Below, one piece after another: positions 1 through 64,000 of a stretch of 64,000 nt of DNA. Origin of the DNA: Anabaena sp. PCC 7108 (lineage in GTDB: Bacteria > Cyanobacteriota > Cyanobacteriia > Cyanobacteriales > Nostocaceae); contig NZ_KB235896.1 in the NCBI RefSeq assembly GCF_000332135.1, forward strand, positions 3,367,321 through 3,431,320, written 5' to 3'. Each line of letters starts with the position of its first letter. The first letter of the stretch is position 1. Below the pieces are notes generated by a model. It was not told the DNA's origin, did no database searches, and saw nothing but the letters and a program-made list of their open reading frames with translations. The position numbers were made by a program, and so were the translations under genes.

Positions 1-1
1 G

Positions 2-313
2 CAAATTGGGTATGATATTTCTGCTCCTCGTGCCATGTTTGATAAATTGCCACTTTATGCTCAAAGAGCTACCTGGGCGCACCAAAACTCCTTTGAGGCG
101 TTTATGATTTTTGTAGCCGCAGCACTAATGGCCTATGTCACAGGGGTGGATTCTTCTATGGGGGCGATGGCAGCGATCGCTTTTATCACCGCTCGGTTGC
201 TATACTCTATTTTTTATATTTTGAATATACCTCTTTTGCGATCGCTCATGTTTGGTATTGGCTCTTTTAGCTCTGCAACCCTCTTCTACTTGAGTATCAT
301 GCAACAGGGGTAA
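2..313 (+). CDS. MAPEG family membrane protein (5' end outside window)
   Basis: The frame is open from the left edge, so the gene begins upstream and only its C-terminal part is seen. The segment [16 protein letters not shown] followed by three hydrophobic helices matches the MAPEG family (membrane-associated proteins in eicosanoid and glutathione metabolism), small four-helix proteins of the inner membrane. In bacteria most members have no assigned substrate. An internal ATG at 35 would cut into the conserved domain and is unlikely to be the true start. The stop is followed by a short ATTACCC heptamer run and then yajQ on the same strand. Confidence 0.8.
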
Positions 314-350
314 TTCGGGAATAGGTAATTGGGCAATAGAAAACACCATT

Positions 351-371
351 ATTACCCATTACCCATTACCC
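351..371. repeat. Heptamer repeat ATTACCC x3
   Basis: Three perfect tandem ATTACCC units lie immediately before an in-frame ATG (372) upstream of yajQ. This is a short tandemly repeated repetitive (STRR) sequence of the kind common in Nostocales. Confidence 0.8.
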
Positions 372-404
372 ATGACCAAATTCAACATCTCACATTTAAC
401 ATTT

Positions 405-896
405 ATGGCTTCTACTTTTTCTTTTGACATTGTGAGCGACTTTGACCGCCAAGAATTAGTCAATGCTATTGATCAAGTGGTGCGAGACATCAAAAGCCGT
501 TACGATCTCAAAGATACTCAAACCACTGTTGAGTTAGCTGAAGACAAAATTACCATTAGTACCGACAGTGATATGACTTTAGAGTCCGTACACAGTACAC
601 TGCGCGAAAAAGCTGCCAAACGCAACCTCTCTCAAAAAATCTTTGATTTTGGTAAAGTTGAATCTGCCAGTGGCAACCGTATTCGTCAAGAAATCACCCT
701 CAAAAAAGGCATCAGTCAGGAAATTGCCAAACAAATTTCTAAATTGATTCGTGACGAATTCAAAAAGGTACAAGCCTCAATTCAAGGTGATGCGGTGCGA
801 GTAACTGCCAAAGCTAAAGACGATTTGCAAACTGTGATCCAGCGTCTCAAGCAAGAAGACTTTCCTGTGGCTTTGCAATTTACAAACTATCGTTAG
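405..896 (+). CDS. yajQ: YajQ family (UPF0234) cyclic-di-GMP-binding protein
   Basis: The protein (163 aa from this start) begins [20 protein letters not shown] and ends with [11 protein letters not shown], both hallmarks of YajQ. The family has two ferredoxin-like domains. Members bind cyclic-di-GMP or nucleic acids in some proteobacteria; the role in cyanobacteria is not established. The frame is open back to an ATG at 372, but the 11 extra residues are encoded partly by repeat-flanking sequence and family members start at MAS/MP, so 405 is preferred. Soluble, cytoplasmic, no signal peptide. Confidence 0.9.
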
Positions 897-966
897 TTAC
901 TCAGAAGAAGGGGAGACGCGGTGACGGGGAAACGCGGTGATGGGGAAAAATAATTATCTAATGCCT

Positions 967-1022
967 CTGCCCTCTGCCTTCTGCCTTCTGCCTTCTGCCT
1001 TCTGCCCCCTGCACCCTGCCTC
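967..1022. repeat. Heptamer array CTGCCTT and variants x8
   Basis: Eight consecutive 7-base units, four of them identical (CTGCCTT at 974-1001) and the others one- or two-base variants. The array runs right up to the stop codon of the minus-strand GST gene. A degenerate GACGCGG-type G-rich tract lies just to its left (905-950). Confidence 0.85.
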
Positions 1023-1582
1023 TAACCGCGTCCTGCCCCGATACTTTTTTGAAACGCCGGACGTTCAGAAATTTGTTTAATATAGTTCAAAACGGCTGGG
1101 TAGGCGCTCAAGTCTACCTTTAGCATGATGGGAATATAACCGAGCATAGATCCCACAGCCACATCGGCGACAGTGAATTCATCACCCAGCACAAAAGGTT
1201 GCTGTCCAAAAATTTCATTCAGGGGAGTCAATAAGCGGGGCATTTCCTTTTCTCGATTGGCTTCGATAAAAATACCTGTAGCCAAGGTGGAATTGGCAAA
1301 TAATACCCACTGGGAAAATATGGCGCGTTCCTCTGCTGAAAATGCAGTTTTTCCATATTTTTCAGCAAGATACAACAAAATTGCCCCAGATTCCCACAGT
1401 TTAAAATCGCCATCAACAATTGCTGGGACTTTACCTACGGGATTAATTGCTAAGTATTCAGGCTGTAGATGTTCACCAGCCTGCATATCCAGCATCACAA
1501 ATTCATAAGGAACTTCCAGTTCCTCTAAATACCACTTAATGATTGATGCACGACTAAAAGCACCACCGTAAAGTTTCAACAT
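1022..1582 (-). CDS. Glutathione S-transferase family protein
   Basis: 186 aa. The N-terminal thioredoxin-like domain (about residues 1-75) includes NPVGKVPAIVDGD, with the cis-proline, and LWESGAILLYLAEKYG, with the Glu-Ser pair that binds glutathione. An all-helical C-terminal domain carries FTVADVAVGSML, the usual N-capping motif. The likely role is conjugation or reduction with glutathione in the cytoplasm; the substrate cannot be read from sequence. It lies 22 bases downstream of the 1605-2069 gene on the same strand, so the two are probably co-transcribed. Its stop codon directly abuts a heptamer array. Confidence 0.88.
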   Translation of the reverse strand: MLKLYGGAFSRASIIKWYLEELEVPYEFVMLDMQAGEHLQPEYLAINPVGKVPAIVDGDFKLWESGAILLYLAEKYGKTAFSAEERAIFSQWVLFANSTLATGIFIEANREKEMPRLLTPLNEIFGQQPFVLGDEFTVADVAVGSMLGYIPIMLKVDLSAYPAVLNYIKQISERPAFQKSIGAGRG

Positions 1583-1604
1583 AATTACCTAAAATTAAAG
1601 AAAA

Positions 1605-2069
1605 CTAAAGAACTTTATGAGTATGGGAATGTTGTTTAACGTTATCTTCTTTGCTGACAACTCTGGCAGCATTTAGTACCCGTTTACGTTCCGTAGAATA
1701 ATTAAAATCGGTTTTGGTTGCACCAATGGGGATGAATAATTGGGCTGATTCACGCCGTTTGTAGGTACGAGCCGCAGAAAATGCCCTTAGCACAAATTCA
1801 TCTCCGAACTGTGCTGACTCTGGAATTCCATTAGGCATAACCAGTGTATCACCGTCCAAGATAGATCCTAAAGTTGTTGCACAAGCAAGCTTGTAGGAAG
1901 TGGGAATACCTTTTAATATCGCTTCCAATGCGGCTGAGGGAATAGGCTCTATGACTTCTATCTGATGCACTTCTCCATCTTCTTTGTAGAAGCAAGTTGC
2001 CAAGCCAATCACAATATAATCATCGGTTGTGAGGTCGGGAGCATTGGAATAAGAAATTGCTGTTGTCAT
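1605..2069 (-). CDS. Conserved hypothetical protein
   Basis: 154 aa, soluble, with no signal peptide or membrane segment. It starts MTTAISYSNAPDLTTDDYIV and has a basic, His-rich tail (KQHSHTHKVL). I recognise no domain. The even composition and the close spacing to the downstream GST (22 bases) support a real gene in a two-gene operon. The middle segment (ILDGDTLVMPNGIPESAQFG) is glycine-rich and looks like a beta fold. No function is assigned. Confidence 0.7.
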   Translation of the reverse strand: MTTAISYSNAPDLTTDDYIVIGLATCFYKEDGEVHQIEVIEPIPSAALEAILKGIPTSYKLACATTLGSILDGDTLVMPNGIPESAQFGDEFVLRAFSAARTYKRRESAQLFIPIGATKTDFNYSTERKRVLNAARVVSKEDNVKQHSHTHKVL

Positions 2070-2253
2070 CGGAAAATTTACTCAAAATTTAAATTTGGAT
2101 ACTGGGGTGTTGGGGAGACGCGAGGAGACGGAGAAAATTACCAATCACCAATCACCCAATTTATGGCTTGTTGGCATTCTACCAAGTTGTTACTCTGACT
2201 ACTTGATTATTCTTAGAGATTGATGGTAATTCTTTCGGGAATTGGTCTTGAGG

Positions 2254-2436
2254 GTGAAGTATATATTATTGGGTTTATGGCTAACTAGTTTAAGTAGCTA
2301 TTATCAACTGGGTACACCAGAACCGATGAAAAAGGAATTAAGGGCTAAAGAGTAGCAACTGGAATTTTTTACTCAGCACAACCTGCGGGAAACTACTTTC
2401 CAGGTGTCTAAAGTACTCAGAACTTTTTCAAACTAG
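2254..2436 (+). pseudogene. Small ORF interrupted by one TAG codon (possible pseudogene)
   Basis: From a GTG at 2254 the frame reads a hydrophobic, signal-like start (VKYILLGLWLTSLSSYYQ) and continues to a TAG at 2353. The same frame then reads QLEFFTQHNLRETTFQVSKV and stops at 2434. Together this resembles a roughly 60-residue secreted or anchored protein with one nonsense change, since CAG to TAG is a single transition. I cannot identify a family. The rest of the 2070-2553 gap contains a G-rich repeat tract near 2105-2135 and nothing else recognisable. Confidence 0.3.
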
Positions 2437-2553
2437 GTTCAATTCAGTCCTTTAAGTAAAAAAGACCACTGAACTGTGTCACAGTTCCAAACCCACTCAT
2501 AGGCGAAAAACTATAATTTGATTTCACCGAGCAAGTAGCTCAAGCAGGAAAAT

Positions 2554-3273
2554 ATGGATCATCACTCCTTTCTAGCTTCTGGTAGTCAACAAAATCAACG
2601 TGGCAATAGTGTTAATAAAAATACTTTATATACGCAAATTACCAGAGCAAAACGTCACAAGGAATCGGAGCTAGAAAATACTTACTTACGCTCTTGTGCT
2701 TTAAAGTTAGCTCAACAAGGAGATTACATTGAAGCGATCGCTTTGTTAAGCGAACTTATCAACAGTTATCCCGACAATGCAGTTAATTACAATAACCGAG
2801 GGCTGATTTATTTTCAAAGTGGGGATTCTCAAAAAGCTCTGCGTGACTACAACACAGCAATGCAACTCAATCCCAAGTTAGCTAGTGCTTATAATAACCG
2901 GGCTAATTACTATGCTGCTGGTGGGGAGTTAGTAGCAGCACTAACTGACTACGATCAAGCCCTAGATTTGAATCCCCGTCATGTTCGTGCTTGGATTAAC
3001 AGAGGCATTACTTTGCGTGATTTGTCGCAGTACGCGGAGGCAATTGATAATTTTGAGATGGTACTACTGTTTGGCCAGCTACAAGGTAATATTTGGGCTG
3101 AACGGGGTAGAACTTATCATCTTTGGGGTGACTGGAATTGTGCGATCGCTGATTATTACAGATCCCTTTCACATCTAAACTCCCTCGATAATAATCATGA
3201 TATTTCTGTTTACCGTCTACGGTTACAACTAGAAAACTGGTTAAACGAGTTACTGAATCCTTATTTAAACTAA
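2554..3273 (+). CDS. Tetratricopeptide repeat (TPR) protein
   Basis: 239 aa. After a polar N-terminus of about 35 residues, tandem TPR units run from about residue 45 to 205. Typical signatures are AVNYNNRGLIYFQSGDSQKA, ASAYNNRANYYAAGGELVAA and VRAWINRGITLRDLSQYAEA, with the ALxLNP turn between repeats. TPRs form a helical scaffold for protein contacts. No signal peptide or membrane segment is seen, so it is probably cytoplasmic. An AGGA ribosome-binding site lies 6 bases before the ATG. The partner is unknown. Confidence 0.85.
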   Translation: MDHHSFLASGSQQNQRGNSVNKNTLYTQITRAKRHKESELENTYLRSCALKLAQQGDYIEAIALLSELINSYPDNAVNYNNRGLIYFQSGDSQKALRDYNTAMQLNPKLASAYNNRANYYAAGGELVAALTDYDQALDLNPRHVRAWINRGITLRDLSQYAEAIDNFEMVLLFGQLQGNIWAERGRTYHLWGDWNCAIADYYRSLSHLNSLDNNHDISVYRLRLQLENWLNELLNPYLN

Positions 3274-3423
3274 TTCGTAGCTTTTTCAACAGTGTTTACA
3301 ATTTCTAAAAAAGCATTTTTTAACTTTGAATTGGCAAATAGCAGACCTGTTCCGCTAATTTGCCAATAGATAATCACTATTTAAAATACGGCTTAAGGCA
3401 GGCTAGGCTAACAAAATTAAAAT

Positions 3424-3555
3424 AATTCGTAATTCGTAATTCGTAATTCGTAATATTTCCTACGGAAACGCTACGCGAACGTAATTCGTAATTCGTAATA
3501 TTTCCTACGGAAACGCTACGCGAACGTAATTCGTAATTCGTAATTCGTAATTCGT
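3424..3555. repeat. AATTCGT heptamer array interrupted twice by the same 31-mer
   Basis: The structure is (AATTCGT)x4, a 31-base unit, (AATTCGT)x2, the identical 31-base unit, (AATTCGT)x4. The 31-mer (3452-3482 and 3497-3527) contains the palindrome TTTCCTACGGAAA and the CTACGCGAAC core seen in other interspersed repeats of such genomes. It lies in the 3274-3794 gap between the TPR gene and the next gene. Confidence 0.9.
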
Positions 3556-3574
3556 AATGTAATTAAGTTTTGCA

Positions 3575-3683
3575 ACGGGGATTTAGACCCCGACACAAAA
3601 CTTGCTGCCTGTAGAGGCAGGGGAATTAAACCCCCAGCATTGATTAAAAGATTTAACTAATTCGTAATTGTGAATTAGTTAAA
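3575..3683. repeat. Cluster of short hairpins
   Basis: Several perfect small inverted repeats occur in succession: CGGGG/CCCCG around 3576-3592, CTGCCT/AGGCAG around 3605-3620, GGGG/CCCC around 3621-3635, and an 11-bp stem TTAACTAATTC/GAATTAGTTAA around 3653-3680. It looks like a repetitive non-coding element; no gene is seen. Confidence 0.5.
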
Positions 3684-3794
3684 CTCTTTAATTTCTGATA
3701 ATTCTTCAATGATTAATTATTAACTACTAGCAGTTAAAATTATATTTTTGTGTGTTTTATTCTGAGCCAGAAGCACAAATCACCTCACATTAGT

Positions 3795-4208
3795 TTAAGG
3801 CGTAGAATCTGATTGTTCAGCATTTTTTCGATCTGGATTAATCAGCACTATTTGGCGCTGACGGGGATCAAATCGGTATGATTGTTCTTGCCTAATACTC
3901 TTAGCTTGTTGGGGATCAAAGTTGCGGCTAAATTCTGCTCGTAAAGTATTGACACGTCCTTCTACCAGCTTGACTTCTGTGCGAATTTCTCGCAACTTGT
4001 CTTGTTGTAACCAGTGATAAGGCAAAAGTTGTACCAAGGCAGATACTGCTGCTGTAGCAATGACCAAGTTAACAGTTATCTTGGCTGTGGTTTCCAGCGC
4101 CATCACCTGGTAAGAACGTTGGCGAAGATGTTTTTTTGGTCGAGATAAAGATCGACGAGGTGGTTCTACTGGTTGTAGCGGGGGTCTGGATGGTTGAAAC
4201 GCGTTCAT
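3795..4208 (-). CDS. Conserved cyanobacterial protein with one membrane segment and coiled coil
   Basis: 137 aa. A proline- and arginine-rich N-terminus (RPPLQPVEPPRRSLSRPKK) precedes one hydrophobic segment (about residues 42-65, ITVNLVIATAAVSALVQLL). A heptad-like helix follows (LREIRTEVKLVEGRVNTLRA), then a polar tail. The layout of a short cytoplasmic tail, one helix and a coiled coil resembles septal FtsL/FtsB-type proteins, but there is no sequence basis to call it one. The family appears to be confined to cyanobacteria. Confidence 0.75.
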   Translation of the reverse strand: MNAFQPSRPPLQPVEPPRRSLSRPKKHLRQRSYQVMALETTAKITVNLVIATAAVSALVQLLPYHWLQQDKLREIRTEVKLVEGRVNTLRAEFSRNFDPQQAKSIRQEQSYRFDPRQRQIVLINPDRKNAEQSDSTP

Positions 4209-4463
4209 GATGCTAAAAAGAGCCTCGCTGGTTGAAGGGAAGCACCGTCAAAAGCAAACTGGCGCTAATTGCGGCTTGATTTAGCTGCCATATTACTTCA
4301 TTTTTTGAAAATTTCTACCAGTGTTACATGATTAAAAAAAAATTCCCTGGGATATGCAAGTACATTTTGCCAACATAACTTACAGCTTAAAGCCCCAAGT
4401 GGTTGGAAAATGTACCCTCTACCGCCAGGGTGATTAGTCGTGTGAACGTGTCACATCTGAGCT

Positions 4464-4559
4464 TTATTTGTAAAGTTCAGTAGCTAAACGCCAAGCTAGA
4501 ATGCCTGGAATTAGAGCCACAGCTAGAGCGATATACACTTGAGTATCAGATATAGGCAT
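4464..4559 (-). CDS. psaM: Photosystem I reaction centre subunit XII (PsaM)
   Basis: A 31-residue single-helix protein that reads [19 protein letters not shown] then [12 protein letters not shown]. This matches PsaM in length, in the SDTQ start and in the RLxTELYK end. PsaM is a thylakoid membrane subunit of photosystem I at the trimer interface. A clear GGAGG ribosome-binding site lies 9-13 bases upstream of the ATG. It is transcribed alone on the minus strand, in the gap between the coiled-coil gene and the sugar kinase. It is easily missed because of its size. Confidence 0.93.
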
Positions 4560-4679
4560 GGTGGAAACCCTCCTAACGTCAAAATAGATGATTAACACTT
4601 CGTTTACTACTTTTCACTGTTTTGCCAAGATTGGGGAATATGTTGTAACAAGATGCAACAAAAACCAGGTTGGGGTGAT

Positions 4680-4735
4680 GGGGTAATGGGGTGACGCGGA
4701 GAGGAGGAGACACGGGGACGCGGAGATAGGGAGAG
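4680..4735. repeat. Degenerate G-rich GACGCGG-type repeat tract
   Basis: Imperfect repeats of GGGGTGA, GACGCGGAG and GACACGGGG type precede the sugar kinase gene. The same repeat type occurs at 905-950, 2105-2135 and in a perfect tandem at 22885-22940. Confidence 0.6.
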
Positions 4736-4836
4736 TTTGTTTGATCAGCAATTAAGTAGATTAAAACCCTCTTTCTCCCTGCCCCCTGCACCCTGCTTCT
4801 ACTTCATGAACTCGTAAACAGGTAAATTTATGGCTT

Positions 4837-6105
4837 ATGACTTTGTACTTAGGTATTGACTTTGGGACTTCTGGCGCAAGGGGTATGGTGATTGATGATG
4901 AAGGGAAGATTATTTCCCAGATGCGTCATCCTTGGGAAATGGCGACTGATGCTGATTGGGCAACTTGTTGGGAAAAAGCTTTATTGAGGCTATTAGCCGC
5001 AATTCCAGGGGCATTGGGGAAGCAAATTGAAGCGATAGCTATCAACGGTACTTCTTCCACAATCTTGCTCACAGATGCCACTGGTCAGCCGGTAGATGCG
5101 CCATTGTTGTACAACGATGGACGAGGATCAACTGTGTTAAAGGATTTAATCCACATTGCACCACCCCACCACACCGTATTGACTGCAACTTCCAGTCTGG
5201 CTAAACTTTTGTGGATGCAGCAATTACCTTCTTTTACCCAAGCTAGATATTTACTACATCAAGCCGATTGGCTGGCTTTTTTGCTGCATGGACAACTAGG
5301 AATAAGCGATTATCATAACGCTTTGAAGCTAGGTTATGACGTAGAAAATTTCCAATATCCACAATGGCTAGAAAAATTACAAATTCCGATTCAGTTACCG
5401 CAGGTTTTAGCACCTGGTACACCCATTGGCGAATTACGTCCAGAAATTGCCTCTAAATTCGGTTTAAGGCGTGATTGTTTGGTGTGTGCAGGTACAACTG
5501 ATAGCATTGCGGCTTTTCTGGCTAGTGGGGCAAAATTACCGGGGGAAGCCGTAACGTCTTTAGGTTCAACTTTGGTACTCAAACTTTTGAGTCGTACCCG
5601 TGTCGAAGATGCGCGATATGGAATTTACAGCCATCGTTTAGGAGATTTGTGGCTGACAGGGGGTGCTTCTAATACAGGTGGTGCAGTGTTAAAAACTTTT
5701 TTCACTGATGAGGAATTAGTTAGCTTAAGTCGGAATATTGATGTATCAAAACCGAGTCAATTAGATTATTATCCGTTGTTGAAGTCAGGCGATCGCTTTC
5801 CCATTAATGATCCCCAACTACTTCCCAGACTAGAACCTCGTCCAGACAATCCTGGAGAGTTTTTACATGGCTTGTTAGAAAGCATGGCGCGAATAGAAAC
5901 CCGTGGTTATGAATTATTACAAAATTTAGGAGCAGACCAATTAACTCACGTTTATACTGCGGGTGGTGGTGCGGCCAATTCTGCTTGGATGAGTATTAGA
6001 GGCAGATGTTTAAAAATTCCTGTTACTGCTTCTACAAATATAGAAGCCGCTTATGGAACTGCACTTTTAGCCATGCAGAAATCAGCAACTTCTAAATCAC
6101 ATTAA
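4837..6105 (+). CDS. FGGY-family carbohydrate kinase, D-ribulokinase-like
   Basis: 422 aa. The N-terminal phosphate motif LGIDFGTSGARG (residues 4-15), INGTSSTILL, the mid-protein AGTTDSIAAFLASGA and the C-terminal VYTAGGGAANSAW define the FGGY sugar kinase fold, which transfers ATP phosphate to a pentulose or similar sugar. It is shorter than classical xylulokinases of about 490 aa. It resembles the compact cyanobacterial/plant subgroup (SePSK, Arabidopsis XK-1), for which D-ribulose phosphorylation has been reported. The FGTSGARG signature fits that group. An out-of-frame ATG at 4830 overlaps the start. Confidence 0.85.
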   Translation: MTLYLGIDFGTSGARGMVIDDEGKIISQMRHPWEMATDADWATCWEKALLRLLAAIPGALGKQIEAIAINGTSSTILLTDATGQPVDAPLLYNDGRGSTVLKDLIHIAPPHHTVLTATSSLAKLLWMQQLPSFTQARYLLHQADWLAFLLHGQLGISDYHNALKLGYDVENFQYPQWLEKLQIPIQLPQVLAPGTPIGELRPEIASKFGLRRDCLVCAGTTDSIAAFLASGAKLPGEAVTSLGSTLVLKLLSRTRVEDARYGIYSHRLGDLWLTGGASNTGGAVLKTFFTDEELVSLSRNIDVSKPSQLDYYPLLKSGDRFPINDPQLLPRLEPRPDNPGEFLHGLLESMARIETRGYELLQNLGADQLTHVYTAGGGAANSAWMSIRGRCLKIPVTASTNIEAAYGTALLAMQKSATSKSH

Positions 6106-6398
6106 TATGAAGCTGCATAGAATAATTGTAGCTTGCTTCCCGTTCGCAAAGCGTGCCGTAGGCATAGGTACGCGGATGCACGCAGATAAACGCGGATAAA
6201 TCAATGGATTTCAGAATTATGTGCAACCTCACATAAAATTGGTATTACGCTTTTATCATGAATAAACGTATTCCTGACGACTCCCGTAAAGGATGCCTCA
6301 GAGGACAAAGAGGAATAAGAGTTTGGGAGAGTTTTTGCGTAAGTTCTATCTTAATTGAGAATTTTTAATTATTAAAGATGTAATCAGTAATTAGTATT

Positions 6399-6623
6399 AT
6401 GCAAAAAAAAGTCAAAGTTAAACCAAATTCCAAACAACAGAAAATTTTAGAACAAGAAGATGGCAGTTTAATTGTAAATTTAAAATCACCACCAGTTGAT
6501 GGTAAAGCCAATGAAGAGTTAATTAAGCTTTTGGCAGAAAAGTTTGATGTACCTAAATCCTATATCAGAATTAAGACTGGTTTATCATCTCGGCAAAAAA
6601 TCGTAGAAATTGATGATCTATAA
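6399..6623 (+). CDS. DUF167 (YggU-type) family protein
   Basis: 74 aa. It contains the family core [19 protein letters not shown], then [20 protein letters not shown] and the end [16 protein letters not shown]167 proteins are small, soluble, widely conserved and of unknown function. The gap before it (6106-6398) holds a copy of an interspersed repeat (GTTCGCAAAGCGTGCCGTAG) and degenerate CGCGGATAAA units. Confidence 0.88.
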
Positions 6624-6669
6624 AATATAGTTTTAAACTTTCCACTAAATTAAGTTGGAGATTAATTAT

Positions 6670-8175
6670 TCAATTAGTTACTAGTTTTTCTTTAACGGTA
6701 ACTTCCAAAGGTAAAAAAATCGTCAACACTTCTCCACATTGAGGATTCTGACGCACAATTAACTTACCACCAATCGCCTGAAACAGATGCTTAGTTGCTG
6801 CTATATTTAAGCTAATCGTTCCTGTTTCCGGTTGGAACATTAATAATTGACCTAGAGATTTACGAATAGGGAATGTTGCAGTTCTGGTTGTATTGTGACA
6901 ATCCAGTTGTGGGGATAATTGTAGCTTGAGTTGATTACCTGCGGGAATCACCTGAACTTGAATAGAACTACCGGGAGGTAAACTGCGGGTAAAATTTTCC
7001 ATTAAGCCAGTCAGTACTCGATCTAGCATAGCGGGATTACTGACCACCGTTGGCAATTGCTGAGGTAAAGCCACATCTAAAGTTAAATTTCGTCGAGTTG
7101 CGGCTTGTTGCCAACGAGGGATACTTTGCTGCAATACTTGATCTAGAGACATGGGCGTTAGTTGTGTTTTTGCAGATTTAGCTGTAGCACAAGTTTCTAA
7201 TTCGGCTGCTTTAAACAGCAACTCCATGCGATCTATTTGCTCCGTACATTCGTGATCAATAACTCCTAAGCGATTAATTACAGTATTGGGTAAATCCTTG
7301 CGCTTGAGTAACAAACGGGTCAAAGTGCGAATTGTTGTTAGTGGAGTGCGGACTTCGTGAGCAAAAGCTTGCAGTAATTCTACATCGGGACGAGAAGATG
7401 GTTTTGCTGACGAGGAAACAGGAATATGCTGAGATGAGGAAATAAGAGGAATATGTGTGACTTTATCCGTTTCTGGCTCTGCTAATTCCTGAAGCAGCAA
7501 CTGACTAAATTGAATTATGGTGTGATAGTTTGGTGCAACTGGGGCATATTTTTCGACTAAAACATCCAAATCAGCAAATAATTCTGGATTAGTCAACATT
7601 ACCCTAGCGCCAAGCGATCTCCAAGCTTGTTGCACTACCTCTGGGTCAAAGGAAAATAAAAATTCTTTTTTACCGCTTTTGTGTTCTGACAAAACCAGAA
7701 CTAATCTAAATTTTTCTGTGAATACCAAGCAAAACCGCTCTGATCCCAGAGGATCAGCAGGTAATAAAGGTAAGATAGATTCATCAGGATTGATTTCATC
7801 CGGTTCGTAGCCGTAGCCTATCACTCCCATAGGGTTACCGACAGAAGACATCGCTTCTGGTACTGCACTCCCTCCCATGGCTGGTGAAACGTGAAATGGC
7901 ATCAAAGCTAAGGGATTAAAAGGTTTTGCGGTAAAAGTGACTGTTCGTAAACTTTGAGTGAGTTTTGGTTGACTAAATAAGGGTGATGGTGCAGTTAAAA
8001 CTAAACCCTGAGTGATGTCAGGCGCAGTTATTGCTAAAGTATTGAGTAGTAAATGCTCTGTGGCTGCCAAACTAATGCGCCATTGCTGCTCTGCTTTGGC
8101 AGATGAACAAGCAGCCATACTTGATTGGCTTTGGGCTAAAACTTCTCTCAAACTTGGCAAGATCCATTCGTACAC
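6670..8175 (-). CDS. HisKA-type sensor histidine kinase with degenerate ATPase domain
   Basis: 501 aa, no membrane segment. The N-terminal 250 residues form a putative sensory region I cannot assign. The dimerisation/phospho-acceptor box FAHEVRTPLTTIRTLTRLLL has His at about 273. The C-terminal ATPase region keeps a fold-like end (GGKLIVRQNPQCGEVLTIFLPLE). Its N box reads GLMENFTRSLPPG, the DxGxG motif is missing, and the usual GTGLGLA reads GTISLNIA. It may therefore be a weak or inactive kinase, or act with another kinase. A proline/serine-rich linker (residues 240-262) joins the two halves. Confidence 0.78.
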   Translation of the reverse strand: MYEWILPSLREVLAQSQSSMAACSSAKAEQQWRISLAATEHLLLNTLAITAPDITQGLVLTAPSPLFSQPKLTQSLRTVTFTAKPFNPLALMPFHVSPAMGGSAVPEAMSSVGNPMGVIGYGYEPDEINPDESILPLLPADPLGSERFCLVFTEKFRLVLVLSEHKSGKKEFLFSFDPEVVQQAWRSLGARVMLTNPELFADLDVLVEKYAPVAPNYHTIIQFSQLLLQELAEPETDKVTHIPLISSSQHIPVSSSAKPSSRPDVELLQAFAHEVRTPLTTIRTLTRLLLKRKDLPNTVINRLGVIDHECTEQIDRMELLFKAAELETCATAKSAKTQLTPMSLDQVLQQSIPRWQQAATRRNLTLDVALPQQLPTVVSNPAMLDRVLTGLMENFTRSLPPGSSIQVQVIPAGNQLKLQLSPQLDCHNTTRTATFPIRKSLGQLLMFQPETGTISLNIAATKHLFQAIGGKLIVRQNPQCGEVLTIFLPLEVTVKEKLVTN

Positions 8176-8825
8176 AGGTTTTCACCCCTTTATTGATTCA
8201 ACAGCGTCTTACAGAAGCTAAAGCAAACATTGCACTACATACTCATGAGGTTATAGTGATTTCTGTACTAATGACAGTCGTAGAACCGAACAATTGAGGC
8301 GAAATTTCCCCTGTATTGATAATTTTAAAGGGCAGGAGACCGTAGAGTTATCTTGTTTTCGATTCAATACTTGATAATTAGATTAAACACAAAGCATCCT
8401 GTTGACAAGTAATTAAGCAAACCTGATATCAGCTAATTACTTTTTTCTCAATCACCGCACATCTTAATGAAAATTGTGATTGAAAATGCATCAAACTGCT
8501 CCAAATCTGATAACATCAAATGACCTATGTGGGACAGCACAATCTACCCTTAAAAAGCTGCTAAGACTCTAACTCAGATCCTAATAGAGAGTCAGTTACC
8601 AAATACCAGTCCCCACAAGTCTGTAACCATCGAGAAAATTGAATTGGCGCTTGTCAGAATAGGCTGATAGATTTAAGCCGCTAAAAGTTGTCCAATCTTC
8701 AATCTTCAACAAACCTGGTGCTTGCTTAAGCACTAGTATTATCGTTTAATTTCTTTTTTAAGATTCGCTCCTGGGCATCACACATTCTCAATAAATCGCT
8801 TCAAGTACTCAATTGGAAGATAAAC
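8176..8825. other. Intergenic region, 650 bases
   Basis: This is the gap between the divergently read histidine kinase and lipoprotein genes, so it should hold both promoters. No convincing coding frame is present. The one clear structure is a terminator-like hairpin at 8407-8446. Confidence 0.6.
8407..8446 (+). terminator. Terminator-like hairpin with T run, no gene upstream
   Basis: AAGTAATTA (8407-8415) pairs perfectly with TAATTACTT (8434-8442), extended by an AGC/GC step with one bulge, and is followed by a run of six or more T. On the plus strand no gene ends upstream of it, so it may terminate an unannotated short transcript. The stem is AT-rich, which weakens the call. Confidence 0.4.
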
Positions 8826-9239
8826 ATGAAAAACCTAATTCCCTTCCTCGTTAGTGGCATTTTAGTAGCTGGCGTTATTGGTTGCCAAGAAGCTCCTAAA
8901 ACTGGTTTAGAAACTCCTGGTACAAGTAGTGAAGCTCCTTCTGTACCTGCAAAACCTGCATCAGAAACTACACAAACTACACCAGAAAACACAACTACAA
9001 AAGTTACTCCGGGGACTACCACCGCTACCAGCGACCTCAAAACCGAAGTTAGCAAAAAATTAAAGGAAGCTTTACCTAGCAATAAGTTAGAAGTAGAGAA
9101 CAAAGAAGGTGAAATTGTCCTTAAAGGTGCAGCTGATTCTCAAGAAGAACTCAAAAAAGCTGAAACTTTGGTTAAGGAAGTCAAAGGTGTAAAAAGCGTC
9201 AAAGTAGAAGCAAAAGTTACACCTGTGAAAAAGCCATAA
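8826..9239 (+). CDS. BON-domain lipoprotein
   Basis: 137 aa. The signal MKNLIPFLVSGILVAGVIGC ends in a lipobox (VIGC) with the lipidated Cys at residue 20. A Thr/Pro/Glu-rich linker (about 21-70) leads to a BON domain (about 70-131: LKTEVSKKLKEALPSNKLEV, then IVLKGAADSQEELKKAETL and VKGVKSVKVEAKV). BON domains bind membranes or polymers in envelope proteins. It is therefore a periplasmic or outer-membrane-anchored lipoprotein, probably structural or stress related. It is monocistronic. Confidence 0.88.
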   Translation: MKNLIPFLVSGILVAGVIGCQEAPKTGLETPGTSSEAPSVPAKPASETTQTTPENTTTKVTPGTTTATSDLKTEVSKKLKEALPSNKLEVENKEGEIVLKGAADSQEELKKAETLVKEVKGVKSVKVEAKVTPVKKP

Positions 9240-9640
9240 GCTTATAAATCACAAAGTTCACGTGACAGGCATCTTGCCTGTTCCACGTCATAAGTACGTA
9301 GGCAAAATTAATTATATAAAAGATTTGGATTGAATGTAGGAGTCCCCGTGCCTACCCCGCTATTTCGGGTAGCAACAGGGGGTTTGCCCCTACGAAATTG
9401 ATTGGTTTAGGTATTGTTAAAATGTTCAATTAATTTTGCACAGGTACTTAATTTACATCAGACTTCAGAAGTCATATCTTGTTTGGTTTAAGACTTATAA
9501 TTACGGCTAATGCGGAGATAGCGGGACAAGAAGATCAATTTGTGGCTTTAATTAACTGAATTGTTGATATAGGAATATGCTGAAGTGGCAATATATTGTT
9601 ACAATACTTAACAACGTTCATCAAAACGGTGGCTTTCTTC
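9240..9640. other. Intergenic region with interspersed hairpin repeats
   Basis: The region contains a 7-bp hairpin ACAGGCA/TGCCTGT near 9264-9280 and a second G/C-rich hairpin repeat near 9345-9395 (TACCCCG/CGGGTA). Both are common repeat types in Nostocales intergenic DNA. The rest is AT-rich leader of the downstream kinase gene. Confidence 0.5.
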
Positions 9641-11629
9641 ATGATAGTTAAGACACTTCCCCCTAGTTCCCGATCAAGTCCAGAGGACAGTCACGTAGGC
9701 GAATTGTCCGTGATTGAAGTAGTATCAAAAAATGTTACACAAAGCTTGGTTAACAATTCGCCAAGATTTTCGGCATCACAAAAACAGACAATACTAGTTA
9801 CAGCTAAGGCTGAAACAGAAGCACTACTATATAATCCTGAAGAGATTCGCGCACATTACGAAAACAAACCTTGGCAAGTTTTTCGGCGAATTTTGGCAGT
9901 TTTGCAACCAATTTTGTCCTTCGTTTTGGGGACATGGTGGGATAAGCAACGGGGAATTGTTGTTAAAAATGATAGCCGACGAGCAACTGAATTAAGAATT
10001 TTGCTGACCAAGTTGGGGCCTGCTTACATCAAAATTGGTCAGGCCTTGTCTACCAGGCCGGATTTAGTTCCTCCGGTGTATCTGGAAGAATTAACTAAAT
10101 TACAAGATCAATTACCACCTTTTGCTAATGAAATAGCTTACCAGTTTATCGAAGAAGAGCTAGGAGCAACCCCAGAGAATATTTACGCAGAAATATCCAT
10201 TGAGCCAATTGCAGCGGCTTCCTTGGGACAAGTTTATAAAGGTAAGCTCAAAACTGGGGAAGAAGTAGCGATTAAAGTCCAGCGTCCAGATTTGCGAGAA
10301 AGTATCACGATTGACTTGTATATTTTGCGCTATTTAGCTGGTTTAGTGCAGAGAAAAGTCAAACGGGTACGCAGTGATTTAGTCGGGATTTTAGATGAAT
10401 TGGGCGATCGCATTTTTGAAGAAATGGACTACATCCATGAAGGCGAAAATGCCGAGCGATTCTTTGAATTATACGGTCATATGCAAGATATATATGTACC
10501 GAAAATTTATTGGGAATACACCAATCGTCGTGTGTTGACGATGGAGTGGATAAACGGGATTAAATTAACACAAACAAAAGAACTTCAGGAACTGGGTATC
10601 AACGCCCGTTACTTAATTGAAATAGGTGTACAGTGTTCTCTACGTCAATTATTAGAACATGGGTTTTTCCATGCTGACCCTCACCCTGGTAATTTGTTAG
10701 CTACCTTTGATGGTAAATTGGCTTATCTTGACTTCGGGATGATGAGTGAAATTAAGCCACCACAGCGTTACGGTTTAATTGAAGCGATAGTTCACGTCGT
10801 TAACCGTGATTTTGACTTATTAGCACAAGACTACGTTAAATTAGAATTTCTCACCCCAGAAACCGACTTAACACCAATTGTTCCGGCATTTGCAAGAGTA
10901 TTTGCTAACGCTCAAGGTGCAAGTGTTGCCGAACTCAACATTAAAAGCATCACCGATGATTTATCAGCTTTAATGTATGAATATCCTTTCCGAGTACCAG
11001 CTTACTACGCTTTAATTATTCGTTCTTTGGTGACATTGGAAGGTATTGCTATTTATATCGATCCCAATTTCAAAGTTCTCAGTGAAGCTTATCCTTACGT
11101 TTCTAAACGCCTGTTAACAGATCCAGCAGATGAACTGAGAACATCATTGCAAGAGTTACTATTCAAAGATGGTAAATTCCGTTGGAATCGTCTAGAAAAC
11201 TTGTTAACAAATGCGCGAAAAAATCAAGAATACGATTTAAGCTTAGTACTAAATCAGGGCATAGAGTTTCTATCTTCGGAACGGGGTGCATTTATTCGTG
11301 ACAGGTTGGTAGATGAGTTTATCAATGGAATTGACGCTGTCAGCAAAAATGTTTTGCATAATTTCACTTATGTGCTGAAAGAAAGGGTAGGTTTAACAGC
11401 AGTTAATGAAATACCCAGTGCAACAGTAGAACAACAACAAACCTTAGATAATATCAAACGCATTTTAGGCATTCTCCGACAAACTAAAGGTTTTGATCCG
11501 ACTCGAATTGCTCCCCAATTAGCTCAAATACTTGTTAATCCCGGAGTACATCATTTAGGGCAAAAAATTGCTAGTCGCTTTACACAAAAAGCTTTAACAA
11601 GCTTAATTCGGCAGTTGTTAACGTCATAA
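9641..11629 (+). CDS. ABC1/AarF/UbiB family atypical protein kinase
   Basis: About 662 aa from the ATG at 9641; a TTG at 9596 would add 15 residues. The ABC1K signatures are all present: the KxGQ motif in LGPAYIKIGQALSTRPDLVP (about residues 124-143), the Ala-rich loop AAASLGQVYKG, the lysine EEVAIKVQRPDL, and the catalytic HADPHPGNL and YLDFGMMSE. Cyanobacterial and plastid ABC1Ks act on prenylquinone metabolism and photosynthetic membrane homeostasis. The exact target is not known here. A C-terminal helical region of about 200 residues follows the kinase core. Confidence 0.88.
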   Translation: MIVKTLPPSSRSSPEDSHVGELSVIEVVSKNVTQSLVNNSPRFSASQKQTILVTAKAETEALLYNPEEIRAHYENKPWQVFRRILAVLQPILSFVLGTWWDKQRGIVVKNDSRRATELRILLTKLGPAYIKIGQALSTRPDLVPPVYLEELTKLQDQLPPFANEIAYQFIEEELGATPENIYAEISIEPIAAASLGQVYKGKLKTGEEVAIKVQRPDLRESITIDLYILRYLAGLVQRKVKRVRSDLVGILDELGDRIFEEMDYIHEGENAERFFELYGHMQDIYVPKIYWEYTNRRVLTMEWINGIKLTQTKELQELGINARYLIEIGVQCSLRQLLEHGFFHADPHPGNLLATFDGKLAYLDFGMMSEIKPPQRYGLIEAIVHVVNRDFDLLAQDYVKLEFLTPETDLTPIVPAFARVFANAQGASVAELNIKSITDDLSALMYEYPFRVPAYYALIIRSLVTLEGIAIYIDPNFKVLSEAYPYVSKRLLTDPADELRTSLQELLFKDGKFRWNRLENLLTNARKNQEYDLSLVLNQGIEFLSSERGAFIRDRLVDEFINGIDAVSKNVLHNFTYVLKERVGLTAVNEIPSATVEQQQTLDNIKRILGILRQTKGFDPTRIAPQLAQILVNPGVHHLGQKIASRFTQKALTSLIRQLLTS

Positions 11630-11910
11630 TAAAATAGGTATAACAGGTGACTCTTAACAGGTGACAGTGGGAAAAGTATTTTGGTGTCCTAACTGCCCTG
11701 TCTGTTGATATGATTGGCCAGAAAAACCATTCAAAACCCAAAATAACCCCTGATTTTATATCAATTCACTTAATTACAGCTACAAATAAATCTTCCCTTT
11801 ACTGCGTCTGTATATTTGTAGCAAAATTAAAGTGAAGCGGTATTAGATATGGGGTTATATTAAAAGTTGGTTTTTGGACTTTTCAAGAATTCCAGTCACT
11901 TGAGTAGTGC

Positions 11911-12357
11911 TTAGGAATTTTCTTGTTCTTGATCATGTTGTTGATCATTTTTTTCCCGTTGGATACTTTCTTCTAAGGCTTGAATTTGTTCACGACGAGC
12001 TTCTAACTCCAAGGAACGACGTGCTAAATCTTGGTTTTGCAAAGTTAGAGATTGTCGCCAATTTTCTGCCTTATCTGCTTCCTGTTGTAGAAATTCTGGA
12101 GTAATACCAGTAGTGAGATAGGTTTTCACTACATTCATTATCCATTTGGTAGCATCTTCAATGATTTCAACTTCACCTGTAGGGGAAAGTTCTACTAAAA
12201 CCAGCATTTTTTCACTCAAGGTATTTCCTTTTCCCAGGAGAATAAAAGCCTCTTCGGAAATCATTGACCAACAATATTCAGTTTCCTGACTTGCTAATAA
12301 GTGTAATTGGTACTGGTCTAAAAATTCGTTTTTACGTACTTGGGCTAGGTATAGCAT
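11911..12357 (-). CDS. Conserved hypothetical protein with C-terminal coiled coil
   Basis: 148 aa from MLYLAQVRKNEFLDQYQLHL. The first 85 residues look globular (ETEYCWSMISEEAFILLGKG). Residues 90-148 are a charged coiled coil ending in a Gln/Glu/His/Asp-rich tail (EKNDQQHDQEQENS). An ATG at 12375 adds six residues but overlaps an interspersed repeat and has no ribosome-binding site, whereas GGGGAG and GCGAGA lie upstream of 12357. The family appears cyanobacterial and I cannot assign a function. It is 3' of a 281-base gap with no gene. Confidence 0.72.
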   Translation of the reverse strand: MLYLAQVRKNEFLDQYQLHLLASQETEYCWSMISEEAFILLGKGNTLSEKMLVLVELSPTGEVEIIEDATKWIMNVVKTYLTTGITPEFLQQEADKAENWRQSLTLQNQDLARRSLELEARREQIQALEESIQREKNDQQHDQEQENS

Positions 12358-12461
12358 TCTCGCTGCGCTCCCCATTCAAAATTCAACATTCAAAATTACC
12401 AGAAAATATTTTTAGTCTTTAATTTCTGTAAAAAGAAAATAAAAATATTTAGTAATGGATC

Positions 12462-12585
12462 AGGACTTACGCAACTGGCACATTGGTAGGGTGCGTCAGA
12501 TATCAACAATCTGTTTATTTGCAGGATTTATGCAGTAGTAAAGCACCCTACAATAGATTTTTAGTGTGACACTTGCGTAAGTCCT
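12462..12585. mobile_element. MITE-like element, copy A, downstream of valS
   Basis: The terminal inverted repeats are a perfect 13 bp (AGGACTTACGCAA / TTGCGTAAGTCCT), enclosing a near-palindromic body of about 98 bp with no coding capacity. A second copy lies at 15742-15863, in the same outer orientation but with its central loop inverted. Confidence 0.8.
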
Positions 12586-12634
12586 ATGGATAATTGAGAA
12601 GTTAAAAATTTCCCAATTACCCAGTAGCCATACT

Positions 12635-15600
12635 CTATACTACAGTACGCAAGCGATCGCGCAAAATTTCCGCTTGTTTCTCAGCCTCTATTAAAGCATC
12701 ACGCACACCCTGTACTACATCTGCAGGAGCTTTATCCACAAACTTAGGATTACTCAGTCTATAACTTAAAGATGCAGCTTCAGCTTCGGCTTTGCTGATA
12801 CTTTTCTCTAGTTTGGCACGGAGAGCTTCAATATCGACAACCCCTTTTAAGGGAATTACCACTTGGACAGTACCGACAACACCAGCAATAGAATTGTCTG
12901 ATTCCTGGGTTTGAGTGGCTTCTGGCTGTGATATATTTTGGCTATCAGTCAGTTGGGGCAAATTTGCCAATAACTTTTGTCTATTTTTAGCATTGAGTAT
13001 GTTGTAGACAATAAACCAACCTGCATAACCAAGACCGACAGTTTCAAAGAAAGTCCCAAAAATAGGAAGACGCAAGATTGCATTTCCGACAATAATCGCA
13101 ACTCTTAAGAAAACGAGTAGGACGATAATTAAGCCAATAGTTTTTAAACCCTGAAAAACAGATTTATTTATGATAGGTTGGCTTTTTTGTCCATCAATCA
13201 GAGTTTTGTCAGTAATAGTTAAAGTTTCTACCTTGGCCAAATCTTGAATATAAGACTGTCCAGCATTAAGGATAAAACGTTCCTTTTCGCTTTCACTTTG
13301 CAAATTAGCCGTGATTTTTGCACCTGGTTTGATGTCAGCTTCCGCCCGTAAATTGCGAATTGTGCGAATAGTATTAATTAACAATTCAAACTGTTCTTCT
13401 AATATTGTGTCAATTAATTGTTCATCCGCTTCAGGATAAGCTTGTAAAGCTAAAACTTGGGTATTTTCTACTGGTTGTTGAGTGAGAGTTTGCCAAATTT
13501 CTTCAGTGATATGAGGCATTAAGGGATGAAGTAATTTTAAAATTCCTTCTAATATATAAGCCAATATTTGCTGGGCAACTTGGCGAGATACGGGATTTGC
13601 ATCTTTCTGTAATCTGGATTTTACTAATTCAATATACCAATCACAAAAATCACCCCAAATAAACTCATAAAGTCCCTTAGCCGCTTCTCCTAAACCGTAA
13701 TTATCAATATCATTAGTGGTTTGTTTAACTACTTGATGATAACGAGAAATAATCCATTTATCACTGAGTTCTGTAGGTTCAGGTTTACCCAATTGGGCTG
13801 GAGTTTGCCCATCCAAATTCATCATCACAAATCTGGCAGCATTCCATAACTTATTCGCAAAGTTACGAGAAGCTTCTACAGATATTGATTCATCTTTTTT
13901 ACGGTCATATTCTAAACGAATATCTTGACCAGCCCCAGCGACTTCTTTAATTAAGGTATACCGTAAAGCATCAGTTCCATATTTGGCAATTAGCAATAAC
14001 GGGTCAATACCATTATTTGCCGATTTCGACATTTTCTTATTATTTTCATCTCTGACTAAGCCGTGAATATAAACAGTTTTAAACGGCATTTGTCCGGTGA
14101 AATGTCCCGCCAGCATTGTCATTCTAGCAACCCAGAAAAAGATGATATCAAAACCTGTGACTAAGGTTGCATTGGGATAATAAGTTGCTAAATCTGGGGT
14201 TTGTTCTGGCCAACCTAAAGTTGAAAATGGCCATAAACCAGAAGAAAACCAAGTATCTAAAACATCGGGGTCTTGTTCTAATTGAACATTTTCTCCAAAT
14301 TGTGATTTGGCTTTTTCCCAAGCTTCCGCTTCATTTCGGGCTACGATATGGGGTGTTGAGTCGGTGATTTGTCCACCGGTTTCACTGATAGCGTACCAAG
14401 CAGGGATTTGATGACCCCACCAAAGTTGACGGGAAATACACCAGTCACGCAGATTTACTAACCAATCACGATAAACTTTAGTCCAGCGTTGGGGAACGAA
14501 ATCTGGTGAATTTTGATTATCTAAAAATTCCAGAGTTTTATCAGCAAGGGGGCGAATTTTGACAAACCACTGAGTAGAAAGTAGAGGTTCAACAGGGACT
14601 TTTCCGCGATCGCTATAAGGTACAGTATGTTTATAATCTTCTATCTTCACCAAAACACCGTCTGCTTCTAGGCGAGAAATCACATTTTTCCTAGCTACAA
14701 AGCGGTCTTGTCCTTGAAACTCACCGGCATTTTCGTTCATAGTGCCGTCTTTATTCATAATATTGATAACCGGCAAATCATGACGTTTACCCATTTCAAA
14801 ATCATTCGGGTCATGGGCTGGAGTCACTTTCACGCAACCTGTACCAAAAGCCGGGTCAACCAATTCATCACCAATAATCGGGATTTCCCGGTTCATAATT
14901 GGCAAAGTCAGGGTTTTCCCAATTAAATGTTTATACCTTTCATCTCCGGGATTAACCGCAACTCCGGTATCACCTAACATCGTTTCTGGTCGAGTTGTCG
15001 CCACTTCTACAAAACCAGAACCATCACTCAAAGGATAGCGGAAGTACCAAAGATTACCATTTACCTCTTTTGGTTCCACTTCCAAATCAGACACCGCAGA
15101 CTGAGAAGCGGGACACCAGTTAACCAAATAGTTACCGCGATAAATCAACTTTTCATCATACAGGCGGATAAATGCTTCTACAACAGCTTTTGATAAACCT
15201 GCATCTAAAGTGAAACGTTCCCGCGTCCAGTCAACCGAAACACCTAAACGTCGCAGTTGATTAACAATTGTACCTCCAGATTCGGCTTTCCATTGCCAAG
15301 CGCGTTCTAGGAATTTTTCACGTCCCAAGTCATTGCGAGTTTTACCTTCAGCCTTGAGTTGCTTTTCCAGAATGGTTTGTACAGCAATGCTGGCGTGGTC
15401 AGTTCCGGGTAGCCAGAGGGTATTGCGTCCTTTCATGCGATGGTAGCGCACGAGGGTATCAATCAACGCACTTTCAAAGGCGTGACCCATGTGCAAACTG
15501 CCGGTCACATTTGGGGGAGGAATGACGATACAGTATGGTTCGCCCTTGTGGTTGGGGTCTGCTTTGTAGACTTGGTTTTCTTCCCAGAATTTTTGCCATT

Positions 15601-15658
15601 TGGCTTCTGTGGAGAAGGGTTCATAGAGACTGGGGAGATTAGGAATAGTTGCGGTCAT
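12635..15658 (-). CDS. valS: Valyl-tRNA synthetase with CAAD membrane domain
   Basis: 1007 aa from [20 protein letters not shown]; an in-frame TTG at 15673 adds five residues and is unlikely. It is a class I synthetase: the HIGH motif is HMGHAF in [20 protein letters not shown], and KMSKS is in [14 protein letters not shown]. Between the anticodon-binding domain and the C-terminal tRNA-binding coiled coil (from about residue 938), it carries an insertion at about residues 831-895. This holds two hydrophobic helices ([25 protein letters not shown]) around an amphipathic stretch, the signature of the cyanobacterial CAAD domain, which anchors some synthetases to thylakoids. It charges tRNA-Val. 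The gene is flanked by two MITE copies. Confidence 0.96.
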
Positions 15659-15741
15659 GCTGGGAATAATCAATTTGTTTGGACTCTGATCAATTTTGCC
15701 ACAGCCTTGGAAGAGGATTGTGAATCTGCTTCTATATTTTC

Positions 15742-15863
15742 AGGACTTACGTAACTGGCACATTAGTAAGGTGCGTCAGACTGCATAAATCTAGTAAATA
15801 AACAGATTTTTGATATCTGACGCACCTTACAATAGATTTTTGGTGTGACACTTCTTGCGTAAC
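15742..15863. mobile_element. MITE-like element, copy B, upstream of valS
   Basis: It begins AGGACTTACG and ends CTTGCGTAA, with the last bases of the right end diverged. Perfect internal arms AAGGTGCGTCAGA / TCTGACGCACCTT enclose a loop of about 35 bases. That loop is the reverse complement of the loop in copy A (about 30 of 35 bases match). The element lies between valS and the Uma2 gene and probably alters the leader of both. Confidence 0.78.
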
Positions 15864-15923
15864 CCGGATTTCTCACGCCAACTTACTTACAATAATTCTA
15901 GAATTATTAAAAAGGTAAAAATC

Positions 15924-16496
15924 ATGCAGTCCCCTCTATACCTTTTCACTGTTGAAGAATATCTGAAATTAGAACAATCTACCGATATTCGTCATGAATA
16001 TTTTGGCGGTGAAGTCTTTGCGATGGCTGGAGGTAGCAAAGAACACAATATAATTACTTTGAATGTTGCCAGTAGACTACGTTCCGACTTGCGCGGTAGT
16101 TCGTGCAATGTCTTTATGTCTGACATGAAAGTGAGGATCAATTTAGCTAGTGAAAATAAGAATATATTTTACTATCCTGATGTTACAGTTACTTGTAATC
16201 CAGAAGATCAAGACCGTTATTATTTGAATTATCCTTGTTTAATTATAGAAGTTTTATCACCAAGCACAGAAGCTATAGATAGACGGGAAAAACTAGTTAA
16301 TTACCGAACTTTATCAAGTTTACGGGAATATGTATTAATTTCTCAGGATGAAGTCAAAGTAGAAGTTTATCGTCAAAATCAACCAGGCAATTGGACAATC
16401 CAAACCTTTATAAATCGAGATGATAGCTTATATTTAGATTCGGTTGATTTGACTATGATAGTAGCTGATATATATGAAGATGTTATTAATGTTTGA
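15924..16496 (+). CDS. Uma2 family (DUF820) endonuclease-like protein
   Basis: 190 aa from MQSPLYLFTVEEYLKLEQST. It contains the family hallmarks: IRHEYFGGEVFAMAGGSKEH near the N-terminus, the PD-(D/E)XK-like core YPDVTVTC and LIIEVLSPSTEAIDRREK, then YRTLSSLREYVLI. Uma2 proteins are restriction-endonuclease-fold proteins, highly multiplied in cyanobacteria, with an uncertain and possibly mobile or defence-related role. An in-frame upstream start at 15855 would place 23 residues inside MITE copy B; AAAGGT lies just before 15924, so this start is chosen. Confidence 0.87.
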   Translation: MQSPLYLFTVEEYLKLEQSTDIRHEYFGGEVFAMAGGSKEHNIITLNVASRLRSDLRGSSCNVFMSDMKVRINLASENKNIFYYPDVTVTCNPEDQDRYYLNYPCLIIEVLSPSTEAIDRREKLVNYRTLSSLREYVLISQDEVKVEVYRQNQPGNWTIQTFINRDDSLYLDSVDLTMIVADIYEDVINV

Positions 16497-16537
16497 TACT
16501 CAGACAAAATCCAGAAAATATCATAAACACTAACCAT

Positions 16538-16672
16538 ATAGCGGTATGCACTTGGATGAGATACATCATAGTCCCCTCATCGCTTGCGGGGAGCAGCGCT
16601 GTGCGGGGTTCCCCCCGTTGAGGCGACTGCGGGGGAGGGGTTCTTGTATCTCAGTCAACCGAGAACCGCTAT
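16538..16672. mobile_element. MITE-like element with about 27-bp imperfect terminal inverted repeats
   Basis: The left end ATAGCGGTATGCACTTGG.. and the complement of the right end ATAGCGGTTCTCGGTTGA.. share the outer ATAGCGGT and the inner TGAGATAC. The G/C-rich centre holds GCGGGGAGCAGCGCTG. The ends resemble those of the element at 45814-45926. It lies in the 16497-16984 gap, whose remainder is AT-rich and includes a run of nine C near 16842-16850. Confidence 0.65.
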
Positions 16673-16984
16673 AACTTATTCTAGAATCGCACCCATGCAC
16701 CAAGAACCAAAGAAATGTCTGATCCTCAACTGCATATAAACAAGTGTTTTACCAGGTTCATTAAAATTTTATATATTGGTAGCAAGTAAATCTACTATTC
16801 ATGTGCTTGAAAGCCTTATGTTACAAGTGTTTAATCCTACCCCCCCCCCATAAAATGGTAGTTTTTTATCTCAGTAAATTTTCTGTGAAGTTGCTAAAAA
16901 ATGCTTGTTACGGGTTTCTAAACCGTATTAATATCAGTGGCATTGAAGGCAAGAAAAAAACTAGTTTTTCAGGGAAACAATACT

Positions 16985-17635
16985 ATGACTACAGTAAATG
17001 TATTGCAAAAGTTATCGATGGCTACCGCAGGTGCAGCAGTTATCACGCTGGGTTTAGCAGCAAACGCTCAAGCTGCTAGTATTAATCGTTCTGATTTTAA
17101 TCCTGATGCAGTTAATTTTGATTTTGCAAGCTCTGCACCAAGCAGCACAGTTGCTACTGATGGCAATCTAACCGTAACCAACGGCGTAGTACTTAATATT
17201 GGTTCGTATGGTTCACTCAATGGAAATACTTATTATGATGGGAACGACGCATCGGTAATCCGTTTTGATTTTCTTAATCCAGTATCTGCTTTTGGTCTTG
17301 ATTTCGCTGCCAATAATGCTGACATTACTCTTAGCATTTTTGACAATGTCAATAATTTAATCGAAAGTCTTACTCTAGACTGGACAACATTGCCTGGTAG
17401 TCCTTTTGCAACTGGTTTCATTGGTTTAAATGCAGGAAGTAATTCAATTGCCTATGCAACCATTGACACACCTTTAAATGGGAATGAATTATACGTTGAT
17501 AACCTTATTTATCAATATCAATCATCTCCAACTTCTGTTCCCGAACCCGCTTCTCTCATTGGTATCTTAGGCTTAGGTGCTTTTGGCGTTACCTCACTTC
17601 GCAAACGCAAGCAAACCGCCGCAGTTAAAGCGTAA
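16985..17635 (+). CDS. PEP-CTERM sorting domain protein
   Basis: 216 aa. It has a signal peptide (MTTVNVLQKLSMATAGAAVI, cleavage after NAQA near residue 31) and a beta-rich secreted body. The C-terminal PEP-CTERM tag is VPEPASLIGILGLGAFGV followed by RKRKQ: a PEP motif, a hydrophobic helix and a basic end. Such proteins are processed by exosortase and exported with the envelope or exopolysaccharide. The frame is open upstream to 16937, but the AGGGAAAC ribosome-binding site and the signal peptide favour the ATG at 16985. The specific role is unknown. Confidence 0.88.
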   Translation: MTTVNVLQKLSMATAGAAVITLGLAANAQAASINRSDFNPDAVNFDFASSAPSSTVATDGNLTVTNGVVLNIGSYGSLNGNTYYDGNDASVIRFDFLNPVSAFGLDFAANNADITLSIFDNVNNLIESLTLDWTTLPGSPFATGFIGLNAGSNSIAYATIDTPLNGNELYVDNLIYQYQSSPTSVPEPASLIGILGLGAFGVTSLRKRKQTAAVKA

Positions 17636-17750
17636 ATTAATTAACAACTAAATATAATTCAATCTCTGCCGTGTTAACTCTAAACATGGCATTTTTACTT
17701 TTTATTCTTGCCCGAAAATAATCTTGATCAGATAATGCTTTTTCTTTAAC

Positions 17751-17870
17751 AATACCTTGTATATTTTTTGTAGGTTGGGTTAAGCGACAGCGCAACCCGA
17801 CGCATTTGTTGGGTTTCATGCTTCAACCCAACCTACAAATCAAGATTTTTTTCGATTTGGACAAGGTATT
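17751..17870. repeat. Nested inverted repeat element
   Basis: The outer arms AATACCTTGT / ACAAGGTATT enclose inner arms TTGTAGGTTGGGTT / AACCCAACCTACAA (perfect 14 bp). The centre carries GCGCAACCCGACGCATTTG, the widespread cyanobacterial TAGGTTGGGTT-type repeat. It occupies much of the 17636-18062 gap between the PEP-CTERM and pirin genes. Confidence 0.7.
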
Positions 17871-18062
17871 GCTTTAACAACATAAATTTTATCAAAAATA
17901 GTATCTTTTTGGTAACTACAGCACTTATAAGTGCGTACTTTTTATTATAAAGGGGTATGGTTTACTATAGTAATAGTTCAAAGCCGATTTACCAGTTTGT
18001 TTATCAACATCAAAGTTGGTTATTTCGGCAATTAAATACATCTTTAACAGTGAGGTTAAATC

Positions 18063-18779
18063 ATGTCTCAAAATACAGTTAACTACATAATTCATGATCG
18101 AAATGCACGCGGTCATAGTCAGATTGACTGGTTAGATAGTTATCATACATTTTCTTTCAGTCATTTTCATGATTCCAGCCGCATGGGATTTCGTTCTCTG
18201 CGAGTCATAAATGATGACAGAATTGCCGCTGGGGCTGGATTTCCTACTCACGGACATAGAGATATGGAAATACTCACTTATGTCTTGTCAGGTGCGGTTG
18301 AACATAAAGATAGTTTGGGTACAGGTTCGGTAATTCGTCCCGGTGACGCACAAATTATGAGTGCGGGGACTGGTATTATGCACAGTGAATTTAATCACTC
18401 ACAAACTGAAGAACTGCACTTGCTGCAAATTTGGATGTTACCAGATACCCTCGGATTAACCCCCAGGTATGACCAAAAAACTTTTTCTGTAGAAGAAAAA
18501 CGGGGAAAACTACGTTTAATTGCTGCTAAAGATGGACGAGATAATGCGGTGACTATTCACCAAGATATTGATTTATACGCATCTATTTTAGAGCAGGGCG
18601 ACGTTATTAATTATCACGTTCAGGCTCATCGTTATGCTTGGTTGCAAATAGCCACAGGTGAAGTAACTTTAAATGGGACAGAACTTAAAGCCGGGGACGG
18701 AGTACAAATTACTGGAGAAGATCAATTAGAAATTAGTACCAACCTCAGCGCCGAAATCTTGCTTTTTGACTTGGCTTAA
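18063..18779 (+). CDS. Pirin family protein
   Basis: 238 aa, a bicupin. The N-terminal cupin carries SYHTFSFSHFHDSSRMGFRS and the metal-binding run GFPTHGHRDMEILTYVLSGA (His residues at about 60-65), then HSEFNHSQTEELHLLQIWM. The C-terminal cupin lacks the metal ligands, as is usual. It resembles the YhhW type, which has quercetin 2,3-dioxygenase activity in vitro. The physiological substrate in cyanobacteria is not known. It is cytoplasmic and stands alone. Confidence 0.9.
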   Translation: MSQNTVNYIIHDRNARGHSQIDWLDSYHTFSFSHFHDSSRMGFRSLRVINDDRIAAGAGFPTHGHRDMEILTYVLSGAVEHKDSLGTGSVIRPGDAQIMSAGTGIMHSEFNHSQTEELHLLQIWMLPDTLGLTPRYDQKTFSVEEKRGKLRLIAAKDGRDNAVTIHQDIDLYASILEQGDVINYHVQAHRYAWLQIATGEVTLNGTELKAGDGVQITGEDQLEISTNLSAEILLFDLA

Positions 18780-18792
18780 ACAAAAATTAATC

Positions 18793-18937
18793 CTAGTAGT
18801 CTGTCAAGAACTAATTGACGAATAAAAAAATCTTTCTTCTTCCTTCTTCCTATCCCTACGGGACACTGCGTGAACGCGCTCTTTGCGTCTTCGCGGTTCA
18901 TTACTTTATCCGTCAAAATATATTTGACAGACCACTA
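18793..18937. mobile_element. MITE-like element
   Basis: The imperfect ends CTAGTAGTCTGTCAAG..ATTGACG and CGTCAAA..TTTGACAGACCACTAG pair over about 28 bases. The interior contains a pyrimidine-rich tract and a CCTACGGGA..GAACGCG interspersed repeat. It lies within the 18780-19147 gap; the rest of that gap holds another interspersed repeat near 18985-19030 (GAACGCTACGCAGTAAGCGA). Confidence 0.6.
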
Positions 18938-19147
18938 GTGCTAATCATTAGAAACTTCCAAATAAAAAAACACCCCAATCCCTACTGAACGCTACGCAGT
19001 AAGCGAAGCTATGCCGAAGGCTTTACGTTTTTAGGGTAGGGGACTTTCTAGGAGAGGGAGGAAAATTTGTTTTGATTTTGTGAAATTGAATAATTGATTT
19101 TTTCGAGTTCTCTTAGTAGCAAAACTGAGGCTTTGATTCTTTTGCTT

Positions 19148-19591
19148 TTAGTATTGCCCTTCTAGACAATATTTGACAATCAGTAGGCAATTTCTGCTAT
19201 CAGCAGCACGTTCATAGACAACATGATCTGCCAAGCGTCGAAGCAGAAACCATCCGTACCCTCCTACCTGTAGAGTACCTGGCTCTGGCTCGACTATAGC
19301 ATCAGGATTAAAAGGTTTACCATGATCCCAAATTCTAATCTCTAAGCGGTCAATCCAGAGACTCAATTCAATTTCTATGTCTGTTTCTGGTGGTAGCGCT
19401 CGATGAGCGTGACGAACAGCATTGGTAAAACCTTCTGCTAATGCTAAGTTGAGGCGATAAAGTTGGCTTTCTGACCAGCCGAATTCAGCTAAATATTGGA
19501 GAGAGAATTTTTCAAACCATTGTTGTACGTGGTTTAAGAGCTTAAGGTCGCTCTTTACCGTCAGATGGTCTTGCTGCACTGTGGTAAGCAT
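19148..19591 (-). CDS. RsbW-type anti-sigma / serine kinase (HATPase_c_2)
   Basis: 147 aa, a single GHKL ATPase domain. The N box is LAEGFTNAVRHAH (Glu-53, Asn-57), the G1 box WDHGKPFNP and the G2 box VGGYGWFLLRRLAD. The proteins act on STAS-domain antagonists and partner-switching phosphatases. In cyanobacteria, which lack SigB-type Bacillus regulons, targets are less clear. Neighbouring genes give no partner. Cytoplasmic, monocistronic. Confidence 0.88.
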   Translation of the reverse strand: MLTTVQQDHLTVKSDLKLLNHVQQWFEKFSLQYLAEFGWSESQLYRLNLALAEGFTNAVRHAHRALPPETDIEIELSLWIDRLEIRIWDHGKPFNPDAIVEPEPGTLQVGGYGWFLLRRLADHVVYERAADSRNCLLIVKYCLEGQY

Positions 19592-19713
19592 TGACCTTGA
19601 CTTAAATATAAATAAGTGAAAAATGGTATTGTTTTTTGGCGATTTTGAATTGAGGAATAGTTTTTATTTGCTATCCAAAACTGAAAATCTCATATCCAGT
19701 TTAAACTACCAAA

Positions 19714-19851
19714 GTTTACGCCTGGTTGTTTTCAAGAGCATATATCAACTAGAAGTGTGAGTAGCTAAAAGGCTTTTGATGACTTACATTCAGCTAGTTT
19801 TTAGACTCACTCATAATTTTAGTATATGCTCTTGAAACTTACAGGCGTAAC
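19714..19851. mobile_element. Long imperfect palindrome (MITE-like) downstream of petD
   Basis: The outer ends GTTTACGCCTG / CAGGCGTAAC, the middle arms TTCAAGAGCATATA / TATATGCTCTTGAA and the inner arms TGTGAGTAGCTAAAA / TTTTTAGACTCACTCA make a foldback of about 138 bp. It lies just beyond the petD stop and could also act as a transcription end for petBD. Confidence 0.65.
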
Positions 19852-19871
19852 GGTACTTTGTGGAAACTAAT

Positions 19872-20354
19872 TTAGAACAGTCCCAAAGTCAAAGATTTGT
19901 CTAATGGTAAAGCTGCACCAATACCTAACCACAAGGTGACGAAAGTACCAAACAGAAATACTGTTGTGGCTACTGGACGACGGAAGGGGTTTTGGAACTT
20001 ATTAACGTTCTCAATAAAGGGAACGAGAATTAGCCCCAAGGGTACGGAAGCCATTGCTAATACTCCTAACAGTTTGTTAGGTAGTGAGCGTAAAATCTGG
20101 AAGACTGGGTATAGATACCACTCTGGCAAAATTTCCAAGGGGGTGGCAAAAGGATTAGCTGGTTCACCTGTCATTGCTGGATCTAGAACAGCTAGAGCCA
20201 CAATACAAGCAAATGACCCCATAATTACGATAGGAAATACGTACAGCAGATCATTTGGCCAAGCTGGTTCACCATAGTAATTGTGTCCCATGCCTTGAGC
20301 AAGTTTAGCTCTTAAATTAGGATCGCTCAGATCAGGTTTTTTTTGCGTTGACAT
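19872..20354 (-). CDS. petD: Cytochrome b6-f complex subunit IV
   Basis: 160 aa, the standard length. It begins [20 protein letters not shown] and contains the [20 protein letters not shown] segment, including the PEWY sequence of the quinol-oxidation (Qo) site, and three membrane helices. It pairs with cytochrome b6 in the thylakoid cytochrome b6-f complex, which moves electrons from plastoquinol to plastocyanin or cytochrome c6. It lies 240 bases downstream of petB on the same strand, the usual petB-petD order. Confidence 0.98.
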
Positions 20355-20594
20355 TTTTAAATTTACTCTCCTGCTTAAGTTGAGTTAAAGCATTTAGTGA
20401 AAGCCATCAGATGTTTAGGTAATCTGGTCTAAGTGCATCTGGTGGAATGGCAAATCTTTCAGGCCAGTGTTGGGGACTTTCACCGCTTACAGGTTCAGAT
20501 AGTAGTGTTTGTTTACAACTTATGTTTTCTCAGTTTAAAACAAACAACACTAATCTGGAAACTGAATCATGCTTTTCTGCTAGTGGTTGTCTGA

Positions 20595-21242
20595 TTACAA
20601 AGGACCGGAAATACCTTGTTTGCGGATCATCAAGAAGTGGAACAACATGAAGACGGCAATTAACCAAGGGAGAACGAAGGTGTGAGCGCTATAGTAGCGA
20701 GTTAGTGTTGCTTGACCAACACTGGAACCACCGCGTAGTAGGTCGGAGATAAGAACGCCAACTACGGGAATTGCTTCTGGTACACCACTAACAATTTTTA
20801 CAGCCCAGTAGCCAACTTGATCCCAAGGTAGGGAGTAGCCTGTCACACCGAAGGAAACGGTGATTACAGCTAGGATGACACCACTGATCCAGGTCAATTC
20901 GCGGGGCTTCTTGAAACCACCTGTGAGGTAAACCCGGAAGGTGTGCAGAATCATCATTAACACCATCATGCTGGCTGACCAGCGGTGAATGGAGCGAATT
21001 AGCCAACCGAAGTTGACTTCATTCATGATGTACTCTACGGAAGAATAAGCTTCAGCGACTGTTGGCTTATAGTAGAATGTCATCGCAAATCCAGTAGCAA
21101 ACTGGATTAGAAAGCAAACTAGGGTAATTCCGCCTAGGCAGTAGAATATATTTACGTGAGGAGGGACGTATTTGCTGGTTACGTCTTCTGCGATCGCTTC
21201 AAGTTCTAAGCGTTCCTCAAACCAGTCATAAACGTTGGCCAT
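20595..21242 (-). CDS. petB: Cytochrome b6
   Basis: 215 aa, full length. It begins [20 protein letters not shown] and has four transmembrane helices. Haem-ligand histidines lie in the second ([20 protein letters not shown]) and fourth ([20 protein letters not shown]) helices. It is the core haem-binding subunit of the b6-f complex. The start is 350 bases from the divergent ctpA gene, so the two share a promoter region. Co-transcription with petD is expected. Confidence 0.98.
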
Positions 21243-21592
21243 ACAATCTCAAGTTCCTAACAATCGGTTGCGGTTGATAAATCTCCCAATATCAATTTTG
21301 GGATTTTCACAAAGATGAGTTTTCTTCAGAGTGATTAAATTTTTTCAGAAACTTAACACTCTGTAAATATGGAATATATTGCTTCCCCTTTGCAAGCTAA
21401 CGCCAAAAACGCTAGTCACAAAGTAGATTTTATCTTTAATGACGAGGGATTGAACCAAATCAGTTGGCTTAACAACTGGATGAGAACAATGCACGTCTTC
21501 TATAAAAAAAGTAACATAGTCGAGAGATAGATTTCATAAACAATCGAGTATTTGGTCAGTTTTAGGGAATTTGGGTTGAGGTGAAATTAAAG
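21243..21592. promoter_or_regulatory. Divergent promoter region petB / ctpA
   Basis: 350 non-coding bases separate the start codons of petB (minus) and ctpA (plus), so promoters for both must lie here. The stretch is AT-rich. No unambiguous operator or hairpin was recognised. Confidence 0.55.
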
Positions 21593-22837
21593 ATGGGGTT
21601 CATGAATAAACAGGTTTTGCGGCGGGGATTTTCGTTAGTTTTGGCTTTTTGCTTGGGTTTTGGCTCTTTCATCCAACCAGCAATAGCTTTGACACAGGAG
21701 CAGAAATTAGTTTCTGAGGTTTGGCGAATTGTTAATCGTTCTTATTTGGATGAGACGTTTAATCATCAAAACTGGGCTGATGTGCGGCAAAAGGCTCTAA
21801 AAAAGCCGCTGAGAAATCAAGAAGCTGCTTATGGGGCAATTCAAAAGATGCTCAAAAGCCTTAATGATCCTTTTACTCGGTTTCTAGATCCAGAGCAGTA
21901 CCGCAGTTTGCAAGTGAATACTTCTGGAGAACTGACGGGTGTAGGTTTACAAATTGCTCTCAATTCCGAAACTGGTGGCTTGGAAGTAATCACACCTATA
22001 GAAGGTTCTCCAGCGGATAAAGCAGGACTCAGACCACGCGATCGCATTTTGAAAATTGAAGGACTATCTACAGAGAATCTTACTCTTGACGAAGCTGCGG
22101 CGCGAATGCGTGGACCAATCGGTAGTATTGTAACTCTCTTGATTGCACGAGAGGGAGAGGCAGAAAAGGAATTTATCTTAAGGCGCGATCGCATTGAACT
22201 TAATCCTGTCGTAGCTGATTTGCGTTTATCCCCTCAAGGACAACCGATTGGCTACCTCCGCCTCACCCAATTTAATGCTAATGCCGCAATGGAATTGGCA
22301 CACGCTATTACTAGTTTAGAGAAAAAAGGCGCTGATGCCTACATTCTTGATTTGCGAAATAATCCAGGAGGACTATTACAAGCTGGAATTGAAGTTGCCC
22401 GGCAATGGTTAAACTCAGGCACAATCGTCTACACTGTCAATAGGCAAGGTCTTCAAGGAAATTTTGAAGCTGTCGGTACAGCCCTGACACAAGACCCTTT
22501 AGTGATTTTAGTCAATCAAGGAACTGCCAGCGCTAGTGAAATCTTAGCAGGTGCGCTGCAAGATAATGGTCGCGCCCAGTTAGTAGGTGAAACTACTTTT
22601 GGCAAAGGACTCATTCAATCCTTATTTGAATTATCTGATGGTTCAGGCTTGGCGGTAACAATTGCTAAATACGAAACTCCTAACCATCGAGATATTAATA
22701 AGTTGGGTATTAAACCAGACAAAATAATTACTCAAGCACCAATTACCCGCTTGCAAATTGGCACAGAAGCCGATAGTCAATATCAAGCAGCGGTGGAAGT
22801 ACTGGCTAAAAATTTGGTGGTACTGGGAAAGGCTTGA
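21593..22837 (+). CDS. ctpA: Carboxyl-terminal processing peptidase (S41)
   Basis: 414 aa from ATG 21593; GTG 21581 and ATG 21602 are alternatives, and GAGG at 21578-21581 fits 21593. A signal peptide ends at IQPAIA. A PDZ domain spans about residues 110-190 (TGVGLQIALNSETGGLEVIT; AGLRPRDRILKIEG). The serine protease core has the Ser-Lys dyad in NQGTASASEILAG (Ser about 313) and ETTFGKGLIQS (Lys about 338), 25 residues apart as in the family. CtpA trims the D1 precursor C-terminus in the thylakoid lumen, which is needed to assemble the manganese cluster of photosystem II. Confidence 0.9.
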   Translation: MGFMNKQVLRRGFSLVLAFCLGFGSFIQPAIALTQEQKLVSEVWRIVNRSYLDETFNHQNWADVRQKALKKPLRNQEAAYGAIQKMLKSLNDPFTRFLDPEQYRSLQVNTSGELTGVGLQIALNSETGGLEVITPIEGSPADKAGLRPRDRILKIEGLSTENLTLDEAAARMRGPIGSIVTLLIAREGEAEKEFILRRDRIELNPVVADLRLSPQGQPIGYLRLTQFNANAAMELAHAITSLEKKGADAYILDLRNNPGGLLQAGIEVARQWLNSGTIVYTVNRQGLQGNFEAVGTALTQDPLVILVNQGTASASEILAGALQDNGRAQLVGETTFGKGLIQSLFELSDGSGLAVTIAKYETPNHRDINKLGIKPDKIITQAPITRLQIGTEADSQYQAAVEVLAKNLVVLGKA

Positions 22838-22884
22838 TGGGGTGATGGGGTGATGGGATGACGCGGAGACACGGTGATGGGGTG

Positions 22885-22940
22885 ACGCGGGGACGCGGGG
22901 ACGCGGGGACGCGGGGACGCGGGGACGCGGGGACGCGGGG
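22885..22940. repeat. Perfect tandem octamer ACGCGGGG x7
   Basis: Seven uninterrupted 8-base units, flanked on both sides by degenerate versions (GACGCGGAGACACGG). A CCCCTGC heptamer-like tract follows at 22979-23012, next to the stop of the MBL gene. Two ORFs read through this tract on either strand are artefacts of its composition. Confidence 0.9.
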
Positions 22941-23011
22941 ACTCGGAGACACGGGGACGCGGAGAAATAATGATCTACTGCCCCCTACCCCCTGCCCCCT
23001 GCCCCCTGCCT

Positions 23012-23821
23012 TCAATTACTCATTACCAATCGTTGATAGGCTTTATCTAGAAAACGTTTGCCTCGGAGAAAACCTGTATTAGCGCCGGGGCAAATGTACT
23101 GTAAAGTTTCTGGTGTAAAGCGATCGCGCAGGGCTTGAACACTTTTAAGTTGTCTTGGCCAGTGAAAAGTCTTTGGTATAGGGAGTGGAACCAGTTCACC
23201 TTTTTGGTTAGGAAGTAAATGCCGTCCAGAAAATAGCACACCCCCAAATTCACGATAGTATAGACATGATGACCCAGGAGAATGTCCTGGTGTCCAAATC
23301 GCTTGTGCTGTAGCATCAAGAGTGAATTCTTGACCAAAAGTGGTAACAATTGAGCCAGGTAATAAATAAGCTTCTTGTTCTTGAATAAGAATTTTACAGT
23401 TAAAGATTTGCTGAATTTCTGCCGCTTTGCCTATAGCACCGCGATGAGTAAGAAAGATCCAACTTATACCCCCATGTAAACGCAAAAAATCCTGCGTTGT
23501 TTGTTCTAAGAAGGGGCAGTCTATCAAGATGTTACCTTCATTTCTTAAAATCAAGTAAGAAGTTCCTCCTAAGGTATCTCGATTAGGTGGAAAGGCGAAA
23601 ATGGTGTTGAGTGTGGAATTTGTCGGTAAGTTTTCTTCTATCGGTACTTCGTCAGGAAGTACTGCAATTGGTGGCTTAGTCCTATGACTTGGCTGTTGAG
23701 ATAAGGGAGACATGAGCAAAAACCGAAACTGAGGAGTGGTGGACAATCGCGTTACAGTGTACTTACCCAACCCTGTTAACTGTAGTTGCAAAATTAGGGT
23801 TGCAGTCTTGCTTGTAGTCAT
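23012..23821 (-). CDS. Metallo-beta-lactamase-fold protein lacking metal ligands
   Basis: 269 aa from ATG 23821; an ATG at 23713 giving MSPLSQQPSHRTKPP is a plausible alternative. The MBL fold is recognisable from GGTSYLILRNEGNILIDCP, IFLTHRGAIGKAAEIQ, WTPGHSPGSSCLYY and GVLFSGRHLLP. The HxHxDH zinc motif reads HRGAIG, and the usual Asp of the SGD motif is Arg. It therefore probably binds no dinuclear zinc in the usual way, and its activity is uncertain. It is divergent from the site-2 protease gene, with starts 54 bases apart. Confidence 0.75.
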   Translation of the reverse strand: MTTSKTATLILQLQLTGLGKYTVTRLSTTPQFRFLLMSPLSQQPSHRTKPPIAVLPDEVPIEENLPTNSTLNTIFAFPPNRDTLGGTSYLILRNEGNILIDCPFLEQTTQDFLRLHGGISWIFLTHRGAIGKAAEIQQIFNCKILIQEQEAYLLPGSIVTTFGQEFTLDATAQAIWTPGHSPGSSCLYYREFGGVLFSGRHLLPNQKGELVPLPIPKTFHWPRQLKSVQALRDRFTPETLQYICPGANTGFLRGKRFLDKAYQRLVMSN

Positions 23822-23875
23822 GATGTTTGACAAAGACTACAGGTAAGGAATTCTGTCAAAACTGGTGAAGATAAC

Positions 23876-25354
23876 ATGGCATTTTGGTTTCTCCTGTTAC
23901 TGGGACTAGCTACTTATCTAATAATTCAGCGCAGCGTTGCTCAGATTACCCGAACGCCTGTGTGGTTATTATGGTTGGTGTTAATGACACCATCTTTTGT
24001 GTTGACTGGTTGGACACTGCTATATGGCGCTAAACAACCACCTCCAGCCACACTAATTATCTGGCCGTCAGTTGTATCCCTCTTGTTATACTGGTTTTTG
24101 TTTCAGTGGGGTCGGCGAGTACCAGGAGATACACAGACTCAAGCTTCAGCTCCAGCATTACAATCAGCAAACAATTCTACCTTAGAACCGACACCAGTGC
24201 GTCCCATTGATCCAGCAGAAGAAACTCAACTGCGAAATTGCTTTTCTTGGTCTGTATACTACATTCAAAACATTGAGTACCGACCTCAAGCAGTGATTTG
24301 TCGAGGTCAGTTGCGAACTACACCAATTAATGCTTACCAGCAGATTAAAGCAAATATTGAAAGGGAATTTGGCGATCGCTTTTTGGTGATATTTCAAGAA
24401 GGTATAAATGGTAAACCCTTTTTTGTACTCGTTCCCAATACTCAAGCTGCTAAACAAAGTAGCAACAACAAGCGAGACAATTTAACTCAACCAGTTATAG
24501 CCATCCTACTATTAACAGCTACTTTAATAACTACTACCTTGATGGGTGCAAAAATTGCTGGTGTTCAATTAACACAAGTAGAATCTGACCCAACTATATT
24601 TCTCAAAGGCTTACCCTATGCATTAGGGTTAATGACTGTTTTAGGTATCCACGAACTTGGTCACTATTTCACGGCTAAATTCTACAAAATTCGCTCCACA
24701 CTACCTTACTTTATTCCTGTACCATTTTTCCTGGGAACTTTTGGGGCATTTATTCAGATGCGTAGTCCAATTCCCAACCGCAAAGCTTTATTTGATGTTA
24801 GTATAGCTGGACCAATTGCGGGTTTTATTGTTACCTTGCCCCTACTTTTTTGGGGGTTAGCTAATTCGGAAATAGTTCCTATTAATGAAAAATATGGACT
24901 TTTGAATCCTGATTCTCTTAATCCCAAATATTCAATTTTGTTAGCATTGCTGGCAAAGTTAGCATTAGGAAATGAGCTAACAGTAAAATCAGCTATTGAT
25001 TTGCATCCAGTCGCAGTTGCTGGGTTTTTAGGACTAATTGTGACAGCATTAAACTTGATGCCCGTGGGACAACTGGATGGTGGACATATTGTCCATGCTA
25101 TGTTTGGACAACGCACAGCAGTTGCTATTGGTCAAATTGCTCGTTTATTGTTATTAATACTTTCGTTTATCCGAGAAGAATTTTTATTGTGGGCAATTAT
25201 TTTATTATTTGTGCCGTTGATTGATGAACCCGCGTTGAATGATGTCACAGAACTTGATAATGGACGTGATGTTTTAGGATTAGTGGCAATAGCATTATTA
25301 TTGTTGATTGTGCTGCCACTACCACAATTTTTGGCTCGTGTTTTGCAAATTTAG
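23876..25354 (+). CDS. Site-2 protease family protein (M50, EGY-like)
   Basis: 492 aa. Two N-terminal hydrophobic segments precede a soluble domain (about residues 110-190, FSWSVYYIQNIEYRPQAVIC) typical of the EGY-like branch. The M50 core follows, with the zinc motif HELGH at 259-263 and the second metal-binding motif NLMPVGQLDGGH near residue 400, plus further helices. Such proteases cut membrane-embedded substrates; plant EGY1 homologues act in chloroplast development. Cyanobacterial substrates are unknown. Confidence 0.88.
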   Translation: MAFWFLLLLGLATYLIIQRSVAQITRTPVWLLWLVLMTPSFVLTGWTLLYGAKQPPPATLIIWPSVVSLLLYWFLFQWGRRVPGDTQTQASAPALQSANNSTLEPTPVRPIDPAEETQLRNCFSWSVYYIQNIEYRPQAVICRGQLRTTPINAYQQIKANIEREFGDRFLVIFQEGINGKPFFVLVPNTQAAKQSSNNKRDNLTQPVIAILLLTATLITTTLMGAKIAGVQLTQVESDPTIFLKGLPYALGLMTVLGIHELGHYFTAKFYKIRSTLPYFIPVPFFLGTFGAFIQMRSPIPNRKALFDVSIAGPIAGFIVTLPLLFWGLANSEIVPINEKYGLLNPDSLNPKYSILLALLAKLALGNELTVKSAIDLHPVAVAGFLGLIVTALNLMPVGQLDGGHIVHAMFGQRTAVAIGQIARLLLLILSFIREEFLLWAIILLFVPLIDEPALNDVTELDNGRDVLGLVAIALLLLIVLPLPQFLARVLQI

Positions 25355-25423
25355 AAGCTGGGTTTGAGTCAGAAATAATTCTAAAAAACTTAGACCCGCT
25401 CTATGCCATCCTAAATGTGGTTT

Positions 25424-25654
25424 TAGAGGGTGTTTGAAAAGTCTAAATTCATACTCTCTGGGCGATTATAAATCGCGGCTACACAGACAAAACCCACCTA
25501 CCCTTCGGGAACGCCAGAGGCGAACGTTGGTTCAGAAGCCTGGATTTTTCATTAGTTCCGAAGGAATAGGTGGAATTCACTCGTGTAGTAGCGTTCGCCC
25601 TTGGCGTTGCGGAGCAATATTATATTCGCCGAAAACTTTTCAAACATCCTCTTA
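25424..25654. mobile_element. MITE or IS remnant with GAGGRTGTTTGAAAAG ends
   Basis: The left end GAGGGTGTTTGAAAAG and the complement of the right end GAGGATGTTTGAAAAG differ at one base. Inside, a second inverted pair (CTACACAGACAAAACCCACC / GGTGGAATTCACTCGTGTAG, imperfect) and GGGAACGCC..GGCGAACG repeats leave no coding capacity. It lies in the 25355-26034 gap just upstream of the HerA cassette and looks like a non-autonomous transposon derivative. Confidence 0.72.
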
Positions 25655-25851
25655 GTGTGTATAGCAATCGGTTAATCTCGTTCATAGAGGTTTCTTCTAT
25701 TGTGTAGTAACTTTTTCTGAAACCCTTTCTCTGTAACCTTTCCAAGCTTTTTGTCTATTTTCTGTCCTGTACAGAGAAAATTAAGCTGCTTGTTTGTTAA
25801 AATACAAACTTAAATAGGCTTACTGAAAGCATTGCAGGAATCGTTCAAGAA

Positions 25852-26023
25852 GGCAGGAGGCAGAGGGCAGAGGGCAGAAGGAACCAATTGGAAAGGGATT
25901 GTGACCCCTCCCAATCGGAAGCTCCCAAATTTTCGATTTGGGAGGGGCTTCATACCCTTACTCCTTTCAGTCGTGGGCAGAGGAGACATTCCTTCTGCCT
26001 CCTGCCTCCTGCCCTCTGCCTTT
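25852..26023. repeat. Inverted heptamer arms and hairpin before the HerA cassette
   Basis: GGCAGAGGGCAGAGGGCAG (25859-25880) on the left and TGCCTCCTGCCTCCTGCCC on the right (about 25998-26023) are complementary heptamer tracts. Between them is a hairpin CTCCCAAAT / ATTTGGGAG (about 25925-25947). The element ends about 12 bases before the ATG of the HerA gene and so forms its leader. Confidence 0.6.
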
Positions 26024-26034
26024 ACCGGTGAATT

Positions 26035-28914
26035 ATGAATGAAAGCTCAGATTTTCCAAACATACTCTACATAAACCTATCCTCAGATAAGGTTAATGGT
26101 TTTATGTTTGGATTAAAAATTGCATTTATTCCCGACTTTCTTCTAGATCACACTCTTTTAGGTAAAGAACGACCAGATCGTATTCAAGAATATTTTGGTC
26201 GTTGGAATCAATTTGTATCAGGTTTATGGCGTAGTACAGAAGATGTAACCTATGCTCTCAGATTTGACCTAAATCAGACGCATAAAAATATTGATACTTA
26301 TTTTTTAGGAAGATTAAGAACTGCTGATATTCCTGAAGGTGCTATTCATGCCAATATTCTCTTGAATGATTTAGAGAGGATGTTATCATCCTTTGGTTTT
26401 GAACCTCAGTTACTAGCTAAACATGAATTACAAGACTTATCTGAAAATTATAATTATCGCTTTTCTTTAGAAGTTTCACAGCAAGAAGTGAAAACTTTCA
26501 TCAGAGAAGATACTCCTATTGTTGGGGAAAAATCTAATTCTCTTGATAGTGAATTTTCTCTGCCTAAAGAATTTATTTATCACCACCCTGAACAAAAAAT
26601 CCCCTTAAATCCTCTAGCTTTTTATGGTGTTCGCTTTTGGTGGGGGGCTGGAGGCACTTTTTTAACTCCTTTTAATGCGATCGCTTGCCAAAAATCGGCA
26701 GTTAGTGTTTTAATCTTATTAACTCCAACTGTTCTGAAAGCAGAAGAAGCAAAATTGATGTCGGACGTTGCCCGTCAATCAGAAAGTTTAGCCCAAATGC
26801 AAACCAAAGGAACGAATTTTGGTAATGCACAGGTTAACCCTTCTCAAAGCAAAACCGATCCTCAATTACGCTGGGAATCAAGACTTTATGCCGCTAATTT
26901 ACGACGATTAACCACTTATCCTTTCCTCACTACACTATTTTGTTTTTCCGATGATCAGGCAGCAGGAGAACAAGTAGCGGCAGCTTTTGCGGCTAGTATC
27001 AGAGAAGAGCGTCAAACAGAACCACCTTTAGGGGAAAGTGAACCAATTCCTTCAGGGTCTGAAATATCTCTTTATGAAAATTCCAGCCATCTTCAAAAAG
27101 TTCGCCAATATCTAATTTTTGATCCATTAATTTTAAAACTTCATAGCAAAAAAGCACCCCATGATGCTCTCAGACGATTGAGGTATTTAATGGATGCAAG
27201 AGGAGCCGGTTCAGTTTTTCGGTTTCCTATTTCCATTGAAGGAGGAGTACCGGGTATTCCTGTTAAGCAACGTCCTCCAGATTTTCATCCTGGTTCTCGT
27301 AATGAAGAAATTCCCTCAGATGCCATTGATTTGGGGAGATTTCATGTAGGTGGTAGAGCTTATCTTTCCAAAAATGCTTTTACCAAACACGCCTTAATTA
27401 CAGGATTTACAGGAAGTGGAAAAAGTAATACTAGCCTATATTTATTAGATCAGTTTTGGCGTAAATTAAAGATTCCTTTTTTAGTGATTGAGTCAGCTAA
27501 AAAAGAATATCGGGGATTGCGAAATGTAGATGTATTTCAGAATCAATTACTTATTTACACTTTGGGTAATGAAAATATTGCACCTTTAAGATTTAATCCT
27601 TTTGAACTAATTGAAGGAGTAAGAGTAGAATCTCATTTAGCCAATTTACAAACTTGTTTTGAGGGTGCATTGCCCCCTGTCGGACCCTTATCATCAATTA
27701 TTTCTGAAGGTCTAGAGGTAATTTATCGTCAATATGGTTGGAGATTAACTGATTATGGTAGATCTGCCGATCCCCGTCAGTTTCCGACTATGGAAGATTT
27801 TTATGTGACAGTGGAACAAGTATTAAAAGAAAGGGGTTATCAAGGAGAAGTAAAAAGTAATTTAGAAGCAGCAATTAAGGGCAGAATCAAGCCTTTATTA
27901 ATGGGAAGTAAGGGCTTAATGTTCAGTAGTTCTCGCTCCCATCCTAGTGCAGAAATTTTATTTAGTCATCCTGTGATTTTGGAACTTAATGACCTGAATG
28001 AACAAGATAAATCCTTAGTAATGATGTTCTTTTTAACCTTATTAAGAGAATATCGAGAACTGCACACTAGCAAAGAATTAGCTCACATTACTCTAGTAGA
28101 AGAGGCTCATAATGTTTTAGAAAATGTGGCTTCGACTGGTAATCAAGAGGGAGGAGGTTCGGATGTTAAAGCCAAGTCAGTGCAAGCATTTTGCAATATG
28201 TTGGCAGAGGTGAGAGCCTATGGTGAAGGTTTAATTATTGCTGATCAATCTCCCGAAAAATTGGCACGGGATGCAATGCGAAATACTAATGTACAAATTG
28301 CTCATCAATTAAGGGATGCTCATGATCGGGAGGCGATTGCTAATGCCATGATTATGAGCGAAGAACAAAGAGACTTTTTAGGTAAATGTGAAACAGGTAG
28401 AGCAGCAGTTTTTTATACTGGATTGCAAAAAGCCACATTCATAGATATTCCTGTTTACAAGGATAAATTACCCCCCACCTATGAAGGTAAATCAGCCATT
28501 GAAAATCGCTGGCGGGGTTTTGATGACGATCCTAGTCCTCACGTTTCTGATTTGCAAGTACGAGATTACATGAGCCAATTTATTAATAAAGAGCCAAAAA
28601 ATCTTAACTGTTCTTTATGTCAAGTTAAATGTAACTATCGTGATCGGATTTTAGAATTAGCAGAAATAAGTAAGTCAGAGTTTAAAAATGCTTTAGATAA
28701 ATTTAATCAAGCTAATTCACAAAGTAAAGTTGATGAGTTTACTAAACTTGGTAAAGTAATTTTAGAAAGCACAAATGTTAACAATATGAATAACTTGGAT
28801 TTGGCATGGTGCTATACAAAAGAAATGTGGTTTAGATTGGAAAAAGACCTTTTAGATGATGATGATAAAAAACAGTTTATGATTATTTTTACTAAAATTG
28901 TAAAGCAAGTATAA
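26035..28914 (+). CDS. HerA/DUF87-type ATP-binding protein, 959 aa
   Basis: A large HerA/FtsK-superfamily ATPase. The Walker A is GFTGSGKS (457-464). The Walker B ITLVEEAH lies at 685-692, followed by AEVRAYGEGLIIADQSPEKL (sensor-like region) and TNVQIAHQLRDAHDRE. The 450-residue N-terminal half is unlike the short HAS barrel of archaeal HerA and is unassigned. A C-terminal CxxCxxxC cluster (Cys 859, 862, 866) may bind metal. HerA ATPases form hexamers that translocate DNA, usually with a nuclease partner (NurA, SIR2 or DUF4297). No nuclease is visible beside it. Three further genes follow on the same strand. No strong ribosome-binding site is seen. Confidence 0.82.
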   Translation: MNESSDFPNILYINLSSDKVNGFMFGLKIAFIPDFLLDHTLLGKERPDRIQEYFGRWNQFVSGLWRSTEDVTYALRFDLNQTHKNIDTYFLGRLRTADIPEGAIHANILLNDLERMLSSFGFEPQLLAKHELQDLSENYNYRFSLEVSQQEVKTFIREDTPIVGEKSNSLDSEFSLPKEFIYHHPEQKIPLNPLAFYGVRFWWGAGGTFLTPFNAIACQKSAVSVLILLTPTVLKAEEAKLMSDVARQSESLAQMQTKGTNFGNAQVNPSQSKTDPQLRWESRLYAANLRRLTTYPFLTTLFCFSDDQAAGEQVAAAFAASIREERQTEPPLGESEPIPSGSEISLYENSSHLQKVRQYLIFDPLILKLHSKKAPHDALRRLRYLMDARGAGSVFRFPISIEGGVPGIPVKQRPPDFHPGSRNEEIPSDAIDLGRFHVGGRAYLSKNAFTKHALITGFTGSGKSNTSLYLLDQFWRKLKIPFLVIESAKKEYRGLRNVDVFQNQLLIYTLGNENIAPLRFNPFELIEGVRVESHLANLQTCFEGALPPVGPLSSIISEGLEVIYRQYGWRLTDYGRSADPRQFPTMEDFYVTVEQVLKERGYQGEVKSNLEAAIKGRIKPLLMGSKGLMFSSSRSHPSAEILFSHPVILELNDLNEQDKSLVMMFFLTLLREYRELHTSKELAHITLVEEAHNVLENVASTGNQEGGGSDVKAKSVQAFCNMLAEVRAYGEGLIIADQSPEKLARDAMRNTNVQIAHQLRDAHDREAIANAMIMSEEQRDFLGKCETGRAAVFYTGLQKATFIDIPVYKDKLPPTYEGKSAIENRWRGFDDDPSPHVSDLQVRDYMSQFINKEPKNLNCSLCQVKCNYRDRILELAEISKSEFKNALDKFNQANSQSKVDEFTKLGKVILESTNVNNMNNLDLAWCYTKEMWFRLEKDLLDDDDKKQFMIIFTKIVKQV

Positions 28915-28995
28915 AATTTACTTGCATCGAATGAAACCAGGTTTTATACTGATATGTATTAATAACAAAATTTTAAAGGAAAAGGTGAAAAATAA

Positions 28996-30096
28996 ATGGG
29001 AAAACAATTAATTTGGGAAGACTCCCTTCAGGAAATGTCATTCGCATCGAAGATAAAATCGATAATACCCCCCATACCCATAATACCATTCACCATTTCT
29101 ACGGTAATAGTAATTCTTGTGGCGTGCTTTTCACCTTTGAGTGTTCTTTTTCTACTGGCTATACCTGTTATAATATGGAATCTATTTACTTACATATTTG
29201 CTGCATTTACTGGTTATCATATAGTTCATAATGATCTAAAAAAAGCAATCAACAAAGGATACTACTTAAGTATAAAGGAAGCATTAGTAACGGAATATCC
29301 CCAAGGGCTTGTTTATATTTTGGAAAATGTTCTACTTCACCTTCAAAACTTTCGTATAGATTACCTCCCATTACGTGAGCAAGAGGGATGGTTGGTTTAT
29401 GGATGGCCAAACCAAACCAAATTAAAAGAAGCAGTTCGCATGGCTAAAACCCTCAGTTTAGAATGGGAAAAGCTGAATCCAACAGAGCAAAGCCAAGCAA
29501 TGGAAAATATTAGACAAAAAATTCAAACCGAGGATATGTATCTTTATGGTCCTTGGAAAAAAACGACAAAAGGTGAAATTGAATATTCTGGTCCAGGTAT
29601 TACTATTTCTCAAGACTATTATAAATTTAAGATTTACAAATACTATTATGATTATGATGATTATCAAGCAGATTTAGCTAAATCTAATGAAGGATATCGT
29701 AATCCTAGTTTAGAATTTGCTCAATCTCCTCCCAAAATTGCTTCTCAAGAAATCTCAAGTTTTACGGAGTGGGTTCAGAATAATCCAGTTATTCAAAAAT
29801 TCACTGAATCCCAGCAAAGAAAAGCTTATCAGAAATATTTATATGAGAAAGGAGTATCAGATAGTGTTGTCATGAGTTTTGCAGAGTGGGTTGAGAGTAA
29901 CCCAGTTATTCAAAAATTCACTGAATCTCAGCAAAGAAAAGCTTATCAAAAATATTTATCCGAGAAAGGAGTATCAGATAATAGTATAAACATTTTGTCC
30001 TTTGAAGAGTACATTAAACAAAATTCTGGTTTAGAGTTTTTTACTGAAGAAGAACAACAGGAGCAATATCAAAATTATCTGCGGGAGAATCAATGA
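28996..30096 (+). CDS. Membrane protein with three C-terminal motif repeats
   Basis: 366 aa. A hydrophobic hairpin at about 24-77 (IPPIPIIPFTISTVIVILVA; LFLLAIPVIIWNLFTYIFAA) is followed by a soluble region of about 175 residues that I cannot assign. Three tandem copies of a 39-41-residue motif start at residues 255, 294 and 335, with the pattern SFxEWVxxNPVIxxFT then QQRKAYQKYL. Copies 1 and 2 are nearly identical. The next gene ends in one copy of the same motif. AAGGA and AAGGTG precede the ATG. The gene overlaps the downstream one by four bases (ATGA), which indicates coupling. Confidence 0.72.
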   Translation: MGKQLIWEDSLQEMSFASKIKSIIPPIPIIPFTISTVIVILVACFSPLSVLFLLAIPVIIWNLFTYIFAAFTGYHIVHNDLKKAINKGYYLSIKEALVTEYPQGLVYILENVLLHLQNFRIDYLPLREQEGWLVYGWPNQTKLKEAVRMAKTLSLEWEKLNPTEQSQAMENIRQKIQTEDMYLYGPWKKTTKGEIEYSGPGITISQDYYKFKIYKYYYDYDDYQADLAKSNEGYRNPSLEFAQSPPKIASQEISSFTEWVQNNPVIQKFTESQQRKAYQKYLYEKGVSDSVVMSFAEWVESNPVIQKFTESQQRKAYQKYLSEKGVSDNSINILSFEEYIKQNSGLEFFTEEEQQEQYQNYLRENQ

Positions 30097-30695
30097 TTAT
30101 GGAGAATGAAACAAACACTTCCGTACAAAAAACGGCTTTAAGTTCTGCAAACCAAGAGATTCTTAAAGAACTACATCAACTTGCAAAAATGATGGATAGT
30201 GCTTTTGAGATTCCTGTGATTCGGAAATCTTTGGGAGCAGAAGCTGTTGCTGGGCTTGTGTTACCGGGATTTGGCGACATTATCACAATTTTACCTTCCT
30301 TATATATTATTTGGAGGGCTAAAATGATGGGACTTCCTAATGACAAAATCATCCCGATGTTTAGTAATATTGCTTTAGATACCGGAGTTGGTTTAGTACC
30401 TATTGTTGGTGATTTATTCGATTTTTTCTGGAAAGCTAACATTAAGAATATCAATATTATTCATACCCATTTTAACTTACCTTTCTACAACCCCAATCGC
30501 AAACAATCTCAGATAGATACCGTTCAACCGCAAATATTATCTGCGGATTCTGAGCCACAGGTTATTGTAAAAAGTTCACCTACAAAGAAACTACCTTTTG
30601 AGCAATGGTTGAAAGAAAACCCAGTTATGGTTCATTTTACTTCGGAAGAGCAGAATGAAGCCTATCAGGAATATCTCAGTCAAAATAATCATTAA
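30093..30695 (+). CDS. DUF4112 membrane protein with the shared C-terminal motif
   Basis: 200 aa; ATG 30093 overlaps the upstream stop as ATGA, and ATG 30099 is also possible. Residues 30-130 match DUF4112: MMDSAFEIPVIRKSLGAEAV, GLVLPGFGDIITILPSLYII, and ALDTGVGLVPIVGDLFDFFW then KANIKN, with two hydrophobic helices. DUF4112 has no known function. After a polar linker the protein ends (167-200) with LPFEQWLKENPVMVHFTSEE then QNEAYQEYL, one copy of the motif repeated three times in the upstream protein. This suggests the two bind the same partner or each other. Confidence 0.82.
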   Translation: MIMENETNTSVQKTALSSANQEILKELHQLAKMMDSAFEIPVIRKSLGAEAVAGLVLPGFGDIITILPSLYIIWRAKMMGLPNDKIIPMFSNIALDTGVGLVPIVGDLFDFFWKANIKNINIIHTHFNLPFYNPNRKQSQIDTVQPQILSADSEPQVIVKSSPTKKLPFEQWLKENPVMVHFTSEEQNEAYQEYLSQNNH

Positions 30696-30719
30696 TACAC
30701 AATTAATGTGAGGTAGAAA

Positions 30720-31424
30720 ATGAGTCTTGAAACTAATCAACAAAAACTTGAACAGCAAAAACTGGAGCAAGCTAAACAAGAGAAAAGTTCTACACCTAGA
30801 GACTCTCTTAATAGTGTTTATAAACTGTTAGCGCCAGAAAATAATCAAGAATTAACAGATAATAAATCTGCTCAGACAATTGATAATAGTTCAGAAAACA
30901 ATTTCATCACTGATATCGTTGAAAAACTTCCTGAATGGCGATCGCAAAGAGAGAATAAAGAATCCTCTGAAGGTACAGAAGGTACATCAGATACAGGTAG
31001 GAGATCCCTTGATCTAGTCAAAGAACAGTTAGCGCCAGAAAATAATCAATCTTTGGATGATAATCTAGATAATCCCAATGTACAACCAAATCAAGATATT
31101 TCTCCAGAGGATTCTACACCGGATGATACAGAATTAGAGAATCAGCGCCAAGATATAGAGTCAAATATGAATATAGCTCAACATGAGTCTACTAATGCTC
31201 AAGTAGAAGCTCAAAATGCTCAGAAAGAATATGAACAGGCTAATCAAGAGGCTTTAGAAGCAGAGCAAAAGCCTGATTTAGAATTAAATACCAATTGGCT
31301 CAAAAATAGAAGAGACACAGCCGAAAAAAATGCACAAGCTAAATTCGATAAAGCCACTGAAGCAGAACAGAATCTTCAAGACTTACGGAAACAATTTCAA
31401 GAATTACCAAAACCGAAAAGATGA
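30720..31424 (+). CDS. Hydrophilic coiled-coil protein with internal repeat
   Basis: 234 aa, very polar (Gln, Glu, Asn, Asp and Lys dominate), no signal or membrane segment. Two copies of a block containing LAPENNQ (about residues 36-44 and 103-111) share a 22-bp identical DNA stretch. Residues 140-228 form a long coiled coil (AQVEAQNAQKEYEQANQEAL). A GAGG ribosome-binding site precedes the ATG. It follows the DUF4112 gene by 24 bases, so it is probably the last gene of the cassette. Function is unknown; a structural or adaptor role is inferred only from composition. Confidence 0.65.
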   Translation: MSLETNQQKLEQQKLEQAKQEKSSTPRDSLNSVYKLLAPENNQELTDNKSAQTIDNSSENNFITDIVEKLPEWRSQRENKESSEGTEGTSDTGRRSLDLVKEQLAPENNQSLDDNLDNPNVQPNQDISPEDSTPDDTELENQRQDIESNMNIAQHESTNAQVEAQNAQKEYEQANQEALEAEQKPDLELNTNWLKNRRDTAEKNAQAKFDKATEAEQNLQDLRKQFQELPKPKR

Positions 31425-31556
31425 TTTTAATGGCTCTTGGTATTGAGCCGAGATAAAAGTAACCAAACCTGGTTGAGAAAGCTCTTAAATTCTCTATCAA
31501 TGCAATTGAAACAACCTGTTTAGCCACATTATCACCCGTTAAATAAATAGGGTTTC

Positions 31557-31590
31557 AATAAAAAGCCAGCCCGTACGTGCGGGCTTGGCT
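31557..31590 (-). terminator. Rho-independent terminator of the cpcS-type gene
   Basis: Read on the minus strand, GCCAAGCCCG / CGGGCTGGC forms a strong G/C stem over a CACGTA loop (31564-31590) and is followed by TTTTTATT. It lies 17 bases after the stop of the lyase gene. Confidence 0.8.
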
Positions 31591-31606
31591 ATCGTAGTAT
31601 TAGGTT

Positions 31607-32182
31607 TTATCCTGCGGTAGCTTGAACTGCATTAGCCGCTTCAGTCGCCTTTGTAGATACAGCAGTGCTACCCATGCGAATTTCTGAAGTGAAGGAAGCC
31701 ATACTAAAACCACCAAATCGCTTCAGGACACTTACTCGCATCCGCAAATTGGGACTAGCAAACCACAAGCGTTCTTCAGACCACATGGTTTCATACTCAG
31801 TAATTAGAGTAAGAGCGCCATCATTGCCCATTTTATAGCTACCAGCGACGGGTGCTTTTTCTGCATAACCCATTTCCCGCAGTAACTTACCTTCATCTGG
31901 ATTATCTGCATTAGGAACTGTGGCTAAAACGGTAGAACCTTCGTGTTTTTCTTCGTCCCATTCCATTGTCCCGTTCCAGGTAACTCGCGCACCACAGGAA
32001 GCTGCACTAGGTTCAATTTCATACTGTTGACACAGTTTAATCACCTCTGGATGATCTGCGGCCAGCATCTCAATAGCGATATCTGATTTACCGTCTTCCG
32101 ATTGCTTAAAAGCCAAATGGTGACTTGTGCGATGAGAAAACCATTTACCAGCACTTAACTCAAAAAACTCTTCAATATTCAT
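31607..32182 (-). CDS. cpcS: Phycobiliprotein lyase of the CpcS/CpeS family
   Basis: 191 aa. It begins [20 protein letters not shown], with the family's [12 protein letters not shown] region, and continues with [20 protein letters not shown] and the end [19 protein letters not shown], all diagnostic of the S-type lyases. These beta-barrel (lipocalin-like) enzymes attach phycocyanobilin to Cys-84-type sites of phycocyanin and allophycocyanin subunits. It lies 58 bases downstream of the HEAT-repeat gene on the same strand, probably one operon serving phycobilisome assembly. A strong terminator follows. Confidence 0.92.
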
Positions 32183-32240
32183 GAATCAAAATTTTCTAAA
32201 TCCTACTTTTATTATTAAAATCTAGCAGGAGTCCTTTAAC

Positions 32241-32921
32241 TTAAACTTGGTTGCCAATTTCTTCAAGTCTTTGCAGAGAAATTCTAGCAGCTTCGGCAAC
32301 ATGGGGATGACTGTCTTTTTCTAGGTATTTCAAAGCTGAGATACTTTTAGGAGTGGGCAAATTAGCCAAAGCTTCTGCAAGACGCTGCCGCACTAACCAA
32401 TCCTCAGCTTGGGCAAAGCGCAGGATATGATCTACAGATTCAATAGATTTAATTTCTCCCAAAGCGGAAATAGCAGCTTGTTGAATAACTACTTCTTCGC
32501 TATCAAGTGCTTTAATCAAAATTTCACGGGCGCGGGGGTCTTTAATATTACCGAGAGATACAGCCGCACTAAATCTAACTAGCCAGTCGGTATCTTCATA
32601 AAAAGCCCGTGATAGAGCCTCTAATGCTCTGTTATCACCCAAATATCCTAAAGCCCCAGCAGCATCAGCACGGATACCATAATCAGGGTCAGTTTCCAAA
32701 ATTCTGATTAATATGGGATAACATTCTGGGGTTTGCTTGATACCTAAAGCAAATACTGCCATTGAACGCAGTTGCAGAGATTCATCATCTAAAACCTTTT
32801 TAATTAAAGGTACAGCATCTTCTGGGGAGATATGGCGCAAGCTGGCCAGGGCTACCATGCGATCGCGCAAATTGGGACTTTCTAACTGAGTAGAAATTAT
32901 CTCTAGGCTGGGAACATTCAT
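32241..32921 (-). CDS. HEAT-repeat protein (phycobilisome lyase/NblB-like)
   Basis: 226 aa made entirely of about six HEAT-like repeats, e.g. SLQLRSMAVFALGIKQTPEC, DYGIRADAAGALGYLGDNRA and DWLVRFSAAVSLGNIKDPRA. The same fold occurs in E/F-type phycobilin lyases and the degradation factor NblB. Its position directly upstream of a CpcS-type lyase favours a phycobilisome role, but the repeats alone cannot tell an enzyme from a scaffold. Cytoplasmic. Confidence 0.82.
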   Translation of the reverse strand: MNVPSLEIISTQLESPNLRDRMVALASLRHISPEDAVPLIKKVLDDESLQLRSMAVFALGIKQTPECYPILIRILETDPDYGIRADAAGALGYLGDNRALEALSRAFYEDTDWLVRFSAAVSLGNIKDPRAREILIKALDSEEVVIQQAAISALGEIKSIESVDHILRFAQAEDWLVRQRLAEALANLPTPKSISALKYLEKDSHPHVAEAARISLQRLEEIGNQV

Positions 32922-33122
32922 TTAATTTACTGCACTTTCTTAATTTATCTTTACTTTAACTTAATTAACTACCTATGCCCCAGGTGTAAGTCTAATGTAT
33001 TCCAGTTAGCAGTCAGATTCTACCCTTAACTGTATCTCAGGTGTGAAGAGAAGAATCAAGGCTAAACATAGGGTTAAAGGTACGACTGTAGAGTACAGCG
33101 TCAAACCTTCAGGAGAATCACA

Positions 33123-33674
33123 ATGGTTCAACTTAGTGAACGTCCAGGTGTCAAACAAATCACAAGCCTGCAAGATAAGTTTATCTACGAAGTAGGTGCG
33201 ATGTACGATGCTGAAAATCGCTTCTTAGAAGCACAGCAGATGATGTGGCAATGTTGTCAAAACAACCAGTGTAAGTCTCTAATTGAGACCCATATTCGTG
33301 AAACTGAGCAGCAAATCAGAAACCTAGAGCAGGTTTTCAGCACTTTGAAGCAGCAACCACAACGGGTGACTTGTGAAGCTGCGGCTGGTGTGATTAGTGA
33401 TGGTCAAAAATTTATGCTACTAGCTGCTAATAATCCCACAATTCTGGATTTGGGTCTAGCAGGAGTTCAGTCTAAAGTTGAGCATTTTGAGATTGCTTGC
33501 TATCGTGGCTTGATTACAGTTGCTGAACGCATGGGACAACAAGAAATTATGCAGTTGCTACAGCAAAACTTGCACCAAGAAGAGCAGACTGCACAAAAAA
33601 TTGACCAGTTGATACCGCAGTTACTTCAAGCAGCACAGTCTGGTAACGCCAAGACAACTGCTAAATCTCGCTAA
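33123..33674 (+). CDS. DUF892 family ferritin-like protein
   Basis: 183 aa, four-helix bundle pattern. It contains LQDKFIYEVGAMYDAENRFL near the N-terminus, typical of the DUF892/YciE-like family, then HIRETEQQIRNLEQVFSTL and a late SKVEHFEIACYRGLITVAE. Carboxylates and His at the expected helix positions could bind a di-metal centre, but this is not proven. A GGAG ribosome-binding site (CTTCAGGAG) precedes the ATG. Family members are linked to stress. Monocistronic. Confidence 0.85.
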   Translation: MVQLSERPGVKQITSLQDKFIYEVGAMYDAENRFLEAQQMMWQCCQNNQCKSLIETHIRETEQQIRNLEQVFSTLKQQPQRVTCEAAAGVISDGQKFMLLAANNPTILDLGLAGVQSKVEHFEIACYRGLITVAERMGQQEIMQLLQQNLHQEEQTAQKIDQLIPQLLQAAQSGNAKTTAKSR

Positions 33675-33710
33675 TTGATAGCAGACTTATATTCAAATAA
33701 TTCACATTGT

Positions 33711-33734
33711 AGAGACGTTTGAGGAAACGTCTCT
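33711..33734. repeat. 10-bp perfect hairpin AGAGACGTTT/AAACGTCTCT
   Basis: A perfect 10-bp stem with a four-base GAGG loop lies between the convergent DUF892 and fasciclin genes. It belongs to a common Nostocales intergenic repeat (AGAGACGT type) and could end transcription from either side, though no T run follows. Confidence 0.6.
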
Positions 33735-33798
33735 ATCTTCGTTTGAGAAAAAAAACTTTTACAAACTCCTGGCAAAATTTATCTGCAAGGGTTTAATT

Positions 33799-34626
33799 CT
33801 ACAGACTAGGTGGCAAAATCAAGTTATCAATTACATGAATAACACCGTTGCTTCCTTGAATATCTGCCTTAGTTACCTGAGCATCATTGACAAATACACC
33901 TTTCTCAGGATCAACTTTCACACTAATTGGATCACCTTGTAAGCTTGTGACTTGACCAGTTTTCAAATCGCCAGAAAGGACTTTACCTGGCACTACATGA
34001 TAAGTTAAAACTTTCACTAATACTTCTTTGTTTTCTGGCTTTAACAAATCCCTTACAGCGTCTTGTGGTAATTTTGCAAAAGCTGCATCAGTAGGCGCAA
34101 AAATTGTGAAAAGACCATTTCCTTTCAATATTTCTGTCAGTCCAGCAGCGTTTAAAGCCTTGATGAGCGTTTTAAAAGATCCATTTGATTCTGCCACTTC
34201 TACAATGTTTTTGGTTTTTATTGTACTAGCAGGTGATTGGTTTGGCTGGGGTGTGGTAGTTTCTGGTATTACAGTTTCAGGATTGCTGGGAACTTCTGTT
34301 TCTGGCTTCATGGGTTGAGTTTCTCCAGGTTCCTTACGACCTCTATAGGGAGGTTCATTGAAAATACTTGGTTTAGGATTGAGTACTCCACTTCCACTTG
34401 TCCCCTTGACCGGCATTTTGCGCTTAGTATTGCCCTTTTCTGTGGATAGGGGTTGATAATTGTCTTGACTTCTTTGACTCTGATTATAGGGAGCTTCGTT
34501 GAAAATATTCGGTTGAGGATTGAGAACTTCTTGGGCTGGAGATGGTAAAGTGATCAGGAGATTAATGCTGGTGATGCCAACTATACCAGCGATGTTGGTC
34601 AATAATTTGCTGTAATTTGCATTCAT
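33799..34626 (-). CDS. Secreted fasciclin (FAS1) domain protein
   Basis: 275 aa. It has an N-terminal signal (MNANYSKLLTNIAGIVGITS, cleavage near PSPAQE), a Pro-rich linker (residues 35-140) and one FAS1 domain (about 145-275). Domain motifs are LIKALNAAGLTEILKGNGLF, TIFAPTDAAFAKLPQD, TYHVVPGKVLSGDLK and NGVIHVIDNLILPP. The linker holds two copies of a motif VLNPxPxIFNExPY (near 35 and 80). FAS1 domains mediate adhesion at the cell surface. Extracytoplasmic location is expected. Confidence 0.9.
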   Translation of the reverse strand: MNANYSKLLTNIAGIVGITSINLLITLPSPAQEVLNPQPNIFNEAPYNQSQRSQDNYQPLSTEKGNTKRKMPVKGTSGSGVLNPKPSIFNEPPYRGRKEPGETQPMKPETEVPSNPETVIPETTTPQPNQSPASTIKTKNIVEVAESNGSFKTLIKALNAAGLTEILKGNGLFTIFAPTDAAFAKLPQDAVRDLLKPENKEVLVKVLTYHVVPGKVLSGDLKTGQVTSLQGDPISVKVDPEKGVFVNDAQVTKADIQGSNGVIHVIDNLILPPSL

Positions 34627-35194
34627 AAATTGTTTTTGTCTTCATTGTTAACAAGCTACATAAAAACTTATAACATTTTGTTAAACCAAAATCTAACTAG
34701 AACCTCAAGTCTAATTTTTGCCCCAGATTCAGAGCATATAGTGATAATAAACTAGTATCGCTTCTCTAGGAAATATGTATGCGGAATTAAAAATTTAAAA
34801 CGCTAGTCAGGAAGACTTTTCAGAAATTGGGAATAATTTGTTGATTTCCGCCTCTGCGTACTAAAATAGCATAGTGAAAATAACTATGCAGCGAAACCAG
34901 TTTAAAAACAATTTTGATTCTCTCTGTCCTCCAGTCAGACTAGCTTCTGCCTTATTTTTCTGGGTTAATCCACATCAAACTAAATTATTTTTTCGGGATT
35001 TTATTTGTAAATTTCCTGGAAAATATCTGATAAATATATTTTGGTCAATTATTAATAGGAACAAAAATTAGGAAAATTTTCTACTTTATTTTCTATTAAA
35101 TAAACGATATAATAACTTAATAGCGGGAAAAATTACTGAAACTAAAGATAGAATTGTAAAGTCAATAAATAAATTGAGTGACAAGGTATACAAT
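34627..35194. other. AT-rich intergenic region, 568 bases
   Basis: No recognisable gene, repeat or hairpin. One 65-codon frame (34874-35071) starts with GTG, is Lys/Asn/Phe-rich and has no domain or ribosome-binding site, so it is left out. The region should hold the promoters of the divergent fasciclin and GST genes. Confidence 0.5.
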
Positions 35195-35989
35195 ATGCTG
35201 GAATTATACCAATGGGAATTATCTCAATATTCTGAAAAGGTGCGTTTAATCCTTGACTATAAAGGGTTAGAGTATCGTAAAATTGAGGTGGCACCAGGAA
35301 TTGGACAAGTAGAATTATTTCGTTTGACAGGTCAGAGACAAGTTCCAGTATTAAAGGATGGTTATAAATATATTGTAGATTCTACGGAAATAGCTAAGTA
35401 TTTAGAGTTAGAATATCCAGATTGCCCAATGATACCAAAAGACCCGAAAAAACGGGCTACTGCTTTATTGATAGAAGATTGGGCGGATGAATCAATAGGA
35501 ACTAAGGCTAGAAAAGCATTCTTTGCTGCTATTAGTCAAGATCAAGATTTCCGTAAGTCTTTATTACCTGTTTCTACACCAGATATTTTCAAAAATATGG
35601 TGGAGGGTGTACCTAGAGATTTGGTCTCGGTTCTGGGTTTTGGGGTGGGTTTTACCCCAGATGTGATTAGTGCTGCGATCGCTAGTCTAAAACAAGATTT
35701 AGACATTCTCACAGAATTATTGGCAGATAGTCCTTATTTATTAGGAGATGAACCAACCATAGCTGATTTAGCAGTTGCGGGATTGTCGATATTGTTGAAG
35801 TTTCCAGAAGGTTCTTATTTGGATTTACCTCCATCTCTCAGAGGTAAAGGAGTCCCCGGTTTAGCTGATAATCCTGATTATGAACCATTCTTCACTTGGC
35901 GCGATCGCCTCTACGCCCAATTCAGAAAACCTCTATCAACCATATCTCCAAGTGCGCCAAGTGCGCCAACTTCAATTCAGATTGATTAA
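35195..35989 (+). CDS. Glutathione S-transferase family protein, second copy
   Basis: 264 aa from MLELYQWELSQYSEKVRLIL; the in-frame TTG at 35174 is unlikely to be the start. The N-terminal thioredoxin-like half has Ser in the SQYSEKVR position, TGQRQVPVLKDGYKYIVDST with the cis-Pro, and the ST pair. A long helical C-terminal domain includes LLGDEPTIADLAVAGLSILL. It is longer than the GST at 1022-1582 and belongs to a different subclass. Substrate unknown. It precedes the second HerA-type gene by about 155 bases, which contain GGTGACA repeat units. Confidence 0.85.
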   Translation: MLELYQWELSQYSEKVRLILDYKGLEYRKIEVAPGIGQVELFRLTGQRQVPVLKDGYKYIVDSTEIAKYLELEYPDCPMIPKDPKKRATALLIEDWADESIGTKARKAFFAAISQDQDFRKSLLPVSTPDIFKNMVEGVPRDLVSVLGFGVGFTPDVISAAIASLKQDLDILTELLADSPYLLGDEPTIADLAVAGLSILLKFPEGSYLDLPPSLRGKGVPGLADNPDYEPFFTWRDRLYAQFRKPLSTISPSAPSAPTSIQID

Positions 35990-36145
35990 TTTAGGTGACA
36001 GGTGACAGGTGAACCAGCGCGGTCTTGGGGGTTTCCCCCATTAGCGACTGGTGAACCCGAAGGGTGACAGGTGACAGTAAGAAGTTTACCAATTACCAAT
36101 CACCTATTTCCTATTCCCTATTCCCTATTTCCACTGACAAATAAA

Positions 36146-37876
36146 ATGAATTCAGGACAACCACTAGGTTCGGTTATCGAAGGTTCACTAACTGGGGGTT
36201 TGGAAGTCAGACTACACCCAGATATTTCTGTAGAAGATATGCGGGTGGGTAAATTTTTGGTGGTACAGGGGATGCGATCGCGCTTTTTCTGTATGCTGAC
36301 AGATGTAGCTTTAGGTGCTGCGAATACACGTATTGTTGCTAGTCCCCCCAGTTGGGAAGATACATTTTTGCGCGAGGTGTTAGCTGGAAGCGGAACCTAT
36401 GGAATGGTCAACCTCGCACCAATGTTGATGTTTACCCCAGAATCTCATGAATCTTTCTCCTCCCCTAATGGTAAATCTGTAAATTCATTTGTTCCGTCTT
36501 TCAAGGGTTTAGCGTCATTTCAACCGCAAACCAGCACAACAATGGAACTGCTACCTGTAAAAACCATTCCCAGTCACTTTAGCCAAGTTTACGACGCGAA
36601 TGAAGATGATTTTCGGCGGGTATTTGGTTGGGAAGATGATCCCCACAGAAACAACTTTTCTATCGGAAAACCCTTAGATATGGATGTGCCGATTTGTATT
36701 GATTTAAATCGGTTTGTAGAACGAAGTAATGGCGTTTTTGGTAAATCAGGGACTGGGAAATCTTTCCTGACACGCTTACTTTTAGCGGGTATAATTCGCA
36801 AAAATGCCGCTGTTAACTTGATTTTTGATATGCACTCAGAATATGGCTGGGAAGCAGTTGCAGAAGGTAAAGAAGTTAACACCGTCAAAGGTTTAAAACA
36901 ATTATTTCCCGGTAAAGTCGAAGTTTATACTCTTGACCCCGAATCAACTAAACGTAGGGGTGTACGTGATGCTCAAGAACTATATCTAAGCTATGAGCAA
37001 ATTGAAGTTGAAGATATTAAATTATGTGGAAGAGATTTAGGACTTTCAGAAGCAGCTTTAGATAATGCCAATATCTTATGCAACGAGTTAGGTAAATCTT
37101 GGATTCCTCAGTTATTCAATATGACTAGTGAGGATATTAAGATGTTTTGTGATGACAAGCCAGGACACCCAGGCTCAATTACATCTTTACAACGTAAGCT
37201 ACTACGTTTAGATAGTCTAAAATATATGCGGGCAGTTTGTCCCCAAAATTATATTAGTAAAATCCTACAATCTTTAGAAGCTGGGAAAAATGTAGTGATT
37301 GAATTTGGTTCCCAGTCAAATATGCTATCCTATATGTTGGTGACAAATATGATCACCAGACGCATTCACGAACATTATGTCAAAAGAGCAGATCGGTTTC
37401 TGCAAAGTAAGAATCCTTTAGATAGACCAACGCCATTAATGATTACAATTGAGGAAGCTCACCGCTTTCTTGACCCAGGAGTGGTACAAAGTACAATTTT
37501 TGGAACCATAGCCCGCGAACTGCGGAAATATTTCGTAACACTTTTAGTAGTTGATCAACGTCCTTCGGGGATAGATAATGAAGTTATGTCCCAAATTGGG
37601 ACTCGCATCACAGCATTGCTGAACGACGAAAAAGATATTGATGCAATTTTTACAGGTGTATCTGGTGCTGGGGCTTTACGCTCAGTATTAGCAAAGTTAG
37701 ACTCCAAGCAACAAGCATTAATTTTAGGTCACGCCGTTCCCATGCCAGTAGTTGTACGTACCCGTCCCTATGACTCAGTATTTTACACGGAAATGGGCGA
37801 CCAAGCCTGGGAAGAAAAATCAGATGCAGAAGTTTTCGCAGCGGCAGAACTAGCTAAAGCTGATTTAGGTTTTTAA
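36146..37876 (+). CDS. HerA-like (DUF87) ATPase, cyanobacterial type
   Basis: 576 aa from MNSGQPLGSVIEGSLTGGLE; the in-frame start at 36071 encodes 25 residues of repeat-derived sequence. An N-terminal HAS-barrel-like domain (MRVGKFLVVQGMRSRFFCML) precedes the RecA-like motor: Walker A GKSGTGKS (199-206), DMHSEYGW, and Walker B LMITIEEAHRFLDPG, then VDQRPSGIDNEVMSQIGTRI, the usual HerA sensor/Arg region. Cyanobacterial homologues are stand-alone and of unknown function; DNA translocation or repair is inferred. It differs clearly from the 959-aa ATPase at 26035. Confidence 0.87.
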   Translation: MNSGQPLGSVIEGSLTGGLEVRLHPDISVEDMRVGKFLVVQGMRSRFFCMLTDVALGAANTRIVASPPSWEDTFLREVLAGSGTYGMVNLAPMLMFTPESHESFSSPNGKSVNSFVPSFKGLASFQPQTSTTMELLPVKTIPSHFSQVYDANEDDFRRVFGWEDDPHRNNFSIGKPLDMDVPICIDLNRFVERSNGVFGKSGTGKSFLTRLLLAGIIRKNAAVNLIFDMHSEYGWEAVAEGKEVNTVKGLKQLFPGKVEVYTLDPESTKRRGVRDAQELYLSYEQIEVEDIKLCGRDLGLSEAALDNANILCNELGKSWIPQLFNMTSEDIKMFCDDKPGHPGSITSLQRKLLRLDSLKYMRAVCPQNYISKILQSLEAGKNVVIEFGSQSNMLSYMLVTNMITRRIHEHYVKRADRFLQSKNPLDRPTPLMITIEEAHRFLDPGVVQSTIFGTIARELRKYFVTLLVVDQRPSGIDNEVMSQIGTRITALLNDEKDIDAIFTGVSGAGALRSVLAKLDSKQQALILGHAVPMPVVVRTRPYDSVFYTEMGDQAWEEKSDAEVFAAAELAKADLGF

Positions 37877-38412
37877 CCACCTTCAAAAAATCCACCAATT
37901 ACTCAGGACTCAGGACTCATCACGATTTCGTGACATCCCTCCATAATGGTAGCTTCATAAGTTCGGTTATCCGGCTACTTGCAAGCAACAGAAGAGGGGT
38001 TTTTGCAGTCACTATAGATATAGTCAGCGTTTTTAAGGAACTTCAAAACAAAATTTAGCAGTCAGTCAATTTTGCTTTATAATTGTAAGATTTATCTGGG
38101 TTACTTTACTAGCCATCAGATCTGCCATACCATAAAAAAGTAAAACTCATACTGACTTCGTATTTTATAGCTGCTATCAGCATCTGAAGAAAAGAATAAC
38201 TCTTGAAAACAAACCATTGTGCTTCTAAGAAATTCCAGAGTTGAGAAAGGGGAGGGGAACCCATCTCAGGGGACCACCGTCTTGAAAACGGCTATATAAA
38301 TTAATTGCTTATGATAGCTCACCTATATCTGTTGATGTTTATACCACTCTTTTCCATCCGCCCTAGTTGAGAAAAGATTCATTCTGTTTAGGGAGTAGAG
38401 GACAACGCACCA
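37877..38412. promoter_or_regulatory. Long leader/promoter region of the sigma factor gene
   Basis: 536 non-coding bases lie upstream of the sigma gene. The first part has short ACTCAGG repeats (37900-37915). Near 38265-38300 there is a small hairpin CCGTCTTGAAAACGG. No gene is seen. A long leader fits a stress-regulated group 2 sigma gene, but no specific box was recognised. Confidence 0.45.
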
Positions 38413-39396
38413 ATGCCTACTGTTAACACCCAAACTGAAAACCTGAACACCAAATTCACAGCTGATATGGTGCGAACCTATCTGCGGGAAATTGGTCGTG
38501 TACCTCTGCTAACCCGTGAGCAAGAGATTGTTTATGGGAAGCAGGTGCAACAAATGATGACACTGCTAGAAGCGAAGGAAGCTTTAGCAAAGAAACTAGA
38601 CTATGAACCTAGTTTATCAGAGTTGGCTGCCCATGTTAATCAATCTGAAACTGATGTCAAGCAGACTTTGACGCTTGGTAAACGAGCCAAGCAAAAAATG
38701 ATTGAAGCCAATTTACGCTTGGTTGTAGCTATTGCGAAAAAGTATCAAAAAAGGAACATGGAATTTCTGGATTTAATCCAGGAAGGAACCTTGGGATTAG
38801 AAAGAGGGGTGGAGAAATTTGATCCTATGCGGGGTTATAAGTTCTCAACCTATGCTTACTGGTGGATTCGTCAAGCGATTACGAGAGCGATCGCACAACA
38901 AGGTCGCACCATTCGCCTACCCATCCATATTACCGAGAAACTGAACAAAATCAAAAAAGTGCAGCGAGAATTGGCACAAAAGTTAGGAAGATCCCCAACG
39001 CCTACAGAAATCGCCAAAGAACTGGAATTAGAACCTGCTCAGATTCGTGAGTATCTGAATATGGCGCGTCAACCAGTATCTTTAGATGTGCGAGTCGGTG
39101 ATAATCAGGATACCGAACTGCAAGAAATGCTGGAAGATGACGGACCATCTCCAGAGTATTACACCACACAGGAATTTTTGCGCCAAGACTTAAATAACCT
39201 GTTAGCAGAACTTACACCCCAACAGCGCGAAGTTGTGGCTCTGCGCTTTGGGTTAGAAGATGGTAATGAAATGTCTTTGGCGAAAGTCGGTGAGCGGTTG
39301 AACCTCAGCCGTGAGCGCGTCCGTCAATTAGAGCATCAAGCTCTTGCTCATTTACGTCGCCGTCGAGCCAATGTTAAAGAATACGTTGCGAGCTAA
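38413..39396 (+). CDS. Group 2 sigma-70 factor (RpoD-like, SigB type)
   Basis: 327 aa. There is no region 1.1; region 1.2 is TADMVRTYLREIGRVPLLTR. Region 2 contains EANLRLVVAIAKKYQKRNME, FLDLIQEGTLGLERGVEKFD and YKFSTYAYWWIRQAITRAIA (2.3-2.4, promoter melting and -10 contact). Region 3 has RSPTPTEIAKELELEPAQIR, and region 4.2 has NLSRERVRQLEHQALAHLRR, the -35 binding helix. The length and lack of region 1.1 indicate a non-essential group 2 factor, used in stress or nitrogen/carbon responses; it most resembles SigB-type members. A terminator follows. Confidence 0.92.
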   Translation: MPTVNTQTENLNTKFTADMVRTYLREIGRVPLLTREQEIVYGKQVQQMMTLLEAKEALAKKLDYEPSLSELAAHVNQSETDVKQTLTLGKRAKQKMIEANLRLVVAIAKKYQKRNMEFLDLIQEGTLGLERGVEKFDPMRGYKFSTYAYWWIRQAITRAIAQQGRTIRLPIHITEKLNKIKKVQRELAQKLGRSPTPTEIAKELELEPAQIREYLNMARQPVSLDVRVGDNQDTELQEMLEDDGPSPEYYTTQEFLRQDLNNLLAELTPQQREVVALRFGLEDGNEMSLAKVGERLNLSRERVRQLEHQALAHLRRRRANVKEYVAS

Positions 39397-39445
39397 AAGC
39401 ATACACGCACCGCAACTTATCCATAGACATCGCTTGTGGCGGTGC

Positions 39446-39475
39446 GCCTCCTGAATTCAGGGGGCAATTTTTTTT
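39446..39475 (+). terminator. Rho-independent terminator after the sigma gene
   Basis: GCCTCCTGAATTCAGGGGGC folds into a nine-pair stem (one G-T pair) with an A/T centre and is followed by a run of eight T. It lies 50 bases past the sigma factor stop. Confidence 0.8.
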
Positions 39476-39540
39476 GGTCTCACGCAAAGGCGTAAAGAAG
39501 CAAAGAGTTAAAAAGAGCGAATTTGCACTAATGAATATTT

Positions 39541-39689
39541 GACTTAAGTAGGTAGGCGAAAATAAATAGAACTATGTTAAGTAAGGTAACAAATTCGGAA
39601 ATTAGCTCGTAGTTAGAGCTTTAGCCCGAATTTCAGGTCTAAAGACCTGACTACAAACCTTTAATTATTTACGTTACTCTACTTACGCC
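39541..39689. mobile_element. MITE-like element with TAAGTAG-type ends
   Basis: The left end GACTTAAGTAGGTAGGCG and the complement of the right end GGCGTAAGTAGAGTAACG pair imperfectly over about 25 bases. An internal hairpin AGGTCTAAAGACCT lies near the centre. The element occupies part of the 39397-40129 gap; the remaining 440 bases show no gene and presumably include the promoter of the 40130 gene. Confidence 0.6.
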
Positions 39690-40129
39690 ATAATTTCCCT
39701 TCATCTAATCCGAAATCTCTAGGGTTGCTGTTGTAGTTAATAAGGGGACTACGATCAACAAGGTTAAAGTCAAATGAAGGGTGCATATCACAATTTGAGA
39801 GCAAATCAAGTGATCTGAATCAACACTTCACCTGTTTTTCCCCATTGAAGAATGCACAATAAAAATGCCAAACTCAGAATATCTCAAAAATCAAATCAAT
39901 TGGTCATCTCCCAAAAGTATGAATCCCTTTAGCGAAACCTGAATTGTTGAATCAATGATATTTTGAGATGATCAAACACAATCTAGAAAAACTTGATTGT
40001 TTTATGGATTTTTCTGCCAGATTATATATATAAAACTTTTGATGGAATCTCGGCTTATCAGTATTTCGTTATCATTTAAGTTAAGTTACAGACAAAAAGT
40101 TAATTTCATTACAAGATAGGAGTAATTGG

Positions 40130-40837
40130 GTGCTTAACAATATTTCTAAGTTCATTCCTCAAGGTAATTTCAAATTTCAGGTCTTTGGTTTACTTGTTAC
40201 TGTTGGGGTTTTAGGTTTAGGTGTAATTGGTCAACGGACAAAAATCAACCTGCAACCTACAGCCATAGCAGCCGATTTACCAGGTTACACAAATCAAATT
40301 CAGAATAATAATGATCAAAATTCTCTGGTGTCAAGACTAAGAAACATCAGAGATCAAAGCAGTCAATTTCAGTTAAATCCTCTTGATGGCAACAATTTAC
40401 CATCTGAAGCTTTGACAAGGAATAGTCAGATCATACCCACAACAATCAAACAACAACGAGGAACATCAGCAGTAAATTTACCCCAAAAAGATGGAACTTA
40501 TCTCTATGGTCAGTCATCGGCACCAGACCAGCTAGGACAAGGCTATATTGTCTTTCAGAAACAGCAAGGTAAGGTGATAGGTGCATTGTATATGCCTAGT
40601 TCTGAGTTTAGTTGTTTTCAGGGTACAATTGCTAACTCAGGAGAATTGGCAATGACGGTAAGAAGTTCTCCTGGTGAAGTTGGTACAATTCAGGTGTCTA
40701 CAACCAGCAGAATACCTCACATCACGGATGATGATTCCATTACTTATGCTTACTCAGTTACACTGCAAGACTATCATCCGCTCAAAAATATCAGCGCTAA
40801 TGACAGAAAGATTTTACAGATGTGTAATCAGCAGTAA
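40130..40837 (+). CDS. Secreted conserved cyanobacterial protein
   Basis: 235 aa, GTG start chosen because TAGGAG lies seven bases upstream and no ATG gives the signal peptide. An N-terminal hydrophobic segment (about 15-35, VFGLLVTVGVLGLGVIGQRT) is a signal peptide or anchor. A Gln/Asn-rich linker follows. The C-terminal domain of about 100 residues (DGTYLYGQSSAPDQLGQGYI, VIGALYMPSSEFSCFQG) is beta-rich with two Cys, in SEFSCFQG and near the C-terminus (ILQMCNQQ). I recognise no named family. Probably periplasmic. Confidence 0.75.
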   Translation: MLNNISKFIPQGNFKFQVFGLLVTVGVLGLGVIGQRTKINLQPTAIAADLPGYTNQIQNNNDQNSLVSRLRNIRDQSSQFQLNPLDGNNLPSEALTRNSQIIPTTIKQQRGTSAVNLPQKDGTYLYGQSSAPDQLGQGYIVFQKQQGKVIGALYMPSSEFSCFQGTIANSGELAMTVRSSPGEVGTIQVSTTSRIPHITDDDSITYAYSVTLQDYHPLKNISANDRKILQMCNQQ

Positions 40838-40928
40838 TGTTCATATACTGCAACTAGTTCGCAGTTTCTCCCCTCACTTTGGCACTGGGATTAATCTCAA
40901 ATCGAAAATTCAAAATTGATGACCGTGA

Positions 40929-41606
40929 TTAATATTCAATTCCGGCTTGAGCTTTAACACCTTGATCGCGGAAAGGATGCTTAACAAGCGTCATTTCAGT
41001 CACTAAATCTGCTTTTTCCATTAATTCTGGTGGTGCGCCTCTACCTGTAAGGATTACGTGTTTATCTGGTGGTTTTTGCTCTAAACCTGCTAAAACTTCT
41101 TCAATTTGTAAATAGCCTAATTTGAGAGCAATATTAATTTCATCCAGTAGTACTAATTTAAAGTCTGGGTTACGGATGAATTCTAGAGATTTTTCCCAAG
41201 CCATGCTGGCTTTATCGAGATCACGATCACGATCTTGAGTTTCCCAAGTGAAACCTTCACCCATTGCATGGAATTCTAATTGATCTGACCAATGACTGAA
41301 AGCTCGCTTTTCAGAAGGTTCCCAGGCTCCTTTGATGAATTGCACTATTGCTACTTTGTAGCCATGACCAAGCGATCGCATCACCATTCCCAAAGCCGCA
41401 GTGGTTTTACCCTTCCCATGACCAGTATTAACAATAATTAAGCCTTTTTCTGGTATGGCTTTAGCTATGCGTTGATCTTGTACTTCCTTACGTCGCTGCA
41501 TCTTTTTGCGGTACTGTTCATCACTCAGGGATGATGACATGACCTCATCAATCAACCGCGAAATCTCTGGATCAGAATTTAATTCTTGGGGTGTGTCGTT
41601 TTTCAT
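40929..41606 (-). CDS. cobO: Cob(I)yrinic acid a,c-diamide adenosyltransferase
   Basis: 225 aa. The ATP-binding P-loop TGHGKGKTTAALGMVMRSLG (about 61-80), VAIVQFIKGAWEPSEKRAF, KLVLLDEINIALKLGYL and VILTGRGAPPELMEKADLVT match CobO/BtuR/CobA. It transfers the 5'-deoxyadenosyl group of ATP to cobalt in corrinoid synthesis, and works in the same pathway as cbiB at 58117. An N-terminal helical extension of about 45 residues is common in this family. It overlaps no neighbour. Confidence 0.93.
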   Translation of the reverse strand: MKNDTPQELNSDPEISRLIDEVMSSSLSDEQYRKKMQRRKEVQDQRIAKAIPEKGLIIVNTGHGKGKTTAALGMVMRSLGHGYKVAIVQFIKGAWEPSEKRAFSHWSDQLEFHAMGEGFTWETQDRDRDLDKASMAWEKSLEFIRNPDFKLVLLDEINIALKLGYLQIEEVLAGLEQKPPDKHVILTGRGAPPELMEKADLVTEMTLVKHPFRDQGVKAQAGIEY

Positions 41607-41835
41607 AAACTCTATTGATAAATAACTGTTACAACTAAGAGCATGAAGTATAATTTTTTTGCTTCGACAAATTCATTGAAATTGTCATTTCTTTGTCTCT
41701 AGTAATGTTACACTAAAGCTCATATGATTTTTGTTAACTGCGATAGCGTTCGCAGTAGCGTCTCGCAGAGATAGCGCGACCTAGTAATCGCTATGGTAGT
41801 ATTGAAAGTGTGACCGCTTTAATCATTCAAAATTG

Positions 41836-42018
41836 TCAGAATTTATTTTTTTGGTAATTTTTAAACATAAGCACTAAGAAATACCAATTGGTTAATGGGT
41901 CATCTTCACCCAAAAGACCAACATCTTGGACTCTGACAATATCAATATTTGGGTTACGTCGCCACAATCCCCTCACAATAGTATTATCAAAATTTTCGTC
42001 AGCCAGCAGTTTCAACAT
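41836..42018 (-). pseudogene. Truncated DUF5615 PIN-like toxin
   Basis: 60 aa. The start MLKLLADENFDNTIVRGLWR and IDIVRVQDVGLLGEDDP match DUF5615 PIN-like nuclease toxins. After DDP (about residue 41) the sequence switches to LTNWYFLVLMFKNYQKN, unrelated to the family, and stops at half the usual length of about 110-120 aa. The later acidic residues of the PIN site are gone, so it is probably inactive. It overlaps the DUF433 antitoxin by seven bases, the usual operon order for this pair. Confidence 0.8.
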
Positions 42019-42371
42019 ACTTCCCGTTCTGCTTTCCTCGCCAGCAATCTATCACGCAACCCTTGGGGGTCAAACTTTGCCTCATTCATCCTGCGAATTT
42101 CCTGTGCTTGTTGTTGTCTTTGCTGTAGATACACTTCCACTTCTTGTTGATGATTGAGGTAGAAGGCAATGGTAGCATAGATATCAGCAAGTTTAAGGGA
42201 TGGATAACGGTAAGCAATTTCTTCTGCTGTTGTTCCTTGTTTAAAAACAGCAATTACCGTATCTAGTGTTACACGAGTTTTGCCTATCCTAATCACGCCA
42301 TCAGTGGTAAATTCCAATGGTGGGGGTTCGGATGTAATTCCTTCAGAGAGATTCACTAACGCTTGTGCCAT
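42012..42371 (-). CDS. DUF433 family antitoxin
   Basis: 119 aa from MAQALVNLSEGITSEPPPLE; a longer frame to 42407 adds 12 hydrophobic residues and is unlikely. The DUF433 core is GVIRIGKTRVTLDTVIAVFK, then GTTAEEIAYRYPSLKLADIY and ATIAFYLNH, a winged-helix DNA-binding fold used as antitoxin to DUF5615 toxins. A Gln-rich helix (EVEVYLQQRQQQAQEIRRMN) follows. Its stop overlaps the toxin start. It appears intact although the toxin is truncated, so it may act alone as a repressor. Confidence 0.87.
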   Translation of the reverse strand: MAQALVNLSEGITSEPPPLEFTTDGVIRIGKTRVTLDTVIAVFKQGTTAEEIAYRYPSLKLADIYATIAFYLNHQQEVEVYLQQRQQQAQEIRRMNEAKFDPQGLRDRLLARKAEREVC

Positions 42372-42588
42372 AATTAATAACAAGTTAGTTATGTTTAATA
42401 ATAGCAAATATTAGTTTAGATATACCTTTCGATTTGCTCTAATGGAAATACAAAACTAGATAACTCCCAAAGTATTCTCTTGAGAATTGCCGATAATTGA
42501 TATAGCTAGATAACATTTTAGCAACTTCCGTACATTTGAATGCGATAACATTATATTCAGTGTATTTACTATTCAGGATTTCTCGAAA

Positions 42589-43740
42589 ATGTCACAAAAG
42601 CCAGGTAAGAAAATTGCACCTATCCCCATGTCTAATAATGTTAGCGTGGTTGACTTAATTGATACCTATTTTACCGCTTACAACTCAGCCCGGTTACGGG
42701 AAGCCTGTCAACTGCTGACTAAGGAAGTGTTTCAAGAGGGTGTAACTGTAGGGGTTAGCCTTTCCGGGGCGATGACACCCGCAGGTTTTGGAGTTTCCGC
42801 CCTTGCGCCCCTGATTCGCAATGGTTTTATTGACTGGATGATTAGCACAGGTGCAAATCTTTACCATGATATGCACTATGGTTTAGGTTTTGAACTGTTT
42901 GCTGGTAGTCCATTTTTAGATGATGTTAAATTGCGGGAAGAAGGAACTATCAGAATTTATGACATTATTTTTGGTTACGATGTACTGCTAGAAACCGATG
43001 CTTTTATTCGCAAAGTTCTCCAAGCAGAACCTTTCCAAAAACGCATGGGAACAGCTGAGTTTCACCATTTGCTAGGTAAGTGCGTGTGGGAAATAGAAAA
43101 GCAATTGGGTGTCAAAAATTCTTGCTTATTAGCAACGGCTTATGAATGTGGCGTACCTATTTACACTTCTTCTCCTGGTGATAGTTCCATAGGTATGAAT
43201 GTGGCAGCTTTGGCGTTAGAAGGTTCAAAGTTGGTGATAGATCCCTCTATTGACGTAAATGAAACAGCAGCTATCGTCTATGGGGCGCGAGAAAAGGACG
43301 GTACAAGTGCAGCGGTAATTATTGGTGGTGGTAGTCCTAAGAACTTTTTATTACAAACACAACCGCAACTTCACGAGGTTTTAGGATTGGAAGAACGAGG
43401 ACATGATTTCTTTGTGCAGTTTACCGATGCACGTCCTGATACCGGTGGGTTATCCGGTGCGACTCCCGCAGAAGCTGTGAGTTGGGGTAAGATTGACCCA
43501 GATGAGTTGCCTAGTGCGATCGTTTGTTATACCGATAGTACGATCGCTCTCCCATTGGTGACAGCCTATGTTCTCAATCAGTGTCAACCTCGTACTTTGA
43601 AGCGGTTGTATGATCAACGGGAAGCATTGTTAGATACTTTGCAAAAAGATTATTTAGCGGCTAAAGACAAGCCGGTTGTTAAGGAAGAAGGGACTGAGGA
43701 AGTAGCGACTTATCCTTGCGGTACACCTGTGAAACGTTAA
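42589..43740 (+). CDS. Deoxyhypusine synthase-like protein
   Basis: 383 aa. It has the NAD-binding deoxyhypusine synthase fold with [54 protein letters not shown], and the region of the catalytic lysine, [18 protein letters not shown]. Eukaryotic enzymes transfer an aminobutyl group from spermidine to eIF5A. Bacteria have no eIF5A, and bacterial relatives are thought to act in polyamine chemistry such as homospermidine formation. Cyanobacterial homologues are widespread. The catalytic Lys is retained, so it is probably an active aminobutyltransferase on an unknown acceptor. Confidence 0.88.
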
Positions 43741-43757
43741 GGTTTTACTTTCATACT

Positions 43758-43815
43758 TAGTAGAGTCTGTCACTTTTAATAGCCAGTAAGTTATCGAGTT
43801 TGACGCACTCTACTA
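43758..43815. repeat. Short inverted repeat TAGTAGAGT..ACTCTACTA
   Basis: TAGTAGAGTCTGTCA and TGACGCACTCTACTA are complementary at 13 of 15 bases across a loop of about 28 bases. It lies just after the deoxyhypusine-synthase-like gene and could act as a transcription end, but no T run follows. Confidence 0.5.
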
Positions 43816-43907
43816 TGCAAAAGCACCTAAAACGCTTTTCATTACCACTGCTTGTGCATAAATAATTTTGGATAATTACTTGTTGCCTGTTGAAAATGAG
43901 GTGAAGA

Positions 43908-45815
43908 ATGGAACTGGTTTGGCTTGAGTTGAATGGCTACAAAAGGTTTGCAGAATTGTCGAAGATGCACGTGGGAGGCAAACTTGTCGCTGTCGTCGGA
44001 CCAAACGAAGCAGGAAAAACTTCTTTGCTGCGTGGATTATTTCACTTTAACAATGTAAATGCTTTTGTTCGTGATGGTGCTTCGCAGGAAATCACTCGTG
44101 GTAAGAACTTAGATGATGAGCAGATAGTTGTGGAGTTTACGTTTGCAATAGAAGATGATGATCGTTCTCAGCTATCTAGCGAAGTTGCCGAGGCAAAAAA
44201 TGCGAGATGGTTTGCAGTCCGTAAAACAGTTTCAGGAAAAATTATCACTGAGATCAAAGATTGCCCTAAACGAGACCTTACACTTCGGCATAAATTAGCC
44301 AGCAAACTAAAAGAAGTAGCCGATTTAAATGAAATATTTTTAAACGATGACATTGCTATAGTTTTAAATTCCGAAGATGAATCACTTAATAGTAGACAAC
44401 TGAGCATTCTTCGCAATATTGTGAACTCCGCCGATCAAGGTAATGATATAGTTCGGAGTTTTGCTACGCAGCTATCAGAGCTAATTGCATATGAGGAACG
44501 TGATCATCCAGAAAACATAGCAAAGAAAATACTATTGGCACGTTGTCCTAAAGTATTACTCTTCAAAGATCAAGACCGAGATCTTTTACCAGACTATGAT
44601 TTAAACAGTTTCTACAAATCAGAACAACAGAAAATACAATCATTGCAGCCTATACCACCTGCACTTAAGAATCTAGTAAATACTGCAAATTTAGATTTAG
44701 AAGAGTTGTATAAAGCGCAATCTAGACAGGATCGAGGTTGCATTCGGACAATTCTAGATAAAGCGAACTCAATACTTAGTCAACGAATACAAGATACATG
44801 GAAGCAATCAAAACTTTCAGTAAATGTTGATTTAGATCAATGGCGACTCACAATTCTTATCAAATCTGAGAACGGCGACTATGTAAAAATTGCTGAACGG
44901 AGCGACGGTCTAAGGCAATTTGTAGCACTTCTAATGTTTCTTTCACAAGAACCAAATATGAGCGTAGCACCAATAGTGTTAATTGATGAGGCCGAGAAGC
45001 ATTTGCACTATGATGCACAAGCAGATCTCATCCAAATGTTTACTCGACAAGATGCTGCATCAAAGATAATTTACACGACACATTCAATTGGTTGTCTACC
45101 AGAGGATCTTGGAGCAGTAAGGATGATTGCTGCCGAGGAACCCCATAGCAAAATCATCAATTGGTTCTGGGATAGTGACGTACCAGGTTTTTCAACCCTT
45201 CTATTCGCAATGGGTGCGAATACCTTAGCATTTATACTTATGAGATACGCCATCATTGCTGAAGGTGCAGCAGATATGATTCTCGTGCCTGCTCTTCTCA
45301 AGAATGTCCTGGGAAAAGACGAATTAGGATTTCAAGTGGCACCTGGTTTATCAAGTGTCAACAGTGAAGGTATTGCGATAATCAACAACCAATCTCCCAG
45401 GACAGCTTATCTAGTAGATACAGATGAAGGTGGTAAAAAAATTCGGGGGCAGATAATTGCTGCGGGTGTACCACAGGAGCGAGTTATTGATCTACCAAGC
45501 ATTCATGGCTTGGGTACGGTTACAGCAATTGAAGATTTTGTTGATCCAAAGTCTTATGTAAAAGCCGTTAATGAAGAACTAAAACTTTCATATGGAGATA
45601 ATTTTCAAGTAACAATTGCCGATATTGATGGTCCAAATGTATCGAAATTACTGGAAATATGGTGTAAAAAAAAGAAAATTAAGGCTCCAAGTAAAAGAGC
45701 AGTAGCATACCGTATGATTGAGGGTCAATATGATTATCAATTAGTTCGGAGCGATGCAGCCCAACAACTTTGCGAATTGTACCAATCTTTAAACAAAGCA
45801 TTAGGTTTGAAGTAG
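43908..45815 (+). CDS. OLD-family ATPase/TOPRIM nuclease-like protein
   Basis: 635 aa. The N-terminal ABC-type ATPase has Walker A GPNEAGKT (31-38), signature-like ERSDGLRQFVALL, Walker B PIVLIDEAEKHLHYDAQ and the H-loop IIYTTHSIGCLPEDL. The C-terminal TOPRIM domain has RYAIIAEGAADMILVPALL with the catalytic Glu at 452 and LVDTDEGGKK with the DxD at 504-506. This matches stand-alone OLD nucleases, several of which act in phage defence (GajA of Gabija, P2 Old). No UvrD-like partner is adjacent. A GAGGTGAAG ribosome-binding site is present. The stop codon coincides with the end of a MITE. Confidence 0.83.
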   Translation: MELVWLELNGYKRFAELSKMHVGGKLVAVVGPNEAGKTSLLRGLFHFNNVNAFVRDGASQEITRGKNLDDEQIVVEFTFAIEDDDRSQLSSEVAEAKNARWFAVRKTVSGKIITEIKDCPKRDLTLRHKLASKLKEVADLNEIFLNDDIAIVLNSEDESLNSRQLSILRNIVNSADQGNDIVRSFATQLSELIAYEERDHPENIAKKILLARCPKVLLFKDQDRDLLPDYDLNSFYKSEQQKIQSLQPIPPALKNLVNTANLDLEELYKAQSRQDRGCIRTILDKANSILSQRIQDTWKQSKLSVNVDLDQWRLTILIKSENGDYVKIAERSDGLRQFVALLMFLSQEPNMSVAPIVLIDEAEKHLHYDAQADLIQMFTRQDAASKIIYTTHSIGCLPEDLGAVRMIAAEEPHSKIINWFWDSDVPGFSTLLFAMGANTLAFILMRYAIIAEGAADMILVPALLKNVLGKDELGFQVAPGLSSVNSEGIAIINNQSPRTAYLVDTDEGGKKIRGQIIAAGVPQERVIDLPSIHGLGTVTAIEDFVDPKSYVKAVNEELKLSYGDNFQVTIADIDGPNVSKLLEIWCKKKKIKAPSKRAVAYRMIEGQYDYQLVRSDAAQQLCELYQSLNKALGLK

Positions 45816-45926
45816 ATACAGCGGTTTGCATAGTTGGAAGGTACACATCTAGCCGTCAAGAGTCCTACACCACAAGAGTTTCATTATTTAAGCTTGTACC
45901 TCCTAACGGCGAAATCCGCTGTATCT
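45814..45926. mobile_element. MITE-like element abutting the OLD gene stop codon
   Basis: The ends AGATACAGCGGTTTGC.. and ..GAAATCCGCTGTATCT form inverted repeats of about 31 bases, with an 11-base perfect outer part (AGATACAGCGG) and a partly matching inner part ending in GGTAC. The left end shares two bases with the TAG stop of the OLD gene. The ends resemble those of the element at 16538-16672. Confidence 0.7.
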
Positions 45927-46126
45927 AAGATAATTGACCTTAAAGCTCTTTCTGGTTTCCTCTTTAGTGATTAGATAGACTGTCTCGATTAACTGCGGAG
46001 CCTGACTACCAAACAGATAGCCAGCAGAATCACTGCGGGTAATGGTGGGTATCGTAAAAATCAACTGAGCGCGATAACACTGGCAATGCTTTCAGCAATC
46101 ATTTGATAATCTTGATCTCTCATCAT
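45927..46126 (-). pseudogene. Frameshifted fragment of an unknown gene
   Basis: From ATG 46126 the frame reads MMRDQDYQMIAESIASVIAL and then stops at 46061. One base-shift away the reading continues QLIFTIPTITRSDSAGYLFG, then SQAPQLIETVYLITKEETRK, until it runs into the MITE at 45926. The fluent sequence across a shift at about 46065 suggests a broken gene with its 3' end cut by the MITE. The family is not recognised. Confidence 0.35.
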
Positions 46127-46146
46127 ATTACTTTTTAAATTTTAAT

Positions 46147-46531
46147 TTATTTAAATAAATAAATATCATTAGGTTTTACTTTATAATACTCTCGCATTTC
46201 TTCCAGTAAGTTAATTTCATCCGTATTTTTAGCTTTCCCCAGTAAACTGCTGAAAGTTATAATATCAGGATATAATTGCAGTTTTTCGTTATTACTTATA
46301 TTTTGAATAAGTTCCAAACCTTCTTCCACTTTATTAACTTTTTTTATCAAAGTATTAAGTGTTATGTCATTAGGTTTGATCTTCAATTGGCTGAACTGCT
46401 GCGTTAAGCATTTTGAGTATTGTTGATTTCCCTGAACCGTTTTTACCAATCAAAACATTCACGTCTTGATTCAGTGTCCAGGAAAAGTTATTTCCCCACA
46501 GATTTTTAATTTCAACTTTTCTTATATACAT
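46147..46531 (-). pseudogene. Remnant of an AAA ATPase with PPR-like C-terminus
   Basis: From ATG 46531 the frame encodes an ATPase start (MYIRKVEIKNLWGNNFSWTL) and a Walker A, LIGKNGSGKSTILKML, and stops at 46370. In another frame, from about 46390 to 46147, the text is PPR-like: LKIKPNDITLNTLIKKVNKV, then YPDIITFSSLLGKAKNTDEI and the end YYKVKPNDIYLFK. An internal deletion or frameshift has joined the N-terminal P-loop to the C-terminal repeats and removed the rest of the ATPase. Neither piece is likely to be functional. Confidence 0.6.
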
Positions 46532-46693
46532 AGTTTTTTAGTTTATGAAGGTATTCCAAATGTTGGTTAAGAAATTTCAGTTTGTATATTTTTTACAAAA
46601 TGTCGCTTTATCCTAGTATTTAATACTACATCAAAGTTACAATTAAATCAATTTCCAAATAAATTTGACCTTTATCTCCAAATCTGCCCTCAA

Positions 46694-47011
46694 TCATATT
46701 CTGCCACTAACTCCTGTTTCATTAATGCCAAAAATATGATGTATGACATGAGGATATTTTTCTCTGGCCATTTTACTGGCTACTTCTTGATCTTGATCAA
46801 TAAAATAATCACCGCTATCAGGTTCAATGGCAATATACCAACCATAGTATTTATCTAATATCTCTGGTTTTAAACGCTTAAAAATCACCCAACAACGTTC
46901 ATAAAATGCCTGTCTTCTAGCTTTTTCTTGAGCTTTTCTTTCTTCTGTCCACTGAATTTCGGGAAATACTCGACCACGCCGTACAACTCTTTGGGGTGTA
47001 GATTGTGTCAT
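46694..47011 (-). CDS. Conserved hypothetical protein
   Basis: 105 aa. A basic N-terminal part (ERKAQEKARRQAFYERC) leads into KPEILDKYYGWYIAIEPDSG and DYFIDQDQEVASKMAREKYP, then IFGINETGVSGRI. The second half resembles DUF5678-like modules (a short strand-turn segment, then an Ala/Lys helix), often found near toxin-antitoxin or protease-like genes in cyanobacteria. The function is unknown. It diverges from hicB, with starts about 117 bases apart. Confidence 0.7.
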   Translation of the reverse strand: MTQSTPQRVVRRGRVFPEIQWTEERKAQEKARRQAFYERCWVIFKRLKPEILDKYYGWYIAIEPDSGDYFIDQDQEVASKMAREKYPHVIHHIFGINETGVSGRI

Positions 47012-47128
47012 TATTGATCACCTGCTTAAAGTTAATTATCTATCTTAGCATATTGGGGTAAATTGACCACTTTTTTTAAGATAATAAGCAGTATAATAAT
47101 AAAAGATATTAAGGAGTTTAGATAGTCC

Positions 47129-47359
47129 ATGCCAACGATCAAACAGAGATTTACTGTCATTATTGAAAAAGAAGATAATGGGTATGTTTCCCTTTGTCCA
47201 GAATTAGATATTGCTAGTCAGGGAGACAGCATAGAGGAAGCAAAAGATAATTTAAAAGAAGCAATTGAATTATTTTTAGAGTTGGCTTCACCTCCAGAAA
47301 TCAAAAATCGTCTTAAAAGTGAAATTTTTATTACTAATTTAGAGGTTTCTATTGGGTAA
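47129..47359 (+). CDS. hicB: HicB family antitoxin
   Basis: 76 aa. The HicB partial RNase H-like fold is FTVIIEKEDNGYVSLCPELD, then ASQGDSIEEAKDNLKEAIEL. No C-terminal DNA-binding domain is present, so it is the short form. It neutralises the HicA mRNA interferase encoded by the overlapping next gene. AAGGAG lies about 13-18 bases upstream of the ATG. The order is antitoxin first, the reverse of classical hicAB. Confidence 0.9.
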   Translation: MPTIKQRFTVIIEKEDNGYVSLCPELDIASQGDSIEEAKDNLKEAIELFLELASPPEIKNRLKSEIFITNLEVSIG

Positions 47360-47570
47360 ATTACGAGTATTTTCAGGGAAAGAAATCTGTAAAATTTTAG
47401 AGGATAACGGCTTTATACAAATTAGACAAAAAGGAAGTCATATTGTTATGCAAAAACAAATAGAAGACTCTACTCTGACTGCTATTGTACCTAATCACTC
47501 ATCTGTTAAATTTGGTACATTAATGTCAATTATTCGTCAATCTCAATTACCTCGTTCTTTATTTGAATAA
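47352..47570 (+). CDS. hicA: HicA family mRNA interferase toxin
   Basis: 72 aa. A dsRBD-like HicA fold: LRVFSGKEICKILEDNGFIQ, then the catalytic-His motif IRQKGSHIVMQ and TAIVPNHSSVKFGTLMSIIR. The only start consistent with the family's N-terminus is a TTG (47352) inside the 3' end of hicB, giving an eight-base overlap. This points to translational coupling and low toxin output. The key His is present, so the toxin is probably intact. Confidence 0.88.
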   Translation: MGKLRVFSGKEICKILEDNGFIQIRQKGSHIVMQKQIEDSTLTAIVPNHSSVKFGTLMSIIRQSQLPRSLFE

Positions 47571-47760
47571 TAACCCAAGTCGCTAATAATCTAATTGAAG
47601 CTGGTAATGGGTAATTGATTATAAAATCCTAATTGTAATCCTGTTAATCCTTAAATCCTGGAAATCCTGATTCAGACAATTTCCTGAACCCTACAAAAAA
47701 ACACCCATCCAGTTGTTGATCTGAATGGGTATTAATCAAATAAAATCTGCAATTCAATTA

Positions 47761-48456
47761 TCAAACATTCCCGTAAACAGGAATAGCTGCACCTCGGATA
47801 TCTTTAGCAGCTTCTGAAACTAAAAAGCAGATAACTTGGGCGATAGATTCTGGTTTTACCCACTTATCAGCGTTTTCTGCACCCATAGCTTTCTGGTTGG
47901 TGGGGGTATCAATGACACTAGGGAGAACAGTATTGGCGGTGATATTAGTTCCTTTGGTTTCATCAGCTATAGCTTTCGTTAAAGCTATCACACCAGCTTT
48001 AGCCGCAGAGTAAGCGGCTAATTTTCCCGCAGGTTCAGCACCAGCACGAGAACTGACCGTAACAATGCGCCCATAGCCGTGTTCTAGCATACTTCTCAGG
48101 CTATATTTACAAGTTAAAAAAGTTGTATTTAGGTTTAACTCAAATTCCCTTTTCCAACTGTAATAACTATATTCGTGGGTTTTCCCCATTGAAAATCCAC
48201 CCACGAGATGAATTAACACATCAACCCTTCCTATGCGGCTGATCACATTTTCTACCGAAGCTTCTTCCTCCAAATTAGCAGGGATAAAGTGAATTCTGGT
48301 AAAATCTTCAGGTGGAATAATGTCTTTCAGATGTTCTACATCTTTAGAGTGATGATAAGGAATTGTCACCTCTGCACCTTGAGCGAGAACTGCTGGCGTT
48401 ACGCCTAAACCCAGTCCACCAGTACCGCCTGTAAGTAAAACTTTTTTGCCTTTCAT
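47761..48456 (-). CDS. Short-chain dehydrogenase/reductase
   Basis: 231 aa from MKGKKVLLTGGTGGLGLGVT; the longer frame to 48483 adds nine residues, but AGGAG lies 9 bases before this ATG. The Rossmann motif TGGTGGLG, NLEEEASV, the catalytic Ser in IVTVSSRAGAE and the YSAAKAG motif with Tyr and Lys identify a classical SDR. The NVLPSVIDTPTN end follows family pattern. NAD(P)-dependent; substrate unknown. Convergent with hicA across a 190-base gap. Confidence 0.88.
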   Translation of the reverse strand: MKGKKVLLTGGTGGLGLGVTPAVLAQGAEVTIPYHHSKDVEHLKDIIPPEDFTRIHFIPANLEEEASVENVISRIGRVDVLIHLVGGFSMGKTHEYSYYSWKREFELNLNTTFLTCKYSLRSMLEHGYGRIVTVSSRAGAEPAGKLAAYSAAKAGVIALTKAIADETKGTNITANTVLPSVIDTPTNQKAMGAENADKWVKPESIAQVICFLVSEAAKDIRGAAIPVYGNV

Positions 48457-48676
48457 TAAAGATGCACTCCTGAAAGCACTCATGATTTACGATAGCGTCA
48501 TAGGAGGAATCTGACATCTCACCTAAGGACTGACACATCACAGGTAGTTTCTGGAGGCACTATTACCAATTACAAATTAGTAATTATTCCGTCATCATCT
48601 ATCCAATAAACTTTCACATAAGTCGTCCAAATTTTTTCTAACATCCTGCACAGAAATTACACCCATCTGACTCACA

Positions 48677-49036
48677 ATGCAAATTAGCCAAAGTCTCCAT
48701 ACAGCCATACTTGTCACCGACTTAGAACGTTCAGAAAACTTTTATGGTAAAGTATTAGGATTAGCAAAAATAGACCGCACCCTTAAATATCCTGGTGCAT
48801 GGTATCAAATAGGCAATTATCAAATTCATCTGATAGTTTCCTCATCTGTTCCCACCGATAATCAAAACGAAAAATGGGGACGTAATCCTCATATTGCTTT
48901 CTGTGTTGCTGACTTAGAAACTGCTAAAACAGAATTGCTCAATCAAGATTATCCCATTCAAGCTAGTGCTTCTGGCCGTGCTGCTATTTTCACTAAAGAT
49001 CCAGACGGAAATGTGATTGAATTGGCTTCATTGTGA
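48677..49036 (+). CDS. VOC family (glyoxalase/bleomycin-resistance fold) protein
   Basis: 119 aa. Paired beta-alpha-beta-beta-beta modules: LHTAILVTDLERSENFYGKV and HIAFCVADLETAKTELLNQD, ending FTKDPDGNVIELASL, with His and Glu at the usual metal-ligand positions. The family includes glyoxalases, dioxygenases and resistance proteins, and the reaction is not predictable here. Its stop overlaps the GTG start of the next gene (GTGA), so the two are translationally coupled. Confidence 0.87.
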   Translation: MQISQSLHTAILVTDLERSENFYGKVLGLAKIDRTLKYPGAWYQIGNYQIHLIVSSSVPTDNQNEKWGRNPHIAFCVADLETAKTELLNQDYPIQASASGRAAIFTKDPDGNVIELASL

Positions 49037-50346
49037 AAATTATTGTTTATATTTACACAGATCCTTTATTAGAAACTTCTCCCGACGAAGCTATTTGGGG
49101 TTGGGAGGTAGATAGAATTTATCAAGATTTCGGTAAGAGAAACCAATTACAGCAACTCTTCATTGATTGTCAACAAGAACCTGCCAATTATCTCTTGATT
49201 CGCCGCTTAGAAGAATTGGGGGATAAAATAGGAGAAGTGAGCGATCGCATAACCCAACTCGAAGCAATGGGGATAATAGTAATTGCGACAGAACAAGCAT
49301 ACACCTCAGCAACTGCCAAACCCAGTATCGAATTACTAGATTTACTACAAGAAATCCAACGAGAACAACGCAGTCGCCGCATTCGTCAAGGACACGCCCG
49401 CAATCGTCTTGAAGTCTCTCCACCACCTGGTAAAGCACCCTACGGCTACCGCAGAGGTAAAGGAAAATATATTATTGATCGTAGTACTTCGCCTGTAGTC
49501 AAAGATTTTTTTGACAACTTTTTACTCTATGGTTCTCTACGTGGTTCAGTTCGTTACTTAGCGAAAAAATATAACAAAAAAATCTCTGTCACTACCGGAC
49601 GGCGTTGGCTGACTAATCCAGTTTATCGTGGTGACACTGCTTATCAAAATAGCGAAATTATTTCTGATACTCATGCAAGTATTATTTCTAGGGAAGAAGC
49701 CGCCCAAGTTGACCGACTTTTACGCCGCAACAGCCGTTTAGCACCTCGTTCCGCCAGTGCAGCCCATTCTTTAGCAGGTTTAGTTAAGTGTAATCAGTGT
49801 CAATCTCCGATGACAGTTACCCGTGTTACTCAGCGATATCAACATCAAGAGTATCTCTATTTACGTTGCACAGATTGTCCCCAAAGCCCTAAATGTCGAG
49901 CTATTTCTTACCAAGAAATTTTGGCAAAAACGATTGAAACCGTTTGTCATGAATTACCTCAAGCAGTTGCAGGGATTAACTTTCCCCACATGGATGCTAT
50001 TAACAATAGTTTAAGTGATAGGATGCCTACAGCGATTGAAGTGATCGCACGTCAACAAGAAATCCTCGAACAGCTACCCATCTTAATAGAAACTGGAGTT
50101 TTGGATACAGAAACAGCTAAAATCAGGGCTTACAAACTCCGCACACAAATTTCTCAACTTCAAGCCAAGTTAGCAACTCTCCCACCCGTTAACTTGCGTT
50201 CTGTTGCTCAAGCTGTTTCTATTCCCCAATTTTGGTTAGACTTGTCAGAAGTAGAACGGCGATTTTATTTCCGAGAATTTATCCGTCAAATAGACATAAT
50301 TCGCCAAAATAATGCCTGGGATTTACAGATAATTTTCATTTTTTGA
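49033..50346 (+). CDS. Serine-recombinase-like protein lacking catalytic residues
   Basis: 437 aa, GTG start overlapping the VOC stop. It has the large serine recombinase layout: an N-terminal resolvase-like domain (about 1-115), a Recombinase domain (about 130-235, PPPGKAPYGYRRGKGKYIID, WLTNPVYRGDTAYQ), a zinc ribbon (CNQC..CTDC) and a coiled-coil C-terminus. The N-terminal YxRVS serine motif reads YIYTDPLLE, and the LDRLxR residues read LEELGD, so Ser and the paired Arg needed for strand exchange are gone. It is probably a domesticated DNA-binding protein, not an active integrase. Confidence 0.82.
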   Translation: MKIIVYIYTDPLLETSPDEAIWGWEVDRIYQDFGKRNQLQQLFIDCQQEPANYLLIRRLEELGDKIGEVSDRITQLEAMGIIVIATEQAYTSATAKPSIELLDLLQEIQREQRSRRIRQGHARNRLEVSPPPGKAPYGYRRGKGKYIIDRSTSPVVKDFFDNFLLYGSLRGSVRYLAKKYNKKISVTTGRRWLTNPVYRGDTAYQNSEIISDTHASIISREEAAQVDRLLRRNSRLAPRSASAAHSLAGLVKCNQCQSPMTVTRVTQRYQHQEYLYLRCTDCPQSPKCRAISYQEILAKTIETVCHELPQAVAGINFPHMDAINNSLSDRMPTAIEVIARQQEILEQLPILIETGVLDTETAKIRAYKLRTQISQLQAKLATLPPVNLRSVAQAVSIPQFWLDLSEVERRFYFREFIRQIDIIRQNNAWDLQIIFIF

Positions 50347-50380
50347 TTTGTTATTAGTAGGTAAGGGGGAAGCGGGTAAA

Positions 50381-50415
50381 ATTACCAATTACCAATTACC
50401 AATTACCAATTACCA
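50381..50415. repeat. Heptamer array ATTACCA x5
   Basis: Five perfect tandem ATTACCA units lie between the convergent recombinase-like gene and the 508-aa membrane protein gene, ending seven bases from the latter's stop codon. Confidence 0.9.
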
Positions 50416-50421
50416 ATGATT

Positions 50422-51948
50422 TTAATCTTCATCTTGATTTCTCTCTGATTTTGGTGATTTACCTGCATTCCGTACATTCATCACCTTACTCAAGAGATCA
50501 AACCAAAATGGCGCTCCCATTGCAATAGCAATACCACTAATTAACCAACCAGTCATCATAGTTAATAAACTACCAACTGGCACACCTTTGATCTTGAAAG
50601 GACTCCAACTCAATTGTTCTTGTCTATTATCTTGTGTCCACCCAATTGGTAAATTAACATCCTTTAAAATTTGCTTAGTATCTATATTACTTAGGTTAGA
50701 AGAATCAGATTGTTGTTCTAGTGTTTGTACAGCTTTGTAAACAATTGCTTCTCGCAACACACTATCTTTAGATAAGCGATCAACAATGTGAAAGGTATCT
50801 GCATTAGCACCAAAAGCTAGAGTAATACCGATTAAAATTGCTACTCCTTTAGCATTTCGTTTATAAACCCCACCTGCTCGCTGCATGGAACTATCAAAAC
50901 TATCTTCAATTTCTCTCCTTAATATTTTAATCCCTTCCTCTGTGCTTTTAGCTCTATATTGCGCTCGTTTAGCTATGGTTTCAATATTTTTATTCATCCC
51001 AGGTGGTAGGCTATTAATCAATTCTTTAATAGTTTTATATGTTTGACTATCTTTGTTTTTTATATCTGTTTTAATTTCATGATACATAGCATTACTCGTA
51101 TTCATCAATTGCACAATTTCGTTAATACTCGGCTTTAATCCTCCTAGAATTATTGCCTCTTCAATATTTGTAAAAATGTGTTTATAGTAAGCTTGTAAAC
51201 GCTTCCAAGTTTCTGTTAGTATTTTATTTTCGTCTTCTATATTCGCTTGAAAATTATCTATATATTTCTCTAAACTATCCTTCATCCGGTTTACACTGGT
51301 ATCTATATCCAGCTTACTGCTTTTGAAATCAGCAACAATATTTGTATATTCTGTCTTGAGATTTTCAAAATCATCATTTATGTCTTGGGCTATATAATTT
51401 GATAATTCAGTCAGCTTTATTTGTCTGAGAGACCTAGTTAAAATTGTTTCAACTTCTTCCAATCGTTGGGTTTTGAATTTTTCCAGTCGGACTTCAGTTA
51501 AACTGTGGATAATTTTTGGTAGTTGCAATTCTTCTATCAGAGTTGTAGCAAAAGTATCAGCAGAAATATAGGAAGGCGCACTATATTCTTGATCAAGAGT
51601 TCTTGGCTCTTTTGAAGACCTAGCTATTAATTTCTGGATTAGACGAATTTTATCTGCTATAAACCAAGTAAATTTTCTGGGGAGAATAGATACAAATCCT
51701 TTTGCTTCTTGGTTGAGGCTTTTAATTAAAGGATTACTATAAATAGTATTGACTAGTTGAATTACTTCTGATTTCTCGGCTCCCTCTAAATTTCCAGATA
51801 AGAAAATTTCAATTGATTTCTTTAAATGTACAGCACGCCATTGTAATACTGTCGAAATCAGTTCTTGAATTTCTGATGCTAACAAACTTAAGATTAAGTA
51901 AATGAAAATTAACCCTAGGGCGACATCTAAAATAAAAGGTAAGCGCAT
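50422..51948 (-). CDS. Large conserved cyanobacterial membrane protein
   Basis: 508 aa. One N-terminal membrane helix (LPFILDVALGLIFIYLILSL) is followed by a long helical, charged middle (about 60-370) and at least two C-terminal helices (GVAILIGITLAFGANADTFH; LLTMMTGWLISGIAIAMGAP). FWFDLLSKVMNVRNAGKSPK ends the protein. The N- and C-terminal membrane parts look most conserved in type; I recognise no named domain. It is likely an inner- or thylakoid-membrane protein with a large coiled soluble part. Confidence 0.8.
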   Translation of the reverse strand: MRLPFILDVALGLIFIYLILSLLASEIQELISTVLQWRAVHLKKSIEIFLSGNLEGAEKSEVIQLVNTIYSNPLIKSLNQEAKGFVSILPRKFTWFIADKIRLIQKLIARSSKEPRTLDQEYSAPSYISADTFATTLIEELQLPKIIHSLTEVRLEKFKTQRLEEVETILTRSLRQIKLTELSNYIAQDINDDFENLKTEYTNIVADFKSSKLDIDTSVNRMKDSLEKYIDNFQANIEDENKILTETWKRLQAYYKHIFTNIEEAIILGGLKPSINEIVQLMNTSNAMYHEIKTDIKNKDSQTYKTIKELINSLPPGMNKNIETIAKRAQYRAKSTEEGIKILRREIEDSFDSSMQRAGGVYKRNAKGVAILIGITLAFGANADTFHIVDRLSKDSVLREAIVYKAVQTLEQQSDSSNLSNIDTKQILKDVNLPIGWTQDNRQEQLSWSPFKIKGVPVGSLLTMMTGWLISGIAIAMGAPFWFDLLSKVMNVRNAGKSPKSERNQDED

Positions 51949-52198
51949 TATACAGAATCCTTCAGGATAATTGACCAGTGGACGATTGTATTCTTTATAT
52001 CATTTAATTTAAAAAATGCTTGTTAAATTTCTTAAAAAAATAACTAAGAAAAATTTTCTCCAAAAAATTATCATGATCGAGAGAAAACTGAGCTAATTTT
52101 GGATCTAGCCATTGCTTATATTAAAAGTGTGCCAACATAGGAGACTAACTCTCATCTCCATGTAATCAAACCAGCGAGTAAAATGATTAGCATAAAAT

Positions 52199-53818
52199 AT
52201 GCAAGAAGGAAGCTTTATTTGGAGTCATCTAGAAAAACAGCATCGCGCAGTTGAGAAATGGATTGATTGGTTATGGCTAATAGTGTTGCTGTTGGCCGCA
52301 GTAGTACTCTTTAGCATCAATCTTGGGGGAGTACCGTTACGAGATTGGGATGAAGGTACCGTAGCACAGGTAGCCAGAGAAATTTGGCGGGCCCCAGCAG
52401 GTTCTATGCGCTGGCTTTACCCGATTTTGGGAGGTGAACCATATCATCACAAGCCACCCCTTATGCATTGGCTAATTGCTTGGGCTTACTCCCTAGGTGG
52501 TGTAAATGAATGGACTACACGTTTACCTGGTGCAATTATCACCGCAAATTCAGTACCTCTAATGTATTGTATCGGCAGAGAGATATTTCATCAACGTTGG
52601 GCTGCTGTTTATAGCGCCTTGGTTTATCTAACAATGCTACCGATAGTACGTCACGGTAGATTGGCAATGTTAGATGGTGCGGTTGTCAGCTTGTTGATGG
52701 TAATGATGTTGTGTATGCTGCGATCGCGTCGAGACTTACGTTATTGTCTTGGTATCGGTATCAGTTTTGGGTTAATTTGTCTGACAAATGGCATGGTGGG
52801 CATTTTATTAGGTGCTATCGCCGCAGTTTTTCTCTTTTGGGACACCCCAAGATTGCTGACTAGTTACTATTTGTGGATAGGCATTTTCATCGGCAGTTTA
52901 CCTGTGATGGGGTGGTATTTTGCCCAGCTATTACACTATGGTTCCTATTTTGCCCAAATGGACTCAGTAGATCAACCCTTTAATCAGATGAGTCAAGCAG
53001 CTAAAAGTCTGTATAAAGCCCCTTGGTATTATGTCCTAGAACTTCTCAAATGGTCATGGCCTTGGCTGGTATTTTTACCACAAACCTTGCGTTTAACCTG
53101 GGAAAATCGCAACCTAAGTTGGGCAAAACTGATCATAGTCTGGACTGGTGTTTACTTGTTACTCATTTCCCTGATTAGCATCAAACAGCCTTGGTACATA
53201 ATCCCAATTTATCCAGGTTTGGCCTTGGGTTTTGGTTTTCAGTTAGCAGAGACTGAAAATTCCCGTCTATTCTCATCCTATCCCCGCATTTGGATAACTG
53301 GTTTTGCCATACTGGCAGTAGCAGCTTCTGCTGGAAGTATTTATTTTAGTTGGGATAGCTTAGGCAAAACCGACTTACAGATGATTTTGGCCACAGTAGC
53401 TTTGACTATGACTTTAGCAGCAATTTTAGCAGAACGAGGCGATGGACAATTTCTGAAAATTTTAATTTGGGGAAGTTATATTTCACTCCTGTTGTTAATG
53501 AAATCTAACTACTGGGTGTGGGAATTAGGAGCAGCCTATCCAGTTAAACCAGTCGCCACAATGATAGCGCGTGCTAATCCCACAGTTCAGAAAATCTACA
53601 CATCACTTGCCAATTATCGGCCATCGTTGGATTTTTATAGCGATCGCACTATTACTCCTGCTTCTAATGGTGAACTGCAATATTATTGGCAGCTTAACAG
53701 TCAACCCTATTTCCTTTTGAATGCATCTGATTTAAGTGACCTCAACCTCAAATCTATCAAGGTAGTTGATCAAGCTGAAGGTTGGCAATTAATTACCAAA
53801 GACAGCAATCGATTGTAA
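52199..53818 (+). CDS. GT39/ArnT-type membrane glycosyltransferase
   Basis: 539 aa with about ten membrane segments. The first extracytoplasmic loop carries GGVPLRDWDEGTVAQVAREI, the Asp-Glu motif of GT-C enzymes that use polyprenyl-phosphate sugars, and YHHKPPLMHWLIAWAYSLGG follows. The family (PMT/ArnT-like, GT39/GT83) transfers sugars to lipids or proteins on the outer face of the membrane. A C-terminal soluble segment of about 90 residues (PTVQKIYTSLANYRPSLDFY) is typical. Acceptor unknown. Confidence 0.87.
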   Translation: MQEGSFIWSHLEKQHRAVEKWIDWLWLIVLLLAAVVLFSINLGGVPLRDWDEGTVAQVAREIWRAPAGSMRWLYPILGGEPYHHKPPLMHWLIAWAYSLGGVNEWTTRLPGAIITANSVPLMYCIGREIFHQRWAAVYSALVYLTMLPIVRHGRLAMLDGAVVSLLMVMMLCMLRSRRDLRYCLGIGISFGLICLTNGMVGILLGAIAAVFLFWDTPRLLTSYYLWIGIFIGSLPVMGWYFAQLLHYGSYFAQMDSVDQPFNQMSQAAKSLYKAPWYYVLELLKWSWPWLVFLPQTLRLTWENRNLSWAKLIIVWTGVYLLLISLISIKQPWYIIPIYPGLALGFGFQLAETENSRLFSSYPRIWITGFAILAVAASAGSIYFSWDSLGKTDLQMILATVALTMTLAAILAERGDGQFLKILIWGSYISLLLLMKSNYWVWELGAAYPVKPVATMIARANPTVQKIYTSLANYRPSLDFYSDRTITPASNGELQYYWQLNSQPYFLLNASDLSDLNLKSIKVVDQAEGWQLITKDSNRL

Positions 53819-53891
53819 TTAAAAAGTGATGAGTGCTGAGTCTAGAAATTCACAATTTTAATGACTCAACTCTCATCACTACAATAGAACA

Positions 53892-54272
53892 CTATGTTAA
53901 GGTGTTATCTTCAATCTTTTCATTTCCTGGCAGATTTGGTTGGTTGTAGGTAGTGTTTTTCTGTGTAACAGCAATTGTAGTCAATAAAATTGCACCTCCT
54001 ACAGCTAAAGCCACTAAAGGGCGCTTGAGAAGAACTAAATCTCTGATCACCCTAGCTAAAGGTCGGCTTTGACGACGTAACGCCGAAGCAATAACAATTT
54101 GTTTCCAAGTAAACGGATCACGGACATAGTGACCACTTTTACAAACTACAAGCCTTTCTTGACAATATGGACAGGTGAATAAGCCCATATAAGTCTTTAT
54201 AGGCTGTGTCCTGTTATTTCGTTGGCAAATCGGGCAAGTAACATAATGATTATCAAAAGTGTGTATATTCAT
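53892..54272 (-). CDS. Zinc-ribbon membrane protein, unknown function
   Basis: 126 aa. Two CxxC pairs (CPIC at about 13-16 and CPYC at about 34-37) form a zinc ribbon. A basic stretch (ALRRQSRPLARVIRDLVLLK) precedes a single membrane helix (about 86-104, LVALAVGGAILLTTIAV) and a short polar tail. It is probably membrane anchored with the ribbon in the cytoplasm. Its ATG overlaps the stop of the upstream 60-codon frame (ATGA). Confidence 0.72.
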   Translation of the reverse strand: MNIHTFDNHYVTCPICQRNNRTQPIKTYMGLFTCPYCQERLVVCKSGHYVRDPFTWKQIVIASALRRQSRPLARVIRDLVLLKRPLVALAVGGAILLTTIAVTQKNTTYNQPNLPGNEKIEDNTLT

Positions 54273-54451
54273 CTAGCTCGTCTGCCTAATCCATTTACTC
54301 GCTCTATAACAATAGCTATATTGAAATTTACCCACCACTCAGTAGCCTCGCCAATATAGTCTGAACATTTATCGTGCATCACACATACATTTCTCTGGTT
54401 ACTAAGGAGAGCTACATGGTCGTAACACGAGTATAGCCAGATTTGGGTCAT
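54269..54451 (-). CDS. Possible small protein coupled to the zinc-ribbon gene
   Basis: 60 aa (MTQIWLYSCYDHVALLSNQR start, VIERVNGLGRRAR end), with four Cys and no recognised domain. Support comes from context only: a textbook AGGAG ribosome-binding site seven bases before the ATG and an ATGA overlap with the next gene. It may be a real small protein or a leader peptide coupling translation. The upstream 54452-54752 gap holds no other gene. Confidence 0.45.
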   Translation of the reverse strand: MTQIWLYSCYDHVALLSNQRNVCVMHDKCSDYIGEATEWWVNFNIAIVIERVNGLGRRAR

Positions 54452-54752
54452 AATGACTCCTAGTTACAGCTTATTGCAGCTATGTTCACGAAGACCATTG
54501 TTAATTGACTATTCTGATCGAGAATACAGTCAGAATTCACCCACCCTGAAAGGATGCTAATTGACCACTAACTATTAATTCTCTCTCATTTAACCATTCT
54601 CCTCACAAAAATTGTGAGTAGTTCTCTGGTTTTATCAAAGCTTTGTAAATTAGGCCAAGCCAGCATACTTGTCTGGTAGCTAAATGATGGCTCACAATAA
54701 GAAGTAGCAAATAAAAATTTAAATTTTTTCTTACATTTACCCCCCTCTCTCC

Positions 54753-56657
54753 ATGACTCTCTTGCCTCCCACTCAACTGAGGAAGGTAACTGAATTACCT
54801 GCCTTTGCCAAACCTTCCGCCCATTTAACTCACCTCATTAACCGTTTGCAACCATCCCCGGAAACAGTTGTGCTGTTTTTAGCCATACTAATTGGTGGTA
54901 GTACTGGTATGGGTGTAGTTACATTTCACTATTTAATCCAGCTGATTCAGAAACTAATGCTGGAAAATTTCATGGGACAAATTGGAGTCTGGGGTGCTTG
55001 GACTTTAGCCTCTGTTCCCACCCTAGGGGGACTTATTGTTGGCTTAATGCGCTGGCGGACTCAAGACTTTGGCCCCGGACTTTCATCTCTAATTGCCGTC
55101 TCTCAAGGTAGAGAAGTTAAGAGACAACTACGACCAGTAACTAAAATGATCGCCGCAGCTGTGTCTTTAGGTAGTGGTGCATCTTTAGGTCCAGAGGGTC
55201 CGAGTGTAGAAATTGGGACTAATTTTGGAGTTTTGTTGTCTGATGTACTACAAGTTTCTGAAGAAAGACAGCGCTTGCTTTTGGGTGCTGGTGCCGCAGC
55301 TGGTTTAGCTGCCGGATTTAATGCTCCCATCGCTGGAGTATTTTTTGCCCTAGAGGTAGTAATGGGGGCTACATCTTTTGCTACTTCTGCTGTAAGCGTA
55401 GTATTACTTGCTGCGGTGGTGGCAGCCTTAATTGCTCAAATTGGTTTGGGGGCGCAACCTGCTTTTGCCTTACCTGCTTACCAAGTCCGCAGTCTCTTAG
55501 AATTGCCGCTTTATGTTGGCTTAGGTTTAGGTGCAAGTCTAGTTTCTCTTACTTATACAGAATTAGTACGTTTGGTTAAAGCTGGCTTTGCGGGAAGAGT
55601 TCCAGGGTTTAAGTTTCTGTCTCAAATTCCTCAGCCTATTCAGCCAATTATCGGTGGCGCAATACTTGGGTTAGTGGCTTTGCAGTACCCACAAATTTTG
55701 GGTATTGGTTATGGAACTGTGCAAGCAATGCTGCAAGATCAGGAGTTTTCCCTTAACTTGTTACTCGTGTTAATGCTATTAAAATTGCTGATGACGGCAA
55801 TTAGTGCTGGTAGCGGTTTTGTGGGTGGGTTGTTTGCACCGGCAATGTTTTTAGGTGCTTCTTTTGGGTCAGCTTATGCTAAATTTTTGGCTTTTTTAGT
55901 GCCAAGTATTGGTGAATATATGGCTGCTTCCCCAGCTTATGCAATGGTGGGGATGGCTGCTGTTTTAGCCAGTAGTGCCAGAGCGCCCTTAACCGCTATT
56001 TTAATGTTGTTTGAGTTAACCCGTGACTACCGCATTGTTTTACCTTTGATGGCAGCGGTGGGTTTAAGTGTATGGTTGGTGGAACGCATCAAACCAACTT
56101 TTAACTCTAATTCCAATCTTCAACAGATCGGTCTTTCAGAATTAAAGGATGAACAGGTGGAAATTGTGCAGCAAATTTCAGTAGCAGATGCTATGCACTC
56201 CAGCCCAAAAAAGCTGCCTGCCACTATTGGGGTTTTAGAAGCTGCGATGGAAATGATCCGCGATCGCACACGCAGTGCTTTAGTAATTGATACCGCAGAA
56301 AAATTAGTTGGTATCTTGTCTTTGGAAGATATTAACCGTACTCTTTCTCTTTGGCAAAATTACCAAAATTACCCTGCTGAAATCCAGGCTAATTTTTCTT
56401 CTCAAACTCTTATAGACATCTGTACAACTGACATTCTCTATGCTTGGCAAGATGAACCTTTATCTGAAGCTTTAGACCGTATGGCGCTGCGGGGTTTGCA
56501 TCAGTTACCTGTTGTAGCACGAGACAACCCCGATTGCATTTTAGGATTACTAGAAAAAGATCAAATTGCTTTAACTTGTAATTTGGCAGCTACGAACAAG
56601 GCACTACAGCGCTATTTGCCAGTTCTGCCCACCACAGATATAGTTATTGGTCACTAG
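54753..56657 (+). CDS. ClC-type chloride channel/transporter with CBS pair
   Basis: 634 aa. The membrane core (about 35-430) has the ClC selectivity segments GSGASLGPEGPSVEIGTNFG with the gating Glu in GPEGP, GAAAGLAAGFNAPIAGVFFA, and GSGFVGGLFAPAMFLG. The gating Glu is typical of H+/Cl- exchangers as well as channels. Two CBS domains (about 465-525 and 545-610, including DRTRSALVIDTAEKLVGILS) form a cytoplasmic regulatory module that may bind adenine nucleotides. Located in a cell membrane. Convergent with cyAbrB. Confidence 0.9.
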   Translation: MTLLPPTQLRKVTELPAFAKPSAHLTHLINRLQPSPETVVLFLAILIGGSTGMGVVTFHYLIQLIQKLMLENFMGQIGVWGAWTLASVPTLGGLIVGLMRWRTQDFGPGLSSLIAVSQGREVKRQLRPVTKMIAAAVSLGSGASLGPEGPSVEIGTNFGVLLSDVLQVSEERQRLLLGAGAAAGLAAGFNAPIAGVFFALEVVMGATSFATSAVSVVLLAAVVAALIAQIGLGAQPAFALPAYQVRSLLELPLYVGLGLGASLVSLTYTELVRLVKAGFAGRVPGFKFLSQIPQPIQPIIGGAILGLVALQYPQILGIGYGTVQAMLQDQEFSLNLLLVLMLLKLLMTAISAGSGFVGGLFAPAMFLGASFGSAYAKFLAFLVPSIGEYMAASPAYAMVGMAAVLASSARAPLTAILMLFELTRDYRIVLPLMAAVGLSVWLVERIKPTFNSNSNLQQIGLSELKDEQVEIVQQISVADAMHSSPKKLPATIGVLEAAMEMIRDRTRSALVIDTAEKLVGILSLEDINRTLSLWQNYQNYPAEIQANFSSQTLIDICTTDILYAWQDEPLSEALDRMALRGLHQLPVVARDNPDCILGLLEKDQIALTCNLAATNKALQRYLPVLPTTDIVIGH

Positions 56658-56714
56658 TCATTGGTTATTAGTCATTGGTAAACAACAGATAACCGACTAA
56701 TGACTCATGACTAT

Positions 56715-57128
56715 TTATTCATCTGTTGCTTCTACTTCAGCATCTTCCTTGTCTTCAGGGTCTACTTGCCGGAGTCGAATGTGCTTCTTCCCTAAAGTGA
56801 TGATAAATTCATCTCCAGGTTGAAGATTCATCTGTTTTGTATAAGCTGAACCTATCAGTAAGTTGTTGTTAGATTGCACGCTAATTCTATAGCTGGCACT
56901 GCGTCCACCACGACCATTGGCACTAGGTGTACTATCCAACTGAATGCCCTCTGCATCAATTAGGGCATTTAAGAATTTCATCATATTGACGCGCTCTATA
57001 CCATTTTTGGTAACAGTATAGTAGCCACACTGTTTAGCTTTGTCTTCCTTGCTTTCGCTCTCTAGCTCCTTAACTTTTCTGAGCAGTTCTTCGCCGACTA
57101 GGGGGTCAATTTTTTTCTGTTTAGGCAT
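56715..57128 (-). CDS. cyAbrB family transcription factor
   Basis: 137 aa from MPKQKKIDPLVGEELLRKVK. The segment KQCGYYTVTKNGIERVNMMK, then RGGRSASYRISVQSNNNLLI and AYTKQMNLQPGDEFIITLG, identifies cyanobacterial AbrB-like regulators, in which the AbrB DNA-binding domain is C-terminal. These proteins act on carbon/nitrogen metabolism and stress genes. Two paralogues exist in most genomes; this one looks closer to the cyAbrB2 type, which I hold only weakly. The acidic tail (EDKEDAEVEATDE) is notable. Confidence 0.9.
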   Translation of the reverse strand: MPKQKKIDPLVGEELLRKVKELESESKEDKAKQCGYYTVTKNGIERVNMMKFLNALIDAEGIQLDSTPSANGRGGRSASYRISVQSNNNLLIGSAYTKQMNLQPGDEFIITLGKKHIRLRQVDPEDKEDAEVEATDE

Positions 57129-57131
57129 CAA

Positions 57132-57625
57132 CTTAGGTCGAAAATGAATGTTTGAAGTGGTTGAATCGATTTTATTTTAACTGATACTGAGCTAATAGGA
57201 ACATAATCCTTTATTTTATCTCAGCATAGCCAAGTATATTACACTCGCAGACAAAATTGTTGCACAATTTTCAATCTTGTCAAGACATTTTATCAAAATT
57301 ATTTTTGATAATGCTGATATCTATAAGAATCCTATTTGATTTGTGAACTTACTCTCTACAAGACACAGTTCGCTTTCGTCAAGATAGGTAAGAGGGCATA
57401 AGGAAAGAATTTTATCAAAGATTTGTTGAGTAAGTACTATATATAGTTTATGAATTCCTGCTAGACTATATTTATTTAAGTTTTTTAAAGTTACCCCAAA
57501 GTTAACCCAAAAAAGTCGTCTGCTCACCGAAGACAATCTCTCACGGACAAAATGATCAGCAAAACTGATCCTTAGTCATTACTGATGAATCATTGGTCAG
57601 TCATACAATAACTGATAACTGATAA
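57132..57625. promoter_or_regulatory. Divergent intergenic region cyAbrB / Rrf2, 494 bases
   Basis: AT-rich DNA with small palindromes (AAAATTGTTGCACAATTTT near 57253; ATCAAAATTATTTTTGAT near 57293) and ACTGATAA repeats just before the Rrf2 ATG. It must carry both promoters, possibly with binding sites for the two regulators it separates. No gene is seen; a 71-codon minus frame here has no support. Confidence 0.5.
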
Positions 57626-58069
57626 ATGAAACTAACGACCAGAGGACACTACAGTGTTAAAGCATTGCTAGATTTGAGTTTACAGCCAGGATATGGTCCT
57701 GTATCTGTAAGATCAATTGCCAAGCGCCAAGATATTCCGGCTCCTTATTTAGAAAAGCTGCTGATAGAAATGCGTCGTGGAGGGTTAGTGAAATCAATTC
57801 GCGGCAGCATCGGTGGCTATCAATTAGCAAGAGAGCCTCTCCAAATTTCTGTAGGGCAAATTTTAGAGGCAGTTGGTGAAAATATGACTCACTTACCCCT
57901 TAATAGTTCAACACCAGCGCAAGCTGAAGATTGGGTAACATTCACTTTGTGGCAGAGGCTTAACCAAAAACTGAAAGAAGCTTTGTACAGTATTACCTTG
58001 GCAGACCTTTATTATGATGCTCGTAGTTGGCAGGCATCTCTTGGCGAAGAAGCTAGTTTTGTTGTTTAG
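57626..58069 (+). CDS. Rrf2 family transcription regulator
   Basis: 147 aa. The winged-helix start MKLTTRGHYSVKALLDLSLQ, SIAKRQDIPAPYLEKLLIEM and VKSIRGSIGGYQLAREPLQI is typical of Rrf2. The three cysteines that hold a [2Fe-2S] cluster in IscR/NsrR are absent (the region reads LPLNSSTPAQAEDWVTF), so it does not sense through such a cluster. It is followed at 47 bases by cbiB on the same strand, perhaps co-transcribed. Its target is unknown. Confidence 0.9.
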   Translation: MKLTTRGHYSVKALLDLSLQPGYGPVSVRSIAKRQDIPAPYLEKLLIEMRRGGLVKSIRGSIGGYQLAREPLQISVGQILEAVGENMTHLPLNSSTPAQAEDWVTFTLWQRLNQKLKEALYSITLADLYYDARSWQASLGEEASFVV

Positions 58070-58116
58070 TCATTGGTCAGTGATCAAGAAATAGGGAATA
58101 GGGTAGAAATTAATCA

Positions 58117-59082
58117 ATGACCAATAATGAACAATATATATTAATTTTTGCTGCCTTGTTAGATTACTTAGTTGGTGATCCTTGGGGTTGGCCTCATCCA
58201 GTACGAGTGATGGGGTGGGTGATTTCTCACTTGAGTAAATTTTTACTGCAACAGTGTCAGAGTTCTCTAACACAGCGTCTAGCCGGAATTGGACTCGGAC
58301 TGATCCTCATCATCGGCAGCGGTTTAACAGGCTGGTTGATAATTCTAATTGCTAAATGGCTAAATCCATTGTTAGGAATTGCCCTACAAAGCATTCTCCT
58401 AGCCAGTTGTTTTGCTCTTCATAGTTTGCGTAAAGCTGCTATGGATGTTCTTCAACCTTTAACAATAGAAAATTTAGGCGAAGCACGACAGATTTTAAGT
58501 AATTACGTGGGTAGGGATACAGAAAATCTTTCAGAAACAGAAATTTTGCGAGCAGTTCTAGAAACGGTAACAGAAAATGCTACCGATGGAGTCATGGCTC
58601 CCCTATTTTATGCAATTGTTGGAGCATTTATACCATTTGTTGGAGTAGTACCTTTAGCTCTGGCATATAAAGCTAGTAGTACTCTAGATTCAATGGTGGG
58701 TTATCGGGAAGCACCTTATACTAATATTGGTTGGTTCAGTGCGCGGTTAGAAGATTGTTTAACTTGGCTTCCCTGTCGGTTGACTGTGATAACTTTGGCG
58801 CTGTTATCAGCTAAACCCTCAGATATCTGGCGAATCTGTCGCCGGGACGCGATTAAAGACCCCAGTCCCAATTCTGGCTGGAGTGAGTGTGCCTATGCTG
58901 CGGTTTTAGGTGTACAAATGGGAGGGACAAATTGGTATCGTGGAGTGGCTAAAGATAAACCACTGTTAGGAGATGCTATTTATTCCATCACTCCAGATTC
59001 CATTCACAAAGCTTTACAACTGACTCGATTTTGTTTTTTGTTGTGGTTGGGGGTAGCAATATTTTTAATTCGTAATTCGTAA
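58117..59082 (+). CDS. cbiB: Adenosylcobinamide-phosphate synthase
   Basis: 321 aa, a membrane protein. ALLDYLVGDPWGWPHPVRVM at the N-terminus, ATDGVMAPLFYAIVGAFIPF and ASSTLDSMVGYREAPYTNIG are CbiB/CobD signatures. It attaches aminopropanol phosphate to adenosylcobyric acid, two steps or so after CobO, which is also encoded in this window. The last residues (LIRNS) and the TAA stop are encoded by the first units of an AATTCGT heptamer array, so the repeat has been captured as the gene end. Confidence 0.92.
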   Translation: MTNNEQYILIFAALLDYLVGDPWGWPHPVRVMGWVISHLSKFLLQQCQSSLTQRLAGIGLGLILIIGSGLTGWLIILIAKWLNPLLGIALQSILLASCFALHSLRKAAMDVLQPLTIENLGEARQILSNYVGRDTENLSETEILRAVLETVTENATDGVMAPLFYAIVGAFIPFVGVVPLALAYKASSTLDSMVGYREAPYTNIGWFSARLEDCLTWLPCRLTVITLALLSAKPSDIWRICRRDAIKDPSPNSGWSECAYAAVLGVQMGGTNWYRGVAKDKPLLGDAIYSITPDSIHKALQLTRFCFLLWLGVAIFLIRNS

Positions 59083-59178
59083 TTCGTAATTCGTAATTCG
59101 TAATTCGTAATTCGTAATTCGTAATTCGTAATTCGTAATTCGTAATTCGTAATTCGTAATTCGTAATTCGTAATTCGT
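59067..59178. repeat. Perfect AATTCGT heptamer array x16 over the cbiB stop codon
   Basis: Sixteen uninterrupted 7-base units, the longest array in the window. The cbiB frame enters the array and terminates at the TAA formed by two units. The minus strand has no stop in this repeat, which produces long artefactual frames with a seven-residue period. Confidence 0.95.
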
Positions 59179-59182
59179 AAAT

Positions 59183-59250
59183 TCCTTCCCCTCTCCCCCT
59201 CTCCGCGTCCCCAATCCCCAATCCCCAATCCCCGCGTCCCCAATCCCCAG
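59183..59250. repeat. CCCCAAT / CCCCTCT tract before pyrR
   Basis: Degenerate C-rich heptamers (CCCCAAT several times, interspersed with CCGCGT) fill the space between the AATTCGT array and the pyrR start. They leave no recognisable ribosome-binding site. Confidence 0.7.
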
Positions 59251-59255
59251 TATTT

Positions 59256-59792
59256 ATGTCTATGAAAGTAGTTGAAATTCTCTCATCGGAAGAACTGCGA
59301 CGAACCTTAACCAGGCTTGCTTCTCAGATTGTAGAAAGAACACGTGATTTGTCGCAATTGGTACTTTTGGGTATTTATACTAGAGGTGTGCCATTAGCAA
59401 ATTTATTAGCACGTCAAATAGAGACTCTGGAAGATGTCAGCGTGTCCGTTGGAGCATTAGATATTACATTCTACCGTGATGACCTCGATCAAATAGGATT
59501 AAGAACTCCAGCCAAAACCGATATTCCTTTTGATCTGACAGGAAAAACAGTTGTACTTGTAGATGATGTTATTTTTAAAGGCAGGACAATTCGTGCTGCG
59601 TTAAATGCAGTCAACGAGTATGGTAGACCGGAAGTAATTCGTTTAGCGGTGTTAGTAGACAGAGGTCATCGAGAGTTACCAATTCATCCAGATTTCGTTG
59701 GCAAAAAATTACCTACTGCTAAAGAAGAGATTGTCAAAGTTTACCTACAAGATAACGATGGACGCGATGCAGTGGAGTTGATTGCTAATTAA
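59256..59792 (+). CDS. pyrR: PyrR, pyrimidine regulator / uracil phosphoribosyltransferase
   Basis: 178 aa. [40 protein letters not shown], the PRPP loop [20 protein letters not shown] and [20 protein letters not shown] are diagnostic of PyrR. In Gram-positives it attenuates the pyr operon by binding mRNA and also makes UMP from uracil. The regulatory part is unproven in cyanobacteria, and no pyr gene is adjacent. The start may be either of two ATGs six bases apart. The upstream leader is made of repeats. Confidence 0.92.
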
Positions 59793-59882
59793 AATAATTC
59801 GTAATTCTTGGCAAATAAATTATCTAGCTAGTTAGATGAAAGAAGAGAGTAATTTCATTCCTGTTCAAAAATGTCTAAATAA

Positions 59883-61793
59883 TTAATGATTGAGAACTGT
59901 ACTGATACTTTGTAATAATTGGTTTGCTGTGTAAGGTTTGGATAAAAAATCTTTAACACCTAGACCATAGGCTGCATTTACCTTATCTGTAGTCCCTAAT
60001 CCGCTGATAGCAATAACTTTAACGTTGGGATTAATTTTTTGCATGGTACGAATGCTAGTTAGTCCGTCCATACGTGGCATTCCCATATCAGTTAAAACTA
60101 GAGATATTTCATCACGATGTTCTACGTATAAGGCTATTGCTTCAATACCATCACGGGCTGTAATTACTCTATAATTATAGTTTTCTAATGATATTTTTGT
60201 AATATCACAAATGGCAGCTTCATCATCTACAACTAATATGAGTTCTTGATTACCTTGAGGCCAAGATATTTCTGTTGTTTCTAGAATTTCTGGTGTGTCT
60301 TTTGCTGGTAAATAAACTTTAAATTGACTGCCTTTTTTTTCTTCACTATAGACATTGATAAAACCATGATGATTTTTAAGAATTCCCAATACAGTAGATA
60401 GACCTAAACCAGTTCCTTTGCCAAGTTCTTTAGTAGTAAAAAATGGTTCAAATATCCGATCTAATATTACTGGTGGAATACCAATTCCATTATCAGTTAT
60501 TGTAATGATGATGTAAGGTCCAACTTGAGCATCAATATGCATCTGGGCGTAATTTTCATCAACTAAAAGATTTTCGGCAGTAATTTTTAAAGTACCACCA
60601 TTAGGCATAGCATCACGAGCATTAACACATAAATTCATTAAGACTTGATGTAGTTGAGTAGTATCACCAGATACAGTCCAAAGATTTTGGGGAATTTCAG
60701 TGATAACTTCAATAGATTTAGGAAAAGTTTCTTTAATAATTTGCTGAATTTCTATCAACAAATGTTTTAATTGTAAAAGTGAATGCTTTACTAAAGAGCT
60801 ACTATTATCACTATCTAGCCCACGAGTAAAAGATAATACTTGCTTAACTAAGTTTGCCCCTCGTTTAGCATTGGCAGTCAATATTGGAATTAGTCGTTGA
60901 GAACGTTCTTCTTTGACTTGAGTTTCTAAAAGTTGAGCAGTCATTAAAATTGGGGTGAGGACATTATTTAAATCGTGGGCAATACCACTAGCCAATGTGC
61001 CAATACTTTCTAAACGCTGGGTGCGTAAAAGTTGAGATTCTAGTAGCTTTTTTTGAGTAATATTAGTGTTTACAACTAAAATAGATGGTGCTTGATAACC
61101 CAATTGAGGTACTAATGTCCAACGACTTTCAACAATGATTTCTTGATCATCTTTGGTAACTTGATACAGTTCACCCTCCCAGCAGCCATTTTTCATGAGA
61201 ATTTGGAGTGCTGCTGACAATTTAGATAAGTCTTTTTCCTGCCAGAGGTTTTGTGTCTTTTTTGTCAGGGCTTCTTCGGCTTTCCAACCGTATAAATATT
61301 CGGCAGCTTTGTTCCAATATGAAATTTGATTATCTAAATCATGGACAAAAATGGCATCAGTAGCGACATCAAGTAAAGCAGCTTGCTGACGGATTTTTGC
61401 TTCTGTTTGTTTGCGTTCAATAGCGTAGCGAATCGAACGTTCTAATAAAGGTGCTGTTAGTTGACTTTTCTCCAGATAATCAACTGCGCCTACTTTCATC
61501 GCTTCTATATCTATTTCCCGATCACCCTGGCCAGTCAGTAAAATAAAGGGACAAGTGTAACCATTGTTCATGGCTTCTTGCAACAGTTCCAATCCATTAT
61601 GCTGCCCTAAGCGGTAGTCTACCAGATAGATATCATGTTGGTGTTGAGCGATCGCATCCCTAGCTGTTTCATAATTCTTCACCCATTCCAACTCACAGCC
61701 AGCCACCTGAAATTCTCTCAACCACTCACGAATTAAAATATAATCATCTTCATCATCATCTATTAACAAAACTTTGATGGGGCTGTTATTCAT
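59883..61793 (-). CDS. Hybrid sensor kinase REC-PAS-HisKA-HATPase-REC
   Basis: 636 aa, soluble. The N-terminal receiver has [10 protein letters not shown] and the phospho-Asp in [10 protein letters not shown] (Asp-59). A PAS domain follows (about 135-245, [20 protein letters not shown]). The kinase core has [14 protein letters not shown] with His at about 273, [22 protein letters not shown] and GTGLGLSTV. The second receiver has DDEAAICD and DMGMPRMDG (Asp about 569). This input-receiver/output-receiver layout suits a phosphorelay. It is the third gene of a same-strand group of kinases. Confidence 0.92.
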
Positions 61794-62037
61794 AATTTCC
61801 TCGCACTGCTTATCAGGGCAGTTCTACAATTTCAAACCAGTATTTTCCTAAAGTTTTTATTGCTGCAATTAAAGATGTAAAAATTCTTGGTTTAATAATG
61901 AACGAATTTGTACTAGTCTCCTTTGTACTAATGATAGTTAATCATTCATTTCCTAAATATAGTTATTTACATTTGTACAATTAACTCTAAATTAGAGTCT
62001 AATAGTAATCCCTCTCTAGGCAGAAAAATCAGAGATG

Positions 62038-63729
62038 CTAAGAAATTGGCAACGTCACAATAAATTTGGCTCCTTGCCCTGGAGTATTTTGTGCTTTAAT
62101 ACTACCATGATGTCGTTCAGTAATTTTCCGACAGATAGCTAAACCGATGCCAGTGCCTTCATATTCAGTGAGACTATGCAGACGTTGAAAAACATGAAAA
62201 ATCCGGTCAAGATATGCTTCGGGCAGACCAATACCATTATCTTCAACAATGATTTGAAAATATCTAATCTTGTGTTCAAAATCATCTAAATCATTGTTTA
62301 ATAATTGACTAAATATTCTAACCACAGGAGGTTGATTTTGACGATGAAATTTCAGGGCATTACCAATAAGATTTTGCAATAATTGCCGCATCTGTAAAGG
62401 ATCAGCTTGAATAATGGGTAAGTATCCTATTTCCACTCGTCCACCAGTTTGCTGAATACGTACTTCTAAATCAGATAGTACTTCTTGAGCGATTTCTGAT
62501 AAATTCACCGATACAAAAGGTTTTGCCTTAGTAGTTACCCGTGAAAGTGTCAATAAGTCATCAATCAAAGTTTGCATTCTCAGGGCAGCTTTTTGCATAC
62601 GTTCCAGATAATCATATCCCTGAGTACTTAATGAGTCTCTACAGGTAACTTTCAAGAGATCACCAAATGTTCTAATTTTTCGTAGTGGTTCTTGTAAATC
62701 ATGGGAGGCAATAAAAGCAAATTGCTGTAATTCTTCATTAGAACGGATAAGTTCTTGCCGTTGATGAGTTTCTTGTTCTAAGATCAGACTCTGTGCTAAA
62801 GCAATACCAATTTGATCGGCAAGTTGTCGCAAAAGTTCAATTTCCCAGTCAGTCCATTCACGAGTATGCAAACACTGGTGGGCAACCAGCAACCCCCAAA
62901 GTTGATTTTTTTGGAAAATTGGCACTACAAGATTCGCTTTAACAGCAAATTGTTGGAGAAATTCAACGTGGCAAAGTTGAATCTGTGCCGTTTCGATGTT
63001 ACTAATTGCACTAATTTGCCCTTGGCAATATTTTTGGTAAACGTAATCTTCTGCAAAACAAGAGTCAGTAATTGTTTGTCCCATGACAACTGGTAAACCA
63101 GGAATTACAGCTTCTTTCACAGCTAAAAAAGAACGATTACTATGCAGTTTTAAGATTAATACTCGATCTGCTTGCAGTAACTTTTGTACTTCGGTAACAC
63201 TAGTTTCCAGAATTTCGTCAATTTGTAAAGACTGACGAATTTTTAAGGTGATATTAGCGAATAATTGTGTTAATGTTGCTTGCTGTAAACAGCGCAGATT
63301 TTGCTGTTGTAATTCTGCTTCATCTTGTTTACGCTTGCTAATATCCATATCTACCACACACATTTGCACTGGTACTCCAGATGAGTCTCGCCAAATTACA
63401 CCTTTGCTAACTAGCCAGCAAATACTATCATCGGCTAAAACAATTCGATATTCAATTTCAAATTCTCTTCCATCTTTAATAGCCTGTTGATGAACGCGCT
63501 TTAAAAAATCACGATCTTGTGTATGAACACAGTTCAGAATCGCCTCATAGGTGTGATTACAACTGTCTTTCTCTAAACTAAAAATAGCTTCCAAATTAAT
63601 CGCGCTAGTAATTTGGTGGTTGTGGATATCAAGAGTCCAGATGCTCATTTGAGCAGCATCCAACGCCATCTTGAGTTTTGCTTCCCACTGATGTTTTTGC
63701 TCAGTTTGTGCTGGTAATTCCTTAGTCAT
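62038..63729 (-). CDS. Sensor histidine kinase PAS-GAF-HisKA-HATPase
   Basis: 563 aa, soluble. A PAS domain (about 20-130, [20 protein letters not shown]), a GAF domain (about 165-315, [40 protein letters not shown]), the phospho-acceptor box [20 protein letters not shown] (His about 343) and an HATPase ([28 protein letters not shown]) occur in order. The GAF resembles bilin-binding GAFs but its His-only context gives no clear chromophore Cys; the input signal is unknown. Its ATG overlaps the stop of the upstream kinase gene by eight bases. Confidence 0.92.
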
Positions 63730-64000
63730 TATCGTTTTTTAATGACGTTGAGGTAATCTCTTGAATAGAAGCTTTTTCAGCTTCTAGGATAACCAATTCT
63801 CCATCACCAATCAGCATTTCTGCTGCTTTTAAGGACTGGTCTTCAGCGGTATATACTGCTGGTAAATATACTTGAAATTCTGTACCTTTATTTAGGCTAC
63901 TTGATACCGTGATAAAACCCTCATGACCTTTAATAATACCTATTACTGTTGATAACCCTAATCCTGTACCTTTGCCAGCTTCTTTAGTCGTAAAAAAAGG
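63722..64000 (-). CDS. Sensor histidine kinase, C-terminal part (cut by window edge)
   Basis: 93 codons of the 3' end. [20 protein letters not shown] is the F and G2 box of a HATPase domain, followed by [20 protein letters not shown], the end of the domain, and a tail of about 45 residues ([20 protein letters not shown]). The tail begins like the linker to a receiver but stops. The rest lies beyond 64000. Overlap of its stop with the next gene's start marks an operon of three kinases. Confidence 0.88.

What the first reader, a model, noticed from the sequence alone, without database searches (positions are those of the whole stretch)
26035..31424. Four-gene HerA / motif-repeat membrane protein / DUF4112 / coiled-coil cassette
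Seen: four same-strand genes, with two overlapping by ATGA and the others 24-81 bases apart, bounded by a MITE and repeat tract on the left and the opposite-strand lyase terminator on the right. The first is a 959-aa HerA-type ATPase with a large unassigned N-terminal half and a CxxCxxxC tail. The next two are membrane proteins sharing a C-terminal motif; the last is a polar coiled-coil protein. Known: HerA ATPases work with a nuclease or effector (NurA, SIR2, DUF4297) in repair or phage defence. Here no nuclease is seen and membrane proteins take its place. Inference: an ATP-driven complex recruited to the membrane, possibly a defence or DNA-transfer system with a membrane effector.
Basis: partly seen in the sequence, partly recalled or inferred. 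Interest (0 to 1): 0.78.

Follow-up and report, generated by a model that had tools for sequence, protein, structure and literature searches.

The report
Mobile VirB4/HerA-like ATPase effector-handling cassette
A horizontally acquired four-gene island in a cyanobacterium encodes a DNA/protein-pump-type ATPase with an unclassified N-terminal half plus membrane and polar partner proteins, and some relatives of the ATPase elsewhere sit beside bacterial toxin or immunity genes, so it may drive export of effector proteins rather than work with a nuclease.

Summary
The four genes are real and lie as described. They form a low-GC island: in 3 of 4 congeners the flanking genes are 55-251 bp apart without it. 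A has intact Walker motifs and a conserved Cys triad but is not a canonical HerA: it lacks the HAS-barrel that a true HerA 4.6 kb downstream has, and its N-terminal half matches no Pfam or PDB sequence family. B and C share a 32-residue motif found only four times in the genome. Close A relatives occur in 3 of 388 genomes of the order, this one included, and in Chloroflexi and Obscuribacterales MAGs; A, a polar gene and B lie together in Symploca. Beside 4 of 28 ATPase loci read lie a partial toxin-4 domain, a HINT-toxin-like protein, an RHS-like protein with Imm49, or a tagged C39/C70 peptidase. I read the cassette as a stand-alone VirB4/HerA-like effector-handling, probably export, system. 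The window itself shows no recognisable toxin or immunity domain. A 2024 paper described EccE3/VirB4-like ATPases in CoCoNuT operons and suggested mobilisation or secretion; the toxin link is the new part.

The parts
25366..31556 (.). island: stretch missing from 3 of 4 congeners, between the M50 peptidase gene and the CpeS lyase gene
   Evidence: blastn against L093, L094, L095: flanks 90.8-92.2% identical, aligned ends 251, 138 and 55 bp apart; GC 0.336-0.372 in 26-31 kb against 0.395-0.485 in 22-26 kb and 0.371-0.408 in 31-35 kb
25425..25652 (.). MITE-like element, 18-nt terminal inverted repeats
   Evidence: I5, 94% complementary, 192 nt apart
25848..26022 (.). second inverted-repeat tract just upstream of A
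   Evidence: I1-I4, I7
26035..28914 (+). gene A: 959-aa VirB4/HerA-like ATPase
26035..27339 (+). N-terminal half of A (residues 1-435), no known sequence family
   Evidence: best Pfam E 0.025 among 8 members and best PDB E 0.8 with profile A6; conserved in Symploca, Chloroflexi and Obscuribacterales relatives
27403..27426 (+). Walker A, GFTGSGKS (residues 457-464)
   Evidence: sequence; G457, G460, G462, K463 invariant
28096..28110 (+). Walker B region, VEEAH (residues 688-692)
   Evidence: sequence; E689 E690 A691 H692 invariant
28609..28632 (+). Cys triad C859-x2-C-x3-C866, probable metal site
   Evidence: invariant in the 4 A-type rows; a similar Cys cluster in the Priestia protein (sequence read)
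28996..30096 (+). gene B: membrane protein with three copies of the 32-aa motif
   Evidence: homologue in Symploca, 27% identity, BLASTP E 7e-36 without composition correction
29758..29853 (+). motif copy 1 (B)
29875..29970 (+). motif copy 2 (B)
29998..30093 (+). motif copy 3 (B)
30093..30695 (+). gene C: DUF4112 protein with one C-terminal motif copy
30594..30689 (+). motif copy 4 (C)
30720..31424 (+). gene D: polar coiled-coil protein with two internal repeats, no recognised toxin domain
30798..30863 (+). D internal repeat 1 (RDSLNSVYKLLAPENNQELTDN)
   Evidence: sequence, by eye
30999..31064 (+). D internal repeat 2 (RRSLDLVKEQLAPENNQSLDDN)
   Evidence: sequence, by eye

Best explanation
A mobile accessory cassette built round a VirB4/HerA-like pump, hexameric by analogy. 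A hydrolyses ATP. B (and probably C) lie in the membrane and carry a cassette-specific motif that I take to be a docking tag for the ATPase or for each other. The ATPase then moves or assembles polar/effector proteins (D here) at or across the membrane, as some relatives may do with polymorphic toxins. Shown: the genes, ATPase motifs, cassette-specific motif, island status, A-B linkage in one other genome, and toxin, immunity or peptidase genes beside some relatives. Inferred: ATP hydrolysis, hexamer, docking role of the motif, transport, and that D is the cargo.
For: Foldseek with the A model (pLDDT 67) puts the T4SS ATPase TrwK/VirB4 in its first five rows, aligned over the whole length (8rtd, E 1.2e-13, 944 columns, TM only 0.24-0.28), ahead of HerA-SIR2 and HerA-NurA chains; VirB4 C-terminal chains 4ag5/4ag6 have target-TM 0.67-0.72 against 0.52-0.55 for the longer HerA chains 4d2i. 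Best NCBIfam hit is the DNA-import ATPase CedD, E 1.2e-17. Neighbours: a protein with a partial Ntox4 match (E 3.7e-12, profile 1-47 of 109) beside an A-type pseudogene in G237; Imm49 (E 1.4e-47) between another protein and the ATPase in G966, the only Imm49 over cut-off in 251 Chloroflexota genomes; the end of that other protein resembles part of an RHS protein (29%, E 5e-10); a protein 43% identical over 102 residues to a polymorphic-toxin HINT protein (E 1e-12) in L015; a C39/C70 peptidase (E 2.8e-13) in L053. Ntox4 is rare: 4 of 376 genomes of the order. Short shared tags recur in adjacent genes: L053 gene 2 to 3 (10.3 bits) and 2+3 to 4 (28.0), window B to C (36.2), each with 0 of 5000 shuffles as high (seeds were picked by eye).
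Against: The window has no recognised toxin or immunity domain. The window motif is not in D (262 of 2000 shuffles score as high) nor in the Symploca polar protein, two L053, one L073 and one L060 protein tested, so a common signal is not shown. D's repeats do not match the G237 protein (100 of 548 reported shuffles at least as high); the two share only a low-complexity KLEQQKLEQ start (BLASTP E 0.001). By sequence profile the nearest PDB chains are HerA, with no VirB4 at E<=0.01 (4d2i, E 6e-11), and hhalign to R388 VirB4 is weak and core-only (probability 1.9%). Toxin-type neighbours are database-backed in 4 of 28 ATPase loci read; most neighbours were not scanned and the scanned ones were chosen after reading. 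The Ntox4 match is partial and its ATPase neighbour is broken; the L015 protein has no toxin family in Pfam or NCBIfam; a C39 peptidase can be a processing enzyme. No channel component was found. The A model has low confidence and the B model is poor (pLDDT 54).
Confidence: 0.42

Rival explanations
1. Anti-phage defence: the ATPase senses invading DNA and triggers a membrane effector (B or C) that depolarises the cell, a HerA system with a membrane effector in place of SIR2/DUF4297.
For: PADLOC HerA and mad8 models hit A (best E 1.5e-11 and 2.6e-11); the cassette is a sporadic low-GC island; a profile search also finds antiphage HerA chains (8xau E 3.6e-4, 8j4u E 4.2e-4).
Against: The PADLOC hits cover the ATPase region only and the true HerA nearby scores much higher (E 5.8e-32); NCBIfam HerA_antiphage 16.8 bits against a cut-off of 800; no HAS-barrel; no known effector; one relative sits beside an immunity protein of the intercellular toxin type.
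Confidence: 0.25
2. DNA transfer: a Ced- or T4SS-like DNA import/export ATPase with its own membrane channel proteins B and C.
For: Best NCBIfam hit CedD; Foldseek to TrwK/VirB4; a sub-cut-off TrwB_AAD_bind hit on A (E 0.016, 14.6 bits against 20.5); membrane partners. CedD is needed for DNA import in Saccharolobus (PMC11868833, abstract and passages).
Against: 63.8 bits against CedD's cut-off of 600; no relaxase, pilin, VirB6/8/9/10 or VirD4 family over its cut-off among the 4 cassette and 11 flanking proteins scanned; toxin/immunity neighbours are not explained.
Confidence: 0.13
3. An extension module of TerY/CoCoNuT-type restriction or stress systems, here left alone; the ATPase serves phosphorylation-regulated conflict responses.
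For: The Obscuribacterales relative L054 lies beside VWA-, PP2C- and kinase-like ORFs (read, assigned by eye, no family search run on them); a cyanobacterial relative lies beside an FHA protein (E 1.7e-10). PMC11090510 (section 10 read) describes a FtsK/HerA member with an EccE3-like N-terminal domain and a VirB4-like ATPase domain in operons with duplicated VWA genes and suggests mobilisation or secretion.
Against: No VWA, McrB/McrC-like or kinase family hit in the cassette or the flanks scanned; homology with that published family could not be tested.
Confidence: 0.12
4. Chance assembly: a stand-alone ATPase gene with unrelated mobile genes beside it.
For: The four-gene set was not seen whole elsewhere; B absent from 3 of 5 A-type genomes.
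Against: Cassette-specific motif shared by B and C; A-polar-B order in Symploca; ATGA overlap and short gaps.
Confidence: 0.08

Closest known systems
VirB4/TrwK ATPases of type IV secretion systems
   Same: First five Foldseek rows, aligned over the whole length
   Different: TM low on a low-confidence model; no sequence similarity of the N-terminal half found; no other T4SS family in the cassette
CedD/CedB of the crenarchaeal Ced system
   Same: Best NCBIfam hit (CedD, E 1.2e-17); HerA/VirB4-like core with an unknown N-terminal domain (PMC11868833 passages)
   Different: Far below the family cut-off; CedD has a transmembrane domain, A only a marginal hydrophobic stretch; other partners; CedA not searched for
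HerA (HerA-NurA, SIR2-HerA, DUF4297-HerA)
   Same: DUF87 ATPase core; nearest PDB chains by sequence profile
   Different: No HAS-barrel, no NurA/SIR2/DUF4297 partner seen; a true HerA lies at 36071-37876
EccE3-HerA/VirB4-like ATPases of compound Type III-A CoCoNuT operons (PMC11090510)
   Same: Published as EccE3-like N-terminal domain plus VirB4-like ATPase, secretion or mobilisation suggested (section read); VWA-like ORFs also stand by relative L054 (by eye)
   Different: Stand-alone cassette with motif-bearing membrane proteins; EccE3 did not show among the 50 Foldseek rows printed; direct homology untested
Polymorphic toxin systems (PMC3482391, passages)
   Same: Some relatives of the ATPase stand by a partial Ntox4, Imm49, or HINT/RHS-toxin-like proteins
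   Different: No toxin or immunity domain in the window; in the passages seen FtsK/HerA appears only as the T7SS motor

Membership tests
HerA | HAS-barrel N-terminal domain | tested here: not met
   Absent from A at E<=10; present in the window's true HerA at E 2.3e-9
HerA | DUF87 ATPase core with Walker A and B | tested here: met
   PF01935 E 4.4e-9, 37.2 bits over cut-off 23.2; conserved motifs
HerA | score over the NCBIfam HerA equivalog cut-offs | tested here: not met
   16.8-19.3 bits against 800-970
HerA | NurA, SIR2 or DUF4297 nuclease/effector partner | tested here: not met
   None in the 3 partner genes or in 11 flanking ORFs by Pfam and 10 of these by PADLOC; rest of genome not searched
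Ced system (CedD) | score over the CedD equivalog cut-off | tested here: not met
   63.8 against 600 bits
Type IV secretion system | VirB4-like fold of the ATPase | tested here: inconclusive
   First five Foldseek rows are VirB4 but TM 0.23-0.31 over full length on a low-confidence model; sequence comparison core-only and weak
Type IV secretion system | channel/coupling genes (VirB6, 8, 9, 10, VirD4) in the locus | tested here: not met
   No such Pfam family over its cut-off in 4 cassette and 11 flanking proteins; rest of genome not searched
Polymorphic toxin system | toxin domain and immunity gene in the locus | tested here: not met
   None in the window cassette; toxin- or immunity-type neighbours beside relatives G237, G966, L015
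Type VII secretion system | WXG100 substrates and multi-domain FtsK-type EssC/EccC | tested here: not met
   Single ATPase domain, no WXG100 hit in B, C or D
CoCoNuT-associated EccE3-HerA ATPase | EccE3-like N-terminal domain | tested here: inconclusive
   No Pfam or PDB sequence match for the N-terminal half; EccE3 not among the 50 Foldseek rows printed of 640
CoCoNuT system | McrB/McrC-like and coiled-coil nuclease genes | tested here: not met
   None in the cassette or scanned flanks
HerA-type anti-phage defence | protection against phage | not testable with these tools
   needs plaque assays

The most novel reading that the evidence does not exclude
An undescribed effector-export machine of free-living bacteria: a VirB4/HerA-like ATPase with its own N-terminal domain recognises a short tag that differs from locus to locus (32-aa motif here, a KLSxxGIAAMQG-like tag in the Chloroflexi locus) and drives tagged polymorphic toxins, peptidases and membrane proteins to or through the envelope, including toxin domains that other cyanobacteria seem to deliver by PVC-type injection systems.
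Probability: 0.3. Interest if true: 0.82.

Novelty: new variant of a known kind. Interest (0 to 1): 0.58.

Why it matters
If the reading holds, a widespread branch of pump ATPases that public records label DUF87, ATP-binding or hypothetical would include export motors for antagonistic effectors in cyanobacteria and Chloroflexota. It would also give the secretion idea that the CoCoNuT paper left open a direct test, because Imm49 and toxin-like proteins sit beside some of these ATPases.

Tried and rejected
Rejected: canonical HerA (no HAS-barrel); SIR2/DUF4297-type defence (no partner seen). D as a recognisable toxin: no domain. A common tag across loci: the window motif is not found in D, the Symploca polar protein or the L053, L060 and L073 proteins tested. 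Homology of D's repeats to the G237 Ntox4 protein: not supported. Tag of L053 gene 1: borderline, 1 of 5000 shuffles at least as high.

Led nowhere: viral-contig scan with A3 (84 candidate stretches, none confirmed); plasmid search with B and with the A N-terminal half (no match); plasmid search with L079 and L053 effector-like proteins (no match); NCBIfam on ten effector/immunity candidates (nothing meaningful); fold of B (pLDDT 54), not searched further; phage records hold only core-level hits in 2 unannotated contigs; plasmids hold core-level hits in 43 records, none covering 80% of A. The ORF picked just downstream of the ATPase was more polar than background (26 loci, 307 background ORFs, Mann-Whitney p 0.0025), but that choice of ORFs is crude (some picked in GC-rich loci look spurious) and the window's own next gene is average. 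The first try of that script failed.

Papers: in the rows listed by searches I saw none whose title or abstract links this ATPase family to polymorphic toxins. Several searches matched more papers than they listed (for example 12 listed of 305), and only a held open-access library was searched, so this is no proof of absence.
Full report
OBSERVATION. A carries DUF87 (E 4.4e-9), C carries DUF4112 (E 7.2e-30), B and D have no Pfam family over its cut-off. Walker A (GFTGSGKS) and VEEAH are intact and conserved; C859, C862 and C866 are invariant in four A-type proteins.

MOTIF. B ends in three copies and C in one copy of a 32-residue motif. A profile of the B copies finds C at 36.8 bits; the best of 5000 shuffles of C gives 7.6. 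A profile of six copies finds exactly four places in the whole genome at E<=1, B three times and C once, E 7.5e-19 to 1.6e-15. The Symploca B also carries it (18.6 bits, 0 of 5000 shuffles as high). In the poor B model each copy is mainly a pair of helices with block pLDDT about 60-83. The motif is not in D: 262 of 2000 shuffles score as high.

ISLAND. In three congeners (G293, G294, G295) the M50 peptidase gene and the CpeS lyase gene, 90.8-92.2% identical to the window, have aligned ends 138, 55 and 251 bp apart; in the fourth (G292) only the lyase side aligned in the stretch fetched. GC in 26-31 kb is 0.336-0.372, against 0.395-0.485 in 22-26 kb and 0.371-0.408 in 31-35 kb. MITE-like inverted repeats stand at the left edge. 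So the cassette looks like an acquired island in this strain.

WHAT A IS. NCBIfam's best hit is CedD (E 1.2e-17, 63.8 bits, cut-off 600), the second a serine-rich subfamily (NF033849, 55.8 bits, cut-off 650); HerA equivalogs score 17-19 bits against 800-970. A true HerA, with HAS-barrel (E 2.3e-9) and DUF87 (E 7.7e-32), lies at 36071-37876 and shares with A only a short core stretch (BLASTP E 2e-5). The AlphaFold model of A has mean pLDDT 67 and pTM 0.47. Foldseek's first five rows are TrwK/VirB4 of R388 (best E 1.2e-13, 944 columns, TM 0.24-0.28), then HerA-SIR2 and HerA-NurA; VirB4 C-terminal chains give target-TM 0.67-0.72, DndH-C 0.68, the longer HerA chains 4d2i 0.52-0.55. Against this, a sequence profile finds HerA-type chains (best 6e-11) and no VirB4 at E<=0.01, and hhalign to TrwK is core-only at 1.9% probability. 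The N-terminal half has no Pfam or PDB relative by sequence (best E 0.025 among 8 members and 0.8). I therefore call A a VirB4/HerA-like pump with an unclassified N-terminal domain.

DISTRIBUTION. With the whole A protein 10 of 292 genomes of the phylum match, own included, mostly at 35-41% in the core; in the genus 3 of 5 match, but only the window's own copy is A-type. With the N-terminal half 6 of 388 genomes of the order match, 3 of them strongly (own, G595, G237). A scan of GTDB contigs confirmed 10 loci of 44 candidate stretches, among them Symploca (65%; the same contig as G595), a Chloroflexi MAG (42%) and an Obscuribacterales MAG (40%), the last two over nearly the whole length. A tree of 24 ATPase cores holds window, Symploca, Chloroflexi and Obscuribacterales as one clade (100/100), apart from clades that I label FHA-linked, HEAT-linked (with the own-genome paralogue), Hsp70-linked and Chloroflexota (each 100/100); L072, L079 and L080 are long branches of unsure place, and L013, L018, L057 and L061 were not in it. 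B was found in 2 of 13 genomes searched, own and G595, that is in 2 of the 5 with A-type genes. A protein like C is in 214 of 217 family genomes, so C's family is ordinary; only its motif-bearing copy here is not.

NEIGHBOURS OF RELATIVES. I read the genes round 28 ATPase loci, the window included. Database-backed toxin, immunity or peptidase neighbours were found in 4 of them. (1) G237/L013: behind an A-type fragment with a stop, a protein at 12308-12865 matches Ntox4 in its last third, profile 1-47 of 109 (E 3.7e-12). Ntox4 is in 4 of 376 genomes of the order. Of the other three copies, one lies in an ORF with a HELTHVVQQ motif and one in an ORF with an NDPAEKEAD stretch, which I take, by eye and recall, for the PVC/DUF4157 kind; PMC3482391 lists Ntox4 under PVC delivery (passage). 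(2) G966/L076: a protein with two internal repeats (by eye), whose end resembles part of an RHS protein (29%, E 5e-10), then Imm49 (E 1.4e-47), then the ATPase; it is the only Imm49 over cut-off in 251 Chloroflexota genomes, with 2 more below it, where the ATPase family itself is in 6 of 251 at E<=1e-60. (3) L015: behind an FHA-clade ATPase, polar proteins and an ORF 43% identical over 102 residues to a polymorphic-toxin HINT protein (E 1e-12), with no toxin family in Pfam or NCBIfam. (4) L053, an A-clade Chloroflexi locus: consecutive genes share a KLSxxGIAAMQG-like tag; gene 3 is a C39/C70-type peptidase (E 2.8e-13 and 9.5e-8); the tag of genes 2 and 3 finds gene 4 at 28 bits with 0 of 5000 shuffles as high, gene 1 is borderline. 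Suggestive only: L079, where the ATPase is followed by an ORF with a sub-threshold NERD hit (E 0.068) and a YbjN/TY-Chap1-like protein (E 4.4e-6 and 2.1e-4). Polar, low-complexity proteins directly follow the ATPase in several loci, for example long repeats in Priestia, L054 and L080. The proteins scanned were picked after reading, and many neighbours were not scanned, so 4 of 28 is neither a rate nor an enrichment test.

MECHANISM. The simplest account is a pump that meets membrane partners through a locus-specific short tag and moves or assembles effector proteins. In the window the motif is on two proteins with hydrophobic stretches, so B and C may be the dock or pore, and D, a polar coiled-coil protein without a known domain, may be the cargo; both are inferences. 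Defence by a membrane effector and DNA transfer remain open; for both the window gives only ATPase-core resemblances.

WHAT IS KNOWN. PMC11090510 (section 10 read, other passages by find) reports FtsK/HerA ATPases with an EccE3-like N-terminal and a VirB4-like C-terminal domain in compound CoCoNuT operons and suggests mobilisation or secretion, noting that WXG100 genes are absent there. L054 of the A clade also has VWA-, PP2C- and kinase-like ORFs upstream (by eye). PMC3482391 (passages) lists polymorphic-toxin delivery modes, with FtsK/HerA only as the T7SS motor in the passages seen. PMC11868833 (abstract and passages) describes CedD. PMC12857230 and PMC7159879 (passages) gave no such system in the passages seen. 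Among the rows listed I saw no paper that ties this ATPase family to polymorphic toxins. I file the finding as a new variant of a known kind, with a bolder export-system reading at about 0.3.

Noticed in passing
window 36071-37876: Canonical HerA with HAS-barrel and DUF87 only 4.6 kb downstream, between a GST gene and a sigma-70 gene; no NurA among the neighbouring ORFs scanned.
   Followed up: partly
L016:8365-11499 (own genome C2, about 2.139 Mb): A second, distant A paralogue in the same genome with two small helical proteins downstream, which recur in G074, G127 and G157; a possibly HEAT-like gene (HEAT_2 only E 0.21) lies upstream here and in G074, and downstream in G157.
   Followed up: partly
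L060:3627-4739 and L073:8909-9589: Marinospirillum and Acinetobacter relatives are followed by Gly/Ala/Ser-rich hydrophobic proteins that share a 40-residue motif (25.7 and 23.3 bits, 0 of 5000 shuffles as high).
   Followed up: partly
L014, L050, L051 (L015 starts at the ATPase): FHA-clade loci share an order FHA protein - small membrane protein - about 142-aa protein - kinase-like protein(s) - ATPase - variable polar proteins, mostly assigned by eye (FHA tested in L014 only); L014 and L015 polar proteins share a GSDPFxNLR motif (22 bits, 0 of 5000 shuffles).
   Followed up: partly
L080:5769-17847: Chloroflexota ATPase with a long EPVVDEA-repeat protein and, upstream, a tubulin-like protein (Tubulin_2, E 3e-60).
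   Followed up: no
L072:8864-12271: Priestia megaterium plasmid: relative of A followed by an 1135-aa protein made largely of SEKLDDLEQK-type repeats.
   Followed up: no
BFVD G3MBM2, S5MSQ0: Bacillus phages G and JL encode proteins whose predicted folds match A over the full length with lower E-values (9.2e-18, 1.7e-17) than any PDB row; the two libraries differ in size.
   Followed up: no
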